Source of the DNA: Inhella crocodyli | Lineage (GTDB): Bacteria; Pseudomonadota; Gammaproteobacteria; Burkholderiales; Burkholderiaceae_C | Length of the DNA stretch: 64,000 nt | NCBI RefSeq assembly: GCF_004004565.1 | Contig: NZ_SACM01000001.1 | Span: forward strand, 496,001 to 560,000 | Direction: 5' to 3' | In this document: positions 1 to 64,000 of the stretch, piece by piece | How positions within the stretch are numbered: position 1 is the first letter of the stretch | Layout: each line of letters begins with the position of its first letter | Made by a program: the position numbers and the translations under genes | Notes under the pieces: generated by a model | What the model was told of the DNA's origin: nothing | Database searches by the model: none | Seen by the model: only the letters and a program-made list of their open reading frames with translations

Positions 1-639
1 CCGGCCGACGCCCAAATCGACATCGACCCCCGCGCCAAGGAACTGCAGGCCCAGCGCGTCACCATCCTGCTGCACAAGCCCATCGGCGTCGTCAGCGGCC
101 AGCCCGAAGACGGCTACGAGCCCGCCGTGAGCCTCGTCACCGCCGCCAACCGCTGGGCCGACGACCCCACCGCCAAGGGCCTGAGCTTCAACCCCAACCA
201 CCTGCGCGGCCTGGCCCCGGCCGGGCGCCTGGACATCGACTCCACCGGCCTGCTGGTGTTCACCCAAGACGGCCGCGTGGCCAAGCACCTCATCGGCGAC
301 GACAGCGACGTCGAGAAGGAGTACCTCGTGCGCGTGGCCCTGCCCGGCGCCGAGGAAGGCAGCCACCCCATGCACGCCCTGCCCGAGCACCAACTGGCCC
401 TGCTGAACCACGGCCTGGAGCTCGACGGCGTGCAGCTGCGCGAGGCCAAGGTCAGCTGGGCCAACGAAGACCAGCTGCGCTTTGTGCTGCGCGAGGGGCG
501 CAAGCGCCAGATCCGCCGCATGTGCGAGGCCGTGGGCCTGCAGGTGCTGGCCCTCAAGCGCGTGCGCATCGGCCGCATCCCCCTGTCGCACCTGCCCATG
601 GGCCAGTGGCGCTACTTGGCGCCCTGGGAGCGCTTCTGA
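1..639 (+). CDS. Pseudouridine synthase, RsuA/RluB/RluF family (5' truncated by window edge)
   Basis: The frame is open from base 1 to the TGA at 637-639, so the N-terminus (probably including an S4 domain) lies outside the window. The visible part has the family core: an HKP-type segment ([11 protein letters not shown]) and the catalytic motif [11 protein letters not shown], in which the Asp after GRL is the conserved catalytic residue of the RsuA/RluB/E/F group. A KEYLVRV strand and the C-terminal [14 protein letters not shown] motif follow. Enzymes of this group convert specific uridines in rRNA to pseudouridine. Which rRNA site is modified cannot be told; the insertion between [11 protein letters not shown] and the catalytic motif is closer to RluF-like proteins. 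A GNAT gene starts 2 bases downstream. Confidence 0.9.
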
Positions 640-641
640 GC

Positions 642-1157
642 ATGCAGGCACCGGTGTTGGAGACGCCGCGCCTGCGGCTGCGGCCCCTGGGGCCCGACTG
701 CGAAGCGATGTACCTCGCCTTCTTCACCGACGCCGACGCCTCTCACTTTTACGGCGGCCCCCTGCCCCCGAAGGGGGCTTGGTCCCGACTGGCGGCCGAC
801 ATCGGCACCTGGTCGCTGCGGGGTTTTGGGGTGTGGGCGATCGAGCGGCGAGAGGATGGGCAACTCCTCGGAACCTGCGGCTTTTGGCAAGCCGCCGATT
901 GGCCCCGAGAGCTCACCTGGTGGCTGCTGCCAGCGGCCCGGGGGGCGGGTGTGGCGCAAGAGGCCTCTGAGGCCGTGCTCCGCCAGGCCTATGGGCCTTG
1001 GGGTTGGACCGAGGTGGAGACCTACATGCCCGACGACAACCTTGCCGCGCGCCGCTTGGCGCTGCGCTTGGGCGGCGCCGTGGTCCGCCGGCAGCACTTC
1101 CCGGACGGCGTGGCGCGCGACGTGCTGAAGCTGCCATGCCCACCCACGCCGGCATGA
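642..1157 (+). CDS. GNAT-family N-acetyltransferase (RimJ/RimL-like)
   Basis: 171 aa. The start is the ATG directly after the upstream stop; the frame stays open further upstream, but that would overlap the pseudouridine synthase. The opening [10 protein letters not shown] is the usual start of RimJ/RimL-type acetyltransferases. Strands carrying GVWAIERRE and LLGTCGFW follow, then an acetyl-CoA-binding turn RGAGVAQEA (R/Q-x-x-G-x-G/A) near residue 100, and a late [12 protein letters not shown] helix typical of the fold. Such proteins move acetyl from acetyl-CoA to an amine; the acceptor is unknown. The stop overlaps the miaA start by ATGA, so the genes are probably co-translated. Confidence 0.85.
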
Positions 1158-2089
1158 CGCCACAGCCCGTGATCCTGGTCGGCCCCACTGGGGCCGGCAA
1201 AACCGCCGCCGCACTGGACTTGGCCCAGCGCGTGCCGCTGGAAATCATCAGCGTCGACTCCGCCCTGGTGTACCGCGGCATGGACATCGGCACCGCCAAA
1301 CCCAGCGCCGCCGAACAGGCGGCTGTGCCCCACCACCTGATCGACATCCTCGACCCGCTGGAGAGCTACAGCGCCGCCCAGTTCGTGCGCGACGCCAAGC
1401 GCTTGGTGGCCGAGATCCAATCGCGAGGCAAGCTGCCCCTGCTGGTGGGCGGCACCATGCTCTACGTCAAGGCCTTGTGCGATGGGCTCTCTGAGCTGCC
1501 CGCCAGCACGCCCGAGGTGCGCGCCGCCGTCGACCAAGAAGCCGCCGAGCGCGGCTGGCCGGCCATGCACGCCGAGCTGGCCCGGGTGGACCCGGTCACC
1601 GCCGAGCGCCTGCACGCCACCGACGCCCAGCGCATCCAACGCGCGCTGGAGGTCTACCGCGTCACCGGCCGCCCCTTGAGCGACTGGCACGCCCAAGCGC
1701 CCAAAGAACCCGGCGTCGACTGGCCGCTCATCAGCATCGAAACCGAGGATCGCGCCTGGCTGCACCAACGCCTGGACGCCCGCTTCGACGCCATGCTGGA
1801 CGCCGGCCTCGTCGACGAAGTGCGTGCCCTGCGCCAGCGCGGCGACCTGAGCCTGGAGCTGCCCAGCATGCGCTGCGTGGGCTACCGCCAAGTGTGGGAG
1901 GCCCTGGACGAGGCCGACCCCCCGGCCCTGGGCCCCCTTCGGGACAAGGCCCAAGCGGCCACGCGGCAGTTGGCCAAACGGCAAATCACTTGGCTGCGGA
2001 GCATGCCGAGGCGGCAGGTGATCGACGCGCGGCGCGAAGGCGCGGCCGAGCGGATCGAGGCGTGGCTGAAAGCAGCCGGCTTGGCTTGA
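1154..2089 (+). CDS. miaA: tRNA dimethylallyltransferase MiaA
   Basis: 311 aa from the ATG that overlaps the preceding TGA (ATGA). An in-frame ATG at 1136 would add MPTHAG and cannot be excluded. The P-loop GPTGAGKT lies at the N-terminus, followed by the [17 protein letters not shown] segment and the HHLIDILDP and [13 protein letters not shown] motifs. [12 protein letters not shown] and [13 protein letters not shown] further on complete the family pattern. MiaA transfers a dimethylallyl group to N6 of A37 in tRNAs that read codons beginning with U. In many proteobacteria miaA sits near mutL or hfq; neither is present here. Confidence 0.96.
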
Positions 2090-2129
2090 GGGTCGGTGCT
2101 GACAGCAGCGTCGATCTAAAACGACCCTC
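2088..2129 (+). other. Imperfectly spaced inverted repeat after miaA
   Basis: GAGGGTCG at 2088-2095 is repeated inverted as CGACCCTC at 2122-2129, with 26 bases between. It overlaps the miaA stop codon. There is no T-run, so it is at best a weak (Rho-type or processing) 3' structure. The remaining gap to 2222 contains nothing else recognisable. Confidence 0.3.
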
Positions 2130-2222
2130 AGGTTCCCGTTTAAGGTAAGTCGCTAGCGAACGACCGCAGCACGAACTTTCGCGAGTGGCGAGCGCTGTCT
2201 GGATCCAAAAGGGCCGCAGGAC

Positions 2223-2639
2223 TCACAGCAGGTACGGATGGGTATGTGCAAATGCGCCAAGCACCAGTAACGCAGTTGGCCCAAGAACCAGCGTCCCAGC
2301 TCCCAACGTGATCGGCCTCCACAACATCCATGCCAGAACACACGCAAACAGCCCAACCAGCACTGCGAGGGGCCATGCCTTGCGGAGCTCCGCCGCCGCC
2401 ATGTGAGACGGCGTGGTCTGCCCTGCGTCGTCGTCGAGGGCTCCTTTGATGCGGTTCAATTGCTCTGAAGACAGCGGCTCTCCTGGAAGTTCGTCCATGA
2501 TCGACTGAACAGCAGGCGGCAACGCTGCCGTGTTGACCCGCACGCCTTCCGTCGAGCCGAACAGCGACGCAACGAGCACAACGAGTGAAGTTGCGATGCC
2601 AAGTGCAAATGGCTTGAGCAGCGACTGTGATTTCTTCAT
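2223..2639 (-). CDS. Small hypothetical membrane protein
   Basis: 138 aa, not recognised. The start is the ATG at 2639 (MKKSQSLL); the frame extends a few codons upstream. An N-terminal hydrophobic segment (about residues 9-28, rich in A/L/V) looks like a signal or anchor. A polar middle, including LPPAVQSIMDELPGEPLSSEQ, follows. Two close hydrophobic stretches (LAVLVGLFACVLAWMLW and LGAGTLVLGPTALLVLGAF) lie near the C-terminus. Codon use is less GC-biased than in neighbouring genes and the flanks are also less GC-rich, suggesting recent arrival or relaxed selection. This frame was preferred over an overlapping longer minus-strand frame because only this one has coherent hydrophobic segments and normal protein composition. 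Confidence 0.6.
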   Translation of the reverse strand: MKKSQSLLKPFALGIATSLVVLVASLFGSTEGVRVNTAALPPAVQSIMDELPGEPLSSEQLNRIKGALDDDAGQTTPSHMAAAELRKAWPLAVLVGLFACVLAWMLWRPITLGAGTLVLGPTALLVLGAFAHTHPYLL

Positions 2640-2927
2640 TGAACAGCGGGACGTCAACACCACTGCGCCTCACGGATGGTCATGAAATTGAGCCGCGCCA
2701 GTATGCAGTTGGCACTTTGCCGGCACAGCGACGAGCACGGCTAAATGTCAGGGAGGGCAAGAACCTCGCCCCTTGCACTCAATTCAGTGACCGTCATCCT
2801 AGATCAGCGTCGCGCGCAAGGAAGGACCAACGCACCCGATTGGTCGCATTCCAAGCGGCACGGCAGCCTGAGCCGTGAGGCCCGCCTGGCCGCGTAACCC
2901 GCGATCGAGCGGCGAACCGTATCCGAT
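2640..2927. other. Intergenic region, no gene seen
   Basis: 288 bases of lower GC than the rest of the window, between a small membrane-protein gene (transcribed away from it) and the end of a serine hydrolase gene. Short frames exist on both strands, but none has a ribosome binding site, normal codon bias or a recognisable motif. It must contain the promoter of the 2223-2639 gene, though I see no convincing -35/-10 pair. Confidence 0.5.
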
Positions 2928-4604
2928 TCATCGCTGCCGCTTCAACTCAAACCGCCCCGGCCCCTGCTTCAACACTACCGTTTGCACCTCGCCCTCGGCC
3001 GGCCCGAAGCTCAGGCTCGCATCCACCTCCACCACGTACAACTCCCGCGGCGCGCTGGCCTTGAGCGTGACGGCGGGCTGGCCAGGCACCTGGCCGCGCA
3101 GCACGCCTTGGGGGTCGACGAATACAGAGAACGACAAGCGCTCGCCCACGTACTGGCCCACCAGGGCCTGGCGCTGGGCCTCGCTCAGGGCGAGGTCGGG
3201 GCGCTGGGGCAAGTCGCCGGTGCGGGGCAGCGGCTCGACCGGGCCTTGGTCGTCGCCGTCCGGGTAGTAAACCTGCCCAGTGACCGCACCCGCCGCGTTG
3301 CGCTGGAATTGCAACTGCGCCAGGCCGGTGCCCACGGCGAAGCGGTCTTGGCCCAGGGGCGTCAGCGGCACGGTGCTGCCCCCGGCGCGCTGGGAGACCA
3401 GCTTGCCATCCACCACGCGCAGGGTGCGGGTGACGGCGCCTTGGCTGTACACGCCCTCAAACGCCTTCAAGGTCGCCGGCGGCACCGCCACGGGCACCGC
3501 GGCCGGGTAGGCCTTGCCGGCGGCGAAGGCGCTCAGGCGACGGGCCAGCGGGTCGAGCTCGGGCGTGGCGCGGTCGCTGTTGCGCAGCAGGGCCACGGTG
3601 ATGCGCTGGGCCGGCAGGTAGTAAAGCACCGTGCCGAAGCCGTGGATGCCGCCACCGTGCTGCAAGGCGGCCATGCCGCGGATGCGGTCGGTGCCGATGC
3701 CAAAGCCGTAGCGCGAGGCCTCGGCCGGGCCTTGCGGCGTGACCATGCGTTGGTAGGTGCTGGGCTTCAACAGGCCCTTCTCGTGCAGGGCCTGGTTCCA
3801 GCGCCAGAGCGACTCGACGTTGCCCACCAACGCGCCGGCGGCGTGCGGCTGGGTCATGCTGACCAAGCCGGCCGGCGCCCAGCCGTTGCCGCTGCGGGTG
3901 TAGCCGGCCACGTGGCCCGGGATGAGGCGGTCGGGTGCGGGGTAGCTCACGGCCACCCGGTTGGGCTGCAGCCAGTTCGACTGCAAGGCCTCGTGCCAGG
4001 ACTTGCCCGTGATGGCCTCGATGACGGCGCCCACCAGCACGTAGCCGCTGTTGTTGTAGGCCCAGCGGGCACCGGGCGCGAAGTCGGCGGGTTGGTCCTT
4101 GAACACGGCCACCAGCTCTTGCGTGCTGAGATCGTGGCGGATCGGGTTGTGCATGTAGCCACCGATGCCCGTGTAGCTCTTGATGCCCGAGGTGTGGTTG
4201 AGCAACTGCGTCAAGGTGATGGCCTGACCGTTGGGGTAATCGGGCAGGTACTTGCTCAGCGGGTCGTCCAGCGAGGCCTTGCCTTCGTCCACCAGGCGCA
4301 GCAAGGTGGCGGCGGCGAACTGCTTGGTGATGGAGCCCAGGCGCATCACGTGGTCGGGCGCCAAAGGCACGCCCAGCTCGATGCTGGCCTGGCCCCGCGC
4401 GGCGGTGGCAAGCAGGGTGTCGCCGCGGGCCACCAACAGGGTCAGCCCCGGGCCTTTGGGGTCGATGCCTTGCTCGTCGAGCAGGCCTTGGGCATATCGC
4501 GCCACGGCCGCGGCGTCAGGCAAGGTGTCGGCCCAGGCGGCCCAAGGAGCGAGTGACAAGGCGCCCAACAAGACGACGGCACGGCGGGTGGCAGAGAAGT
4601 TCAT
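2928..4604 (-). CDS. Exported beta-lactamase-fold serine hydrolase
   Basis: 558 aa. A signal peptide (RRAVVLLGALSLAPWAAWA) is followed by a class C beta-lactamase/DD-peptidase domain. The nucleophile motif is SITK (Ser91, Lys94), the second motif YNN (Tyr183-Asn185), and the third is HGG in LQHGGGIHG, replacing KTG. About 150 further residues form beta-rich C-terminal repeats, as in many serine hydrolases of this group. It probably acts in the periplasm on a peptide, ester or amide bond. True beta-lactamase activity is unlikely to be its main job, and the substrate cannot be predicted. It is transcribed away from the SPFH cassette, whose own last gene is a second hydrolase of the same superfamily. 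Confidence 0.9.
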   Translation of the reverse strand: MNFSATRRAVVLLGALSLAPWAAWADTLPDAAAVARYAQGLLDEQGIDPKGPGLTLLVARGDTLLATAARGQASIELGVPLAPDHVMRLGSITKQFAAATLLRLVDEGKASLDDPLSKYLPDYPNGQAITLTQLLNHTSGIKSYTGIGGYMHNPIRHDLSTQELVAVFKDQPADFAPGARWAYNNSGYVLVGAVIEAITGKSWHEALQSNWLQPNRVAVSYPAPDRLIPGHVAGYTRSGNGWAPAGLVSMTQPHAAGALVGNVESLWRWNQALHEKGLLKPSTYQRMVTPQGPAEASRYGFGIGTDRIRGMAALQHGGGIHGFGTVLYYLPAQRITVALLRNSDRATPELDPLARRLSAFAAGKAYPAAVPVAVPPATLKAFEGVYSQGAVTRTLRVVDGKLVSQRAGGSTVPLTPLGQDRFAVGTGLAQLQFQRNAAGAVTGQVYYPDGDDQGPVEPLPRTGDLPQRPDLALSEAQRQALVGQYVGERLSFSVFVDPQGVLRGQVPGQPAVTLKASAPRELYVVEVDASLSFGPAEGEVQTVVLKQGPGRFELKRQR

Positions 4605-4713
4605 GGCGGGGTGAGAGGGGATGAAGGCCGGGATGGTGCGCTGCCGCTTCGATTCGCGCCAGTGGCGTGCGACCGGCTGCCGAGAAGCCGGCGTGAAGCG
4701 GCGAAAAGAGGGC

Positions 4714-4743
4714 TTGCGCTGGATGAGCGACTGGCGCTAAAGT
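4714..4743 (+). promoter_or_regulatory. Candidate promoter of the SPFH operon
   Basis: TTGCGC (4714-4719) and TAAAGT (4738-4743) are separated by 18 bases. The -10 overlaps the left arm of a 16-bp palindrome. The -35 is poor (3 of 6), so this is a tentative reading. Confidence 0.35.
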
Positions 4744-4754
4744 GATATCACTTT
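4739..4754. promoter_or_regulatory. Perfect 16-bp palindrome upstream of the SPFH gene (putative operator)
   Basis: AAAGTGATATCACTTT is a perfect palindrome with no spacer. It ends 21 bases before the ATG of the SPFH gene and overlaps the best -10 candidate. The A/T-rich core is unusual in this GC-rich setting. Placement and symmetry fit an operator for a dimeric repressor. The ribbon-helix-helix protein encoded two genes downstream is an obvious candidate ligand, but a GntR-type regulator elsewhere is equally possible. Confidence 0.6.
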
Positions 4755-4775
4755 GATGCCAACTTGGAGACCCCA

Positions 4776-5666
4776 ATGAGCACCCCCGCGAGCCCCAACA
4801 ACAAGCCCGCCCTGCAAGAGAAGCGCGCCTGGTCGGCCGACGGCTACCTGATGATCGTGGTCGGCTTGGCGCTGCTGGGCCTGGCCGTCGTCAGCCTGCG
4901 CGGCGGCGCCCCGCTGGTGGCCATCCCGGCGCTGATCCTGGGGATCATTGCCCTGGCTGGCCTGTACATGCTGCACCCCAATCAGGCGGCCGTGCTCACC
5001 CTGTTCGGCGCCTACACCGGCAGCGACCGCAATGCCGGCCTGCGCTGGGCCAACCCGCTGGCCATCAAGAAGAAGATCTCGCTGCGCGACCGCAACCTGA
5101 ACGCCCCGGTGCTGAAGGTGAACGACCAGCGCGGCAACCCCATCGAAATCAGTGCGGTGGTGGTGTGGCGCGTGCGCGATTCGGCGCAGGCCATGTTCCA
5201 GGTGGACGACTACGAGGCCTACGTGCGCGTGCAGGCCGAAGCCGCCATTCGCCACTTGGCCACCTGCTACGCCTACGACGAGGGCGAGGACATCGATGCC
5301 GGCGCCATCACCTTGCGTGGCGGCCAAGAGGCCGTGGCCGAGGCCCTGAAGCAAGAATTGCAAGCCCGCTTTGGCGACGCCGGCGTGGACGTGCTCGACG
5401 CCAAGATCAGCCACCTGGCCTACGCGCCGGAAATCGCCCAAGTGATGCTGCGCCGCCAGCAGGCCGAGGCCATCATCAGCGCCCGCAGCAAGATCGTCCA
5501 CGGCGCGGTGAGCATGGTGGAAGCCGCGCTGAAGGGCCTGAGCGAGCGCGAGATCGTCTCGCTGGACGACGAGCGCAAGGCCGCCATGGTGAGCAACCTC
5601 TTGGTGGTGCTGTGCTCCGACCGCGAGACGCAGCCGGTGGTGAACACGGGCACGCTGTACACCTGA
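4776..5666 (+). CDS. SPFH/Band 7 (stomatin/prohibitin-like) membrane protein
   Basis: 296 aa. The ATG at 4776 is preceded by GGAGA with 5-base spacing; an in-frame TTG at 4764 was rejected. Two N-terminal transmembrane segments (about residues 27-45 and 47-66) lead into a Band 7 domain. This includes [21 protein letters not shown] and the [19 protein letters not shown] strand pair. A helical section [21 protein letters not shown] and a coiled region with [20 protein letters not shown] follow. SPFH proteins oligomerise as membrane rings or scaffolds that organise microdomains and proteases. It is first in a cassette with a small membrane protein, a ribbon-helix-helix protein and a serine hydrolase. 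Confidence 0.92.
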
Positions 5667-5674
5667 GGCCGGCC

Positions 5675-6199
5675 ATGGTGCGGTTCTTGTTTCTGGTGGC
5701 TTGGGTGGCGGGCATGGGCCTGATGGCCGCGGCCTGGACGGCGTGGAAGGATTTGGCCGATGTGGCATTCAAGCCCACCGAACTGCCCATCCTGACGGTG
5801 GTGATGGCCGTGTCGCCGTGGATCGCAGGGCCAGGGCTGTTGCCTTGGTTGCGCCGCATGGAAAGCGGCGGCATCAACATGCCAAATGCCGACTACTGGT
5901 TTTCTGGCGAGCGCCGTGCGGAAAGCTTGAGGCGGATGGGCCCTTATCTGGATGCCATGGGCTTGTTGGTGTTGGCCTTGTTGGCGGGCATGGTCGCGCT
6001 CGACCTTTGGCATGCACGCCAGGGGCAGAAGGTGAGCGACCTGATCTCCTTGTCCCTGGTGGCGTTGTTCCTGATTGCCACGGCCCTTTGGCTCATGGCG
6101 CTCATGCGTGCCTTTCCCAAGCCACCTGCAGATCCGGCAGCGGCCCTGGGGGCTCATCAGGCACCGAGACGTCCTCGCCGACCCGGCGAACCCCACTGA
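5675..6199 (+). CDS. Membrane protein of the SPFH cassette
   Basis: 174 aa, starting 8 bases after the SPFH stop. Hydrophobic segments lie at about residues 2-22, 35-50, 92-112 and 122-145. Between them is a polar loop with [23 protein letters not shown]. That loop resembles the (N/L)PNxDYW-x-(A/S)-x-ERR signature seen in DUF1648-related membrane proteins. The family assignment is from memory of that signature and remains tentative. Function is unknown. Its position between an SPFH scaffold and a DNA-binding protein suggests a role in the same membrane complex or response. Confidence 0.7.
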
Positions 6200-6208
6200 C
6201 CGCCAAGC

Positions 6209-6415
6209 ATGGCCAGCCCCGACAAAAAGGCCTTTGCCCTGCGCGTGGACCCCGCGCTGTGGGCCGAGGTCGAGCGATTGGCCGCGCAAGAGCTGCGCAG
6301 CGCCAACGCGCAGGCCGAGGTGCTGCTGCGCGAGGCCCTGGCCAAGCGCGGCATCAAGCTCGGCCCGCCCAAAGCCCGTCCGCCACTGACGCCCCCCGAT
6401 CCGGAGACCCCATGA
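6209..6415 (+). CDS. Ribbon-helix-helix (Arc/HicB-like) DNA-binding protein
   Basis: 68 aa. The segment [39 protein letters not shown] matches the Arc/MetJ fold: a short basic beta strand (FALRVD), helix A ([15 protein letters not shown]), the S-x-N-x-x turn and helix B. The rest is a basic, proline-rich tail. Such proteins dimerise and bind short palindromes. Similar sequences are often labelled as antitoxins, but no toxin-like partner is next to it: upstream is a membrane protein and downstream, overlapping by ATGA, a serine hydrolase. It may regulate its own operon through the palindrome at 4739-4754. Confidence 0.8.
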
Positions 6416-7818
6416 GCACCCTGCCCCGCCGCCGGCTCTTGCAAGCCGCTGCTTTGCTCCCCTGCTTGCCCCGCCCCGCGGTGGCCGCCGCGCCAAACAA
6501 CGATGCCGTCCGCCGCCTGTTGGCCGAGCGCCTGCGCCACGAAGGCGTGGGCCTGGCCGTGGCGCGCTTCGACGGCAGCACGGTCGACCTGGCCGCGGCC
6601 GGCCCCAGCCGCCAGGGCGGCGACGCCATCGACCCCGCCCGCCACCGATTCGAGATCGGCTCCATCACCAAAACGATGGTGGGCGTGCTGTTGGCCGATG
6701 CCGTGCTGCGCCGCGAGCTGACGCTCGACCAGCCGGTCGAGTCCTTGCTGCCCGAGGGCACGCGCCTGCGCGACAGCGCCGACGCGCCCATTCGCCTCGT
6801 GGACTTAGCGACCCACCGCAGCGGCCTGCCGCGCCTGCCCGGCAATCTCGAACCCACGGCCGTGCCCAACCCGGCCGACCCCTACGCCGCCTACGACGAC
6901 GCCGCGCTGCTGGCGGGCGTGCGCCAGTTCAAGGCCACCCGCCCCCGCGATGCGCATTGGGACTACAGCAACTTCGGCTCCGGCCTGCTGGCCTGGGTGA
7001 TCGCACGCCAAGCCAGGCTCAGCCTGCCCGAGTTGTTCCGGCAACGCCTGGCCCAGCCGCTGGGCCTGACGGGCATGGAGTGGGCCGCGCCCGGGGCCGC
7101 TGGCAAAGACAGCGCCCAAGGCCACAACCCCGCTGGACAGCCGGTGCCGGCTTGGCACTTTTTGGCGCTGGGCGGTGCCGGCGCCGTGCGCGCCACCGCG
7201 GCGGAATTGGCGCGCTACGGGCAAGCGGCCCTGGGGGGCTTTGAGCACCCGCTGCGCGGCGCCTTCGACCTCGCCTTGCAGGTGCACAGCGACTTGGGCC
7301 CCGCGCCCAACGCGCGCATGGGCTTGGGCTGGATGCTGGCGCCCGAGCTGAAGCTGGCCACGCACGACGGCGGCACCTATGGCTTCTCCTCGTCGCTGTG
7401 GCTGAACTTGGGCGAGCGCCGTGGCGCGCTGGTGCTGGCCAATGCCATGGTCATGGTCAACGACCTGGCCCGTCACCTGCTTAATCCCAGCCAGCCGCTG
7501 CGCGACGTGGCCGCCGAGAAGCAAGCCCAAGTCGCCGCGCAGCAGCAGGCGGCGTTGGCGGTGCCGGCGCAGGCCCTGGCCCCGCTGGCCGGCGTGTACG
7601 CGCTGAACCCGCGCTTCAAGCTCACGGTCCGCGCCCAGGGCGGCGAGCTGTTCGCCCAGGCCACCGGCCAGGGGGAGTTCGCGCTGTTCGCCAAGTCGCC
7701 CCGGCTCTTCTTCGCGCGGGTCACTCCCCTGGAAGTCGAGTTCGAGGGGGCGGAAGGACCCGCCCCGGCGCTGGTGCTGCGCCAGGGCGGTCAGGTGCTG
7801 CGCTTCGTCAAGGACTAG
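6412..7818 (+). CDS. Exported beta-lactamase-fold serine hydrolase, last gene of SPFH cassette
   Basis: 468 aa; the ATG overlaps the upstream TGA (ATGA). A short twin-arginine-like or Sec leader, [21 protein letters not shown], precedes the mature part. Motifs of the class C beta-lactamase/DD-peptidase superfamily are SITK (Ser84, Lys87), YSN in [10 protein letters not shown], and HDGG in [11 protein letters not shown] as the third box. A C-terminal region after about residue 375 ([13 protein letters not shown]) is a lipocalin-like beta domain found in many homologues. It probably cleaves an ester or amide in the periplasm. Coupling to an SPFH gene suggests a membrane-stress or envelope function, but the substrate is unknown. 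It is convergent with the esterase gene, 14 bases away. Confidence 0.88.
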
Positions 7819-7832
7819 CGCCGCCTCTCAGT

Positions 7833-9092
7833 TCACTGGCAAGGCACCTGCACCAGGCAGCCGGGGCAGGCTTCGTTGCGCCAGTGGCTGCCGCCGCGGT
7901 GGCCCTGGCCGTTGCCGTTTTCCCAACCGCGGCGGTTGGCCAGCATGTCGCCCAGCCAGGTGGCCACGGTCGGCCCGGCCGAGCTTTCCGTGTAGACCGC
8001 GGGCGAGCGCAGCACGGTGTGGAACTGGCCAGCGGCCACGAAGTGGCGGAAGTTGCGCAGGCTGCTCGCGTCCGATTGGAGTTGGGCGCTCATCTTGTTG
8101 TGCCACTCCACCACCGGGTTGGGACAGCTGCCCGCCCCGAACTGCTGGGCCATCACGGCGTAGAAGCCGATTTGCACGCCATCGAAGCTGGTCGTGAACT
8201 GGGCGTAGCGGCCGTCGCGGTCGGCCTGCGCGGCGCGGCGCATCAGCTCGGGGCCTGGCAGGGCCGGGCTGTTGTTGCCGAAGGTGCGGCGGTCGAGCTG
8301 CGGGTTCCAGCTGTTGCGGCCGGGGTTGCCGTTGTCAAAGCCGGCGTTGGTCACGCCCTGGCTGGCGTCGGCCACCACGTACAGCTCGGCGCTGGGGAAC
8401 GCGCGGGCCACCCAGGGCGAGTTGGCGGTGGCGCCGTAGCCGCCGGCGCTGGAGCCGGCAACCAGCACCTTGTTGGCGCCGCGGAAGTTCTTGCGCGCCC
8501 ACTCCAGCACGACCATGAAGTTGTCAAAACCGCGGTGCTGGATCGTCACCGGCACGCCGGCGGGCAGGCCCAGGGCCGGATTGCCCACGCTGGTGTAGGT
8601 CTTGGTGGCCGAACCGATGTGGATGTCGCCCGTGCAGTACGGGATGTAGACCATGTCCCAGTCGCGCACCGGGTTGGCCGGGTTGTCGGTCTTGAACAGG
8701 CCGTCCATCGTGGCCGGGTCGGTGCCGGGCGGCACCTGGGGCACGAAGAATTGGGGCACCTCGGGCGGCAAGCCCACCAAGGGCGCGCTGCAGGTGTTGT
8801 TGTCCCAGCACGCACCGCCGCCCTCGAAGTAGATGGCGAGGTTGCGCGACTGGCCCTTGCGCGCCCAGAAGCTGAAGCGGGGGTCGGTGCCCGGGAAGCC
8901 GGAGCAGGTGGCGGCGTGCACCTGGCCGTCGAGCCCGCGCACCGGTGCCGGGCTGTCGATGCGCTCCCAGCGCAACGAGGGAGTGCCGTGGCGGTTGGCC
9001 TCCAGGTCGATGGCCTGGGCCACGCCCGCGCTGCCGACCAAGGCGACCGCACCGCACCAAGCCCACCAGACCGATGTCAATGTCTTTCGCAT
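7833..9092 (-). CDS. Exported pectinacetylesterase-family esterase
   Basis: 419 aa with a signal peptide (VALVGSAGVAQA). It shows the hallmarks of the pectinacetylesterase/Notum family: a glycine-rich oxyanion motif IYFEGGGACWDN near residue 90, and the nucleophile motif GSSAGGYG with Ser215. Downstream, Asp in VVADASQG and His in AAGQFHTV plausibly complete the triad. Multiple cysteines, including a CPGC near the C-terminus, suggest disulfides in the exported protein. Bacterial members hydrolyse acyl esters, and the true substrate here need not be pectin. An upstream GGAGGA ribosome binding site supports the ATG at 9092. Confidence 0.85.
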   Translation of the reverse strand: MRKTLTSVWWAWCGAVALVGSAGVAQAIDLEANRHGTPSLRWERIDSPAPVRGLDGQVHAATCSGFPGTDPRFSFWARKGQSRNLAIYFEGGGACWDNNTCSAPLVGLPPEVPQFFVPQVPPGTDPATMDGLFKTDNPANPVRDWDMVYIPYCTGDIHIGSATKTYTSVGNPALGLPAGVPVTIQHRGFDNFMVVLEWARKNFRGANKVLVAGSSAGGYGATANSPWVARAFPSAELYVVADASQGVTNAGFDNGNPGRNSWNPQLDRRTFGNNSPALPGPELMRRAAQADRDGRYAQFTTSFDGVQIGFYAVMAQQFGAGSCPNPVVEWHNKMSAQLQSDASSLRNFRHFVAAGQFHTVLRSPAVYTESSAGPTVATWLGDMLANRRGWENGNGQGHRGGSHWRNEACPGCLVQVPCQ

Positions 9093-9120
9093 GTCCGTCC
9101 TCCGCTGATTAGGGTGCGGC

Positions 9121-9150
9121 TGTGTAGCTTGCGGGCCCGGCCAGGGTCAA
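9121..9150 (-). promoter_or_regulatory. Candidate promoter of the esterase gene
   Basis: Read on the minus strand, TTGACC (9150-9145) and TACACA (9126-9121) are 18 bases apart and lie 29 bases upstream of the ATG. The -35 matches 5 of 6 consensus bases; the -10 is weaker. Confidence 0.4.
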
Positions 9151-9204
9151 TGCCGCTAGCCCGCCCTCCCCCCACGGCTTGGGGGTGCGGCAACATGCGC
9201 CCCC

Positions 9205-11001
9205 ATGGCCACCTCCGCAGCATCCGTGTCGTCCGACCGTCCCAAAGCCCAAAGCCCGCGCGCATTGCGGGGGCTCTTGCCCTTCCTGCGGCCCTACCGC
9301 GGCCGCATCGCCGTGGCGGGCGTGTTCCTGGTGCTGGCCGCCATCACCACCTTGCTGTTCCCCGCGGTGTTGGGCCGGCTCATCGATGCCGGCCTCGTGC
9401 CCAAGGACCGCAGCGAGCAGCTGATGGGCCTGCGCCACCACTTCGCGCTGCTGATGGGCGTGGGCGTGGCCATGGGCTTGCTGAGCGCCAGCCGCTACTA
9501 CATGGTGACCTGGCTGGGCGAGCGCATCACGGCCGACGTGCGCAGCGCCGTGTACGCCCGCGTCATCGGGCACAGCCCCGGCTTCTTCGAGACCACCCGC
9601 ACGGGCGAGGTGCTGAGCCGATTGACCACCGACACCACCCTGGTGCAAACGGTGGTGGGCTCCAGCTTGAGCATGGGCCTGCGCAACGCGCTGATGGCCG
9701 TGGGCGCGCTGGTGATGTTGATCGCCACCAACCCGGTGGTGATGGGCCAGGTGCTGGGCGTGCTGGCCCTGGTGCTGGCGCCCACGCTGATTTGGAGCCG
9801 CCGCGTGCGCAAACTGAGCCGCGACAGCCAAGACAAGGTGGCCGACGCCTCGGCCATCGCCGGCGAGGTGCTCAATGCCATCCCCGTGGTGCAAAGCTAC
9901 ACGCAGGAGGCGCGCGAAGCCCGACGCTTCACCGAGGCCAGCGAAGCGGCCTTCGACACCGCCAAACGCCGCGCCAAGGTGCGCGCGCTGCTCATCGCCT
10001 TCGTCATCGTGGCCAACTTCGCCGCCATGCTCTGGGGCCTGTACCAAGGCACGCAGGCGGTGCTGGCGGGTCGCATCAGCGCAGGGCACCTCGCACAAAC
10101 CGTGGTGTACGTGGTGCTGCTGCTGGGCAGCGTGGCCGTGCTGGCCGAGGTCTGGGGCGACCTGCTGCGCGCCGCCGGCGCCACCGAGCGCTTGGTGGAG
10201 CTGTTGGAAAGCCGCTCCCCCGTGACCGAGACCGCCACGCCACGCGCCTTGCCGCCGGCGGGCTCGGGCGCCACCTTGACGGTGCGCGGGCTGAACTTCC
10301 GCTACCCCTCGCGCCCCAACACCTTGGCCCTGGCCGACTTCGACCTCGACCTGGCCCCGGGCGAAACCGTGGCCCTGGTGGGCAGCAGTGGCGCAGGCAA
10401 GACCACGGTCTTCCAGCTGCTGCAGCGCTTCTACGAGGCGGAGTCGGGCCGGATCGAGCTCGACGGCCTGCCCATCGGCGAACTGAGCCTGAACGCGCTG
10501 CGCGGCCGCATCGGCTTCGTGCCGCAGGAGAGCACGCTGTTCAGCACCAACGCCCTGGAAAACATCCGCTACGGCCGCCCCGACGCCAGCGAGGCCGAGG
10601 TCATCGCCGCGGCCAAGGCGGCGCACGCGCACGACTTCATCACCGCGCTGCCCGAGGGCTACGCCACCTTCTTGGGCGAGCGCGGCGTGCGCCTCTCCGG
10701 CGGCCAGCGCCAGCGCATTGCCATCGCCCGCGCCATGCTGAAGAACCCGCCGCTGCTGCTGCTCGACGAGGCCACCAGCGCGCTGGACGCCGAAAGCGAG
10801 CGCCTGGTGCAACAGGCCTTGGACGCCGCGATGCGCGGCCGCAGCACCTTGGTGATCGCCCACCGCCTGGCCACCGTCCAGCACGCCGACCGCATCGTCG
10901 TGCTGGAACACGGCCGCGTGGTGGAGGTCGGCACGCACGCCGAGCTGGTGGCCCGAGGCGGGGCTTACGCGCAGCTGGCGGCGCTGCAGTTCACGGTGTG
11001 A
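9205..11001 (+). CDS. ABC exporter, fused membrane and ATPase domains (MsbA-like)
   Basis: 598 aa half-transporter. Six hydrophobic segments span about residues 30-320 (type IV exporter fold, beginning LLPFLRPYRGRIAVAGVFL). The nucleotide-binding domain follows: Walker A GSSGAGKTT near residue 395, signature LSGGQRQR near 501, Walker B LLLLDEATS, D-loop SALD and switch IAHR. The domain order and the RYPSRPN opening of the ATPase part are typical of lipid or multidrug exporters that work as homodimers. The substrate is not predictable; it stands alone, with a regulatory M56 gene converging 3 bases away. Confidence 0.93.
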   Translation: MATSAASVSSDRPKAQSPRALRGLLPFLRPYRGRIAVAGVFLVLAAITTLLFPAVLGRLIDAGLVPKDRSEQLMGLRHHFALLMGVGVAMGLLSASRYYMVTWLGERITADVRSAVYARVIGHSPGFFETTRTGEVLSRLTTDTTLVQTVVGSSLSMGLRNALMAVGALVMLIATNPVVMGQVLGVLALVLAPTLIWSRRVRKLSRDSQDKVADASAIAGEVLNAIPVVQSYTQEAREARRFTEASEAAFDTAKRRAKVRALLIAFVIVANFAAMLWGLYQGTQAVLAGRISAGHLAQTVVYVVLLLGSVAVLAEVWGDLLRAAGATERLVELLESRSPVTETATPRALPPAGSGATLTVRGLNFRYPSRPNTLALADFDLDLAPGETVALVGSSGAGKTTVFQLLQRFYEAESGRIELDGLPIGELSLNALRGRIGFVPQESTLFSTNALENIRYGRPDASEAEVIAAAKAAHAHDFITALPEGYATFLGERGVRLSGGQRQRIAIARAMLKNPPLLLLDEATSALDAESERLVQQALDAAMRGRSTLVIAHRLATVQHADRIVVLEHGRVVEVGTHAELVARGGAYAQLAALQFTV

Positions 11002-11004
11002 GGC

Positions 11005-12486
11005 TCAGGGCTTGAAGTGCAGCGCGGGCGCTTGCCCGGCCTCGATCTCGCGCTTCAACTCGGCCAGGGCGCCGGTGGTGTCGTGCAGGCGGGTCTGCAC
11101 GAAGCGGGGCAGCACCTCGATGCGCAGCATCTCGCCGCCCTCCTCGCCCCGTTCGATCATGGCCATCGTGCCGTCCTTCGTCACGATGCGCGGCTTGGCC
11201 AAGAGCGCACCGGTCTTCGCGTCCAACATCACGAACTCCAGCAGGATCAGGTCTTGGCCCTTCACGGCATCGCCGGTGTAGGGCCGTCCGCTGGCCAGCA
11301 GGCGAACGCCCGCGCCATCCTCGGCCGTGAAGGGGTAAGGACGCACCTCGTTGAAGGTCTGCAACAGCAGCATCGGCGGTAGGCGCTGACCGTTGACCGT
11401 CACCGCCACGTCCATGCGCAGCTTGCTGTACCCGACGGCTTCGGGTGCTGCGCTGTGTTTTTCAGCCATAGGTACTTCAGGTGCTGCAGGTGGCGCGGCA
11501 TGGACCACGGCCGGCGGCGCAGCAGGCACGGCATGCACCGCGGGAACGGCGGCAGGGCTCGGTGCCACGGGCGCGACCTTGGCGGCTTCCGCCATCGGCA
11601 GGGGGGGCACGGGCGGGGCCGGCTGGGGTTGCACGGCCAGGGCCACACCAGCCACAGAGGCCAGCAGCAAGGCGACCCAGCCTGGGCGGCGCGGGCGGTG
11701 AAGGTGGGCGGGCAGCATGGCGATCCTCTCAATCAAAGGGTGGGTGGCACAGGGCGACACGCTCAGCGGCGCGGGCCCCAGGTTCTGGGCGCGCAACAAG
11801 GCGGCGCGGTAGGTCGGCAGGGCCTGTGGGCGGCGGCGCAGCACCACGGCGTCGGCGGCCAGTTCCATGTCCTGACGCCAGCGGCGCATCGCCCACCAGG
11901 CCAACGGGTTGAACCACTGCAGCACCAGCAGCCCCAGCGCCAAGACGGTCCAGCGGGTATCGCCCCGCTCGGCGTGCACGCGCTCGTGCAGCAGCACCAG
12001 GCGCCGTTCGGCTGGCGCAAATCGGGCGCGGAAATCGGCGGGCAGGCGTACGCGCGGCCGCCAGGCGCCTTGCAGTGCAGCGCTGGCGCCGGCCGGCAAG
12101 GGGCGCTGCACGAAGCGGCGGTGTTGCACCGTCAGGACCAAGCACAGGGTCATGGCCCCCACGGCCCAGGTTCCGAGCAGCAGGGCCTGAACGCGGGGCG
12201 ATTGGGGGCCCTCCGCTTTCGGGCTGCCGCGCTGCGCCGCGGTGGGCAAGCCCAGCGGGGCCGACCACGCCGCCTCGGGCAGCTCCACCTGCCACACCAC
12301 GGGGGCCTGCGGCAGCGCGCGGGCCAAGCCGACGGCCAGCAGCAGCACGGGCACCAGGAACCACAGGGCGTAGCGGGCTTCGGCGCCGGCCCACCGGCCC
12401 AATGCCGGGCGCAGCAAGGCCACGGCGGTCACGCCCCCGCTCGTCAGAGCGGTGAGACCCCAAAACCAAGTCAGCGGCTCAGTCAT
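11005..12486 (-). CDS. M56 (BlaR1-like) membrane metallopeptidase
   Basis: 493 aa. N-terminal transmembrane helices (about residues 5-25, 38-55 and 100-120) are followed by a cytoplasmic gluzincin domain with HERVH (His167-His171). A fourth helix (WTVLALGLLVLQWFNPL) and the M56 segment RRWRQDMELAADAVVL, whose Glu is the likely third zinc ligand, come next. A further hydrophobic stretch and an Ala/Pro-rich linker (about residues 265-350) lead to a non-penicillin-binding C-terminal domain with a VTVNGQRLPP strand. In BlaR1 a periplasmic sensor binds beta-lactam; here that domain is different, so the signal is probably not a beta-lactam. The gene overlaps its BlaI-type partner by 8 bases. Confidence 0.85.
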   Translation of the reverse strand: MTEPLTWFWGLTALTSGGVTAVALLRPALGRWAGAEARYALWFLVPVLLLAVGLARALPQAPVVWQVELPEAAWSAPLGLPTAAQRGSPKAEGPQSPRVQALLLGTWAVGAMTLCLVLTVQHRRFVQRPLPAGASAALQGAWRPRVRLPADFRARFAPAERRLVLLHERVHAERGDTRWTVLALGLLVLQWFNPLAWWAMRRWRQDMELAADAVVLRRRPQALPTYRAALLRAQNLGPAPLSVSPCATHPLIERIAMLPAHLHRPRRPGWVALLLASVAGVALAVQPQPAPPVPPLPMAEAAKVAPVAPSPAAVPAVHAVPAAPPAVVHAAPPAAPEVPMAEKHSAAPEAVGYSKLRMDVAVTVNGQRLPPMLLLQTFNEVRPYPFTAEDGAGVRLLASGRPYTGDAVKGQDLILLEFVMLDAKTGALLAKPRIVTKDGTMAMIERGEEGGEMLRIEVLPRFVQTRLHDTTGALAELKREIEAGQAPALHFKP

Positions 12487-12850
12487 CGCCCTGCTCCTTC
12501 AAGATCTTGGCCAGGGCGGCGCGGTCTTCGGCGGTCAGCTTGCGCTGGCTCGAAAACTGCGCCACCAGCGGCGCCAACTGCCCGCCAAACAGGCGGTCCA
12601 GCAGGCTGCCCGATTGCTGCGCCACCCAGTCGGCGCGCTGCAACACCGGCCGGTACAAAAAGCGCCGGCCGTCTTTGTCGGCCGCCACGGCCTGTTTGGC
12701 CATCAGGCGGCCCAGCAAGGTTTTGATGGTGCTGAGCTGCCAATCGGGGGCGTCGGGCAAGCCAGCCAGGCGCGCCGCCACCTCGTCGGCCGACAGGGGC
12801 TGCTCGCGCCAAAGGATCTCCATCACCTGGGCTTCCGCGTCGCTGATCAT
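12479..12850 (-). CDS. BlaI/MecI-family transcriptional repressor
   Basis: 123 aa. Start ATG at 12850 gives [14 protein letters not shown], the standard opening of BlaI/MecI/CopY repressors; an upstream extension would run through the operator and was rejected. The winged-helix domain includes [29 protein letters not shown] and [10 protein letters not shown]; the C-terminal helices for dimerisation include [10 protein letters not shown]. In this family the membrane M56 partner triggers cleavage of the repressor. It overlaps the M56 gene by 8 bases and probably represses this operon from the dyad at 12852-12899. Confidence 0.92.
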
Positions 12851-12851
12851 G

Positions 12852-12899
12852 TTTCGACTACAACCGTAAACAGATGACCATTTACGCATGTAGTCGAAA
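12852..12899. promoter_or_regulatory. Nested dyad, putative BlaI-type operator
   Basis: Outer arms TTTCGACTACA (12852-12862) and TGTAGTCGAAA (12889-12899) are a perfect 11-bp inverted repeat. Inside it, CGTAAA (12865-12870) and TTTACG (12881-12886) form a second dyad with a 10-base spacer. The ACTACA/TGTAGT half-sites match the TACA...TGTA pattern of BlaI/MecI/CopY operators. The inner edge lies 1 base before the repressor ATG; thyA reads the other way. Confidence 0.75.
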
Positions 12900-12999
12900 G
12901 CACGGGCACCCAGGGAAACCCGAGCAGGATGCCACTCGACCAAGGCGCGCTGCACGCCCTGGTCCCTACACTTCCGGCCTGCTTTCGCCCTTGACGCCC

Positions 13000-13809
13000 A
13001 TGACTCGCCCCACTCGCAGCACCTTCGAAGACTTCATGCGCCACGTGCACACCACTGGCGTGCACAAGGGCGACCGCACCGGCACCGGCACCCGCTCGGT
13101 GTTCGGCTACCAAATGCGCTTCCCGCTGGACGAGGGCTTTCCGCTGGTCACCACCAAGAAGGTGCACTGGAAGAGCATCGTGCTGGAACTGCTGTGGTTC
13201 TTGCGCGGCGACAGCAACGTCAAGTGGCTGCAAGAGCGCGGCTGCACCATCTGGGACGAGTGGGCACGCGAAGACGGCGAGTTGGGCCCCGTGTACGGCG
13301 TGCAGTGGCGCAGCTGGCCCACGCCGGGCGGCGGCCACATCGACCAGATCAGCGACCTGATCCACCAGATCAAGACCAACCCCGACAGCCGCCGTCTGAT
13401 CGTCAGCGCCTGGAACGTCGCCGAGTTGCCGCAGATGGCCCTGATGCCCTGCCACGCGCTGTTCCAGTTCTACGTGGCCGACGGCAAGCTCAGCTGCCAG
13501 CTTTACCAGCGCAGTGCCGACATCTTCTTGGGCGTGCCCTTCAACATCGCCAGCTACGCGCTGCTGACCCACATGCTGGCCCAGCAGTGCGACCTGGCGG
13601 TGGGCGACTTCATCTGGACCGGCGGCGACTGCCACCTCTACAGCAACCACACCGAGCAGGTCGAGACCCAGCTGGCCCGCACGCCCTACCCCTTCCCCAC
13701 GCTGCGCATCAAGCGCCGCCCCGCCAGCCTGTTCGACTACGAGCTCGACGACTTCGAGTTGGTGGACTACCAGCACCACCCCTTGATCAAGGCGCCGGTG
13801 GCGGTGTGA
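13000..13809 (+). CDS. thyA: Thymidylate synthase ThyA
   Basis: 269 aa. Start chosen at ATG 13000 ([16 protein letters not shown]); the longer upstream frame would cross the BlaI operator. The family blocks are all present: [32 protein letters not shown] and the catalytic [13 protein letters not shown] with Cys151. [23 protein letters not shown] and GDCHLYSNH follow. ThyA methylates dUMP to dTMP with methylene-tetrahydrofolate, leaving dihydrofolate. The adjacent folA gene, 7 bases downstream, recycles that product, so the pair forms a classic functional operon. Confidence 0.98.
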
Positions 13810-13816
13810 GCGCGGC

Positions 13817-14305
13817 ATGACCGAACTGCGCCTCATTGCCGCCATGGGACGACAGCGCGAGGTGGGCGCGGGCAACGCGCTTCTGTGGCACCTGCCCGAG
13901 GACCTGGCCCACTTCAAGGCGAGCACCCTGGGCCAGCCGGTGCTGATGGGCCGCAAGACCTGGGACAGCCTGCCCGAGCGCTTCCGCCCCCTGCCCGGCC
14001 GCCGCAACCTCGTGATGACGCGCGGCGAGGCGGTGCCCGGGGCCGAGACCGTTCGCAGCCTCGACGAGGCGCTGGCGGCCTGCACCCAAGAGCCCGTGCT
14101 GTGGGTGATCGGCGGCGCCCAGCTCTGGGCCATGGCCCTGCCCCGCGCGCACGCTTTGTTGTTGACGGAGGTCGACGCCGCCTACCCCGAGGCCGACACC
14201 TTCTTTCCCGACCTGCCCGCCAGCTGGCACACCGAGGGACCCACGGACTGGACGACCAGCCGAAACGGCCTGCGCTACCGCATCCGCACCTGGCACACCG
14301 GCTGA
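13817..14305 (+). CDS. folA: Dihydrofolate reductase FolA
   Basis: 162 aa. MTELRLIAAMGRQREVGAGNALLWHLPEDLAHFK is the DHFR N-terminus, with the Met20-type loop and LP(E)D catalytic region. The NADPH-binding motifs GRKTWDSLPERFRPLPGR and VIGGAQLWAMAL, and a late (T/S)W-containing strand, complete the domain. It reduces dihydrofolate to tetrahydrofolate with NADPH. It lies directly after thyA. Confidence 0.97.
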   Translation: MTELRLIAAMGRQREVGAGNALLWHLPEDLAHFKASTLGQPVLMGRKTWDSLPERFRPLPGRRNLVMTRGEAVPGAETVRSLDEALAACTQEPVLWVIGGAQLWAMALPRAHALLLTEVDAAYPEADTFFPDLPASWHTEGPTDWTTSRNGLRYRIRTWHTG

Positions 14306-14347
14306 ACCCGCGCCGGCCACCACTCGTCTTCCCCCGGTAGCCGCGCG

Positions 14348-14369
14348 GCAGTGTGGCGGTGCACACTGC
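14348..14369. promoter_or_regulatory. 8-bp perfect inverted repeat before the acyltransferase gene
   Basis: GCAGTGTG (14348-14355) and CACACTGC (14362-14369) surround a 6-base spacer, 25 bases upstream of the ATG at 14395. It could be an operator or a leader hairpin. The TGTG/CACA cores recall Crp/Fnr-type sites, but the spacing is 2 bases shorter than the Crp consensus. Confidence 0.4.
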
Positions 14370-14394
14370 GGCACCCCGTCACCAGGAGCGCGCC

Positions 14395-15156
14395 ATGTCC
14401 GACGCCCCCGCCGACCTGGGGGCCGGCTTCAGCCAGTACTTCGACCTGGTGCCGGCCCTCGACGACGCGACCCGCCGCGAAGTCTTCCGCATCCGGCACG
14501 AGGTCTACTGCCGCGACCTGGGCTGGGAGCCCCTGCGCGACGACTGCCTGGAGCAAGACGTGTTCGACTTCCAGTCGATCCACTGCCTGCTGCGGCGCCG
14601 CGAAACCCACGAGCCCGTGGGCTGCACCCGCCTGATCTTGCGCCGCCCGGGCCGCGATTCCGACCCCTTGCCCTTCGAGAAGCACTGCGGCAACGCCCTG
14701 CACCGGCACCTGGTGGACCCCGCGCGCCTGCCCCCGGAGCAACAAGCCGAGGTGTCCCGCCTGGCCGTGATGCGCAACTACCGGCAGCGCAAGGGCGAGC
14801 AAGACAGCGCCGTGGCCTTGTCCGACGACGACTTCGCCAGCCGCGGCCCGCAGTCGCGATTCCCCTACATCCCAGTGGGCCTCTACCTGGGCGTGGCTTC
14901 CATCGCCCAGCGCCTGGGCCGCGAGTACGTGTTCGTGCTGACCGAGCCGCGCTTGGCCCGTCACTTTTCGCGCATCGGCTTTGCCATCGAAACCGTGGGC
15001 GACGCGATCGACCACCGCGGCCTGCGGGCGCCGTCTTTGCTGCGCGCCAGCCAGTTCATGGCCCACCTGCGCAGCTCCATCCGACCGCTGTACGAGGTGG
15101 TCGACCACAGCGTGGCCGCGGCATTTGCCGCCCACCCCGAGGCCATCCCCTGCTGA
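14395..15156 (+). CDS. PEP-CTERM/exosortase system-associated acyltransferase
   Basis: 253 aa. The start at ATG 14395 follows an AGGAG box; an in-frame start at 14353 lies in front of the inverted repeat and was rejected. FSQYFDLVPALDDATRREVF, RHEVYCRDLGWE, GCTRLIL and the EVSRLAVMRNYRQRKGE block match the exosortase-associated relative of LuxI-type autoinducer synthases (GNAT fold). PLPFEKHCG is another family hallmark. The group co-occurs with PEP-CTERM/exosortase systems for exopolysaccharide and protein sorting; its reaction is not established. No exosortase, PEP-CTERM protein or polysaccharide gene is visible nearby, so the rest of the system must be elsewhere in the genome. Confidence 0.85.
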   Translation: MSDAPADLGAGFSQYFDLVPALDDATRREVFRIRHEVYCRDLGWEPLRDDCLEQDVFDFQSIHCLLRRRETHEPVGCTRLILRRPGRDSDPLPFEKHCGNALHRHLVDPARLPPEQQAEVSRLAVMRNYRQRKGEQDSAVALSDDDFASRGPQSRFPYIPVGLYLGVASIAQRLGREYVFVLTEPRLARHFSRIGFAIETVGDAIDHRGLRAPSLLRASQFMAHLRSSIRPLYEVVDHSVAAAFAAHPEAIPC

Positions 15157-15166
15157 GCCGCCAGGC

Positions 15167-15379
15167 TCAGGCGTACACGTTCAACTGCGTGCCGAGTTGG
15201 CCCGAGGTGGCGAGCGCGGGGGCTTGCGGCAGGGACTGGATCAACTGCATGGCCCCGGCGGCCTGCAGGTCCATGGACTTGCGCAAGACCATCAAGGCCG
15301 CCGCCCCCTGCACGGTGCCCGCGGGCGCCGAGGAGGCGTTGTTGACCGTGCTGGGGCTGACGGTGGTGAGGGCGGACAT
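15167..15379 (-). CDS. YjfB-family putative motility protein
   Basis: 70 aa from the ATG at 15379; the frame extends upstream, but MSALTTVSPSTVNN is preceded by an AAGG box. The central helix VLRKSMDLQAAGAMQLIQSLPQ fits the small YjfB family (LK-KALD-QAQ--QLLQALPQ pattern). The C-terminal LGTQLNVYA resembles the family's GQNVDVRA ending. Members are annotated as putative motility proteins because of their flagellar context; molecular function is unknown. Here the promoter region contains a sigma-28-like site, which supports a flagellar link. Confidence 0.75.
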   Translation of the reverse strand: MSALTTVSPSTVNNASSAPAGTVQGAAALMVLRKSMDLQAAGAMQLIQSLPQAPALATSGQLGTQLNVYA

Positions 15380-15408
15380 GGGGGACCTTTTCGGCGCTTG
15401 ACGAGCTG

Positions 15409-15435
15409 ATATCGACCGCCTCAATGACACCTTGA
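15409..15435 (-). promoter_or_regulatory. Sigma-28 (FliA)-like promoter of the YjfB gene
   Basis: On the minus strand, TCAAGGTG (15435-15428), 11 bases, then GTCGATAT (15416-15409). The FliA consensus is TAAAGTTT-N11-GCCGATAA; the match is 5 of 8 and 6 of 8 with exact spacing. The predicted start would lie about 20 bases before the ATG. The -35 overlaps a perfect CCTCAA/TTGAGG repeat (15419-15437). Confidence 0.6.
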
Positions 15436-15479
15436 GGACATTTTCACTGGCTTGCTACGGCTCCCGACTCCCGCACATT

Positions 15480-16589
15480 TCACCGCCCACCAGGCGTGGC
15501 GTACAGCGTCTTGCCACTCTGCCCGTCTTGGACGGACAGGAGTTCAGCCCCGCCTTGTTCATTCGTGCGGATAGTCCAGACCATCGTGATGCGCGGATCG
15601 ACCTTCAAGACCGGCGCAGCCAAGACCTTGTCGTCCACGCGCACGGTGCTACGCCAGGTGCGGCCGTCCACAGCTTCGGTTGTCACATCGGCAACAGTAG
15701 CAAAGGGTTCGTCCACCAACCCCTCTGACTCCGTCATCCAGCGGCCCGACTTTGCCGTTTGCTCTAGTTGAAGCACCGGCAGTGGCATGTAGATGTACCG
15801 CTTGCTGGGCTTGGTGTTCTCTTCACGCGGAAGAGGAAGCCCCACCTTCACGGCTTGAACGTAGAACTGAGCTGCAGGCTTAGCGGCCACCATCAGGGAG
15901 AGCAAGGTCTCGCCCTGTAGGGGCAAACGCACCATCTTCGGCGCAGGCATTCCATCCGGTACGTACGTCGGCCGCGGACGCGGCGACACGCGCTCGGCCT
16001 CTGCAATCGCAGCAGCAATCTCGCCATCCGATTGCCCGCCAAGCGCAACGCGCACATCCTCTGTCATCGCAGTACGGTCCATGTCGTATAGCTGTATGGC
16101 CCCCTGTCCAACTCGTGTCAGCTGGGTGCCAAACCACTGCGAACGTCCGTGCGCCATGCGCAGACGATCCCAGGCCGTGGCCCTCAACCGCAGCAGAGCT
16201 CGGCTGTTGGGGAAGTGACGAAGCCCCGCTTCCACCAAGCCATAGGCTTGAACGATTGAAGCTGACGTTGGCCCGTGAAGCATGACCGTTGCGGCTCTCG
16301 CATAGTCGAGTTCGGTCTGAAGCTTGCCCGCATCGCGGAGTAGTAGAACCTGCCGAGCCCTCGCTTGATCTCGCTTGGCGACTGTCGCCCAATCGACTGT
16401 GGGGGCGTTGTCCGCTTGAACGACCCGATCGGCTTGATCGGCAGCATGGATCCGCCGCAACTCGACCGAATCGCTGGCCAAGGCTGAGACGTTACAAAAC
16501 AACGCCAGGCCAGCCCAACCACACGCAGTCGCAAGAAAGCACTTGGTGCGAGCTCTCTCTTGGTGGGGCAAGTGGGGTAACTCATTCAT
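15480..16589 (-). CDS. Exported DUF6624-like hypothetical protein
   Basis: 369 aa. The ATG at 16589 overlaps the pfp stop (ATGA). A leader with a hydrophobic core (CFLATACGWAGLALFCNVSALAS) suggests export. The middle part carries AATVMLHGPTSASIVQAYGLVEAGLRHFP followed by WDRLRMAHGRSQWFGTQL. This is close to the (A/S)-DR--M--G--Q-YGTQ signature of DUF6624 proteins. The C-terminal 150 residues (PTYVPDGMPAPKMVRLPLQG onwards) are not recognised. Codon use is noticeably less GC-rich than the genes on either side, which suggests a different origin. Function is unknown; coupling to a glycolytic enzyme may be accidental. Confidence 0.65.
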   Translation of the reverse strand: MNELPHLPHQERARTKCFLATACGWAGLALFCNVSALASDSVELRRIHAADQADRVVQADNAPTVDWATVAKRDQARARQVLLLRDAGKLQTELDYARAATVMLHGPTSASIVQAYGLVEAGLRHFPNSRALLRLRATAWDRLRMAHGRSQWFGTQLTRVGQGAIQLYDMDRTAMTEDVRVALGGQSDGEIAAAIAEAERVSPRPRPTYVPDGMPAPKMVRLPLQGETLLSLMVAAKPAAQFYVQAVKVGLPLPREENTKPSKRYIYMPLPVLQLEQTAKSGRWMTESEGLVDEPFATVADVTTEAVDGRTWRSTVRVDDKVLAAPVLKVDPRITMVWTIRTNEQGGAELLSVQDGQSGKTLYATPGGR

Positions 16590-17800
16590 CGGTTCAACAC
16601 CTTGGGGACCGCGTTCGGTCGCAGGCGGAAGGCATCCGGCATGCCCGAGCCCAGCAAGGGCCGCAGGTACAGCCGGAAGGCGTCGGTCACGTCGGTGCCG
16701 CTGGCGCTGATGAACTCGTCTTCCATGGTGCGCGTCTTGCCGGCGACGGCCTCCAGGGGAAGGAGCTCGTAGTCGGCCGAGTAGAAGCCCGTGCGCTTGA
16801 TGGCCACGGAGCCGTCGCGGTCGCCCCACATGGCGAACTGCACCGCCTTCTCGCCCACCTCGCGGGCCTCGCGCTGGTCGACGTCGCTGACGCAGCCCAC
16901 GAAGCTGCGCTGCAGATAGCCGAAGGTGTCGCCGCGCACGCGCTTGATCTTGAGTTTGGCCTTGATCTCTTCGCACAGCAGGTCGGCCAGCGCGCCGGTG
17001 CCGCTGAGCTGCACGTTGCCGTGGGCGTCGCGCTCCAAGTCTTTGGCCAGATTTACGAGCATGGGGGTGCCGCTGGCGTCGTGGATGCCCTCGCTCACCG
17101 CGACCACACAGCGGCCATGAAGCTCCATGGTGGCCTTGACGTCCAGCAGGAAGCGGTCGATGTCGAACACCCGCTCGGGCAGGTAGATCAGGTGTGGGCC
17201 GTCGTCGGGGAACTTCTTGCCCAGGGCACTGGCGGCGGTCAGAAAGCCAGCGTGCCGGCCCATCACCACGCCCACGTACACCCCCGGCAAGGCGGCGTTG
17301 TCGAGGTTGGCACCGGCAAAGGCCTGGGCCACGAAGCGAGCCGCGCTGGGAAAGCCCGGCGTGTGGTCGTTCAGCACCAGGTCGTTGTCGATGGTTTTGG
17401 GGATGTGGATGCAGCGCAGCGGGTAGCCGGCGGCGCGGGCCTCTTCGGCCACGATGCGCACGGTGTCCGACGAGTCGTTGCCGCCGATGTTGAAGAAGTG
17501 CTCGATCTGGTGGGCGCGCAGCACCTTGAACATCTCGCGGCAGTAGGCCAGGTCGGGCTTGTCGCGGGTGCTGCCCAGCGCGGCCGCGGGCGTGCCCGCC
17601 ACCAACTCGATGTTGTGGCTGGTCTCTTGCGTCAGGTCGACAAAGTCTTCGTTGACGATGCCGCGCACCCCGTGCCGCGCGCCGTAGACGCGCTGGATGC
17701 CATGGTGGCGACGGGCTTCGAGCACCACGCCGGCCAGGCTTTGGTTGATGACGGCGGTGGGGCCGCCCCCTTGGGCGACGAGGATCTTGCCGGAGGACAT
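16586..17800 (-). CDS. pfp: Pyrophosphate-dependent 6-phosphofructokinase
   Basis: 404 aa. The N-terminal GGGPTAVINQSLAGVV loop, IGGNDSSDT (residues 106-113), PKTIDNDL (134-141) and the substrate-binding MGRHAGF block define the phosphofructokinase fold. In ATP enzymes the equivalent motifs read GGDGS and PGTIDND. The Asp109 and Lys135 seen here are the residues typical of pyrophosphate users. The enzyme interconverts fructose-6-phosphate and fructose-1,6-bisphosphate with PPi, reversibly. An aldo/keto reductase gene ends 18 bases upstream, and a DUF6624-like gene overlaps its stop by ATGA. Confidence 0.92.
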   Translation of the reverse strand: MSSGKILVAQGGGPTAVINQSLAGVVLEARRHHGIQRVYGARHGVRGIVNEDFVDLTQETSHNIELVAGTPAAALGSTRDKPDLAYCREMFKVLRAHQIEHFFNIGGNDSSDTVRIVAEEARAAGYPLRCIHIPKTIDNDLVLNDHTPGFPSAARFVAQAFAGANLDNAALPGVYVGVVMGRHAGFLTAASALGKKFPDDGPHLIYLPERVFDIDRFLLDVKATMELHGRCVVAVSEGIHDASGTPMLVNLAKDLERDAHGNVQLSGTGALADLLCEEIKAKLKIKRVRGDTFGYLQRSFVGCVSDVDQREAREVGEKAVQFAMWGDRDGSVAIKRTGFYSADYELLPLEAVAGKTRTMEDEFISASGTDVTDAFRLYLRPLLGSGMPDAFRLRPNAVPKVLNR

Positions 17801-17818
17801 CGGGGCTCCTTCAGGGAC

Positions 17819-18799
17819 TCAGGGCAGTTCGCGGCCGCGGGCCGCTTCGTACAGGGCGTACCAGTCCTCGCGCCCCATCTCCCAGGCCGTGGCCTGGGCG
17901 CAGGCGCGGATGCGGGCAGGGTCGGCCGTGCCGATGACCGGTTGAATCTGGGCCGGATGGCGCATCAGCCAGGCCAACAACACGGCCTCGGGCGCCAGCC
18001 CTTGGCGCTGAGCGATGCGGCCAACCAATGCCGCCGTTTTTGCTTGCGCCGGCGAGGCATCGGCCGGCAGGCGGCCGCTCAAGCGGCCCTGCGCCAAGGC
18101 CCCCCAGGCCTGCAGTTGCACGCCATGGGCCAGGCAATGCTCCAGGGTGCCCGGCCAGGCCGCCGCCCGGGGCGATGCCATGGCCTGCGGGTCGTTGAAG
18201 GTGGTGCCCGCCTCCAGCCAATCGTGCTGGGCCAAGCTCATTTCCAGTTGGTTCACCACCAGCGGCAGGCTGAGGTGCCGGCCCAGCCACTGCAGCTGGG
18301 CGGCGTGCATGTTGGACGTGCCGAAAAAGCGCACCTTGCCCGCGCGGTGCAGGCGCGCAAAAGCCTCGGCCACCTCGGCCGGCTGCATCAAGGGATCCGG
18401 GCGGTGCAGCAGCAGCAGGTCCAGGCGATCGGTGTGCAGGCGCTGCAAGCTGGCCTCGACGCTGCGCTCGATGTGCGCGGCCGAGAGTTCGTAGCGCTTG
18501 GGCCCGGCGGCGTCGGCAAAGCGGATGCCGCACTTGCTTTGCAGCAGCACCTGCTCGCGCAAGGAAGGTCGGCGTTGGAACAGCGCGCCGAAGGCCTGCT
18601 CGGCCTTGCCCAAGGTGTAGATGTCGGCGTGGTCCAGCACCGCGATGCCAGCGCCCAGGGCCGCGTCCAACGCCGCCTCGGCGCGCGCGACGTCGCCCTC
18701 CACCAGCGCATCGCCATTCCAGGCGCCGCCGAACCCCATGCAACCGAGCACCAGCCGGCTGGCGCTCGGCAGGTGGGCCTGCAGCGGAAAGCTCAGCAC
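17819..18799 (-). CDS. Aldo/keto reductase (YdhF-like)
   Basis: 326 aa with a GTG start at 18799 (VLSFPLQAHLPSASRLVLGCMGFGG); no suitable ATG exists, and the start overlaps the preceding lipoprotein gene by 7 bases. The catalytic tetrad of the AKR fold is visible: Asp and Tyr in LDHADIYTLGKAE, Lys in LLQSKCGIRF and His in LLLLHRPDP. The coenzyme end TADPARIRACAQA fits NADPH binding. Overall layout, including FFGTSNMHAAQLQWL and WGALAQGRL, is that of YdhF-type oxidoreductases. These reduce carbonyl compounds of unknown identity. Confidence 0.9.
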   Translation of the reverse strand: MLSFPLQAHLPSASRLVLGCMGFGGAWNGDALVEGDVARAEAALDAALGAGIAVLDHADIYTLGKAEQAFGALFQRRPSLREQVLLQSKCGIRFADAAGPKRYELSAAHIERSVEASLQRLHTDRLDLLLLHRPDPLMQPAEVAEAFARLHRAGKVRFFGTSNMHAAQLQWLGRHLSLPLVVNQLEMSLAQHDWLEAGTTFNDPQAMASPRAAAWPGTLEHCLAHGVQLQAWGALAQGRLSGRLPADASPAQAKTAALVGRIAQRQGLAPEAVLLAWLMRHPAQIQPVIGTADPARIRACAQATAWEMGREDWYALYEAARGRELP

Positions 18800-19263
18800 G
18801 ACTGCCCGGTGGCGATGCCGCGCAGGTAGGCACGGCGGGCCTCGCCCGCTTGGATCGCGGCTTCCACCTGGCGGCTGTAGCGCTCGGCCCCGCTCAGCTT
18901 GCGAATCCAGCCACGGAACGGCACGGCGCCCTCGGCCGCGCGCTGCAGCGCCTTGCCGGCTTCGGCCTGCCCCCGGTCGCCCAGGCTGGGCTTGTCGCCC
19001 TTGGGCGCGTCGAGGTCGGGGCCCAGCACGGCGTCCAATTCGGCCACGGCCGCGGCCAGGGCCGGGCAACTGCGGTCGCCAGGCATTGCGTACGGGGCCT
19101 TTTGCGTGGCTTGAAGCAACTCCGGGATGGGCGCGTTGACGAGGTTCAAGTCGCGCAATGGCGTGGTGGCGGCTTGACCGACTTGCTGGCCCGTGCTGCT
19201 GCAACCGGCCAAGGCCAGGGCGAGGGCCGCGACGGCCAGGTGGGAGGCGGGGGTGTGCGTCAT
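18793..19263 (-). CDS. Putative lipoprotein
   Basis: 156 aa; start ATG 19263. The leader HLAVAALALALAGCSSTG has a lipobox (LAGC), so the mature protein should begin with a lipidated Cys at about residue 21. The rest is mostly helical and charged: TTPLRDLNLVNAPIPELLQ, CPALAAAVAELDAVLGPDLD and RAAEGAVPFRGWIRKLSGAERYSRQVEAAIQAGEARRAYLRG. I do not assign a domain, though similar small lipoproteins are common in Burkholderiales. It overlaps the aldo/keto reductase start by 7 bases and diverges from xthA. Confidence 0.75.
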   Translation of the reverse strand: MTHTPASHLAVAALALALAGCSSTGQQVGQAATTPLRDLNLVNAPIPELLQATQKAPYAMPGDRSCPALAAAVAELDAVLGPDLDAPKGDKPSLGDRGQAEAGKALQRAAEGAVPFRGWIRKLSGAERYSRQVEAAIQAGEARRAYLRGIATGQSC

Positions 19264-19334
19264 GGGCGCAGGATAGCCGTGGCTCGGTACGATCGGCCGC
19301 TGTTTTCCCACCCCTGGCCCCCCAGTTTTTCCCT

Positions 19335-20102
19335 GTGAAACTCGCCACCTGGAACGTCAACTCCCTGGCCGTGCGCCTCCCCCAAGTCCTCGATTGGCTG
19401 CAGGCGAATCCCGTCGACGCCTTGGTGCTGCAAGAGACCAAGCTGACCGACGACAAGTTCCCCCTGTCGGAGATCGAGGCGGCGGGCTACACCGTCAGCT
19501 TCTTCGGCCAAAAGACCTACAACGGGGTGGCCTTGCTCAGCCGACCAGCGCACGACGACGTCGTGATGAACCTCCCCGGCTTCCCCGACGAGCAGGCCCG
19601 CGTCATCACCGGCACCGTCGAAGGCATCCGCGTCATCGGGGGCTACTTTCCCAACGGGCAGGCGCCCGACAGCGACAAGTTCGTCTACAAGATGGCGTGG
19701 CTGGACGCGCTGCGCGGCTTCGTGCAGGCCGAGTTGCTGCAGCACCCACGCTTGGTGCTGATGGGCGACTTCAACATCGCGCCCGAAGACCGCGACGTCT
19801 ACGACCCCATCGGCTGGGCGGGCCAAATCCACTGCACCGAGGCCGAGCGCGCCCAGTTCCGCGCCCTGCTGGACCTGGGCCTGACCGACGCCTTCCGCCT
19901 GTTCGAACAAGCCCCCAAGAGCTGGAGCTGGTGGGACTACCGCAACCTCGCCTTCCGCAAAAACCAGGGCCTGCGCATCGACCACATCCTGGTGAGCGAG
20001 GCCCTGCGGCCGCAGGTGCGGGCCTGCGACATCGACAAATTGCCCCGCAAGAACGAGCGGCCGAGCGACCACGCCCCGGTGGTCCTCACCCTGGAGACCT
20101 GA
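19335..20102 (+). CDS. xthA: Exodeoxyribonuclease III
   Basis: 255 aa with a GTG start (VKLATWNVNSLAVRLPQVLDWL); the open frame further upstream belongs to the divergent promoter region. Catalytic motifs of the exonuclease III/AP endonuclease family are WNVNS, LQETKL (metal-binding Glu), MGDFNIAP (Asp, Asn) and PSDHAPVV (catalytic Asp-His). The KSWSWWDYR and LRIDHILVS segments are typical too. The enzyme removes 3' blocks and cleaves abasic sites in base excision repair. A thioesterase gene follows after 1 base. Confidence 0.95.
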   Translation: MKLATWNVNSLAVRLPQVLDWLQANPVDALVLQETKLTDDKFPLSEIEAAGYTVSFFGQKTYNGVALLSRPAHDDVVMNLPGFPDEQARVITGTVEGIRVIGGYFPNGQAPDSDKFVYKMAWLDALRGFVQAELLQHPRLVLMGDFNIAPEDRDVYDPIGWAGQIHCTEAERAQFRALLDLGLTDAFRLFEQAPKSWSWWDYRNLAFRKNQGLRIDHILVSEALRPQVRACDIDKLPRKNERPSDHAPVVLTLET

Positions 20103-20103
20103 C

Positions 20104-20673
20104 ATGAGCACCCCCAGCACCGAGAACTTGGCCGACCCCCTCCACCAGTGGTTGGCCGACGAGGAGGCCGTTCGGCAGCGCCAACGTGCCAACGCGCAAC
20201 CCACGATGGGTGGCATCGCCACGCCGGACCAGTTGGCCGGTCTGAGCGGCCTGGAAACACTGCAAGCCATGGTGGCCGGCAAGCTCCCTGCCCCGCCCAT
20301 GGCGCACACGATGGACTACCTGCTGGTGGAGGTGGGGCCTGGCCACGCGGTGTTCCAGGGCGAGCCGCTGCACCACCACTACAACCCCATGGGCACGGTG
20401 CACGGCGGGTGGTTCGCCACCCTGCTCGACTCGGCCCTGGGTTGTGCCGTGCACACGACGATGCAGCCCGGCGAGGGCTACACAACCTTGGAGGTCAAAT
20501 TCAACCTGGTCAAGGCGCTGAAGGCCGAGAAGCCCCTGCGCGTGCGGGCCATCGGCCGGGTGCGCCACCGCGGCCGTCAAACGGCCACGGCCGAGGCCGA
20601 CTTGGTCGGTCCCGACGGCACGCTGTACGCCCACGCCAGCACCACCTGCTTGGTGATGGCGCCCCGGGCCTGA
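20104..20673 (+). CDS. PaaI-family hotdog thioesterase
   Basis: 189 aa. The core is a single hotdog domain: [27 protein letters not shown] carries the family's HGG motif, followed by [15 protein letters not shown] and [17 protein letters not shown]. About 60 N-terminal residues precede the domain, a common extension. Such enzymes hydrolyse acyl- or phenylacetyl-type CoA thioesters; the substrate is open. It probably shares a transcript with xthA and is followed by a hairpin with a T-run. Confidence 0.88.
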
Positions 20674-20698
20674 CCCCCTCCCTAGAATCACGCCCGTG

Positions 20699-20728
20699 AC
20701 GAGCGGCCCCTTCGGGCCGTCGTTTTTT
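20699..20728 (+). terminator. Rho-independent terminator or valS leader hairpin
   Basis: ACGAGCGGCCC and GGGCCGTCGT pair (one bulged G) around CTTC and are followed by six T. It ends 15 bases before the valS ATG. A TAGAAT -10-like hexamer lies upstream at 20683-20688, so the hairpin may be inside the valS leader rather than only ending the thioesterase message. Confidence 0.7.
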
Positions 20729-20743
20729 CTCCGCGCCGCGCCC

Positions 20744-23557
20744 ATGACCGAACTCGCCAAATCCTTCGAACCCGCCGCCTTGGAGGCCCACTGGGGCCCG
20801 CTGTGGGAGCGCGAAGGCCTCTACGCCCCCACGCTGGACGCCAGCAAGCCCTCGTTCTGCATCCAGTTGCCGCCGCCCAACGTCACGGGCACCCTGCACA
20901 TGGGGCACGCGTTCAACCAGACCATCATGGACACGCTGACCCGCTACCACCGCATGCGGGGGCACAACACCCTTTGGGTGCCGGGCACCGACCACGCGGG
21001 CATCGCCACGCAAATCGTGGTGGAGCGGCAGTTGCAGGGGCAAGGCGTCAGCCGTCACGACCTGGGTCGCAAGAACTTCGTCGCCCGCGTGTGGGACTGG
21101 AAGCAAGAGAGCGGCAACACCATCACGCAGCAGATGCGCCGCATGGGCGACAGCGTGAGCTGGGACCACGAGTACTTCACGATGGACGAGAAGCTCTCGA
21201 CCGTCGTGACCGAAACCTTCGTGCGCCTGTACGAGGAAGGCCTGATCTACCGCGGCAAGCGCCTCGTGAGCTGGGACCCGGTTCTCAAGTCCGCCGTGTC
21301 CGACCTCGAAGTCGAAAGCGAAGAGGAAGACGGCCACCTCTGGCACATCCGCTACCCCGTGGACGGTTCCACCGAGTCGCTGGTCGTGGCCACCACGCGT
21401 CCTGAAACCATGCTGGGCGACACCGCGGTGATGGTGCACCCCGAGGACGAGCGCTACAGCCACTTGATCGGCAAGCAGGTCAAGCTGCCGCTGACCGGCC
21501 GCTTGGTGCCGGTGATCGCCGACGCCTACGTGGACAAGGCCTTCGGCACCGGCGTGGTCAAGGTCACGCCGGCGCACGACACCAACGACTACCAGGTGGG
21601 CGTGCGCCACGGCCTGCCCATGCTGACCATTTTCGACCTGGACGCCAAGGTCAGCGCCGCCGAGGCCGACGACATCCCTGCGGCCTACCGCGGCCTGGAC
21701 CGCTTCAAGGCGCGCAAGCAGATCGTGGCCGACTTGGAAGCCCAAGGCCTGCTGGTCGAGGTCAAGAAGCACAAGCTGATGGTGCCCCGCTGCGCGCGCA
21801 CGGGCCAGGTCATCGAGCCCATGCTGACCGACCAGTGGTTCGTGGCCACCACCAAGCCCGGCAAGAGCGGCAAGAGCATCGCCGACGGCGCCATCGAGGC
21901 CGTGGCCTCGGGCGAGGTCCAGTTCGTGCCCGAGAACTGGGTCAACACCTACAACCAGTGGATGAAGAACCTGCAGGACTGGTGCATCTCGCGCCAGCTC
22001 TGGTGGGGCCACCAAATCCCGGCCTGGTACGACGAAGACGGCCAGGTCTACGTGGCCCGCAACGAGGCCGAGGCCCAAGCGCAAGCCCCGGGCAAGACCC
22101 TGCGCCGCGACGAGGACGTGCTCGACACCTGGTACAGCTCGGCCCTGGTGCCCTTCTCCACCCTGGGCTGGCCGGCCAAGACCCTCGAACAAGACCTGTT
22201 CTTGCCCAGCTCGGTGCTGGTCACCGGCTACGACATCATCTTCTTCTGGGTCGCCCGGATGATCATGATGACGAAACACTTCACGGGCAAAGTGCCCTTC
22301 CGTCACGTCTACATCCACGGCCTGGTGCTCGACGCCCAGGGCAAAAAGATGAGCAAGTCGGAAGGCAACGTGCTGGACCCGGTCGACCTGATCGACGGCA
22401 TCGCCCTGGCCCCGCTGCTGGACAAGCGCACGCAAGGCCTGCGCAAGCCCGAGACGGCGCCCAAGGTCCGCACCGCCACCGAAAAGGAGTTCCCCGAGGG
22501 CATCCCCGGCTACGGCGCCGACGCCCTGCGCTTCACCTTCGCGGCCATGGCCACGCTGGGCCGCAGCGTCAACTTCGACAGCAAGCGCTGCGAGGGCTAC
22601 CGCAACTTCTGCAACAAGCTGTGGAACGCCACGCGCTTTGTGCTGATGAACACCGAGGGCGAAGACTGCGGCTTGGTCGAAGGCAGCTGCCCGCCTGGGC
22701 ACAACCGCTTCAGCCAGGCCGACCGGTGGATCGCCAGCGAGCTGCAGCGCGTGGAAGCCGCCGTGGCCCAAGGGTTCGCCGATTACCGGCTGGACCTGGC
22801 CGCCAACGCCGTCTACAGCTTCGTCTGGGACGAGTACTGCGACTGGTACCTGGAGATTGCCAAGGTCCAACTGCAGGAGGCCAAGGCCGCGGGTGACCTG
22901 GCCGCCGCCCGGGGCACGCGCCGCACGCTGATCCGCGTGCTGGAAACCGTGCTGCGCTTGCTGCACCCGATCACGCCCTTCATCACCGAGGCCCTGTGGC
23001 AAACGGTGGCACCGGTGGCCGGCCGCAAGACGGTGGCCTACCTGACCCAAGCGCCCTACCCCGTGGCCCAGCCGGAGCGCATCGACCCGGCGGCCGACGC
23101 GTGGGTGGCCCGCCTGAAAGAGGCGGTTGGCGTGTGCCGCAGCCTGCGCGGCGAGATGAAGCTCAGCCCGGCCGAGCGCGTGCCCCTGTTGGTGCAGGGC
23201 GACGACGGCTTCCTCGCCGAGGCGGCCCCGGTCCTCAAGGCCTTGGCCAAGCTCAGCGAGGTCCGCCTGCTCGACGCCGACGCCTTTGCCGGCGCCACGC
23301 AGATGGCGCCGGTGCTGGTGCTGGGCAGCGCCAAGCTGGCGCTGGAGGTGCAAATCGACCTGGAGGTCGAGCGCGCGCGCGTGGCCAAAGAGATCGCCCG
23401 CTTGGAAGGCGAGATCGCCAAGGCGCACGCCAAATTGGGCAACGAAAGCTTTGTGGCCCGCGCACCGGCGGCGGTCGTGGCGCAAGAGCGCCAACGCGTC
23501 GCCGATTTCGAACAGCAACTCACGCAACAGCGCGCCATGGCGGCGCGCCTGGGATGA
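20744..23557 (+). CDS. valS: Valyl-tRNA synthetase
   Basis: 937 aa from ATG 20744; the frame's extension upstream runs through the hairpin and was rejected. Class I synthetase motifs: HMGHA (HIGH type) near residue 45 in [15 protein letters not shown], and KMSKS near 535 in [20 protein letters not shown]. The editing (CP1) region includes [14 protein letters not shown] and [10 protein letters not shown]. The C-terminal coiled coil ([24 protein letters not shown]) is characteristic of ValRS. It charges tRNA-Val and edits threonine. galU follows after 4 bases. Confidence 0.98.
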
Positions 23558-23561
23558 GCCC

Positions 23562-24440
23562 ATGAGCGCCAACGCCCTCGTCACCAAGGCCGTGTTCCCG
23601 GTGGCGGGGCTGGGCACCCGCTTCCTGCCCGCCACCAAGGCGCAGCCCAAAGAAATGCTGCCCGTGGTCGACAAGCCCTTGATCCAGTACGCGGTGGAAG
23701 AGGCCTACGCGGCCGGCGTGCGCGAAATGATCTTCGTGACGGGGCGGCACAAGCGGCCGATCGAAGACCACTTCGACATGACCTTCGAGCTGGAAGTGGC
23801 GCTCGAGCAGGCCAACAAGCGGGAGCTGCTCGAGGTCGTTCGCTCGGTGAAGCCGGACGACATGGAGTGCATCTACGTGCGCCAGGCGCAGGCCCTGGGC
23901 CTGGGGCACGCCGTGCTGTGCGCGCAGCGCCTCATCGGCAACGACCCCTTCGCGGTGCTGCTGGCCGACGACCTCATGGTGGGCGACAAGCCCGTGCTGC
24001 AGCAAATGGCCGAGCAGTTCGCCGAGTGGCAGGCCAGCATCTTGGCCGTCCAAGAGGTGCCGGCCGCCCACACCCGTCGCTACGGCATCGTGGCCGGCAC
24101 CGACGTCAACGAGCGATTGGTGGACGTGAGCCGCATCGTTGAGAAGCCCGCACCCGAGGACGCGCCCAGCCGCCTGGGCGTGGCCGGTCGCTACATCCTG
24201 ACGCCCGGCGTGTTGCGCGAGATCGCCAGCCAACCCCGTGGCGTGGGCGGTGAGATCCAACTCACCGACGGCATCGCCGGCTTGCTGCGACGCGAGAAGG
24301 TGTTCGCCTACCGCTACGAGGGACGGCGGTACGACTGCGGCAGCAAAGAAGGCTTCCTGGAGGCCAACGTGGAGTTGGCCCTCGCGCACCCGGCCCTCGG
24401 CCCGGGCTTTCGCGACTACCTGCGCGGCCTGACGCTTTAG
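23562..24440 (+). CDS. galU: UTP-glucose-1-phosphate uridylyltransferase
   Basis: 292 aa. The nucleotidyltransferase signature AGLGTRFLPATKAQPKEMLPVVDKP is at residues 15-39. ALGLGHAVLCA, LLADDLMVG (metal-binding DD), GEIQLTDGI and YDCGSKEGFLEANVELAL match GalU. It makes UDP-glucose for cell-surface polysaccharides. Its stop overlaps the end of the convergent rhomboid gene by 4 bases. Confidence 0.96.
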   Translation: MSANALVTKAVFPVAGLGTRFLPATKAQPKEMLPVVDKPLIQYAVEEAYAAGVREMIFVTGRHKRPIEDHFDMTFELEVALEQANKRELLEVVRSVKPDDMECIYVRQAQALGLGHAVLCAQRLIGNDPFAVLLADDLMVGDKPVLQQMAEQFAEWQASILAVQEVPAAHTRRYGIVAGTDVNERLVDVSRIVEKPAPEDAPSRLGVAGRYILTPGVLREIASQPRGVGGEIQLTDGIAGLLRREKVFAYRYEGRRYDCGSKEGFLEANVELALAHPALGPGFRDYLRGLTL

Positions 24441-25036
24441 TGCACCCGGCGCAGCGGGGGCCGCTTCTTGGGGCGGCGCCACAGCTGCATCAGCGCAAAG
24501 GCCCCGAGCATGCCGCCCAGGTGGGCGAAATGGGCGATGCCGGTGCGACCGGTGACGCCCAACAGCAGCTCCATCGCGCCGTAGATCACCACCAGCACCT
24601 TCATCTTCATGGGGATGGGCGGGATCAAGGGGATGACCATCTGCTCGCCAAACACCAGGCCCATGACAAGCAAGAGCCCGAAGACGCCGCCGGAAATGCC
24701 CACGGTGGGTGCGAACGACCCGGCCGCGAAGGTGACCAACAACTGCACCAGCGCCGCCGTCAGCACGCTCACGACCACCAAGGTCAGGTAGCGCCGAGGG
24801 CCCAGGTACTGCTCCACCTGCGCCCCAAACATGTACAGGCCCAACATGTTGAAGAACAGGTGGCCGAAATCCCCGTGCATGAGCGCGTAGGTCAGCACCT
24901 GCCAGGGCATGAACGCCGCCGCCTGGACCGGCCACAGGGCCAGCCAGTACTTCACCTCAGGCAGCAAGAAGTCCAAGCAAAAGAACCCGACACAGGCCAG
25001 GATCAGCGCTTTGGTGATGGGGGGAAGTGGATGCAT
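24437..25036 (-). CDS. Rhomboid-family intramembrane serine protease
   Basis: 199 aa. Six hydrophobic helices. HGDFGHLFFNMLGLYMFG is the conserved helix 2 with the His-x-x-x-N oxyanion residues. The catalytic Ser115 lies in VGISGGVFG (family GASG), and His172 in HFAHLGG, the rhomboid dyad. LGPRRYLTLVVVS follows the usual L-G--R-L pattern of loop 1-2. Rhomboids cut single-pass membrane proteins within the bilayer; the substrate is unknown. The gene sits between galU and tRNA-Leu. Confidence 0.93.
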   Translation of the reverse strand: MHPLPPITKALILACVGFFCLDFLLPEVKYWLALWPVQAAAFMPWQVLTYALMHGDFGHLFFNMLGLYMFGAQVEQYLGPRRYLTLVVVSVLTAALVQLLVTFAAGSFAPTVGISGGVFGLLLVMGLVFGEQMVIPLIPPIPMKMKVLVVIYGAMELLLGVTGRTGIAHFAHLGGMLGAFALMQLWRRPKKRPPLRRVH

Positions 25037-25107
25037 GCGTCGCGCCAATGGATTGCGGCGCGAGTGTAGGCGGGCTGTCATGCAGCGCGCCCGAAGCCGT
25101 AGAGGCT

Positions 25108-25192
25108 TGGTGCCCAGGGCCGGACTCGAACCGGCACACCTTGCGGCGGGAGATTTTGAGTCTCCTGCGTCTACCGATTTCGCCACCTGGGC
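25108..25192 (-). tRNA. tRNA-Leu (anticodon CAA)
   Basis: Read on the minus strand, the 85-nt cloverleaf begins GCCCAGGTGGCG and ends with an encoded CCA. The acceptor stem GCCCAGG pairs with the 3' CCTGGGC. The anticodon stem GGAGA/TCTCC encloses the loop CTCAAAA, giving anticodon CAA (reads UUG). A long variable arm, CCGCCGCAAGGTG, is as expected for leucine, and the T-loop is GGTTCGAGTCC. Confidence 0.97.
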
Positions 25193-25200
25193 AGGTTGCT

Positions 25201-25242
25201 CGCAGCGGTGTGTCGCTGCGTCGCAAGGCAACACTGCCTTGC
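25201..25242 (-). other. Tandem perfect hairpins in the tRNA-Leu leader
   Basis: CGCAGCG/CGCTGCG (25201-25207, 25214-25220; 6-base loop) is followed by GCAAGGCA/TGCCTTGC (25223-25230, 25235-25242; 4-base loop). Both stems are perfect. They lie 8-50 bases upstream of the tRNA 5' end and downstream of its likely promoter, so they would be part of the precursor. Confidence 0.6.
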
Positions 25243-25254
25243 TCGGAGCCCGCG

Positions 25255-25283
25255 ATTCTGCCACAGCTCTGAGCGGCTTTCGA
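25255..25283 (-). promoter_or_regulatory. Candidate promoter of tRNA-Leu
   Basis: On the minus strand TCGAAA (25283-25278), 17 bases, CAGAAT (25260-25255). Predicted start is about 55 bases before the tRNA. The site lies between the tRNA and the divergent cysM gene. Confidence 0.4.
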
Positions 25284-25305
25284 AGCCGGCGGCACAATCG
25301 TGCGC

Positions 25306-26220
25306 ATGAACGACTCGCCGCGCTACCCCACCCTCGAAGACGTCATCGGCAAAACGCCCTTGGTGCAACTCTCCCGAATCCTCGGCCCCGAGCTGGCCGC
25401 CCGGGGGAACGTGCTGCTGGGCAAGCTCGAGGGCAACAACCCGGCAGGCTCCGTCAAAGACCGCCCGGCCATCAGCATGATCCGCCGGGCCGAGGAGCGC
25501 GGCGACATCCGCCCCGGCGACACCTTGATCGAAGCGACCAGTGGCAACACCGGCATCGCGCTGGCCATGGCCGCGGCGATCCGCGGCTACCGCATGGTGC
25601 TGGTGATGCCGGAAGACCTGTCGATCGAGCGCGCACAGACCATGAAGGCCTTCGGAGCCGAGCTGATCCTGACGCCCCGCAGCGGTGGCATGGAGTACGC
25701 CCGCGACCTGGCCGAGCAAATGGCCCGCGAGGGCAAAGGCCGCGTCCTCGACCAGTTCGCGAACGCCGACAACCCCCGCATCCACTTCGAAACGACCGGG
25801 CCTGAGATTTGGCAAGACACGGCGGGGCGCGTCACGCACTTCGTCAGCGCGATGGGCACGACGGGCTCCATCACCGGGGTCTCGCGCTACCTCAAGAGCC
25901 AAAACCCAGGCGTGCGCGTGATCGGCGCGCAGCCGTCCGAGGGCAGCCGCATCCCGGGCATCCGCAAATGGCCCGAGGCCTACTTGCCCAAGATTTACGA
26001 GCCCAGTGGCGTTGACGAGATCGTGTTGGTCAGCCAGTCCGACGCCGAAGAGATGGCCCGCCGTTTGGCCCGCGAAGAAGGCTTGTTTGCGGGCATCTCG
26101 GCGGCCGGGGCCTGCTGCGTGGCCTTGTCGATCGCTCGCACCGTGAAGGACGCCACCATCGTGTTCATCGTGTGCGACCGCGGCGACCGCTACCTGTCCA
26201 CGGGCGTGTTCCCGGCATGA
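25306..26220 (+). CDS. cysM: Cysteine synthase B
   Basis: 304 aa; ATG 25306 chosen over the in-frame GTG at 25300. PLP-binding Lys51 lies in LEGNNPAGSVKDRPA. The substrate loop is EATSGNTGIALAMAAAI, and the SAMGTTGSITGVSRYL motif binds the PLP phosphate. The GSRIPGIRKW and IYEPSGVDEIVLVS segments favour CysM over CysK. It forms cysteine from O-acetylserine and sulfide or thiosulfate. A NUDIX hydrolase (ATGA overlap) and a TusA-like sulfur carrier follow, so the operon has a sulfur theme. Confidence 0.93.
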   Translation: MNDSPRYPTLEDVIGKTPLVQLSRILGPELAARGNVLLGKLEGNNPAGSVKDRPAISMIRRAEERGDIRPGDTLIEATSGNTGIALAMAAAIRGYRMVLVMPEDLSIERAQTMKAFGAELILTPRSGGMEYARDLAEQMAREGKGRVLDQFANADNPRIHFETTGPEIWQDTAGRVTHFVSAMGTTGSITGVSRYLKSQNPGVRVIGAQPSEGSRIPGIRKWPEAYLPKIYEPSGVDEIVLVSQSDAEEMARRLAREEGLFAGISAAGACCVALSIARTVKDATIVFIVCDRGDRYLSTGVFPA

Positions 26221-26735
26221 AGTTCTGCCCCGAGTGCGCCACGCCCCTGGCCTGGATCGTTCAGGCCGAGGACGGGGGCGACAAGCAGCGCCTGCGCTGC
26301 CCGGCCTGCGGTTTCACGCACTGGAACAACCCCACGCCCGTGCTCGCGGCGGTCGTGGAATGCGTGGACCGCGATGGCCAACTGCTGTTGGCGCGCAACG
26401 CCGCGTGGCCGGGCCGCTTCTTCGGCCTGATCACCGGCTTCATGGAGGCCGGTGAAACGCCAGAAGCCGGCATCCTGCGCGAGCTGGCGGAGGAAACTGC
26501 GCTGCAGCCGGCCGGGCCCCCAACGCTCTTGGGCGTGTGGGATTTTCAGAAGATGAACCAACTGATCGTGGCCTACCACGTCCCCGCCCAGGGACCGATC
26601 GTGCTGAGCCCCGAGTTGGCCGAGTACAAGTTGTTGGCCCCGCAGGCCGTGCGCTGCTGGCCCCAAGGCACGGGGCAAGCCCTGGCCACCTTCGTGCGCT
26701 CCCGCGGCCACGAGCCGCTTTGGATGGACCTTTGA
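26217..26735 (+). CDS. NUDIX hydrolase with N-terminal zinc ribbon
   Basis: 172 aa. The start overlaps the cysM stop by ATGA. The zinc ribbon is CPEC near residue 4 plus CPAC near 28, as in NudC-type enzymes. The NUDIX box is G-FMEAG-E-TPEAGIL-REL-EE-T (around residues 78-97), with all catalytic Glu residues intact. It is shorter than NADH pyrophosphatase NudC (about 260 aa) and lacks its N-terminal domain. The SQPWPFPxS motif of true NudC is not seen, so the substrate is uncertain. It lies between cysteine synthase and a TusA-like protein. Confidence 0.9.
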   Translation: MKFCPECATPLAWIVQAEDGGDKQRLRCPACGFTHWNNPTPVLAAVVECVDRDGQLLLARNAAWPGRFFGLITGFMEAGETPEAGILRELAEETALQPAGPPTLLGVWDFQKMNQLIVAYHVPAQGPIVLSPELAEYKLLAPQAVRCWPQGTGQALATFVRSRGHEPLWMDL

Positions 26736-26971
26736 TGAGCGATCACCCCCACGACCGAGACATCGACGTTCGCGGCTTCAACTGCCCGATGCCGATCCTG
26801 AAGACCAAGAAGGCCTTGGCCGACATGCAGAGCGGTCAGGTCCTGCGCATCCTGGCAACAGACCCGGGGTCGATGCGCGACTTCCAGTCGTTCGCCAAGC
26901 AAACCGGGCACACCCTCCTGGCCCAATCCGAAGCCGGCGGCGAGTTCACGCACTGGCTGAAGGTCAAGTAA
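26735..26971 (+). CDS. TusA/SirA-family sulfurtransferase
   Basis: 78 aa, start overlapping the NUDIX stop by one base (TGATG). DIDVRGFNCPMPILKTKKAL holds the family's CPxP motif; the Cys carries persulfide. The remainder, with GQVLRILATDPGSMRDFQSFAKQTGHTLL, matches the two-layer TusA fold. These proteins relay sulfur for tRNA thiolation or other sulfur transfers. In third place after cysM, it may receive sulfur linked to cysteine metabolism. Confidence 0.92.
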   Translation: MSDHPHDRDIDVRGFNCPMPILKTKKALADMQSGQVLRILATDPGSMRDFQSFAKQTGHTLLAQSEAGGEFTHWLKVK

Positions 26972-26974
26972 GCG

Positions 26975-27820
26975 CTACCAGCCCGACTCCGGCAGCGGGT
27001 AGCGCGGCTGCCAGCGCAACTCCCGCTTGGCCCGCGCATTGCCGATGCGGCGGCTTTCGCTCAAGAAGCTCATCTGCATCGGGCTCAGCAAGGCGGTCGC
27101 TTCCGCGCGCGACACCCGCGGCGGCCGAGGCAGGCCCAGGGTGTCGGCCGCGAGGTCGAAGTGATCGCCCATGCGGCGCTCGCTGTCGTCCACGACGTTC
27201 AAGGCCCGCAGGGGCTTGGCCACCAGCAAGGCCCGCCAGCACGCGCGGGCCAGGTCGTCGGCGTGGATGTGGTTGGTGAAGACGTCGTCCTCGGCCCGCA
27301 ACACCGGCCTTCCGGCCAACAGTCGCTCCCGCGGGTGCCCTTCTCGGTCGGCGGCGTAGATGCCGGGGGCGCGCAGCAGGCTCAATCCCACGCCTTGGCG
27401 CACCGCCCAGGCGCGCAGCACGTCTTCGGCGTCCACACGCCGCTGCGCCCGGGGCGTTTGGGCGCGACGGGCCGCGGTCTCGTCGATGCGCGCGCCCGCC
27501 CAGTCGCCGTACACCCCGGTCGTCGACACGTACACAAAGCGGCGGGGCGCGTGCGAGCGGGACAAGGCTTGCACCAAGGCGCGGGTGCGCGGGTCGGTCG
27601 TGCCTTGGGTGGGCGGTGGCGCCAGGTGCATCACCGCGTCAAAGCCACCGGCCAGTCGGCGCAGGCTGCGGGGGTCGTCGAGGTCGCCTTGGATCAAGGG
27701 AACCGCCAAATGGCGCAATTTGGCCGGCGTGCGGGCCAGCACCGCCACCGACACCGCGCGCGGCAGCAGGCGCAGCACCCGCTGCCCCACGTCGCCACAC
27801 CCCACGATCAACAGGCGCAT
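26975..27820 (-). CDS. NAD(P)-dependent epimerase/reductase (extended SDR, YeeZ-like)
   Basis: 281 aa; ATG 27820. The Rossmann motif is MRLLIVGCGDVGQRVLRLL (G-x-G-x-x-G), followed by IQGDLDDPRSLRRL and FDAVMHLAPPPTQG. The STTGVYGDWAG segment, ending R-AQ-R--AE, matches the extended SDR active-site region; the usual YxxxK is not clearly kept. LLRAPGIYAADREG and FTNHIHADDLARACWRAL are late family motifs. It resembles YeeZ-type proteins, whose substrate is unknown. It is convergent with tusA (3-base gap) and divergent from the flavin reductase gene. Confidence 0.85.
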   Translation of the reverse strand: MRLLIVGCGDVGQRVLRLLPRAVSVAVLARTPAKLRHLAVPLIQGDLDDPRSLRRLAGGFDAVMHLAPPPTQGTTDPRTRALVQALSRSHAPRRFVYVSTTGVYGDWAGARIDETAARRAQTPRAQRRVDAEDVLRAWAVRQGVGLSLLRAPGIYAADREGHPRERLLAGRPVLRAEDDVFTNHIHADDLARACWRALLVAKPLRALNVVDDSERRMGDHFDLAADTLGLPRPPRVSRAEATALLSPMQMSFLSESRRIGNARAKRELRWQPRYPLPESGW

Positions 27821-27880
27821 TCCATCTCCCTGGGACAATGCGCGCCAGTCTAGAAGCCCCGCCCTCTCCCCTTCGACACC

Positions 27881-28906
27881 ATGTCCCTCACCATCACCGT
27901 TCAACCGGCCGGTCGCAGCTTCACCGTGGCACGCGATGGCACCTTGCTGGCCGCCGCGATCGAGCAAGGCATCGGCCTGCCCTATGGCTGCAAAGACGGC
28001 GCCTGCGGCTCTTGCAAGAGCAAACTGCTCGAAGGCCGCGTCATCCACGGCGCGCACCAAGCCAAGGCCCTGAGCGCCGAGGAAGAGGCCGCGGGCTACG
28101 TGTTGACCTGCTGCGCCATCCCGCAAACCGATTGCACGCTCGAAGCCCGCAGCGTGCCGGCCGAGGGCGTCCATCCGGTCGTCAAGATGCCGGTGCGCGT
28201 CAGCAGCCTCAGCAAGCCCGCGCCCGACGTGCTGGTGCTCAAGCTCCAACTGCCGGCGACGCAAAACTTCCGATACCACGCTGGGCAGTACCTGGAGTTC
28301 ATCCTGCGCGACGGTTCGCGCCGCAGCTACAGCATGGCCAACGCGCCTGGCAATTCGGCCGAGGCCGAACTGCACATCCGCCACATGCCGGGCGGCAAGT
28401 TCACCGATCACGCGTTCACGAACCTGAAGGAGCGCGACATCCTCCGGGCCGAGGGCCCCTTCGGCAGCTTCTTCCTGCGCGAGGGCGAGCAGCCCATGGT
28501 GTTGCTGGCCAGTGGCACGGGCTTCGCGCCGATCAAGGCGCTGATCGAGCAGTTGGAGCGCCAAGGCAACACCCGTCCGGCCCGGCTGTACTGGGGCGGG
28601 CGCCGACCGCAGGACCTGTACCTGCACGACTGGGCCCTGGCCGCGGCCGAGCGCCTGCCCTGGCTGAGCTACGTGCCGGTGGTGAGCGATGCCCAAGCCG
28701 ACGACGGCTGGACCGGGCGGACGGGCTTCGTGCACCGCGCGGTGCTGGAGGACCACACCGACCTGCGCGGGCACCAGGTCTACGCCTGCGGGGCCCCGAT
28801 CGTGGTCGAAAGCGCCCGCCGAGACTTCGTGCTCGAGGCCGGTTTGCCGGAAGAGCAGTTCTACGCCGACGCTTTCACCAGCGAAGCCGACAAGCACGGC
28901 GCCTGA
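27881..28906 (+). CDS. 2Fe-2S/FAD oxidoreductase (CDP-6-deoxy-delta-3,4-glucoseen reductase-like)
   Basis: 341 aa. An N-terminal plant-type ferredoxin domain has Cys37, Cys42, Cys45 and Cys77 (YGCKDGACGSC ... YVLTC). An FAD domain follows with RSYSMANAP, then an NAD domain with LLASGTGFAPIKALIEQL, YWGGRRPQDLY and VYACGAPIVVESAR. Proteins with this order are named after the ascarylose pathway reductase, but in Burkholderiales most lack that context and serve as general electron donors. The 2OG-type oxygenase gene starts on its stop codon (TGATG). The two may be functionally linked, although 2OG oxygenases do not normally need a reductase. Confidence 0.9.
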   Translation: MSLTITVQPAGRSFTVARDGTLLAAAIEQGIGLPYGCKDGACGSCKSKLLEGRVIHGAHQAKALSAEEEAAGYVLTCCAIPQTDCTLEARSVPAEGVHPVVKMPVRVSSLSKPAPDVLVLKLQLPATQNFRYHAGQYLEFILRDGSRRSYSMANAPGNSAEAELHIRHMPGGKFTDHAFTNLKERDILRAEGPFGSFFLREGEQPMVLLASGTGFAPIKALIEQLERQGNTRPARLYWGGRRPQDLYLHDWALAAAERLPWLSYVPVVSDAQADDGWTGRTGFVHRAVLEDHTDLRGHQVYACGAPIVVESARRDFVLEAGLPEEQFYADAFTSEADKHGA

Positions 28907-29634
28907 TGTTCCAGCCGCCCTTCACCCCGGCCGATCGCGTTGACGACAGCCTGCGGCAGACCGGCTATGCCGTGCTGGCCCCTCACGACACGGCCACGTG
29001 GATGGGGCAGCCGCTGGCCAGCCTGCTGGCCCTGCACCCCTTCTGGGACGCCCTGCCGCCCGACCAGCACCTGAAGGATGGCGGTCGCTACCGCCGCCGC
29101 CGCCACAGCTGCTGGGAAATCGACGGCCAGCACCTGACCCAGGTGCCGCACCGCGCGCATTGGCAGAGCTTGGACTACAACGCCCTGCATGGCGGCATCG
29201 AGCGCTGGTTCCAGCCCATCGAACCGGCGATGGCCGCCGCGCCCGCTTGGTCGGCCCTCTTGCGCCGCCTGGCGCAAGCGACGAGTGCGTTGCGCGGCGC
29301 TCAGCCCTGGTACCTCGAGGCCCACCCGTTCCGCATCGACACCACCGACGGCATCGGCCGCCCCACGCCGGAAGGGGCCCACCGCGACGGCGTGGACCTG
29401 GTGGCCGTGATGCTGCTCGGTCGGCAGCACATCAAAGGCGGTGAAACCCGGGTCTTTGAGGCCCAGGGGCCGCACGGCCTGCGCTTCACCTTGACCGAGC
29501 CCGGCAGCCTGCTGCTGCTGGACGACGCCCGGATGATCCACGAAGCCACGCCCATCCAGCCCGACGGGGCGCCGGTGGGCCACCGGGACACCCTGGTGCT
29601 GACCTTGCGCGCGGGCGGCTTCCAAGGCCCCTGA
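28906..29634 (+). CDS. 2OG-Fe(II) oxygenase-like protein
   Basis: 242 aa; start ATG 28906 overlaps the upstream stop by one base. The iron ligands expected of this fold are visible: His159 and Asp161 in GAHRDGVDLV and His212 in MIHEATPI. An Arg in GHRDTLVLTLR follows, suited to binding 2-oxoglutarate. RYRRRRHSCW and LEAHPFRIDTTDG fit the PF10014-type 2OG-Fe dioxygenase family, which includes amino acid hydroxylases. The substrate is not known; free amino acids are a reasonable guess given the dehydrogenase gene that follows. Confidence 0.8.
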   Translation: MFQPPFTPADRVDDSLRQTGYAVLAPHDTATWMGQPLASLLALHPFWDALPPDQHLKDGGRYRRRRHSCWEIDGQHLTQVPHRAHWQSLDYNALHGGIERWFQPIEPAMAAAPAWSALLRRLAQATSALRGAQPWYLEAHPFRIDTTDGIGRPTPEGAHRDGVDLVAVMLLGRQHIKGGETRVFEAQGPHGLRFTLTEPGSLLLLDDARMIHEATPIQPDGAPVGHRDTLVLTLRAGGFQGP

Positions 29635-29715
29635 CAATGCGCGCCGCGGCGGCCCGACCACAAGCCAGGCACGCCGCTCGTTCCCTGCCACCCGCAACCT
29701 ACCAAGGCGTTACCC

Positions 29716-30762
29716 ATGCCCTCCTTCTTTGGCCTGCCCCACCAAGCCCCGCACGAACGCGTGCTCATCGCTGCCGACGAGGCCAGCGGCCTGCGCACCC
29801 TGATTGCCGTCCACAACACCGCCCGCGGCCCGGGCTTCGGCGGCTGCCGCGTGTGGGCCTACGAGAACGACCTCGCCGCGCACCACGACGCGCTGCGCCT
29901 GTCGCAAGGCATGAGCTACAAGAACGCACTGGCCAACCTGCCCTTCGGCGGCGGCAAGGCGGTGATCGTCAAGCCCAAGGGCGAGTTCAACCGCGAGCAG
30001 CTGTTCGCTGCCTTCGCCCGCGCCGTGGACAGCCTGCAAGGCGCCTACATCACCGCCGAGGACGTGGGCACCACCACGGCCGACATGCGCGTGGTGCAGC
30101 GTCACACGAAGTACGTCAGCGGCATCCCCCGCGAGGGCGCCTTTGGCGGCGACCCCAGCCCCAAGACGGCCTGGGGCGTGTTCGTGTCGGTTCAGGCGGG
30201 CGCCAAGGCCGTGTTGGGCCGCAGCGACCTGCAGGGCCTGACGGTGGCCATCCAAGGCCTGGGCGCTGTGGGTTGGCATTTGGCCGAGTTCCTGCACCAG
30301 GCCGGCGCCAAGCTGACGGTGGCCGACATCGACCCCGGCAAGACGGCCAAGGCCCAAGCGCAGTTCGGCGCCACGGTGGTGGGGGTGGACCAGATCCTGG
30401 CCGCTCCGGTGGACGTCCTCGCACCTTGCGCCCTGGGCGCGAGTCTCAACGCCACGACCATCCCCACGCTGCAGGCCAAGCTGGTCTGCGGCGCGGCCAA
30501 CAACCAGCTGGCCCTGCCGTCCGACGGCAACCTGCTGGCCGATCGCGGCATTGCCTACCTGCCCGACTACTTGGTGAACGCCGGCGGCATCATTTCCGTC
30601 GCCCGCGAGTACCGCGGCGAGGGCGAAGAGCAGGCCGTGATGGCCGAGGTGAGCCGCATCGCCGAGCGGGTGACCGAGTTGCTGGCCCGCATCAAGGTCA
30701 GCGGGCGCACCCCGGCCGCCGAAGCCGACGCCTGGGCCCAAAGCCTGCTCGTGCGCGCCTGA
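29716..30762 (+). CDS. Glu/Leu/Phe/Val dehydrogenase (leucine dehydrogenase type)
   Basis: 348 aa. The signature GMSYKNALANLPFGGGKAVI carries Lys69 (substrate carboxylate) and catalytic Lys81. NAD-binding follows in VAIQGLGAVGWHLAEFL. The CALGASLNATTI and GAANNQLA motifs complete the active-site cleft. Length fits the short branched-chain or aromatic dehydrogenases rather than glutamate dehydrogenase. It deaminates an amino acid to a 2-oxo acid with NAD. The liv transporter and alanine dehydrogenase genes nearby suggest an amino-acid catabolism neighbourhood. Confidence 0.92.
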   Translation: MPSFFGLPHQAPHERVLIAADEASGLRTLIAVHNTARGPGFGGCRVWAYENDLAAHHDALRLSQGMSYKNALANLPFGGGKAVIVKPKGEFNREQLFAAFARAVDSLQGAYITAEDVGTTTADMRVVQRHTKYVSGIPREGAFGGDPSPKTAWGVFVSVQAGAKAVLGRSDLQGLTVAIQGLGAVGWHLAEFLHQAGAKLTVADIDPGKTAKAQAQFGATVVGVDQILAAPVDVLAPCALGASLNATTIPTLQAKLVCGAANNQLALPSDGNLLADRGIAYLPDYLVNAGGIISVAREYRGEGEEQAVMAEVSRIAERVTELLARIKVSGRTPAAEADAWAQSLLVRA

Positions 30763-30832
30763 GCCCCGATCGGCCCCGTGCTGGGGCCGATCCGCATGGG
30801 CGGCGCCGCCGCCTGGCCCTAGGCTGCCGCCC

Positions 30833-33310
30833 ATGATCAAAACTTGGATTCGCCGGCTGGGCTGGCTCTTGCTGGCCCTGCTCGGCCTCGTCCTGGCGGC
30901 CATGGCCGTGTACCTGCTGCGCGCGCAACCCCAAGAGTCGGGCGCGCGCACCGTGCCGGGTCTGGCGGCCTCCGTGACCCTGGCCCGTGACGGGCATGGC
31001 GTGCCCACCGTCACTGCCGCCAGCCTGACCGACATGGCCTACGGCCTGGGTTTCGTCCACGGTCAAGACCGTGCTTGGCAACTGGAGTCGCAGCGCCGCA
31101 TCGGGCGGGGCGAGTTGGCCGAGGCCTTCGGGCCGAATGCTCTCGAAACCGACCGCTTCCTGCGCGCGCTCGGCGTGCGTCGATCAGCCGAGGCCCGCTG
31201 GGCTTGGCTGCAATCGCAAACCGACGAGGCCTCCCGACAGTCGGTGGCCCTGCTGAAGGCTTACAGCCAGGGTGTGAACGCCGGACGCGCGGCGCAAGCC
31301 CGCCCGCCCGAGATGATCATCCTGGGCCTGCCCCTCCAAGACTGGACCCCGGTGGACAGCCTGGCCTGGGCCGTCATGATGAGCTGGGACCTGAGCGGCA
31401 ATTGGAACCAGGAGCTCTTGCGGCTGCGCCTGGCCCTGCAACTGCCCGACGACAGCCGCCCGGGCACGCCAGGCCGCAGCACCCTGGCCCGGCTCAACAC
31501 CTTGATGCCCGCCTACCCCGGCGACCGACTGCCCGAGACCGCCGACTACCCCGCGTTGTACCGGGAACTGGGCCTGGCCCCGCAGGCCACGGAGAAACTG
31601 GCCGCTGCGCTGCAAGGCCACGCACCGCGCTCTGGCGTGGAAGGATCGGGCTCGAACAACTGGCTGGTCGCGGGCAGCCGCAGCGTCACCGGCATGCCCT
31701 TGGTCGCCAACGACCCCCACCTCAAGCTGCAAAGCCCGGCCCTGTGGTACCTGGCGCGGCTGGAGGTGCCCGGCATGAAGGTGGCGGGGGGCACCCTCCC
31801 CGGCCTGCCCTTCGTCGTGCTCGGGCAAAACCAACACATCGCCTGGGCCTTCACCAACACCGGGCCCGACACCCAAGACCTGTACCTGGAAGAGTGGCGC
31901 GAGGCCGGCGGGCGCACCGAAGTCCGCACGCCCACGGGCTGGATGCCGGCGCAGGTGCTGGAGGAGCGCATCCGCGTCAAGGGCGGCCCCGACGAGGTCT
32001 TGCGCGTGCGCGTCGGGCGCCACGGCCCCTTCATTTCCGACGCGGGTCCTGGCGCCGACCTGCTGGCCCCCAGCGGCAAGCGCTACGCCCTGGCCTTGCG
32101 CTGGGCCACCCTCGACCCGCAGAACGACCCCATTGCCGCCGGAATCGCCCTGAACCAAGCGCAAAGCGTGGACGCGTTCTTCGCCGGCGCGCATCGCTTT
32201 GCCGCCCCCATGCAAAACATGCTGGTGGCCGACCGGACCGGGCGCACCGGCTTCATCGCGTCGGCGTTGGTGCCGGTGCGCAGCAGCGCCAACGACCTGC
32301 ACGGCCTGGCGCCCGCGCCGGGCTGGGACGAGCGCTACGACTGGCAGGGCTACCTGCCCTTGGACGCCATGCCGCAAGAGCGGGACCCCGCCCGCGGCTG
32401 GATCGCCACCGCCAACCAGCGCACCGTGCCGGACGACTACCCGCACCACCTGAGCCACGAATGGGCCCTGCCCTACCGGCAGCAGCGGATCGAGCAACTG
32501 CTGCAGGCCACGCCCAAGCACAGCCTGGACAGCTTCGCGGCCATGCAGGCCGACGTGCAAAGCCTCGGTGCCGTCCCCCTGCTGCCCTGGCTCCGGGCTG
32601 CCCGCAGCCCGCATCCCCTGGCCGCCGCCGCGCAAGCCACCCTGAAAGAATTCGACGGCAGCATGCAGGCCGAGCAAGCCGCCCCCCTGATTTTTTGGGC
32701 CTGGGTCCGCCAACTCACGGTTGGGGTGTTCCAGGACGACCTGGGCGAGGCCCTGTTCGAACGCGCCTTCGCCACGCGTTCCTTCCGCGACGCCCTGCAC
32801 GAGCGCTTGGCGGCCAACGATGCCGCTTGGTGCGACGACCGCCGAACGCCCCAGCCCGAGAGCTGCGCCGACCAGGCCAACGCGGCCCTGACGCGCGCCC
32901 TGGACGAGTTGCAATCGCGCTTCGGCCCCGATGTCGGGCGTTGGCGCTGGGGCGAGGCGCACGTGGCCAAGGGCGAACACCGACCCTTCTCGCGCGTGGC
33001 CGCCTTGCGCCCCTTGTTCGAACTGCAAACGCCCGTGGGCGGTGACACCTACACGGTCAACGTCTCCCGCGTGAACCTTCGGCCCGACTGGGCCGGCGCC
33101 CTGTACACCGATGACCACGGGCCGAGCTTGCGCACGCTGATGGACGTGGGCACGCCGGCCCACTCCCGCATGGTGCAGTCCACGGGCCAGTCGGGCCTGC
33201 CCTGGCGTGCCACGTACCGCGACCTGCTGCCGCTGTGGCGCGAGGGGCGCGCCGTGCCCATGTGGCCGACCGAGCCGCCCGCGCACACGCTGGTGCTGCA
33301 GCCCCAATGA
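30833..33310 (+). CDS. Penicillin acylase family protein
   Basis: 825 aa. An N-terminal hydrophobic helix (WLLLALLGLVLAAMAVYLL) is a signal anchor or leader. The alpha part includes VPTVTAASLTDMAYGLGFVHGQDRAWQLE, a family hallmark. Autocatalytic cleavage is expected before Ser274 in GSGSNNWLVAG, making this Ser the N-terminal nucleophile of the beta chain. Later blocks are NDPHLKLQSPALWYLARLE, GLPFVVLGQN-HIAWAFTN and the TANQR segment. Such periplasmic Ntn-hydrolases cut amides, including acyl-homoserine lactones in some cases; the substrate here is not shown. A bidirectional terminator follows. Confidence 0.92.
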   Translation: MIKTWIRRLGWLLLALLGLVLAAMAVYLLRAQPQESGARTVPGLAASVTLARDGHGVPTVTAASLTDMAYGLGFVHGQDRAWQLESQRRIGRGELAEAFGPNALETDRFLRALGVRRSAEARWAWLQSQTDEASRQSVALLKAYSQGVNAGRAAQARPPEMIILGLPLQDWTPVDSLAWAVMMSWDLSGNWNQELLRLRLALQLPDDSRPGTPGRSTLARLNTLMPAYPGDRLPETADYPALYRELGLAPQATEKLAAALQGHAPRSGVEGSGSNNWLVAGSRSVTGMPLVANDPHLKLQSPALWYLARLEVPGMKVAGGTLPGLPFVVLGQNQHIAWAFTNTGPDTQDLYLEEWREAGGRTEVRTPTGWMPAQVLEERIRVKGGPDEVLRVRVGRHGPFISDAGPGADLLAPSGKRYALALRWATLDPQNDPIAAGIALNQAQSVDAFFAGAHRFAAPMQNMLVADRTGRTGFIASALVPVRSSANDLHGLAPAPGWDERYDWQGYLPLDAMPQERDPARGWIATANQRTVPDDYPHHLSHEWALPYRQQRIEQLLQATPKHSLDSFAAMQADVQSLGAVPLLPWLRAARSPHPLAAAAQATLKEFDGSMQAEQAAPLIFWAWVRQLTVGVFQDDLGEALFERAFATRSFRDALHERLAANDAAWCDDRRTPQPESCADQANAALTRALDELQSRFGPDVGRWRWGEAHVAKGEHRPFSRVAALRPLFELQTPVGGDTYTVNVSRVNLRPDWAGALYTDDHGPSLRTLMDVGTPAHSRMVQSTGQSGLPWRATYRDLLPLWREGRAVPMWPTEPPAHTLVLQPQ

Positions 33311-33313
33311 AAA

Positions 33314-33334
33314 AGCCCGGCCAAGGGCCGGGCT
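33314..33334. terminator. Bidirectional terminator between penicillin acylase gene and livF
   Basis: AGCCCGGCC and GGCCGGGCT form a perfect 9-bp stem with loop AAG. An A-run precedes it (five T on the minus strand) and CTTT follows it, so it can stop both convergent transcripts. Confidence 0.85.
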
Positions 33335-33353
33335 CTTTGAAGGAGCGCGGGAC

Positions 33354-34079
33354 TCACTCACCCAAGTAGGCGGCGCGCACTTTGGGGTCGGCCAGCAGAT
33401 CGCTGCCGCGCCCGGTCATGGTCACCGCCCCCGACTCCATCACGTAGCCGCGGTTGGCCAGGGCCAGGGCACGGCTGGCGTTTTGCTCCACCAGCAGGAT
33501 CGTGACGCCCTTGCTGTGGATGTCGTGCACCACCTCGAAGATCTTGTCCACCATGATGGGCGACAGGCCCATCGAGGGTTCGTCCAGCAAGAGCACCTCC
33601 GGGCGGGCCATCAGCGCGCGGCCCATGGCCAGCATCTGCTGCTCGCCACCGCTCATCGTGCCCGCCAGTTGGTCCTTGCGTTCGCGCAGGCGTGGGAACA
33701 GACCGAACACCATCTCCATGTCTTGGGCGATGGCCTCGGTGTCCTTGCGGATGTAGGCCCCCATCTGCAGGTTTTCGGTGATGGTCATGCGGGTGAACGT
33801 CCCGCGCCCCTCCGGGATCATCACCAGGCCCTGCTTGGCCAGGTTCCAGGCGCCTTGCCCCTTGATGGAGCGCCCCTTGAACAGCACATCGCCCTCGGCA
33901 ATGGGCTGCAAGCCCGTGACCGCCTTGAGCGTCGTCGTCTTGCCGGCGCCGTTGGCCCCGATCAAGCTGACCAACTCGCCCTGCCGCACCTCGAAATCCA
34001 CGCCCTTGACGGCCTTGATGCCGCCGTAGGCCACCTTCAGCCCACTGACCTGCAGCAGCACTTCCTTGTTGTTGCTCAT
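33354..34079 (-). CDS. livF: Branched-chain amino acid ABC transporter ATP-binding protein LivF
   Basis: 241 aa ATPase with Walker A GANGAGKTT, signature MSGGEQQMLAMGRAL and Walker B VLLLDEPSMGLSP. The LVEQNASRALALANRGYVMESG block is characteristic of LivF. It powers uptake together with LivG and the LivH/LivM channel. It is the last gene of the operon, 13 bases after livG. Confidence 0.96.
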   Translation of the reverse strand: MSNNKEVLLQVSGLKVAYGGIKAVKGVDFEVRQGELVSLIGANGAGKTTTLKAVTGLQPIAEGDVLFKGRSIKGQGAWNLAKQGLVMIPEGRGTFTRMTITENLQMGAYIRKDTEAIAQDMEMVFGLFPRLRERKDQLAGTMSGGEQQMLAMGRALMARPEVLLLDEPSMGLSPIMVDKIFEVVHDIHSKGVTILLVEQNASRALALANRGYVMESGAVTMTGRGSDLLADPKVRAAYLGE

Positions 34080-34092
34080 GCCGCGTCCTTCC

Positions 34093-34869
34093 TCAATGGG
34101 CCGCGTGACCGGCGCCCAGGTAGGCCTCGATCACTTTCTCGTTCTTCTGCACCTCGGCGGGCGTGCCCTCGGCGATTTGCTTGCCGTAGTCCAACACCGT
34201 CACGCGATCGCACAGGCCCATCACCAGCTTCACGTCGTGCTCGATCAGCAGGATCGTGCGGCCGTCCTTGCGGATGCGGTCGATCAGCTCGCGCAGCACC
34301 ACCTTCTCGGTTTGGTTCATGCCGGCCGCAGGTTCGTCCAAGGCGATCAGCTTGGGGTCGGTGGCCAGGGCGCGGGCGATCTCCAACCGACGCTGGTCGC
34401 CATAGCTGAGCGTGCGCGCGCGGAAGTCGGCGTGCTTGCCGATGCCAACGTACTCCAGCAGTTCGCGCGCACGGGCCTCGATGGCCTTCTCCTCCGCCTT
34501 GAAGCCCGGCGTGCGGAACACGGCGCCGAGCAAGCCGGAGCCGGTGCGCACGTGCCGACCGACCATGACGTTCTCCAACGCCGTCATCTCAGGAAACAGG
34601 CGGATGTTCTGGAAGGTGCGGGCGATGCCGGCCTTGGCCACCAGGTGCACGGCGGCCGGCTTGTAGGGCACGCCGCCCAACTCGAAGCTGCCGCCATCGG
34701 GCACGTACAGGCCGGTGATGACGTTGAAGAAGGTCGTCTTGCCGGCGCCGTTCGGACCGATCAGGCCGTACACCTGGCCCTGCTCGATGGTGATGCCCAC
34801 GTCGCTGAGGGCCTGCACGCCCCCGAATCGCTTGGACGCGGCCTGCACTTTCAACACGACATTGCTCAT
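34093..34869 (-). CDS. livG: Branched-chain amino acid ABC transporter ATP-binding protein LivG
   Basis: 258 aa; ATG 34869 overlaps the livM stop (ATGA). Walker A GPNGAGKTT is followed by NVITGLYVPDGG and ARTFQNIRLFPEMTALENV, the LivG hallmark. The signature region is LSYGDQRRLEIARAL, and Walker B is LIALDEPAAGMN, then LIEHDVKLVMGLCDRV. The LSYG form of the signature is normal for LivG. Confidence 0.96.
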   Translation of the reverse strand: MSNVVLKVQAASKRFGGVQALSDVGITIEQGQVYGLIGPNGAGKTTFFNVITGLYVPDGGSFELGGVPYKPAAVHLVAKAGIARTFQNIRLFPEMTALENVMVGRHVRTGSGLLGAVFRTPGFKAEEKAIEARARELLEYVGIGKHADFRARTLSYGDQRRLEIARALATDPKLIALDEPAAGMNQTEKVVLRELIDRIRKDGRTILLIEHDVKLVMGLCDRVTVLDYGKQIAEGTPAEVQKNEKVIEAYLGAGHAAH

Positions 34870-36005
34870 GCTGCCTCTCCCTTCACCGGCGCGGCCTTCC
34901 CGTGCTCGGGGCTGGGCCACAGGCCCCTCGGTCTGACCAGCATGATCGTGATCATGGCCAGGGCAATCAGCATCTGGCGCAGGATGGAGGCGTCGATGCG
35001 CCCGCCCGTCAGGTTCTGGATGTCGCCCGCCACGTAGCGCAGCACCTCGGGCAAAGCCGCCAGCAGCAGCGCGCCCAGAATGACGCCGGGCAGGTGCCCC
35101 ATGCCGCCCAGCACCACCATGGCGACGATCATCACGCTCTCTTGCAGGCTGAACGACTCGGGGCTGACGAAGCCTTGGAAGCCCGCAAACATCGCCCCGG
35201 CCACGCCCCCGAAGGTGGCACCCATGCCGAAGGCGAGGAGCTTGAGGTTGCGGGTGTTGATCCCCATGGCCTTGGCCGCGATCTCGTCTTCCCGGATGGC
35301 CATCCAAGCGCGGCCGATGCGGCTGTTCTCCAGGCGCCAGCTGATCAACACGCTGAGCACGACCAGGATGAGGAACAGCCAGTAGTACTGCGTCACGCCC
35401 GGGATGGACACGGCCTCCCAGGTCTTGCCGAAGAGGGAGATGTCCCCCAATTCGATGCGCTGCGACAGCGGGTGGCCGAAGAAGGTGACCGGGTCGATGG
35501 TGCCAATGCCGCGGGGGCCGTTGGTCACGTTGACCGGGTGCTCCATGTTGTTCAGGAACACGCGGATGATCTCGCCAAAGCCCAGGGTGACGATGGCGAG
35601 GTAGTCGCCTCGCAACTTCAAGGTTGGCGCCCCGAGCACCACCCCCGCCAAGGCCGCCAGCCCGGCCCCCAAGGGGATGACCAGCCACAGCGGCGAGTGC
35701 AGGCCGTTGGGGAAAGCGGCCGCGATGGACTCGAAGTTCTCCATCAGGTGTGGGCTGGCCAGCAGCGCGAACATGTAGGCGCCCACGGCGTAGAAGGCCA
35801 CGTAGCCCAAGTCCAGCAGGCCGGCGTAGCCCACGACGATGTTGAGGCCCAAGGCCAGCATCACGTACAGCAGCGCCACGGCCATGATGCGAATCGGGCC
35901 ATTGCCCACATCCAGCATCTGGACGAACAAGGGCAGGCACAAGGCCAACAGGGCGCAGGTGCCAAAGGCGACGAGCTTTTGCGTTTGGTTCATGGATGCA
36001 AACAT
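34866..36005 (-). CDS. livM: Branched-chain amino acid ABC transporter permease LivM
   Basis: 379 aa. ATG 36005 is preceded by GAGGGG; a second ATG at 35993 lacks such a box. The protein is mostly hydrophobic with about ten membrane segments. ALGLNIVVGYAGLLDLGYVAFYAVGAY and RGDYLAIVTLGFGEIIRVFLNN are LivM blocks. The cytoplasmic EAA-like loop is IGRAWMAIREDEIAAKAMGIN. The stretch between about residues 165 and 205 is longer than in many homologues but in frame. Confidence 0.95.
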   Translation of the reverse strand: MFASMNQTQKLVAFGTCALLALCLPLFVQMLDVGNGPIRIMAVALLYVMLALGLNIVVGYAGLLDLGYVAFYAVGAYMFALLASPHLMENFESIAAAFPNGLHSPLWLVIPLGAGLAALAGVVLGAPTLKLRGDYLAIVTLGFGEIIRVFLNNMEHPVNVTNGPRGIGTIDPVTFFGHPLSQRIELGDISLFGKTWEAVSIPGVTQYYWLFLILVVLSVLISWRLENSRIGRAWMAIREDEIAAKAMGINTRNLKLLAFGMGATFGGVAGAMFAGFQGFVSPESFSLQESVMIVAMVVLGGMGHLPGVILGALLLAALPEVLRYVAGDIQNLTGGRIDASILRQMLIALAMITIMLVRPRGLWPSPEHGKAAPVKGEAA

Positions 36006-36015
36006 CGCGCGCCCC

Positions 36016-36960
36016 TCAAGCCCGGTCCGCCACGCGCTCGCCCAACAGGCCCGATGGCCGCAGGGTGAGCACCAAGATCAGCGCCACGAAGGCAAAGATG
36101 TCGGCGTAATGGCTGCCCAGCACGCCACCCGTCAGTTGCCCCAGGTAGCCGGCCCCGATGGCCTCGATCAGGCCGAGCACCACACCGCCCACCATGGCGC
36201 CGGCCAGGTTGCCGATGCCGCCCAACACGGCGGCCGTGAAGGCCTTCAGCCCGGGCATGAAGCCCATGCTGTGCTGCGCGGTGCCGTAGTTGGCGGCCCA
36301 CATCAGGCCGGCCACAGCAGCCAGCGCGGCCCCGATCACAAAGGTCGCCGAAATCACGAAGTCGGGCTTCACGCCCATCAGCGATGCCACCCGGGGGTTC
36401 TCGGCCGTGGCGCGCATGGCCCGTCCGAGCTTGGTCTTGTTCACCAGGAACATCAGGCCCGCCAACAAGATGCACGAGGTGGCCAGGATCATGATCTGCG
36501 TCATCGAAATGACCACGCTTTGCTGCGTGTCGACGCTGCCCATCAGAAAGATCGGGTCTTGCGGCAGCAGGGCCGGGAACGGCTTGGGGTTGGGCTTCCA
36601 GATCACCATGGCCAAGGTCTGCAGCAACAGGCTCATGCCCATGGCCGTGATCAGGGGGGCCAGGCGCGGCGCGTTGCGCAGCGGCCGGTAGGCGATCTTT
36701 TCGACCGAGAAGTTCACCACGCAGCACACGACGATGGCGCAGGCCAGGCCCACCGCCATCAACAACCAACCCGGCATGCCGCTGTCACTCATGTAGGTGA
36801 CCACGGTCCATGCCGTGAGCGCCCCGATCATCAAGATCTCACCGTGGGCGAAGTTGATCAGGTTGATGATGCCGTACACCATCGTGTACCCCAGCGCCAC
36901 CAGCGCATACATGCTGCCCAGCACCAGGCCGTTGATGACCTGTTGAAAGAAGGTTTCCAA
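36016..36960 (-). CDS. livH: Branched-chain amino acid ABC transporter permease LivH
   Basis: 314 aa. METFFQQVINGLVLGSMYALVALGYTMVYGIINLINFAHGE is the standard LivH N-terminus. The cytoplasmic loop is LGRAMRATAENPRVASLMGV, and the end GSHYADIFAFVALILVLTLRPSGLLG is also typical. It is the first gene of livHMGF. No substrate-binding protein (livJ/livK type) is encoded next to it, so that part must lie elsewhere. Confidence 0.95.
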   Translation of the reverse strand: METFFQQVINGLVLGSMYALVALGYTMVYGIINLINFAHGEILMIGALTAWTVVTYMSDSGMPGWLLMAVGLACAIVVCCVVNFSVEKIAYRPLRNAPRLAPLITAMGMSLLLQTLAMVIWKPNPKPFPALLPQDPIFLMGSVDTQQSVVISMTQIMILATSCILLAGLMFLVNKTKLGRAMRATAENPRVASLMGVKPDFVISATFVIGAALAAVAGLMWAANYGTAQHSMGFMPGLKAFTAAVLGGIGNLAGAMVGGVVLGLIEAIGAGYLGQLTGGVLGSHYADIFAFVALILVLTLRPSGLLGERVADRA

Positions 36961-37008
36961 GCCGTACTCCTACTGCCCGCCGAAGACGGAACGCGGCGGA
37001 TTATGAGA

Positions 37009-37023
37009 GGGGGCACTGCCCCC
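37009..37023 (-). terminator. Short GC hairpin between ald and livH
   Basis: GGGGGC-ACT-GCCCCC. On the minus strand it lies 24 bases after the ald stop and is followed by TCTCATAAT. The T-run is poor, so it is a weak terminator. CATAAT (37005-37000) may serve as the livH -10. Confidence 0.4.
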
Positions 37024-37047
37024 CCCTTCCTTGGGAATACCCGGTCG

Positions 37048-38151
37048 TCAGAGCGCGGCCACGTGGGGCAGGCCCAGGTCGCGGGCCACGGCCGCGTGGG
37101 CGATCTGGCCCTCGTGCACGGTCAGGCCCGCGGCCAGATGGCGGTCGGCTTGGCAGGCGGCACGCCAGCCGCGGTCGGCCAGGGCCAGGGTGAAGGGCAA
37201 GGTGGCGTTGTTCAGGGCGAAGGCGCTGGTGCGCGGCACGGCGCCCGGCATGTTGGCCACGCAGTAGTGCACGACACCATCGACCACGTACGTGGGATCG
37301 GCGTGGGTGGTGGCCCGGCTGGTCTCGAAGCAGCCGCCTTGGTCGATGGCCACGTCCACCAGCACGCTGCCGGGTTTCATGCGCGCCAGGTGGGCCCGGC
37401 GCACCAGCTTGGGCGCCGCTGCCCCCGGCACCAGGACGGCCCCCACCACCAGGTCGGCCCCCAGCACCGCCTCTTCCGTCGCGTCCAAGCTGGCGTAGCC
37501 CGTCCGCAGTCGGCCCCCGAAGACCTCGTCCAACTGGCGCAAGCGCGGCAGGCTCTTGTCGAGCACGGTCACGTCCGCCCCCAAGCCCATGGCCATGCGC
37601 GCGGCATGCGTGCCCACCACCCCGCCGCCGAGCACCACGACCTTGGCCGGGGCCACGCCCGGCACGCCGCCCAACAGCACGCCCAGGCCACCGTTGGCCT
37701 TCTGCAGCGCCACCGCGCCCACCTGGATGGCCATGCGGCCGGCCACCTCGCTCATGGGGGCCAGCAAGGGAAGCCCACCGCGCTCGTCGGTGATGGTCTC
37801 GTACGCGATCGCCGTGCAGCCACTCTTCATGAGGCCGGCGGCCTGCTCGGGGTCCGGCGCCAAGTGCAGGTAGGTGAACAGCAGTTGGCCGCGCCGCAGC
37901 ATGGCGCATTCCTGCGCTTGGGGCTCTTTCACCTTGACGATCATGTCGGCCTGCGCGAACACGGCGGCCGCGTCGGGCAGGATCTGCGCGCCGGCGGCCT
38001 GGTAGGCCGCGTCGTCACACCCAATGCCAGCCCCGGCGCCGGCCTGCACCAGCACCTGGTGGCCGTGGTGAACGGCCTCGCGGACGCTGGCGGGCGTCAT
38101 GCCGACGCGGTACTCGTGGTTCTTGATTTCGGTGGGGACGCCGATGCGCAT
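37048..38151 (-). CDS. ald: Alanine dehydrogenase
   Basis: 367 aa. [23 protein letters not shown] is the family start. Lys75 in VKVKEP and His96 in TYLHLAPD are the conserved catalytic pair. NAD binding is at [28 protein letters not shown]. The [18 protein letters not shown] and [21 protein letters not shown] blocks complete it. It interconverts alanine with pyruvate and ammonia. A divergent Lrp-type gene starts 135 bases away and is the probable regulator. Confidence 0.95.
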
Positions 38152-38286
38152 GGGGCACTCCAAAGTAAAGCGGGTCGAAGAAGCGGCCATCGTCGGCCGG
38201 ACGACCTCGCATCAAATCGCAATGCATGGCGGTGGTAACCCTCGGTTTCTGCAACTTCATGCGATCAATCGACGAAACTACGCCGC
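38152..38286. promoter_or_regulatory. Divergent ald/lrp control region
   Basis: 135 bases between two divergent starts, less GC-rich towards the lrp side. GTTTC (38245-38249) and GAAAC (38274-38278) are inverted around the 38249-38274 interval, a possible Lrp-type contact pair. No clear -35/-10 set stands out. The site is inferred from the arrangement. Confidence 0.35.
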
Positions 38287-38751
38287 ATGAATAGCAATCT
38301 CGACCGAACCGACCGTTCAATATTGCGCCTGCTTCAAGCCGACGGTCGCTTGAGCAACGCCCAGGTGGCGGAACGCGTGGCCCTGAGCCCCTCGGCCTGC
38401 CTGCGGCGCTTGCAGCGCCTCGAAGACGAAGGCGTGATCCAGGGCTACCGGGCCGAGTTGAGTGCGCAGGCCATCGGACGCCCAACCACCGTGTTCATCG
38501 AGGTCACCCTGTCCAACCAAGGCACGGCCGCCCTGGACGCCTTCGAGCGTGCTGTGTCGGCTTGCCCGGACGTTCTGGAGTGCCACCTGATGAGCGGCGA
38601 CTTCGATTACTTGCTGCGCGTGGCGGTGGCCGACCTGGCTGACTACGAGCGCCTGCACCGTCACCAATTGGCCGCCCTGCCCCACGTCGCGCGGGTGCGC
38701 ACCGCCTTCGCGATGCGCGCCGTCGTGCCCAGCCGAGGATTCCCGCTGTGA
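38287..38751 (+). CDS. Lrp/AsnC-family transcriptional regulator
   Basis: 154 aa. The N-terminal helix-turn-helix is LDRTDRSILRLLQADGRLSNAQVAERVALSPSACLRRLQRLEDEGVI. The C-terminal RAM domain has the CPDVLECHLMSGDFDYLLRVAV pattern, binding amino acids as effectors. Being divergent from ald, it probably controls alanine dehydrogenase as in other bacteria with an AldR/Lrp-type regulator. The next gene starts with a GTGA overlap. Confidence 0.94.
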   Translation: MNSNLDRTDRSILRLLQADGRLSNAQVAERVALSPSACLRRLQRLEDEGVIQGYRAELSAQAIGRPTTVFIEVTLSNQGTAALDAFERAVSACPDVLECHLMSGDFDYLLRVAVADLADYERLHRHQLAALPHVARVRTAFAMRAVVPSRGFPL

Positions 38752-39512
38752 GCCCCGAGATGGCCCGATGGGCCGACGAATTGCACCTGGCCAGCCAGGG
38801 CGGCCCCACCGTGAGCGCATGGCCGGGCTTGTCCCTGCCCGAGGCCTACGCGGTGGCCGCCCGCAACCACGCCCGGCGCGTCGCCGAGGGCGACGCCCCG
38901 CTCGGTCGCAAGATCGGCCACACCAACCCGGCCAACTGGCCCGCCCAGGGCCTGTCGGCGCCGAGTTGGGGCTGGCTGTACCGGGCCCGCACCTGGACCG
39001 ACGCCCCCCTGCCCAGCGGCGAGCGATGGCGAGAACCCAAGGTGGAGTTGGAATTGGTGCTGCGCTTGGGGGCCCCGCCAGCGCCCGGCGCGCCGTTGGA
39101 GGCTTGGGCGCGGTGCGTGGACGCCGTTGCCCTGGGCCTGGAGTTCGTCGACCGCCCCTACGCCGCTTGGGGCGGCAGCGTCGCCGATTCGGTGGCGGCG
39201 GGCGGGGTGCACGCGGGGCTGTGGATGGGCCCCGTTCGGACGAGCACACCGGCCCTTGCCCGCGCCTGGGGCGACTTGCGCGCCAACCTCCAGGTGGGCG
39301 AGGCCTCGAGCCAGGGCAGCAGCGCCGCGGTCCTGGGCCACCCCTTGGCTGCCGTGGCCGCGTTGCAGTCGCTGCTGGCCCAACAGGGGGCAGCCCCCTT
39401 GCAGGCCGGTGAATGGATCACCACTGGCGCCTTGGCCCCGGCCCTGCCCTACCGTCCGGGGGCACCGATCTCGGCCCTCATCGAGGGCCCTGGATTCAGG
39501 CTTTCGGTGTGA
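38748..39512 (+). CDS. 2-keto-4-pentenoate hydratase/FAH-family protein
   Basis: 254 aa with a GTG start overlapping the lrp stop (GTGA); the first ATG, four codons on, is the alternative. LGRKIGHTNPANW, then EPKVELELVLRL and VDAVALGLEFVDRPY, follow the MhpD/DmpE-like fumarylacetoacetase fold; the Glu residues of VELEL are the likely metal ligands. AGEWITTGAL is the conserved C-terminal block. No meta-cleavage pathway genes lie around it, so the physiological substrate is open. Its end overlaps the convergent rarA gene by 17 bases. Confidence 0.8.
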   Translation: MSPEMARWADELHLASQGGPTVSAWPGLSLPEAYAVAARNHARRVAEGDAPLGRKIGHTNPANWPAQGLSAPSWGWLYRARTWTDAPLPSGERWREPKVELELVLRLGAPPAPGAPLEAWARCVDAVALGLEFVDRPYAAWGGSVADSVAAGGVHAGLWMGPVRTSTPALARAWGDLRANLQVGEASSQGSSAAVLGHPLAAVAALQSLLAQQGAAPLQAGEWITTGALAPALPYRPGAPISALIEGPGFRLSV

Positions 39513-40794
39513 GCAGGTCGCGGGCGCGGGCGTTCGCGTCCCGCAAGCGGGCCAGTTTTTCGGCGATCTTGCCCTCCAAGCCGCGGTCGGTGGGCTCGTA
39601 AAAGCGAAGGTCCTCGGGCACGCCCTCGGGCAAGTAGCGCTCGCCCGCCGCAAAGGCGTCGGGCTCGTCGTGGGCGTAGCGATAGCCGTCCCCCATGCCC
39701 AGGCCCTTCATAAGCCGGGTGGGCGCGTTGCGCAGGTGCAGGGGCACCGGGCGGCTGGCATCTTGCGCCACAAAGGCGCGCACGGCCTTGTAGGCCAGGT
39801 ACGCGGCATTGCTCTTCGCCGCCACCGCCAAATACACGGTGGCCTGCGCCAGGGCCAGTTCGCCCTCGGGCGACCCCAGCCGCTCGTACACCTCGGACGC
39901 GTCCAGCGCCATGCGCAGCGCCCGCGGGTCGGCCAAGCCGATGTCTTCGCTGGCCATGCGCACCAGCCGGCGCGCCAGGTAGCGCGGGTCAGCGCCGCCA
40001 TCGAGCAGCCGCGCGAACCAGTACAGGCTGGCATCGGGGTCGCTGCCGCGCACGCTCTTGTGCAGGGCCGACATCGCGTCGTAGTACTGGTCGCCGCCCT
40101 TGTCGAAGCGCCGCAACTGCGCCCCCAAGGTTTGCTGCAGGTGCGCGGTGTCCACGTCGGCGGTCGCGGTGCTGGACACGTTGTCCAGCGCGTTGAGCAT
40201 GCGACGGGCATCGCCATCGGCGTACGCGATCAAGGCGTCCCGGGCGTCGTCGGTCCAAAGCACCCCCAGCAAGGCGCAGCCCCGCTCGAAGAGTTGCACC
40301 AGATCCGAACGGTCCAGGGGTTCCAACACGTGCACGGTGGCACGCGACAGCAGCGCCGAATTGACCTCGAACGACGGGTTCTCGGTCGTGGCGCCGATGA
40401 ACACGAACAGGCCCGACTCCACGTGGGGCAGAAACGCGTCCTGTTGGGCCTTGTTGAAGCGGTGCACCTCGTCAACGAAGACCGCCGCACGGCCGTGCAC
40501 CTTAGCCTGCTCGACCGCTTCACGGATGTCCTTCACGCCGCCCAGCACCGCCGAGATGGCAATGAAGGGCAGGCCACTGGCCTGCACCAGCAAGCGCGCC
40601 AAGGTCGTTTTGCCAACGCCAGGCGGGCCCCACAGGATCATCGAATGCAGCTGACGGCGCTCCACCGCCACGCGCAGCGGCTGGCCGGGACCCAAGAGCT
40701 TGGCTTGACCGACGACCTCGTCCAGCTTCGCCGGCCGCAAGCGCTCGGCCAACGGCACCTGGGTCGGTGCGGCGCCGAACAGGTCGGGCGTCAA
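39496..40794 (-). CDS. rarA: Replication-associated recombination protein A
   Basis: 432 aa with a TTG start at 40794 that overlaps the lolA stop (TTGA). GGAG stands 7 bases upstream and there is no nearby ATG. Opening [21 protein letters not shown] is standard for RarA/MgsA. AAA+ motifs are ILWGPPGVGKTTLARLL, VDEVHRFNKAQQDAFLP and GATTENPSFEVNSALLSR. The C-terminal tetramerisation part contains DQYYDAMSALHKSVRGSDPDASLYW. It acts at stalled replication forks. Third in the ftsK-lolA-rarA overlap operon. Confidence 0.95.
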   Translation of the reverse strand: MTPDLFGAAPTQVPLAERLRPAKLDEVVGQAKLLGPGQPLRVAVERRQLHSMILWGPPGVGKTTLARLLVQASGLPFIAISAVLGGVKDIREAVEQAKVHGRAAVFVDEVHRFNKAQQDAFLPHVESGLFVFIGATTENPSFEVNSALLSRATVHVLEPLDRSDLVQLFERGCALLGVLWTDDARDALIAYADGDARRMLNALDNVSSTATADVDTAHLQQTLGAQLRRFDKGGDQYYDAMSALHKSVRGSDPDASLYWFARLLDGGADPRYLARRLVRMASEDIGLADPRALRMALDASEVYERLGSPEGELALAQATVYLAVAAKSNAAYLAYKAVRAFVAQDASRPVPLHLRNAPTRLMKGLGMGDGYRYAHDEPDAFAAGERYLPEGVPEDLRFYEPTDRGLEGKIAEKLARLRDANARARDLLTPKA

Positions 40795-41420
40795 GGCGCT
40801 CCGCCGTCCACCACGTCCATGCCCTTGCTGGGCACGAACTGGAAGCGCTCGGCCGCCAGCGGCACGTTGACCTCCAAGGGGCCGAACGTCAGCGTGGACT
40901 TCTGGCCCAGGCCGTCGACGATCTCCATCGCTGCCAACAGCTTGCCCTTCAGGCCGATGCGAAGGCGCTGAATGCCGGCGTCGGCCTGCTTGGGCGTGGC
41001 CGCCACCCAGGCCACGCCGTTGACCTCGGGCTCGGCCTTCAGCACGAAGGCCTCGCCCAGGGAGGTACCGGCCAAGATGGCCACGGGCGTCGCACTCACC
41101 ACCTGGCTCATGGGGCGGCTGCTGGCTTGCATCAACTCGGGGTCGATCAGCCACACCTTCTTGCCGTCCCCGATCAAGGTTTGGGCCTCGGGCGGCTGGT
41201 AGTCGAAGCGAAACCGGTTGGGCCGCAAGAACTCGAAACTGCCCTGCGTGCTTCGGCGCTTTTTGCCGTCGGGCGACACCACCACCTGCGTGAAGTTCAC
41301 CCGCCCCGACTGCACCTCGCGTTGAAAGGCCGTCAGTTGTTCCAGCGCGTTGGACTGGGCCCAGGTCGGCACCGTCAGGCCAGCGGACAACGCCAAGGCC
41401 AGCAAAAGTCGTCGCTTCAT
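40791..41420 (-). CDS. lolA: Outer-membrane lipoprotein carrier LolA
   Basis: 209 aa. Signal peptide [19 protein letters not shown]. The mature part begins [26 protein letters not shown], with [40 protein letters not shown], the LolA beta-barrel core. It ferries lipoproteins from the LolCDE complex to LolB. Start overlaps the ftsK stop (ATGA); its stop overlaps the rarA TTG. Confidence 0.95.
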
Positions 41421-43756
41421 TCGTCTCGCTTCGGGATGATCAGGTCGCGGTTGCCGTTGGTGGCCATGCTGCTCACCAGGCCCGACTTTTCCATTTGCTC
41501 GAGCAGGCGCGCCGCGCGGTTGTAGCCAATGCGCAGGTGACGCTGCACCAAGCTGATGGAGGCCTTGCGGTGCTCCAGCACCACGGCCACGGCCTGGTCG
41601 TACATCGGGTCGCTCTCGCCATCGCTGGACGCCGCTCCCGCGGCCCCGGCATCGCCGCCCTCGCCCTCCAGCACCCCGCCCTCCAGGATGCCCTCGATGT
41701 AGTTCGGCTCGCCGCCCTGCTCCTTCAAATAGGCCACCACGCGGTGCACCTCGTCGTCGCTGACGTAAGCGCCGTGGACGCGCACCGGCAGGCCGGTGCC
41801 GCTGGGCATGTAGAGCATGTCGCCCATGCCCAGCAAGGCTTCAGCCCCCATCTGGTCGAGGATGGTGCGCGAGTCGATCTTGCTGCTCACCTGGAACGAC
41901 AGGCGCGTCGGGATGTTGGCCTTGATCAGGCCCGTGATCACGTCGACGCTGGGGCGCTGGGTGGCCAAGATCAAGTGGATGCCCGCCGCGCGCGCCTTCT
42001 GGGCCAAGCGTGCGATCAACTCTTCGATCTTCTTGCCCACGACCATCATCAGGTCGGCCAACTCGTCGATCACCACCACGATGTGCGGCAAGCGATCCAA
42101 GGGCTCGGGCGCCTCCGGCGTCAGGCTGAAGGGGTTAGGGATGAGTTGCTCTTTGGCCTTGGCGTCGTCGATCTTCTTGTTGTAGCCCGCCAGGTTGCGC
42201 ACGCCCATCTTGCTCATGAGCTTGTAGCGCCGCTCCATCTCGCCCACGCACCAGTTCAGCGCATTGGCGGCTTGCTTCATGTCCGTCACCACCGGACACA
42301 GCAGGTGCGGAATGCCCTCGTAGACGCTCATCTCGAGCATCTTGGGGTCGATGAGGATCAAGCGAACGTCGCGCGCCTCGGCCTTGTAGAGCAGGCTGAG
42401 GATCATGGCGTTGATGCCCACCGACTTGCCCGAGCCCGTGGTGCCCGCCACCAGGCAGTGCGGCATCTTGGCCAAGTCGGCCACCACGGGTGCGCCCACG
42501 ATGTCCTTGCCCAGGCCCATGGTCAGCAGGCTTTGGGCATCGGCATAAACCTGCGAGCCCAGCACCTCGCAAAGCCGGATGGTCTGGCGGCGGGCATTGG
42601 GCAGCTCCAGCGCCATGTAGTTCTTGCCAGGGATCGTTTCCACCACGCGGATCGACACGAGGCTCAATGAACGCGCGAGGTCCTTGGCCAGGTTGACCAC
42701 CTGCGACCCTTTCACGCCCGTGGCCGGCTCGATCTCGTACCGCGTGATCACCGGCCCAGGGTAGGCCGCCACAACGCGCACTTCGACGCCGAAGTCCTTG
42801 AGCTTCTTTTCGATCAAGCGGCTGGTCATCTCCAGGGATTCCGCCGTCACGGTTTCCACGCGGGCTGCCGGCGCGTCCAAGAGGTCGATCTGCGGCAGCT
42901 TGGCGTCGCTCAACTCCTGGAACAGGGGCTGTTGCCGCTCGGCCGCCACGCGGGTGCTGAGGGGCACCTCCACGGGCACGTTCAGCACCGGGGGTTCGAT
43001 GTGCAGGGGCTCGTGAACAACGGCCTCCAGCTCGCGCTCGACCTTGGCCTCCTCCACCTCGGCCTCGCGGGCGACCAGGGCCTCCCGGCCCAGGCGCTCG
43101 TCTTCTTGTGCCTCCCGCGCGGAGGCTCGCCGGGCCAGTTCGGCCTCGATGGCCGCCCCGATGCGCTCCGCCGTTGCCAACCATGAGAAGCCCAGCGACC
43201 AGGCCATGCCCAGCACCAGCAAGACGATGCCCAGCAAGCCAGAGCCGGCGAAGCCCAGCCATTGCATGGCCATGGGCCCGAGCTCGTAGCCCAGCACCCC
43301 GCCTGCATGCCCGGGAACGCGGGACTCCCAACCGTACAGGCGCGTCCACTCCAAGAGGCAACTCGCACCCATCAGCAGCACCAGGCCCACGGGCACTTGC
43401 CAGGCCGGCCGAGGCGCCGTAGGCGGTTGGCCCTCGCGCCACACGGCTGCCAATGCACCGGCCCAATGGCGAGCCGCCACCACGACCAGCCACCAGGCCG
43501 ATCCGCCAAATGCAAACAACAACAGGTCGGACAACCAAGCGCCGAACACCCCCAAGCGGTTGGCGGGAAGGGTGCGGTCGGTGGCGATGGAGTAGGCGCT
43601 GTCCCGCGCCTCGTGGCTGCCCAGCGCCAAGGCGAGCACCGCGATGAACACGGCCCCCCCCAGCAATGTCAGGGGCGCAAGGACCCACCGGGCGCCCGCG
43701 GGTGCCGCCGGCGGCTTCGAATCGAACTTCACGTCAAAGGCCCTCATGCGGGCCAT
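41417..43756 (-). CDS. ftsK: DNA translocase FtsK
   Basis: 779 aa. Four N-terminal transmembrane segments (about residues 24-45, 75-95, 120-135 and 165-185) and a short Glu/Arg-rich linker precede the motor. The motor has [17 protein letters not shown] (Walker A, near residue 440) and [24 protein letters not shown] (Walker B). [29 protein letters not shown] is a further FtsK block. The gamma winged helix ends the protein ([23 protein letters not shown]). It pumps chromosomes to the dif site during division. An ATG at 43747 is an alternative start. Confidence 0.96.
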
Positions 43757-43771
43757 TCTCTCAGCGGTGGC

Positions 43772-45552
<1,781 letters not shown>

Positions 45553-45574
45553 GGGTCTGTCGGCGGTTTCGGGT

Positions 45575-45580
45575 TATACT
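45575..45580 (+). promoter_or_regulatory. -10 element of the rpmB-rpmG promoter
   Basis: TATACT, preceded by GGGT. The nearest -35-like sequence, TTGAGG at 45549-45554, is 20 bases away, longer than usual. It lies 23 bases after the trxB stop and would give a leader of about 150 bases. Confidence 0.5.
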
Positions 45581-45622
45581 CGCGGGCTTTCTTTGCCGTG
45601 GCCTTGGCCGCGTGACATCGAA

Positions 45623-45699
45623 CGGGTTACCGCCACCCGAGCACTAACAAAGTGCATTTGGCGAGGTGAGGCCGCCCCGGATGGGCTCCAGACTGGAGC
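45623..45699 (+). promoter_or_regulatory. Structured 5' leader of rpmB-rpmG
   Basis: Three consecutive hairpins can be drawn: CGGGT/ACCCG (45623-45627, 45635-45639), GCACT/AGTGC (45641-45645, 45651-45655) and GCTCCA/TGGAGC (45685-45690, 45694-45699). A long, structured leader before a ribosomal protein operon fits autogenous control, but I cannot match it to a described family. Confidence 0.45.
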
Positions 45700-45735
45700 T
45701 GCCAGGGTCGCCGGACAACAAATGGAGTGTCCTCA

Positions 45736-45969
45736 ATGGCACGCGTCTGCGAAGTCACGGGCAAGAAGCCCATGGTCGGGAACAACGTTTCCCACGCCAA
45801 CAACAAAACCAAGCGCCGTTTCCTGCCCAACCTGCAGTACCGCCGCTTCTGGGTTGAGAGCGAGAACCGCTGGGTGCGCCTGCGCATCAGCAATGCCGCC
45901 CTGCGCCTGATCGACAAGAAGGGCATCGACGCCGTTCTGGCCGACCTGCGTGCCCGCGGTCAAGCCTAA
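45736..45969 (+). CDS. rpmB: 50S ribosomal protein L28
   Basis: 77 aa. [34 protein letters not shown] is the L28 start, with the C-terminal VSxR-like [20 protein letters not shown]. An ATG nine bases earlier is not needed. Followed after 20 bases by rpmG, the common bacterial arrangement. Confidence 0.98.
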
Positions 45970-45989
45970 TCTCATCAAGGAGCGACAAC

Positions 45990-46160
45990 ATGGCTGCTAA
46001 AGGCGGACGCGAAAAAATCAAGCTGGAGTCCACCGCGGGCACCGGCCACTTCTACACCACGGCCAAGAACAAGAAGACCACGCCCCAAAAGCTGGAATTC
46101 ATGAAGTTCGACCCCAAGGCTCGCAAGCACGTCCTGTACAAGGAAGTGAAGCTGAAGTGA
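45990..46160 (+). CDS. rpmG: 50S ribosomal protein L33
   Basis: 56 aa: [20 protein letters not shown], then [20 protein letters not shown] and [18 protein letters not shown] stands 8 bases before the ATG. This is the Cys-less (zinc-free) form of L33. It completes the rpmB-rpmG operon and is followed by a strong terminator. Confidence 0.97.
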
Positions 46161-46198
46161 TGGCAGCGCCAGCCACCGGCTGGTGCACCAAAAGCAAG

Positions 46199-46230
46199 AA
46201 CCCGCGCGTGCTTGGCACCGCGGGTTTTTT
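46199..46230 (+). terminator. Rho-independent terminator after rpmG
   Basis: AACCCGCG (46199-46206) and CGCGGGTT (46219-46226) pair across 12 bases, and the 3' arm runs into six T (46225-46230). Confidence 0.85.
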
Positions 46231-46245
46231 CTTGGGCCTGAAGAT

Positions 46246-46737
46246 TCAACGACTCGCGAGCAGGCCCTTCAGCCAGCCTTGGAGCATCCGCTCTTCGTAG
46301 GCCAATCGCTGGAAATCGGCCGCCATCGGACGCGACATCAGGTAGCCCATGTCGCTGACCCGCTCCTGGCCCTCACGAAGCACGCGATCGCCGCTCTTCA
46401 GGGTGTAGCGCATTTCGATCATGGGCCAGCCCACATCGCGCATCACCCGCAGGCGCCGGGAAGCCGACCGAACCCACTCCAACTCGCCGGCCAGGTTCAC
46501 GTCAACGACCGACACATCGAGGCTGTAGCCTGCAGGGAGCCGGGCCCCCAAACCTTCGAACACGGCACGCAAGGCCGCCACGTTGTCGTCGCGGTCGTCG
46601 GCGTACTCGCCCAGATCGGCGTAGTTCGCCAGGTCGCCCGCGAACTGCACACGGACCTTGGCGTCGGCCGCCGCATGTCCTTGCAACGCAACCGCGCTCA
46701 AGGCCGCGGCCAAGGCGAATTGGATCGATCGATTCAT
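46246..46737 (-). CDS. DUF3016-family exported protein
   Basis: 163 aa; ATG 46737. Signal peptide NRSIQFALAAALSAVALQGHAAA. The mature part KVRVQFAGDLANYADLGEY, LPAGYSLDVSVVDVNLAGELEWV and LRVMRDVGWPMIEMRYTLKSGDRVLREGQERVSDMGY follows the DUF3016 pattern: V-F--P--F-D at the start, then a D-DLAG strand, RV--D--WP and a final SDM-Y. Function is unknown; such proteins are small and periplasmic. Confidence 0.85.
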   Translation of the reverse strand: MNRSIQFALAAALSAVALQGHAAADAKVRVQFAGDLANYADLGEYADDRDDNVAALRAVFEGLGARLPAGYSLDVSVVDVNLAGELEWVRSASRRLRVMRDVGWPMIEMRYTLKSGDRVLREGQERVSDMGYLMSRPMAADFQRLAYEERMLQGWLKGLLASR

Positions 46738-46812
46738 GACCTTCTCCGAGGGGGAAGACAGGCCAAAGTCTAGGACGGCGCCCTCCCCTCTGGAAAGGGC
46801 CGCCACCCTTCT

Positions 46813-48048
46813 TTACATCGCGAAGGCGGGCATGCGCGAAGCGCGCAAGCGCATGGACAAGGCGCGCAATTCCGCCACACCGCTTTCCTCGGCGCGTTGG
46901 CACCAGGCTTGCAACTCTTTGACCAACTGCTCGGCCGAAACGTTGGTGCGGGTCCACAGCGAGCGCAATTCCTCGCGCATCTGCACCAGTTTGTCCAACG
47001 CCGGGCTGGCCATGCGGGCCGCCTGGATCTGGGCCACGTGCTCACCCGGGATGCGGTCGGCATCGCGGGGCAGCCAGCGTTTGGCCAGCTTGATCTGCCG
47101 CCACTGCGCGCTTTGCTTGGCACCCTCGGCCTTCAAGCGCTTCAGCTCGCGGCGGCAAGCGGCACGCATTTCGCGGCCGAAGCGGGCCATGACCTCGTAA
47201 CGGTTGGCGATCAAGGTTTCCAGGGTTTGTTGGTCGGCCGGCTTGATGTCGCCCTCCAACATTTGCGGCGGCACCTTGCGCGGCTGGGCCAGCTTCAGGG
47301 TCTGCAGCACGCGGATGTAGAACCAACCCAGGTCGAACTCGAACCGCTTGACCGAGAACTTGGCCGAAGTCGGGAAGGTGTGGTGGTTGTTGTGCAGCTC
47401 TTCACCGCCGATGACCAAACCCCAGGGCATCAGGTTGGTGGACGCGTCGGGCGCTTCGAAGTTGCGATAGCCCTTGGCGTGACCCAGGCCGTTGATGATG
47501 CCGGCCGCCGTCACCGGGATCCACATCATCGTCACGGCCCACATCGTGGCCCCCCAAGCGCCGAACAGCGCCAGGAACACGATCAAAAGCAAGGAAACGC
47601 CCCACACCGAATGGCGCGTGTACAGGTTTCGCTCGATCCAATCATTCGGCGTGCCGTGCCCGTACTTGCTCAGGGTCTCTTGGTTCTTGGCTTCCGCCCG
47701 GTACAACTCCGAGCCGCGTTGCAGCACGGTGCTCAAGCCGTGCGCGACCGGGCTGTGGGGGTCTTCCGAGGTTTCGCATTTGGCGTGGTGCTTGCGGTGG
47801 ATCGACACCCACTCCTTGGTCACCATGCCCGTGGTCAACCACAGCCAAAACCGGAAGAAATGCGACGGGATCGCGTGCAGGTCCAGCGCGCGGTGCGCCT
47901 GCGACCGGTGCAAAAACAAGGTGACGGAGATGATGGTCAGGTGCGTGACCACCAAAGTGACCGCCACCATCGTCAAGCCGCTGACACCCAACAAGCCTTC
48001 GCCTGCCCAGGTGGCAAACGCGGCGAAGAGCGAGTTCAAAGCTTCCAT
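46813..48048 (-). CDS. Membrane fatty-acid desaturase (delta-9 type)
   Basis: 411 aa from ATG 48048 (a TTG two codons earlier is possible). The three histidine boxes that bind the di-iron centre are HRSQAH (47-52), HRKHH (84-88) and HNNHH (219-223). Four membrane segments surround them. After about residue 250 there is a long, charged helical C-terminal tail (LETLIANRYEVMARFGREMRAACRRELKRL and on), longer than in DesC/OLE1-like cores but common in Burkholderiales. It introduces a double bond into acyl chains for membrane fluidity. Confidence 0.93.
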   Translation of the reverse strand: MEALNSLFAAFATWAGEGLLGVSGLTMVAVTLVVTHLTIISVTLFLHRSQAHRALDLHAIPSHFFRFWLWLTTGMVTKEWVSIHRKHHAKCETSEDPHSPVAHGLSTVLQRGSELYRAEAKNQETLSKYGHGTPNDWIERNLYTRHSVWGVSLLLIVFLALFGAWGATMWAVTMMWIPVTAAGIINGLGHAKGYRNFEAPDASTNLMPWGLVIGGEELHNNHHTFPTSAKFSVKRFEFDLGWFYIRVLQTLKLAQPRKVPPQMLEGDIKPADQQTLETLIANRYEVMARFGREMRAACRRELKRLKAEGAKQSAQWRQIKLAKRWLPRDADRIPGEHVAQIQAARMASPALDKLVQMREELRSLWTRTNVSAEQLVKELQAWCQRAEESGVAELRALSMRLRASRMPAFAM

Positions 48049-48094
48049 GCCCAAGCGCTGCAGGACGCAGCGTCCAAAGTGACCAAAGCTTGCA

Positions 48095-48124
48095 ATTCTA
48101 GGTGAGCCCCCCTAGGCCGGGGGC
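48095..48124 (-). promoter_or_regulatory. rsmB 3' hairpin and desaturase -10 candidate
   Basis: GCCCCC (48106-48111) pairs with GGGGGC (48119-48124) around 7 bases. On the minus strand TAGAAT (48100-48095) follows and lies 46 bases before the desaturase ATG. A matching -35 is not apparent. Confidence 0.35.
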
Positions 48125-48170
48125 ACGGCGGCAGAAACTGTTGCGCTGCATCAATTTCAGCGCACGCCAC

Positions 48171-49400
48171 TCATGACTTCGTCCACACCGCCGCGAAGAA
48201 GCCATCGGTGCCATGGCGGTGTGGCCACAGGCGCAAGCACCCGTTCTCGACGAGCACCGAATCCACCAACTCGGCCGCGTCCATGCGCACGAAGCCCGGC
48301 GCGCCGAAGGCATCGGCCACCCCTTCGTTCTCGGCGTCCAACAGGCTGCAGGTGGCGTACACCAAGCGACCGCCCGGTTTCAACAGGCGCGCCGCCGAGG
48401 CCAAGATCGCCTGTTGCCGTTGCACCAACTCGGCCACGGCCGCCGGGCTTTGGCGCCATTTCATGTCGGGATTTCGCCGCAGGGTGCCCAGGCCCGAACA
48501 AGGCGCATCGACCAGCACCCGGTCCAACTTTCCCGACAGGCGCTTGATGCGCTCGTCGCGCTCGTGGGCGATCTGGATCGGGTAGACGTTGCTCAAACCC
48601 GAGCGGGCCAAGCGGGGGCGCAGGGCTTCCAAACGGTGGCCCGCCACATCGAACGCGTACAGGCGCCCGGTGTTGCGCATGGCCGCCCCCAGCGCCAAGG
48701 TCTTGCCGCCAGCCCCGGCGCAGAAATCGGCCACCATCTCGCCCCGTTTCGCGTCCAGCAGCAGGGCCAGCAGTTGGCTGCCCTCGTCCTGCACCTCGAT
48801 GACCCCGTTCTTGAACAAAGGCCACTGGTTCAGGGCCGGCTTGCCTGCCAAGCGAATGCCCCAGGGCGAGTACGGGGTGGCCTTGGCCTCCACGCCTTGT
48901 GCCTGGAGTTCGGCCAGCACCGCGTCTCGCTTGGCCTGCAGGCTGTTCACGCGCAGGTCCAACGGGGCCGACTCCAGCAGGCTGTCGGCCAGAGCGTCGA
49001 ACTCCGGGCCCAGGCGCTTTTGCAGCGGCTCGGCAATCCAGTCGGGCAGGTTGTGCCGCAGCTTGGGCTGCAGGCTCGCGCGGTCGATGTGCGAGGCGGC
49101 CGCCAACCAATCGCGCTCAGGGCCTTCGACGGCCGCATCGCGCAGCCTTGGTTCCCCAGCCCACCCCAGCAACACCAAGCGCCGCTCCATCGGGCCGCGC
49201 CCGCTCTGGGCCAGGTTCTGCCAGAGCAATCGTCGGCGCAAAACGGCGTACGTGGTTTCGGCCAAGGCGGCACGTTCGCGCGAACCCAGGCTGCGGTTGG
49301 CACGGAAGTAGGCCGACACCACGGCGTCGGCCGGCTGCTCGAAGCGCAGCACCACGTGGAGCAGCTCGCAGGCTGCGTCGATCAAGGCTTTGGGGTGCAT
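48171..49400 (-). CDS. rsmB: 16S rRNA m5C methyltransferase RsmB-like
   Basis: 409 aa; ATG 49400, 1 base after the purN stop. The N-terminal NusB-like helical part (ALIDAACELLHVVLRFEQPADAVVSAYFRANRSLG) precedes the catalytic domain: EVQDEGSQLLALLL, VADFCAGAGGKTLALGA (SAM site), VDAPCSGLGTLRRNPDMKW (general Cys) and VYATCSLLDAENEGV (nucleophilic Cys). It methylates cytosine in 16S rRNA, C967 in E. coli. Substrate site is inferred from family. Confidence 0.92.
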   Translation of the reverse strand: MHPKALIDAACELLHVVLRFEQPADAVVSAYFRANRSLGSRERAALAETTYAVLRRRLLWQNLAQSGRGPMERRLVLLGWAGEPRLRDAAVEGPERDWLAAASHIDRASLQPKLRHNLPDWIAEPLQKRLGPEFDALADSLLESAPLDLRVNSLQAKRDAVLAELQAQGVEAKATPYSPWGIRLAGKPALNQWPLFKNGVIEVQDEGSQLLALLLDAKRGEMVADFCAGAGGKTLALGAAMRNTGRLYAFDVAGHRLEALRPRLARSGLSNVYPIQIAHERDERIKRLSGKLDRVLVDAPCSGLGTLRRNPDMKWRQSPAAVAELVQRQQAILASAARLLKPGGRLVYATCSLLDAENEGVADAFGAPGFVRMDAAELVDSVLVENGCLRLWPHRHGTDGFFAAVWTKS

Positions 49401-49401
49401 G

Positions 49402-50028
49402 TCAGGTGAAAAGCTGGGCAGCGCCTTGCTGGTGGACAACCCGGGCCCCGTCAATACGGAGCTCGTCTTGCAGGAACCAGCGAACGGCTTGGGGGTACAT
49501 CTGGTGCTCGAGGGCCAACACGCGGGCGGCCAAGCGCTGCGCGTCGTCGCCCGGCAGGACCGGCACCACGGCTTGCGCCACGATCGGACCGTGGTCCAAC
49601 TCGGCCGTCACCAAGTGAACGGTGGCCCCGGCGACTTGACAGCCCGCCTCCAAAGCGCGCTCGTGGGTGTGCAGGCCGGGAAAAGCGGGCAGCAGGGACG
49701 GGTGGATGTTGAGCAGCCGGCCGCTGTAATGGGCCGTGAAGGCCGGCGTCAGGATGCGCATGAAGCCCGCCAAGACCACGAGGTCGGGGGCATGGGCATC
49801 GATGGCCTCGCGCAGCGCAGCATCGAAAGGTTCTCGCCCAGCGTAAGCCTTGTGATCGACCACCGCCGTCGCGATCCCCTGCGCCGCGGCGAAGGCCAAG
49901 CCGGCCGCCTCGGGCCGGTTGCTGATGACCGCGGCAATGCGGCCCGGCCAGGACTCTCTCTGGCAGGCGTGGACGATGGCTTCCATGTTGGAACCCCGCC
50001 CGGAGATCAAGATCACGACGTTCTTCAT
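49402..50028 (-). CDS. purN: Phosphoribosylglycinamide formyltransferase
   Basis: 208 aa. MKNVVILISGRGSNMEAIVHACQ binds the glycinamide ribonucleotide phosphate. AAVISNRPEAAGLAFA, VVLAGFMRILTPAF and NIHPSLLPAFPGLHTHERAL contain the catalytic Asn and His residues. GATVHLVTAELDHGPIVAQ has the conserved Asp. It uses 10-formyl-THF in purine synthesis. It forms a unit with rsmB and diverges from trpS, 51 bases away. Confidence 0.97.
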   Translation of the reverse strand: MKNVVILISGRGSNMEAIVHACQRESWPGRIAAVISNRPEAAGLAFAAAQGIATAVVDHKAYAGREPFDAALREAIDAHAPDLVVLAGFMRILTPAFTAHYSGRLLNIHPSLLPAFPGLHTHERALEAGCQVAGATVHLVTAELDHGPIVAQAVVPVLPGDDAQRLAARVLALEHQMYPQAVRWFLQDELRIDGARVVHQQGAAQLFT

Positions 50029-50079
50029 GCGGCTGCAGTGTAGAGAGGCGAGAATCCGCGCCCCCCAAAGCGCGCACCC

Positions 50080-51057
50080 ATGAACCCCGCCCTCCCCTGC
50101 GTCATCTCCGGCATGCGCCCCACCGGCGCGCTGCACCTCGGCCACTTTCACGGCGTCCTCAAGACCTGGGTGGCCCTGCAGGCCGAACACGATTGCCGGT
50201 TTTTTGTCGCCGATTGGCACGCCCTGACCGGCGCGTCGGCCTTGCCCCACGACGAGGCCGTGTACGAGATGGTGGTGGACTGGTTGGCGGCGGGCATCGA
50301 CCCGGAGCGCACCACCCTGTTCCTGCAAAGCCGCATGCCCGAGCACGCGGAGTTGTTCACCTTGTTGGCGATGCACACGCCCTTGGCCTGGTTGGAGCGG
50401 GTCCCGGGCTTCCGAGAGAAGGCCGACCAGCACCCCACCTACGGCCTGCTCGGTTACCCCTTGCTGCAAGCCGCTGACATCCTGGCGCACAAGGGCGAAT
50501 GGGTGCCGGTGGGCCAAGACCAAGCCGCCCATTTGGAATTGGCCCGCGAGGTGGCACGGCGCTTCAACCACCGCTCGGGTCGGCAACTGTTCCCAATGCC
50601 ACAGGCGCGCTTCAGCGATGCCCCGCGCCTCACCGGGCTGGATGGGCAGAAGATGAGCAAAAGCGCCGGCAACGCCATCGGAATGCGCGAGTCGCCGGCG
50701 AGCGTGCACGCCAAGCTGCGGGCCATGCCCACCGATCCGCAACGGGTGCACCGGCACGACGCCGGCGAGCCAGAGCGCTGCCCGGTTTGGGCCTTGCACG
50801 CGGTGATCACCCCGTCCGACGACCGCGCGGACTTGGCCGCCGGCTGCCGCACCGCCGGCATCGGTTGCCTGGATTGCAAGGGCGCCCTGGCCGACCGCAT
50901 CGTGGCGCAGCAGGCGCCATGGCGGGAACGGGCTGCGGCCCTGGAGCCCAAGCAGGTGCACTGGTTGATGGAAGTCGGCACCGAGCGAGCGCGGGCCTAC
51001 GCCAGGAAGACCCTGCGCGAGGTTCGCGAGGTGCTGTCGTTCCAAGCGGAGGCCTGA
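50080..51057 (+). CDS. trpS: Tryptophanyl-tRNA synthetase
   Basis: 325 aa. Class I motifs: the HIGH-like HLGHFHGVL near residue 19 in SGMRPTGALHLGHF, and KMSKS near 192 in GLDGQKMSKSAGNAIG. YGLLGYPLLQAADIL and VPVGQDQAAHLELAREVARRFN are TrpRS blocks. The CNRSE-like and C-terminal helices fit the compact TrpRS type. A second trpS may exist elsewhere, since many Burkholderiales have a longer form. The next gene starts on its stop (TGATG). Confidence 0.93.
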   Translation: MNPALPCVISGMRPTGALHLGHFHGVLKTWVALQAEHDCRFFVADWHALTGASALPHDEAVYEMVVDWLAAGIDPERTTLFLQSRMPEHAELFTLLAMHTPLAWLERVPGFREKADQHPTYGLLGYPLLQAADILAHKGEWVPVGQDQAAHLELAREVARRFNHRSGRQLFPMPQARFSDAPRLTGLDGQKMSKSAGNAIGMRESPASVHAKLRAMPTDPQRVHRHDAGEPERCPVWALHAVITPSDDRADLAAGCRTAGIGCLDCKGALADRIVAQQAPWRERAAALEPKQVHWLMEVGTERARAYARKTLREVREVLSFQAEA

Positions 51058-51509
51058 TGGACGCCGTGGGCCTGCACATCACCGACCTGGAAGCCGCCAT
51101 CAACTGGTGGCGGGCCAAGTCTCCGTCGCCGGACGGCATCAGCGCCTGTGCCGAGGTGCGTGCGCTGGCGGAGGTTTATGCGCTGATGGTGTACCACCAC
51201 GAGAACACCTGGGACCCGGCCCGGCTGAGCGCCTTGGCGGCCGACGCGGTGCACGCCTGGTACGCCACCACGCCCGACTCGCCCTGCATCGCCATCTGCT
51301 CCACCGCCCAGGGCGACGCGACCTGCAAAGGCTGTGGCCGCAGCTTCGACGAGGTTCGCGACTGGCCCCAGTTGAGCCCCTTCCATAAGCGGGCGGTGTG
51401 GCGTCGCATCACCCTGGACGCCACGGCTTGGCGCTTCAATCGCTATGCCGAACGGGCCCAAGAGCGCGAGGGCCAGCAGCTCGACCTCCAAGAAGGGACG
51501 CCCCCCTGA
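51057..51509 (+). CDS. DUF3717-DUF1289 fusion protein
   Basis: 150 aa; the ATG overlaps the trpS stop by one base. The first half, HITDLEAAINWWRAKSPSPDGISACAEVRALAEVYALMVYHH, matches DUF3717 (IxDLExAINxWRxxxP pattern). The second half, SPCIAICSTAQGDATCKGCGRSFDEVRDWPQLSPFHKRAVWRRI, matches DUF1289. That domain's four Cys (PCIxxC, CxGC) probably bind metal. Each domain normally forms its own small protein. Function is unknown. It is translationally linked to trpS and to the MATE gene. Confidence 0.85.
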   Translation: MDAVGLHITDLEAAINWWRAKSPSPDGISACAEVRALAEVYALMVYHHENTWDPARLSALAADAVHAWYATTPDSPCIAICSTAQGDATCKGCGRSFDEVRDWPQLSPFHKRAVWRRITLDATAWRFNRYAERAQEREGQQLDLQEGTPP

Positions 51510-52870
51510 TCCCGCGCTTCCGAGACAGCGTTCGACGCCTGCTGCCGCTGGCCTGGCCGGTCTGGATCGGGCAACTGGCGGTCATGCTCTTCAGCACCGT
51601 GGACACGCTGATGCTGGGCCGCGTCGGCCCGGTGGACTTGGCCGCCCTGGCCGTGGGGTCGGCGGCCTACATCACCATCTTCGTCGGCCTCATGGGCGTG
51701 GTGCTGGCGGTCGGCCCCATGGTGGGCCGCCAGTTCGGCGCCCGGGACCTGCCCGCCGCTGGGCGCCATCTGGTGCAGGCGCAGTGGCTGGCGCTGCTGG
51801 CCTGCGTGCCCGGCTGCGCCGTGCTGCTTTGGCCCGAACCTTTCGTGTGGCTGGCTCGCCTGGACCCCGCCTTGGCCGACAAGGTGGCGGCCTACACGCG
51901 GCCGCTGGCCATCGCCCTCCCCTTTGCCCTGTTGACCACGGCTTTCCGCGGCTTCGCCAACGCGGTGAGCCGGCCCAAGGCGGTCATGGCCCTGCAACTG
52001 GGCGGGCTGGCTTTGAAAGTGCCGCTGAACGCTTTGCTGGTGTTCGGCTGGGGGCCGCTGCCTGCCATGGGCGTGGCCGGCTGCGCCTGGGCCACGACCT
52101 TGGTGATGGCCCTGCAGGCGGCTTGCGCCCAGGCCTTGCTGCGGCGAGACCCGTTCTACCGACCGTTCTCGGTACCGCATCTGTGGGACACCCGGCCGGA
52201 CTGGAAGGCGCTGGCGGCCCAGCTTCGCCTGGGGCTGCCCATGGGCGGTTCCATCCTCGTGGAGGTCACGGGCTTCACCTTCATGGCCTTCTTCATCGCG
52301 CGCTTGGGCGCCACCGCGGTGGCGGGCCACCAGATCGCCGTGAACCTGGTCGCCATGATGTTCATGATGGCATTGGCCTTGGGCACGGCGGGCCAAACCT
52401 TGGTGGCCCAGCACATCGGCGCCGGTCAGTGGGGCCACGCGCGGGCGGTCGGTCGGCATGCCTTGCTGCTTTGTGCCGCGCTGGCCGCGGTGCTCGGCGG
52501 CCTGGTGGCCGGCGCCCGCGCCCCGGTGGTGGCGCTGTACACCGACAACGCCGAAGCCGCCGCCGCCGCCCTGCCTCTGCTGGTGTGGATCTGGTTCTTC
52601 CACCTGGGCGACGCGGTGCAGACCGTGTCGGCCTCGGTGCTCCGCGCCCACCACGTGGCCACCTTGCCCATGGTCATCTACGTGCTAGCGCTGTGGGGCG
52701 TGGGCATCGGCGGGGGGTACTGGCTGGCCTTCGGGCCGCCGGGATTGGGGGCGGTGGGCTTTTGGTCGGCCGCCACGGCCGGCCTGCTGACGGCGGCCAC
52801 GCTCCTGGTGGCCCTGCAAGTCTGGGTGGAGCGCCAGGAAGCGCCCCCGCCTGTCACGTCGGCAGGCTGA
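51506..52870 (+). CDS. norM: MATE-family efflux transporter
   Basis: About 454 aa. LLPLAWPVWIGQLAVMLFSTVDTLMLGRVGPVDLAALAVGSA is the MATE N-terminus. Twelve hydrophobic segments follow, with GPMVGRQFGARDLPAAGRHLVQ and AGHQIAVNLVAMMFMMALALGTAGQTLVAQHIGAG as conserved loops. It exports cationic drugs or metabolites using Na+ or H+. The start is uncertain. No ATG, GTG or TTG suits; a CTG at 51506 overlaps the upstream TGA (CTGA) and gives the expected length. A GTG at 51398 would add 36 residues inside the upstream gene. Its end overlaps the convergent histidine kinase gene by 17 bases. Confidence 0.85.
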   Translation: MIPRFRDSVRRLLPLAWPVWIGQLAVMLFSTVDTLMLGRVGPVDLAALAVGSAAYITIFVGLMGVVLAVGPMVGRQFGARDLPAAGRHLVQAQWLALLACVPGCAVLLWPEPFVWLARLDPALADKVAAYTRPLAIALPFALLTTAFRGFANAVSRPKAVMALQLGGLALKVPLNALLVFGWGPLPAMGVAGCAWATTLVMALQAACAQALLRRDPFYRPFSVPHLWDTRPDWKALAAQLRLGLPMGGSILVEVTGFTFMAFFIARLGATAVAGHQIAVNLVAMMFMMALALGTAGQTLVAQHIGAGQWGHARAVGRHALLLCAALAAVLGGLVAGARAPVVALYTDNAEAAAAALPLLVWIWFFHLGDAVQTVSASVLRAHHVATLPMVIYVLALWGVGIGGGYWLAFGPPGLGAVGFWSAATAGLLTAATLLVALQVWVERQEAPPPVTSAG

Positions 52871-54152
52871 GCACGAAGCGGCTGCCACCGCCCTCACGCG
52901 GCTCGCAGCGCACCGCACCGCCGTGCGCCTCGGCAATCTGCCGCACCAGGGCCAGCCCCAGCCCCACGCCGCCCGCCACCTCGGCGTGGCCCGGCAGCCG
53001 AAAGAAGGGCTCGAAGATGCGCTCCCGCAAGGCCTCGGGCACGCCAGGGCCGCGGTCCAACACCACCACGTCGATCGTGCCGGGCGAACGCCGCAAGGCC
53101 ACCGACTGGCTGTCACCGCCGTAGCGGCGGGCGTTTTCCAGCAGGTTGCGAATGGCCCGGCGCACCAAACGCTCGTCGCCCATCCAGTCGTCGGGCAGCT
53201 CGCCCTCGAGTTCGTCCAAAGGCACGTCCACACGGGCGGCTTCTTCGGCCACCAGGCCCAGCAGGTCGACCGGCTCGCGCCGCAGCGCCTGGCCCTGCTG
53301 GGCCTCCACGCGCGCCGACATCAGCAGTTCTTCCAGCAGGGCATCAAGCTCGCCGAGGTTGCGTTGAACTTCCTGCTCCAGCTTGGGGTCGCGCTCGCGG
53401 TCGGGCCGCAGCGCCAGCGCCATCTTGAGCCGCGCCAGCGGCGAGCGCAGTTCGTGGCTGGCATTGGCCAACAGGTTTTGGTGGGCCTTCAGCAACTGGG
53501 CCACGCGGTCGGCCGTTCGGTTGAAGCTCGCCGCCACGGTCGCCACCTCGTCACGCCCTTGCAATGCCACGCGGTGGTCCAGGTCCCCAGCTCCGAAACG
53601 CTCCACGCCGTGCTTGAGCGTCTCCAGCCGGCGCGTCAGCCCACGCACGACGGGATAAGCCCCCACCGCCACGCCAACAAACAGCAAGCCGAACAAGACC
53701 AGCAGGGCGTGCACCCCAGCGGCACTGCGCGGCCATCCCGGCACCAACGGGCGCTCGGCCTCGGCCCGCGCCGCACCGCGCAGGCGCATGACGAGCAATC
53801 GCCGGCCATCGTCCAGGGGCACCGCCTGGGGCGTGCCTCCGCGTTCTTCCATGCGCTCGTAGCGCGGCATGGCGGCAATGAGGCGGCCCTGGGCGTCCTC
53901 CAGGGCCAGAGGCACGCGCAGTTTTTGGCCCCAGTGGCGCAAGGCCTCGGCCTGCGTCGCGGCCGAAGCCTCGGCCGGTGGCAAGGCGCTGTGCAGCAAT
54001 TGCGCCATGGCTTGGACCCGCTCGTCTTGGGCCGTGTCGAACAACTCCCGCTCGCGGTCGAGTTGGCGCTGGGCGATGACCCCCGCCAAAAAGGCGAAGG
54101 CCAACAGCACGGCCACCACCGTGAGGTAAATCCGCAGGAACAAGGAGTTCAC
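52854..54152 (-). CDS. Sensor histidine kinase (CpxA-like)
   Basis: 432 aa with a GTG start at 54152 overlapping the regulator stop (GTGA). Two transmembrane helices (about residues 7-25 and 150-170) flank a periplasmic sensor domain. HAMP contains LETLKHGVERFGAGDLDHRVAL. The H-box is NASHELRSPLARLKMAL, the N-box RNLLENARRYG, and the ATP lid has DRGPGVPEAL and GVGLGLALVRQIAEAHGG. Organisation and the neighbouring Spy-like gene resemble CpxA, an envelope stress sensor. Confidence 0.92.
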   Translation of the reverse strand: MNSLFLRIYLTVVAVLLAFAFLAGVIAQRQLDRERELFDTAQDERVQAMAQLLHSALPPAEASAATQAEALRHWGQKLRVPLALEDAQGRLIAAMPRYERMEERGGTPQAVPLDDGRRLLVMRLRGAARAEAERPLVPGWPRSAAGVHALLVLFGLLFVGVAVGAYPVVRGLTRRLETLKHGVERFGAGDLDHRVALQGRDEVATVAASFNRTADRVAQLLKAHQNLLANASHELRSPLARLKMALALRPDRERDPKLEQEVQRNLGELDALLEELLMSARVEAQQGQALRREPVDLLGLVAEEAARVDVPLDELEGELPDDWMGDERLVRRAIRNLLENARRYGGDSQSVALRRSPGTIDVVVLDRGPGVPEALRERIFEPFFRLPGHAEVAGGVGLGLALVRQIAEAHGGAVRCEPREGGGSRFVLSLPT

Positions 54153-54892
54153 GCGGCGTCGCCGTCTTGCTTGCGGGCGAACACATAACCAGCGCCCCGC
54201 ACGGTCAACAAGCGCTTGGGCGTTCGCGGGTCGTCCTCGATCGCCGCCCGGATGCGCGAGATGTGCACGTCGATGCTGCGATCGAAGGCCTCCAGCGGAT
54301 GCCCTTTCAAGGCGTCCATGATCTGGTCTCGGGTCATGACCCGCCCAGCGTGACGCGCCATGACCACCAAGAGCTCGAACTGGTGGCTGGTCAGGGCGCA
54401 ATCGTCGCCCCCCAACCGGGCGCAGCGTTCGCCCAAATCGATTTCCAGCCGGCCGAAACGCAACACCTCGGCCGCCGGGCCGGCCGCTTGCCCGCGCCGA
54501 AGGAGGGCCTTCACGCGCGCCAGCAGTTCCCGGGGCTCGAAGGGCTTGGCAAGGTAGTCGTCGGCCCCCAGTTCCAGGCCGATGACGCGGTCCATGGGTT
54601 CGCCGCGGGCGCTGAGCATCAGCACGGGCAGGCCTGCCGCTTGCGGCACGGCGCGCAATTGGCGGCAGAAATCCAGGCCATCCCCGTCCGGCAGCATCAG
54701 GTCAAGGATCACCGCATCGGGCAAGGCGGATTTCGCCGCCAGCACCTGCCGGGCCGAGGCCAAGTTCGGCGCCACCTGGACGCGGTAGCCGGCCGCGCCC
54801 AAGTAGCCCTCCAGCATCTCGGCCAGGCGCGCGTCGTCGTCGACGAGCAGCACCTGGGCTTGGATGCGCCCACTGGGCTCACTGAGCGCCAC
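54149..54892 (-). CDS. OmpR-family response regulator (CpxR-like)
   Basis: 247 aa. Receiver domain: acidic pair in LLVDDDARLAEML, phospho-acceptor Asp64 in ILDLMLPDGDG, and the Lys of DYLAKPFEPRELLARV. Winged-helix output: LGGDDCALTSHQFELLVVMARHAGRVMTRDQIMDALKGHPLEAFDRSIDVHISRIRAAIEDDPRTPKRLLTVRGAGYVF. It starts 14 bases inside the end of the Spy-like gene and its stop overlaps the kinase start. Confidence 0.94.
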   Translation of the reverse strand: MALSEPSGRIQAQVLLVDDDARLAEMLEGYLGAAGYRVQVAPNLASARQVLAAKSALPDAVILDLMLPDGDGLDFCRQLRAVPQAAGLPVLMLSARGEPMDRVIGLELGADDYLAKPFEPRELLARVKALLRRGQAAGPAAEVLRFGRLEIDLGERCARLGGDDCALTSHQFELLVVMARHAGRVMTRDQIMDALKGHPLEAFDRSIDVHISRIRAAIEDDPRTPKRLLTVRGAGYVFARKQDGDAA

Positions 54893-55355
54893 GGCGCTCC
54901 TTCATTGCGTCCATGCGCTCTTGCATGCGCTTCATGCGCTTGGCGCCCTTCTCCGCGACCTTGGCGCGCTGCGCCGGGGTCAGCACGCGACCCGCCTCAA
55001 CCATCGCGCGGGTCATGCGAACGCTGGCCTGCTCGTGCAGGGTGGCTTGTTGCTTGCGCACGGCCTCGATGGCCGCCGCGTCGATTTGCGAAGCCGCCCA
55101 CAGGGTCATGAGCTGGTGGCGCAAGGCCATGCCTTGTTGGTGCTGCGCCTTCAGGTCGTCGTGCGCGGTCCGCATGATTTGTTGGATTTGCTGACGCTGC
55201 GCGTCGCTCGCGTCCACATCGTCCAGCATTTCCATCATGCGCATGCCGTGCATGCCGCCGTGGTCCGGCCCCCCCATCGGGCGGGCCATGACGGCGGGGG
55301 CGGCCGCAGCCAGCACCAGGGCACTGGCCAGCACGAGGGTCTTCAAAGTCTTCAT
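54879..55355 (-). CDS. Spy/CpxP-family periplasmic protein
   Basis: 158 aa. Signal peptide LKTLVLASALVLAAAAPAVMA. The mature part is Met- and charge-rich, all-helical: MLDDVDASDAQRQQIQQIMRTAHDDLKAQHQQ and VLTPAQRAKVAEKGAKRMKRM. LTPAQR is the motif that names the Spy/CpxP fold. A His/Met-rich N-terminus (GGPDHGGMHGMRMMEM) could bind metal. Such proteins are chaperones and feedback inhibitors of CpxA. First in the operon with regulator and kinase. Confidence 0.88.
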   Translation of the reverse strand: MKTLKTLVLASALVLAAAAPAVMARPMGGPDHGGMHGMRMMEMLDDVDASDAQRQQIQQIMRTAHDDLKAQHQQGMALRHQLMTLWAASQIDAAAIEAVRKQQATLHEQASVRMTRAMVEAGRVLTPAQRAKVAEKGAKRMKRMQERMDAMKERRGAQ

Positions 55356-55410
55356 GGCATCACTCCATCGAGCGGTTGGAATGCTGCCACTGTCGGCTCG
55401 GCGGGTTTCA

Positions 55411-55448
55411 GGGCCTTGCGTGCCACGTAAAGAAGCGTTGCAAGGCCC
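55411..55448. promoter_or_regulatory. 9-bp inverted repeat upstream of the Spy/Cpx-like operon
   Basis: GGGCCTTGC (55411-55419) and GCAAGGCCC (55440-55448) are perfect arms around 20 bases. The spacer contains GTAAA, a CpxR-type half-site. It may be an operator, or end ettA transcription (no T-run). Confidence 0.4.
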
Positions 55449-55459
55449 CGCCACCGACG

Positions 55460-57124
<1,665 letters not shown>

Positions 57125-57190
57125 GGGGGGAGGAGTTGCCAGTGGGCGCAGGGCGAGATGCCACGGCGCAAACCGTGCATTATCGCGGCG

Positions 57191-57607
57191 CGCCCGGCGG
57201 GAGGTGGCAAGGCCCTGCGCTACATGTCGCAACCCAGCAAGGACGGCGCGAGCGCCGACTGCTGGTACAGCGGCCTGGGCTCGCTCGATGTGCACTACAA
57301 CTCCGGCGTGGCCAACCACTTCTTCTACCTGTTGGCCGAAGGCACGGGGGGCAACGGCTTCGGCGCCAGCAAGACCTGCGCCGCCGCCGACACCAAGACG
57401 GCCACCGGCACGGGCAGCGTGAGCGGCATCGGCCGCGATGCCGCCGGCAAGATTTGGTACCGCGCACTGACGGTCTACATGACCTCCAGCACCAACTACG
57501 CCGGGGCCCGCACGGCCACGCTCAAGGCCGCCACCGACCTCTACGGCGCGGGCTCCACGCAGTACAACGCGGTGGCTTCGGCCTGGACGGCGGTGAAGGT
57601 GAACTGA
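57191..57607 (+). pseudogene. C-terminal remnant of an M4 (thermolysin-type) metallopeptidase
   Basis: The frame ending at the TGA 57605-57607 encodes KALRYMSQPSKDGASADCWY, then LDVHYNSGVANHFFYLLAEG. The rest is a typical Peptidase_M4 C-terminal domain (IWYRALTVYMTSSTNYAGART ... VASAWTAVKVN). DVHYNSGVANHFFYLL contains the equivalent of thermolysin His231. The HExxH zinc site, propeptide and signal peptide are missing. No start codon or ribosome binding site fits. Sequence upstream of about 57200 is the ettA promoter region. The residue pattern of the surviving domain is well preserved, so truncation seems recent. A strong terminator follows. Confidence 0.8.
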
Positions 57608-57628
57608 GCCGGGTCAGCGACCCATACC

Positions 57629-57653
57629 AAGGGGCCCCTCGGGGCCCCTTTTT
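57629..57653 (+). terminator. Rho-independent terminator of the former M4 gene
   Basis: AAGGGGCC (57629-57636) pairs with GGCCCCTT (57643-57650) around CCTCGG, followed by a T-run to 57653. Confidence 0.85.
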
Positions 57654-57695
57654 CATGGACGTCCGCGCGGCACAACGGCCTGCGCGGCAGCCGCC

Positions 57696-60080
57696 TCAAT
57701 AGCGCGCGTCGGTCAGCGGCGCGGCCACCGATTCGGGCAACTCGTCGGACGACAAGGGCGTGCGGAAAGGCACCCAGTCGCGAACCATCGTGGCCAAGTC
57801 TTCGGCGGGCATGGGTCGCGCCACCAAGAAGCCTTGGATGCTGGCGCAGCCGTTGCGGGCCAAGACTTCCAGCTGGGCCGGCTCTTCCACGCCTTCGGCC
57901 ACCGTGTCCATGCCCAGGATCTTGGCCAAGTTCAGGATGGTGCGAACGATGGCGCGGGCGTCGCTGGTTGTGATCAGCTCGCGGATGAAGGCTCGATCGA
58001 TCTTCAGCTTGTCGAAGGGGAAGCGCCGCAGGTAGGCCAACGACGAGTAGCCCGTGCCAAAGTCGTCCAGGGCCACGCGCAGGCCGAGGGCCTTGATGGC
58101 ATGCAAGTTCTCCAAGGCCGTGGAAAGGTTCTCCATCAGCAAGGATTCGGTGACCTCGATCTCCAGGGTGTCGGGCGGCACCTGGTGCGCCCGCATGAGC
58201 TGCTCCAACTCGTTCACGAAGCCTGGGCGTTGAAGTTGCACGGCCGAGCAGTTCACCGCCACGTGCAAGCCGGCCAAGGGACCTTGGATGTCGCTGCAGG
58301 CCCGCGCCAGCACCCAGGCGCCGATGTTGTTGATCAGGCCCGATTCTTCGGCCAGCGGGATGAACTCCACCGGCGACACCATGCCCAACTTCGGGTGATT
58401 CCAGCGGATCAAGGCCTCGGCGCCCACGATCCGCCAGCTGGCGATGTCCACCTGAGGTTGGTACAGCACCTGGAACTGGTCCCGCAGCAGGGCCTCGCGC
58501 AACTCGCGTTCCAGCGTCAAACGACGCCGTTGACTGGCACCCAACTCCGGCGAGAACACCGCCACCCGCCCCCGGCCGCCCGCCTTGGCTTCGTACAGCG
58601 CCAAGTCGGCCGCCACCAGGGCCTCGTCGACCGTCTGCGCATGCTCTGGCAAGAACGCCACCCCGATGCTGACGCCCGTGTTCAAGGTCAAACCTTGTGC
58701 GTTGCAGGGCGCCCGCATGCTGACCACCAGGCGATCGGCCAGGGCCAAGACCTCTTGCGGATCGCGCACGTCGTCCAGCACGACCGCGAACTCGTCACCG
58801 CCCAAGCGACCGCACAGGTCGGCCTTGCGCATGTGCTTGCGCAGGCGCCGGCCCACTTCCTGCAACACGTCGTCGCCCACGCTGTGGCCGTGGGAGTCGT
58901 TGATGGCCTTGAAGTTGTCCAAATCCAAGCACAAGAGCGCGCTGTTGCGGCCCGCCTGCCGCTTGCCGTCCACGGCCTGGGACAGGCGGTTGCGCACACT
59001 GACCCGGTTGGCCAAGCCCGTGAGCGAGTCGTAGTGCGCCAAGAAGGCCAGGTGCTGGTTCGACTGACGCTCGCTCGTCACGTCGCTCAGCACGCCCCGC
59101 CACCCCCGAGACTTGCCCTGGTCGTCCAGCAGCGGCTTGGCCGTGATGGACCACCAGCGCGGTCCGTGGGCGGTGGCCACGCGCACCACCTGATCCCTGA
59201 ACGGATCGCCGGCATCGAGTGCCGACTTCAGCCGCGCCACACCGCCCGAGCCCTCTTGCTGCATGGCGGTCAGAACCGCCAGGAACTGCAGTTGGCCCAA
59301 GCGTTTGACGGGCCGCTCGAACAGGCCCGCCAGGCGCTCCGAAGGCTGCACAAAACGACCCTGGCTGTCGATTTCCCACAGCACATCGGCGGTGGATTCT
59401 TCGAAATCGCGCAAGAGCAAGCCCACCACCTCGGACTGCCGCGAGGCGTCCCGCTCGGAGCGCAAGCGCTGCGTGAACAGGCGCGACACCGCCAACACGA
59501 TGAGGACCAGGCTGATGCAGTACAGCACCATCAGGGCTTGGATGACGCCGTTGTAGGCGCCATCGTCCATGCCCAAGGCCACGATGGCCGACAGCATCAT
59601 GGCGCCGGCGTAGCCCAAGGCGGCCGGCGGCAACATGGCCAAGGCCAGTGCACCTGCGCACGTGAGGCCCGTCACCAGCACCGCGATCAGCAGTTGCAGG
59701 CCCGCCGGGCTGTGGGGGAACCAGAACAGTGGCATCAAGCCCCACAAGGCGCCGAACAAGGTGGCATGGAAGGTGGCCCGGCGCACCAGGGTCGGCCGCA
59801 CGGCCTGCAAATCACGCCGACTCAGCCGCCACCACCCGAACAGGCCCGACAGCGCCATGGCCACCAAGGCCGCCGCCCAAGGGGTGAGCACGATGCCCGG
59901 CACGTGCGGCTGCAGCACCCAAGCGCACAGGGCGACGTTGAACACACTCGCCGCCATGGTCCAGGGCGTGGTGGCCAGCACCGCCCTCACATGGCGGGCG
60001 CGCAGCTCGGCACTGTCGGCATCCCGTGCCGACCACAACCGCCTCACATCACCCACCCAGCGTTGCCACTCGCTCGCCAT
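57696..60080 (-). CDS. Diguanylate cyclase/phosphodiesterase with PAS-like domain (GGDEF-EAL)
   Basis: 794 aa from ATG 60080, which has AGGA 6 bases upstream; an ATG at 60143 would add 21 residues. Six or so N-terminal membrane helices (about residues 38-190) form a sensor module. A PAS-like segment follows (STADVLWEIDSQGRFVQPSERLAGLF). Then comes the GGDEF domain with intact GGDEF at 427-431 and an EAL domain with EAL at 555-557 (EALIRWNHPKLG), and later DDFGTGYSSLAYL and EGVEE. Both active sites look complete, so it may make or break cyclic-di-GMP. A membrane signal is likely; ligand unknown. Confidence 0.93.
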   Translation of the reverse strand: MASEWQRWVGDVRRLWSARDADSAELRARHVRAVLATTPWTMAASVFNVALCAWVLQPHVPGIVLTPWAAALVAMALSGLFGWWRLSRRDLQAVRPTLVRRATFHATLFGALWGLMPLFWFPHSPAGLQLLIAVLVTGLTCAGALALAMLPPAALGYAGAMMLSAIVALGMDDGAYNGVIQALMVLYCISLVLIVLAVSRLFTQRLRSERDASRQSEVVGLLLRDFEESTADVLWEIDSQGRFVQPSERLAGLFERPVKRLGQLQFLAVLTAMQQEGSGGVARLKSALDAGDPFRDQVVRVATAHGPRWWSITAKPLLDDQGKSRGWRGVLSDVTSERQSNQHLAFLAHYDSLTGLANRVSVRNRLSQAVDGKRQAGRNSALLCLDLDNFKAINDSHGHSVGDDVLQEVGRRLRKHMRKADLCGRLGGDEFAVVLDDVRDPQEVLALADRLVVSMRAPCNAQGLTLNTGVSIGVAFLPEHAQTVDEALVAADLALYEAKAGGRGRVAVFSPELGASQRRRLTLERELREALLRDQFQVLYQPQVDIASWRIVGAEALIRWNHPKLGMVSPVEFIPLAEESGLINNIGAWVLARACSDIQGPLAGLHVAVNCSAVQLQRPGFVNELEQLMRAHQVPPDTLEIEVTESLLMENLSTALENLHAIKALGLRVALDDFGTGYSSLAYLRRFPFDKLKIDRAFIRELITTSDARAIVRTILNLAKILGMDTVAEGVEEPAQLEVLARNGCASIQGFLVARPMPAEDLATMVRDWVPFRTPLSSDELPESVAAPLTDARY

Positions 60081-60307
60081 CGGATCCTGAACTCGCTCAA
60101 TACCCGCCGACTCTAGCCGCCCGGCTCGGGGCCCCTCCCCCATGAAAACCTGCCCCTACACTACGCCCCGTGCATTGGCCTCCAGCCGTCTGGGCCTTGC
60201 CGGCAATCTGCAGTTCTTCATCCCCATGCGCCGCCGTGACGGCACCGTGTCTCCAACGACCGGTGATCGGCGCCAGGCCCGAACACCACGGGCTCTCTCC
60301 CATCCCC
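60081..60307. promoter_or_regulatory. Divergent GGDEF-EAL/rhlE intergenic region
   Basis: 227 bases. TACACT (60157-60162) is a possible rhlE -10 and would give a leader of about 140 bases, as seen for some cold-regulated helicase genes. No further gene or clear operator is seen. Confidence 0.35.
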
Positions 60308-61783
60308 ATGAACTTTGCTGATCTCGGCCTGGCCGAGCCGATCCTGCGCGCCGTGCGCGAACAGGGCTACGAGACCCCGACCCCCATCCAACAACAGGCC
60401 ATCCCGATGGTCTTGAGCGGCGGTGACCTGCTGGCCGGCGCCCAAACCGGCACCGGCAAGACCGCCGGCTTCACGCTGCCCATGCTGCATCGCCTGATGG
60501 CCAAGGCCCCGGCCAGCGGTGCCAAGCGCCACGTGCGCGCCCTGGTCATGACGCCCACCCGCGAACTGGCCGCCCAGGTCGAAGAGAACGTTCGCGCCTA
60601 TGGACGCCACCTGCCGCTGACCAGCACGGTCATGTTCGGCGGCGTGGGCATGCAGCCCCAAATCAACGCCCTGCGCCGCGGCGTGGACATCCTGGTGGCC
60701 ACCCCGGGCCGCTTGCTCGACATCCAGCAACAAGGCCACCTGGACCTGAGCAAGGTCGAGATCCTGGTGCTGGACGAAGCCGACCGCATGCTGGACATGG
60801 GCTTCATCCACGACATCAAGAAGGTCTTGGCCCTGCTGCCCAGCAGCAAGCAAAGCCTGCTGTTCAGCGCCACCTTCAGCGACGACATCAAGGCCTTGGC
60901 CGACCGCTTGCTGAAGAGCCCGCAACTGATCGAGGTGGCCCGCCGCAACGCCACCGCCGACACCGTCGCCCAGCGCGTGTACTGGACCGGCCGAGAGCGC
61001 AAGAAGGACCTGCTGGCCGAGCTCATCAGCAAGAACAACTGGCACCAGGTGCTGGTGTTCACGCGCATGAAGCACGGGGCCAACCGCCTGGCCGAGTTCC
61101 TGACCAAGCAAAACATCACGGCCATGGCCATCCATGGCAACAAGAGCCAAGGGGCCCGCACCAAGGCGCTGAGCGAGTTCAAGGCCGGCACCTTGCAAGT
61201 CCTGGTGGCCACCGACATCGCGGCCCGCGGCATCGACATCGACGAGCTGCCCCACGTCGTCAATTTCGAGTTGCCCAACGTGCCGGAAGACTACGTGCAC
61301 CGCATCGGCCGCACCGGCCGCGCCGGCTGCGAGGGCGAGGCCATCAGCTTGGTTTGCCCCGACGAAGAGCTGTTCCTGAAGGACATCGAGCGTCTGATCA
61401 AGCGCGCCCTGCCCCGCGACACCTTGCCCGGTTTCGAAGTGCCCAGCCATGAGAAGGCCGAGCCGATTCAGATCGGTCGCCAGACCATCGGCGTGCGCGG
61501 CAACGGCCGCGGCAACGGCGGCGGTGGCGGTGGACACCGCCCGCCTCGGGACGGCCAAGCTCCCCGTCGCGATGGCCGCCCGCCGGCCCCCCGCGGGGCG
61601 TCGCCCAAGCCGGCACGCACCGGGCACGGCAGCGGCCAAGGCCATGGCGGGGGCGATGCCCGTCGCTCCAGCCATGGCGCCGACGGCCAGCGCGCGGCGC
61701 GCCCGGCCGGCCAAGGCTCGGGTGGCGGCCGTCCTGCTGCGCTGTTGGGCGGTCCGCGCCGCAACGGCGGCCCCAAAGGCTGA
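60308..61783 (+). CDS. rhlE: DEAD-box RNA helicase RhlE-like
   Basis: 491 aa. ATG 60308 gives [33 protein letters not shown] (Q-motif). Motif I is [11 protein letters not shown], Ia PTRELAAQV, Ib [13 protein letters not shown] in [32 protein letters not shown] and [12 protein letters not shown]. The last 100 residues are a Gly/Arg/Pro-rich disordered tail, typical for RNA binding in RhlE. It remodels RNA, possibly in ribosome assembly and RNA decay. An SDR gene follows after 2 bases. Confidence 0.95.
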
Positions 61784-61785
61784 GC

Positions 61786-62463
61786 ATGCCCCGTTACGCC
61801 TCGGCCCCACCCTCCGCCGTGCTGCTGGCCGGGGCCTCGGGGCTGGTGGGCGGGCACCTGGCCCGCTGCATCAGTGCGGCCTTGCCGCCCGAGGGCACGC
61901 TGTGGATGCCCTTGCGCCAGGCCAGCCCCGCGCTGCTTGGCCTGCGGGGCGCCCAGGCGCTGGCCTGGCCCTTGCCCGACGCCCTGCCGCCCATGGACGT
62001 GGCCCTGTGCGCCTTGGGCACCACCTTGGCTCGCGCCGGATCGAAGGCGGCGTTTAGGGCGGTGGACTTTGACGCGGTGCTGCAGGTGGCGCGGGCCGCG
62101 CGACAGGCGGGGGCCCGGCGCTTCGGCCTGGTGTCGGCCTTGGGGGCCGATCCCGGCTCGGCCGTGTTCTACAACCGCGTCAAGGGCGAGGCCGAGGCCG
62201 CCATCGAGGCCTTGGGCTTCGAGCACCTGGTCATTGCCCAACCTTCGCTGCTGATCGGCGATCGCGCCACGCTCGGCCAAGCCCACCGGCCCGGCGAGGC
62301 CTGGGCGCAGCGGCTGAGCCCCGCCTTGGCCTGGGCCCTGCCCTTGCGCTGGCGTCCCATCTCGGCCCGGCAAGTGGCTCAGGCCCTCTGGGGCGCGTTG
62401 CAAGCGCCCGCACCCGGCGTCACGCGCCTGAGGTCGGACGACCTGGCCCGTTACGCGGGCTGA
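61786..62463 (+). CDS. NAD(P)-binding SDR-like protein (HTATIP2/NmrA type)
   Basis: 225 aa. Rossmann motif LLAGASGLVGGHLARCI (G-x-x-G-x-x-G). The D-ALCALGTTLARAGSKAAFRAVDFDAVLQVARAA segment and FGLVSALGADPGSAVFYNRVKGEAEAAI match atypical SDR proteins near HTATIP2, with the YxxxK replaced by YNRVKGE. PISARQVAQALWGAL is the C-terminal block. Substrate unknown. Its end overlaps the convergent DUF2189 gene by 13 bases. Confidence 0.85.
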   Translation: MPRYASAPPSAVLLAGASGLVGGHLARCISAALPPEGTLWMPLRQASPALLGLRGAQALAWPLPDALPPMDVALCALGTTLARAGSKAAFRAVDFDAVLQVARAARQAGARRFGLVSALGADPGSAVFYNRVKGEAEAAIEALGFEHLVIAQPSLLIGDRATLGQAHRPGEAWAQRLSPALAWALPLRWRPISARQVAQALWGALQAPAPGVTRLRSDDLARYAG

Positions 62464-63245
62464 TCGCTGGTGAGTTCCACCTCGACCGCGGCCCGGTAGG
62501 CGTGCCAACTGGCGTGACCGATGACCGGCGCGACCAAGGGCAAACCGGCAAACCAAGGCAGCATCGCCAAACCGACCAGGCCGGCGATGCAAGCACCCCA
62601 GCACAGCATCACACCGGGCTGCGTCAGCACCAAGCGCAGGCTGGTCAAGGCCGCCGTGATGGCGTCCACGGGTTGGTCCAGCAGCATCGGGATGGAGACG
62701 ACGCTGACCGCGTAGATCAGGCCAGCGAACACGCCGCCCACGGCCAGGTAGGCCACGATGAAGTTCAGGTTCTCGGGGTTCAGCAAGGCGGTGATCGAGC
62801 CCTTGAAGTCCGGCATGCCGTCGAAGCTGACCGCGAACACCACCAACGAGGCGCGCCCCCAAACCATCTCGAGCACCAGCAGCACCATGCCGAACAGGGC
62901 CAGTGGGCCGATGCGGCTTTCGAACGCCAAGAGCGCGTCGCCGAAATCGGGCTCGCCGCCCTGTCCCAGCACCTGACTGACCCGGTACAGGCCCAGGAAC
63001 AGCACGGGCCCCATCAGCAGGAAGCCCGCGGCCAGCGCCAACAGGTAGGCAGGGGCCGCTTCGTAAACCTTCAGCAGGGCCCAGCCCATGACCATGAAGC
63101 AGGTGCCGAAGAACAAGCCGATGAACGGGGCGCGGGCGAAATCCTTCAGGCCCAAAACCAACCACCGAAAGGGATCGGCCCACCCCAAGGGGCGCAGTCG
63201 CACCGACAGCCGGGAGGCGGAAGAAGGGGCAGCGACGTCGTTCAT
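62451..63245 (-). CDS. DUF2189 (BPSS1780-type) membrane protein
   Basis: 264 aa with six hydrophobic segments. RPLGWADPFRWLVLGLKDFARAPFIGLFFGTCFMVMGWALL is the family N-terminus (WL--G--D----P--GL--G). LLMGPVLFLGLYRVSQVL and PWFAGLPLVAPVIGHASWHAYRAAV are the other conserved blocks. Function unknown, found in many proteobacteria. A partial CoA-transferase gene ends 9 bases upstream. Confidence 0.85.
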   Translation of the reverse strand: MNDVAAPSSASRLSVRLRPLGWADPFRWLVLGLKDFARAPFIGLFFGTCFMVMGWALLKVYEAAPAYLLALAAGFLLMGPVLFLGLYRVSQVLGQGGEPDFGDALLAFESRIGPLALFGMVLLVLEMVWGRASLVVFAVSFDGMPDFKGSITALLNPENLNFIVAYLAVGGVFAGLIYAVSVVSIPMLLDQPVDAITAALTSLRLVLTQPGVMLCWGACIAGLVGLAMLPWFAGLPLVAPVIGHASWHAYRAAVEVELTSDQPA

Positions 63246-63254
63246 GCGGCGATG

Positions 63255-64000
63255 CTAGGCCGCGGGGTCTCCCTCGCCCAGAGGACAAACCACCAAGGGC
63301 AAATCATGACGCGCCGCCAAGGCTGACAAGGCCGCGGTGCTGTGCCCGGCCACCCACGCGGCCACGGCCGCGTGCGTGTCGGCGGCGCCCCAATTCGTGG
63401 GCGCAGCCAAGCCCACCAAGGCCGCCACGCGCTGACCGAAGTGCGGCTCTAGCGCGGCCAGCGCCACCCAGCCGTCTTGCGCCCGAAGGACTTGGTAGCC
63501 GGCATGCCCTCCGCCCAACAACCCACCCGGGCGGGTCAGGCCCCAACGCTGCGGGGCGGCCATGCGCTCGGCGGCCTCGGACAGGCCCACCACCCGCCGT
63601 TGAGGCACCTGCCCCTGGGCCTTGTCCAGCGCCGCCAGCAACACCGCTTGCTGCACGGCCTCGGCCCCGGCCATGTCGGCCACCAAGGTGCGCGGCAGCC
63701 CGCCCGGCGCCACCAGGCCGTGCTCGGCCTGGTAGGTCAGGTCGTGCCCCGCTTCGTTGGCCCGCGCAGGCGCGGCGGCGCCTTGGATGGCCACCATCGA
63801 CAGCGCCGGGTGACGGACCCGCAACGCGCGCCAACTCAAGCCCAGGCGCGCCAGGGCCTGGGGGCGGAAGGCCGTCAGCAGGAGGTCGGCCTCGTCCAGC
63901 ACCCGGTGCAGGGCGGCGGCACCGGCCGCCGACTTCAAGTCCACCGTGCGCACGCGCACGCCGCGGTGCAACTCGGCGTACACACCGGCTGCCCAGTGCC
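63255..64000 (-). CDS. CaiB/BaiF-family CoA-transferase (5' truncated by window edge)
   Basis: 248 codons visible; the frame is open to the window edge, so the N-terminus is missing. VRTVDLKSAAGAAALHRVLDEADLLLTAFRPQALARLGL is the segment after the CoA site: family V-D-L-S-G---L--L---ADVL--NFRPG---RLGL. MVAIQGAAAPARANEAGHDLTYQAEHGL follows. The middle includes GGGHAGYQVLRAQDGWVALAALEPHF. The conserved catalytic Asp (usually in GHDxxYQA) is visible as GHDLTYQA. It moves CoA between carboxylic acids; identity of the acid is unknown. The visible part is shorter towards the C-terminus than classic CaiB. Confidence 0.85.
   Translation of the reverse strand, partial: HWAAGVYAELHRGVRVRTVDLKSAAGAAALHRVLDEADLLLTAFRPQALARLGLSWRALRVRHPALSMVAIQGAAAPARANEAGHDLTYQAEHGLVAPGGLPRTLVADMAGAEAVQQAVLLAALDKAQGQVPQRRVVGLSEAAERMAAPQRWGLTRPGGLLGGGHAGYQVLRAQDGWVALAALEPHFGQRVAALVGLAAPTNWGAADTHAAVAAWVAGHSTAALSALAARHDLPLVVCPLGEGDPAA

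Follow-up and report, generated by a model that had tools for sequence, protein, structure and literature searches.

The blaI-M56 gene pair described here is best read as a self-contained switch of the BlaI/BlaR1 type, combining autoregulation through a double operator, a BlaR1-type protease and a secretin-like periplasmic sensor, with thyA as a chance neighbour; we give this reading a probability of about 70%. The double operator is a known arrangement, and the BlaR1-type protease with a secretin-like sensor is the new part. Well-studied BlaI/M56 pairs sense beta-lactams, and a related staphylococcal two-gene switch turns on penicillin resistance. If the secretin-like end is true, the same proteolytic switch would have been given a new part similar to an outer-membrane pore, secretin or outer-membrane assembly would become a concrete guess for the signal, and the role of a set of so far unexplained BlaI/M56 pairs would become testable.

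The features of the locus are collected in Table 1. The window (the whole 64-kb stretch of DNA that was analysed) lies in a host genome of 3.76 Mb, and an Inhella metagenome-assembled genome (Burkholderiales) was the closest named relative in the M56 search. On the minus strand blaI comes first and is followed by the M56 gene, and a single PF03965 (BlaI) protein and a single M56 protein in the genome exceed the curated cut-offs. Homologue searches found BlaI/M56 pairs across several bacterial groups. The convergent ABC exporter is outside the blaI-M56 system.

Table 1. Features of the blaI-M56 locus and its surroundings, in window coordinates
Feature	Position	Strand	Match or remark
Whole inverted repeat, two sites in mirror order	12852..12899	.	
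blaI-proximal operator site GACTACAACCGTAAAC, GACTAC-N4-GTAAAC	12856..12871	+	exact match to RNYKACANNYGTMRNY
blaI-distal operator site GACTACATGCGTAAAT, GACTAC-N4-GTAAAT	12880..12895	-	exact match to RNYKACANNYGTMRNY
blaI-like repressor, 123 aa	12479..12850	-	PF03965, 114.6 bits (cut-off 22.6)
M56 anti-repressor protease, 493 aa	11005..12486	-	PF05569, 139 bits
Secretin-like C-terminal domain of the M56 protein, residues about 351-482	11041..11436	-	
thyA, divergent neighbour	13000..13809	+	PF00303
folA	start 13817		divergent from blaI, like thyA
ABC exporter, convergent neighbour	9205..11001	+	
Phosphofructokinase, 404 aa	16586-17800	-	PF00365; presumably of the pyrophosphate-dependent type

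The initial annotation had described the region before the repressor as a nested BlaI-type operator. The inverted repeat itself is real: perfect outer arms of 11 bp (12852-12862 and 12889-12899) and inner arms of 6 bp (12865-12870 and 12881-12886) are seen in the sequence, and a repeat search joins both dyads into 19-nt arms that are 89% (17/19) complementary with 10 nt between them. One base separates the repeat from the repressor ATG, whose first base is 12850. The 64-kb window holds no second inverted repeat of this quality (19-base arms with 17 or more pairs and a loop of up to 30), and among 30 first-order Markov shuffles of its sequence, 2 contained any such repeat. Each ACTAC half-site forms, with an inner half-site, a pair at the 4-base spacing of BlaI/CopY operators, and the region is better read as two adjacent operators of that type, 24 bp apart from centre to centre, than as nested dyads; the dyads look nested because two ordinary operators stand in mirror order. 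What stands of the earlier description is thus a BlaI-type operator upstream of a BlaI/M56 pair, and what falls is the nesting. A special four-way structure was likewise rejected, as pairing inside each site follows the ordinary 4-base spacing and some relatives (e.g., L005, L006, and L034) carry their sites in the same orientation, with the nested symmetry lost and the two operators kept.

By sequence match, both sites fit the TACA-NN-YGTA core operator of the BlaI/MecI/CopY family through RNYKACANNYGTMRNY. The proximal site is the genome's sole zero-mismatch match to the stricter pattern GWYTACNNNNGTARWC, from which the distal site deviates by one mismatch. RNYKACANNYGTMRNY was proposed for CopR/CopY repressors in a report whose abstract also prints a T form, RNYKACANNTGTMRNY (PMC7253601); according to the same report, many genera have two operators, with one operator suggested to block the -35 element and its partner the polymerase (PMC7253601). 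The window shares with these cop boxes the match to RNYKACANNYGTMRNY and the doubled operator before an operon, but neither window site matches the T form, and CopY answers copper through Cys-X-Cys motifs. For Clostridium thermocellum, another report describes two BlaI proteins for which four protomers have ordered sites, arranged as two inverted-repeat pairs, upstream of the blaI operon, the regulon of BlaI_1845 being one operon with blaI and blaR1 and the BlaI_0696 operon containing two blaR1 genes (PMC8457756). The four-protomer sites before blaI and the one-operon regulon are likenesses to the window, whereas the half-sites of C. thermocellum are GTCTAT/GACTAT and a beta-lactam response is assumed by the authors of that report. 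Because CopY and BlaI are both known to use double operators and the layout recurs in related loci, the operator is an ordinary one.

That the repeat exceeds chance is argued more strongly by its conservation than by its rarity in shuffles. At least two sites of the pattern R..TAC-N4-GTA..Y lie upstream of blaI in 25 of 30 selected loci, as against 1 of 9000 base-shuffled regions, and their spacing in the paired loci is 23-26 bp; with the exact wider CopR/CopY consensus, two sites are present in 15 of the 30 loci and in 0 of 9000 shuffled regions. The 30 loci were hand-picked from 82 in which the region upstream of blaI could be read; most are Burkholderiales with a strong BlaI match, joined by Dyella, Rhodanobacter, and one unclassified proteobacterium. 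Near-duplicates (L034/L073 and L008/L009) are included, and L048 has an uncertain blaI start. Two sites are missing by pattern in five of these loci, one site being found in L022 and none in L030, L031, L037, and L042; at least the last four show paired sites with different half-sites when inspected by eye. At least one consensus site is present in 25 of the remaining 52 loci, and two are present, at a spacing of 21-22 bp, in 17 (mostly Sphingomonadales, with three Verrucomicrobia loci).

L030 and L031 are second blaI loci in the genomes of L009 and L008, with the same paired layout by eye and with the half-sites GACAAC/GTTGAC instead of GATTAC/GTAAAC, which suggests two insulated BlaI systems in one cell.

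The related loci also indicate where the promoter would lie. In 16 of 25 loci, TTGAY occurs no more than 14 bases ahead of the distal site (114 of 10,000 shuffles), and in the same 16 loci TAATCA or TAAAC(A/T) at promoter spacing overlaps the distal site, giving a promoter-like -35/-10 pair. TTGAY is absent at this place from the window and eight other of the 25 loci, namely the other Inhella loci of the set (L032, L004, L003, and L033) and four more, and a consensus scan found no sigma-70 promoter at the window operator; we infer the position of the window promoter from the related loci. Inspected by eye, 12851-12900 shows no clear ribosome-binding site before the blaI ATG, the space being filled by the operator, and the blaI transcript may be leaderless or very short-leadered.

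On the evidence of genome-wide pattern searches, the BlaI/M56 pair appears to control its own operon only. The strict pattern GWYTACNNNNGTARWC occurs once in the host genome, at the operator; with one mismatch allowed it finds both sites and one further place (C10:270600), as against 6 places for the backwards control. RNYKACANNYGTMRNY finds 4 further places (5 match rows), as against 18 control matches. All five extra places lie inside long open frames, which is weak evidence in a GC-rich genome. A wider BlaI regulon was rejected, the extra matches in the genome being fewer than those of the control pattern. Across 12 genomes of the window's family that were chosen for holding an M56/BlaI pair and include the window's own, the strict pattern has 25 sites, of which 23 precede a blaI and 2 lie elsewhere; the backwards control pattern finds 10 places.

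The repressor belongs to the BlaI family (Table 1), and its matches to the narrower NCBIfam models CopY_TcrY, BlaI_of_BCL, MecI, and BlaI_of_MRSA are below their cut-offs. In a sequence alignment its Q98-F99 falls on MecI N101-F102, and N101-F102 is the bond at which BlaI is reported to be cut (PMC9834060). All 55 homologues have H or Q at position 98; at position 99, 30 have F, 22 have L, 2 have V, and 1 has M. By analogy with BlaR1/BlaI, cleavage of the repressor near Q98-F99 is inferred.

In the predicted model (AlphaFold2; mean pLDDT 80.6, pTM 0.59), the M56 protein consists of a helical membrane/M56 part (about residues 1-285) with an H167/H171/E208 zinc site, a proline-rich linker of low model confidence (about 290-350), and a C-terminal beta domain. 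The intact HERVH zinc site noticed from the sequence holds up, H167, E168, H171, and E208 being invariant in 34/34 M56 homologues; for BlaR1, H201, H205, and E242 are reported as the ligands of its HEXXH...E zinc site (PMC9834060). Residues 4-249 of the model align with S. aureus BlaR1 at Z 15.1 (220 residues, rmsd 5.5). The NCBIfam model blaR1_generic reaches 51.4 bits, as against a cut-off of 400, and over residues 136-218 only. The view that the C-terminal end is not penicillin-binding is supported as well: no penicillin-binding domain was recognised in the window protein by Pfam or NCBIfam, nor among the 13 Pfam families of the 34 homologues. The pair thus resembles BlaI/BlaR1 and MecI/MecR1 of Staphylococcus aureus and Bacillus licheniformis in its repressor family, its membrane M56 protease with HExxH...E, its organisation as a gene pair, its operator geometry, and the aligned place of the candidate scissile bond, but differs from them in having neither a recognised penicillin-binding sensor nor an adjoining target resistance gene, and in a sensor end that is a small secretin-like beta domain.

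Structure prediction of this end, which the initial annotation had proposed as a check, gives a separate beta domain of secretin-like appearance (pLDDT 88.9 and pTM 0.80 for the isolated domain folded with 20 sequences by AlphaFold2). Profiles, profile-profile alignment, and the predicted structure concur, each of them moderate alone, and together they point to a domain that is secretin-like but not a secretin, a label chosen because the matches to Pfam Secretin are below its cut-off. That model appears weakly in 4 of the 34 M56 proteins (best E 0.0026), and among isolated ends it gives E 1.1e-4 for L034, 0.002 for L012, and 0.19 for L047, none above cut-off; the best relative tested against PF00263 scores 22.3 bits (cut-off 27.5) and covers 30 of 169 positions (profile 6-35). 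The window domain has no Pfam match, so PF00263 is not assigned to it. STN (N0) and Secretin_N are absent by Pfam from the window protein and from the 13 families of the 34 M56 homologues, and in 16 real secretins taken for comparison they are present in 16/16 and 14/16, respectively. The window domain resembles the secretins PilQ/GspD/InvG (PF00263) in a PRxxTxxGxxAxIExG-like hairpin and in about 112 residues that, in the model, align with the protomer fold. It differs from them in being only about 130 residues long, in having no recognised STN or Secretin_N domain, and in being joined to a membrane protease. Among the matches listed in the open-licence literature (titles and starts of abstracts), no BlaR1-type/M56 protein with a secretin end is described.

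A profile of 20 such ends had PilQ (6w6m) as its best match among 177,635 PDB sequences (E 0.0024), with a designed immunoglobulin-like protein a close second (E 0.003). It has matches in 40 of the 399 genomes searched from the order, one of them being the window's own, where about 0.4 genomes would be expected by chance at that E-value. Of the 42 match rows, the 29 with loci L139-L167 were examined; the window itself accounts for one more (L138), and the 12 rows that lack a locus were left out, two of which overlap Pfam secretin matches. The secretin signature is shown by 27 of the 28 non-M56 loci fetched in this way (L152 was translated in the wrong frame), and all 16 of those submitted to Pfam are secretins. 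L139, a 556-aa M56 protein with a secretin-like end, comes from a different family of the order and was not part of the profile build. In hhalign, the ends align with the profile-found secretins at 95.8% (E 7.4e-9); among the controls (two reversed, 20 with shuffled columns) the highest value is 0.39%. Because the first secretin alignment came from the profile's own matches, the comparison was repeated with 30 secretin domains chosen by Pfam alone, which gave 91.9% for the ends, at most 1.45% for reversed controls, and 40.6% for the window domain alone. The Pfam search shows four secretins in the host genome itself.

In structural comparison by VIA-align, secretins take the first 11 rows for the isolated domain, with Z 7.4-8.7 over 106-123 residues and rmsd 3.8-4.9; they represent six different proteins, InvG appearing six times, and include secretins of type III and type II secretion systems and of a filamentous phage. 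The secretin PulD stands further down the list at Z 6.9. These values are to be read with caution, as Z below 8 may reflect a common beta arrangement and Z 7-9 can arise in this way. For the full model, five BlaR1 rows come first and are followed by secretins at ranks 6 to 19 (Z 9.1 to 7.6). Pseudomonas PilQ (6ve4) has Z 6.7 with the full model and is not among the matches listed for the isolated domain, which excludes nothing.

The secretin-like profile matches 23 of the 34 M56 homologues, of which 20 were used in the build and three (L011, L049, and L043) were held out. The M56 group varies its sensor end, because the other 11 carry ends of a different kind that the profile does not match. 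A TonB-like end in L031 and an STN-like end in L043 were impressions gained by eye and were dropped, Pfam having found neither. Some loci contain two or three tandem M56 genes with differing ends (L034 2905-5620, L073 2701-5403, L044 1-4278, L036, and L041), one end being secretin-like and the others having a 'WCL' region; in the 'WCL' end of L034, Peptidase_M56 was the sole Pfam match.

Whether the secretin likeness matters depends on what produced it, and we consider true kinship the probable cause. The main competitor, which is less likely though of real weight, is a generic beta sandwich that has converged on a secretin-like hairpin, so that the resemblance is meaningless and the locus is a BlaI/BlaR1 pair with an unspecified sensor. 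This reading agrees with the sequence similarity in hhalign being confined to at most 66 columns, with the sub-threshold Pfam Secretin scores, and with plain Foldseek, which finds nothing at E of 0.001 or below for either the full model or the isolated domain and by itself ranks C2 domains and unrelated beta proteins first. The VIA-align rows after the first 11 also speak for it, as the non-secretin CcsBA has Z 7.1, less than 1 Z away from the lower secretin rows, and designed beta proteins reach about 6. Convergence does not readily account, however, for a profile whose non-M56 catch is 27 secretins in 28 loci when some 0.4 genomes are expected by chance, for reversed and column-shuffled controls that stay at or below 1.5%, or for first 11 structural rows that are all secretins. 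An indirect response to beta-lactams or cell-wall damage, with the sensor end detecting muropeptides or peptidoglycan fragments, appears unlikely. It draws on the kinship to BlaI/BlaR1 and on B. licheniformis, where a peptidoglycan fragment is reported to act (PMC3305447), but the penicillin-binding domain was not found by Pfam or NCBIfam, the pair is flanked by thyA, folA, and an ABC exporter, and no further strict operator was found in the genome. More speculative still, and improbable in our judgement, is the idea of the M56 protein as a secretin mimic, in which a periplasmic domain of secretin-protomer descent would pair edge to edge with unassembled PilQ/GspD or with other stray outer-membrane beta-strands and, through direct BlaI proteolysis, report failed assembly of a secretion or pilus pore across the inner membrane, the induced M56 protein itself being the quality-control effector.

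In the preferred reading of a self-contained switch, one BlaI dimer would sit on each of the two adjacent 16-bp operators, as in BlaR1/BlaI. The distal site would occupy the usual -35/-10 position of the promoter and the proximal site would cover the region before the start codon, so that bound BlaI probably turns its own operon off, as position and conservation suggest. The M56 protein would be a BlaR1-like membrane zinc protease whose periplasmic sensor is a secretin-like beta domain and not a penicillin-binding domain. The signal, at a guess, would be periplasmic and probably an envelope protein or beta-strand ligand rather than a beta-lactam, and would activate the protease. By the precedent of BlaR1/BlaI, activated M56 would cut BlaI near Q98-F99 and thereby free the promoter. 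The output would be more M56 protease, as other good operators were not found in the genome, and perhaps, again as a guess, proteolysis of other targets.

The initial annotation had further suggested that the region may affect thyA, and this part does not survive comparison with related genomes. Control of thyA-folA by BlaI through the shared intergenic region is very improbable: in the window the operator does stand upstream of thyA, about 100-150 bp from its ATG, but thyA adjoins the blaI-M56 pair in only two of six Inhella genomes, and the operator is at most 300 bp from thyA in one of the six. L032, a syntenic relative probably identical with genome G588, has the order thyA-ccdB-ccdA-blaI-M56-ABC, and its operators keep their place at -45 and -21 from blaI, with ccdAB separating them from thyA; the conserved distance of the operator is that to blaI and not that to thyA. 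We therefore regard thyA as a chance neighbour of blaI-M56 and outside the system. The spot before thyA is variable among the six Inhella genomes (window 11001-13000, L032 1847-2413, and L202-L206), the gene or site directly next to thyA being a CcdB gene in four, the ABC exporter in one, and the blaI operator in one, and in L032 both ccdAB and blaI-M56 sit between thyA and the exporter.
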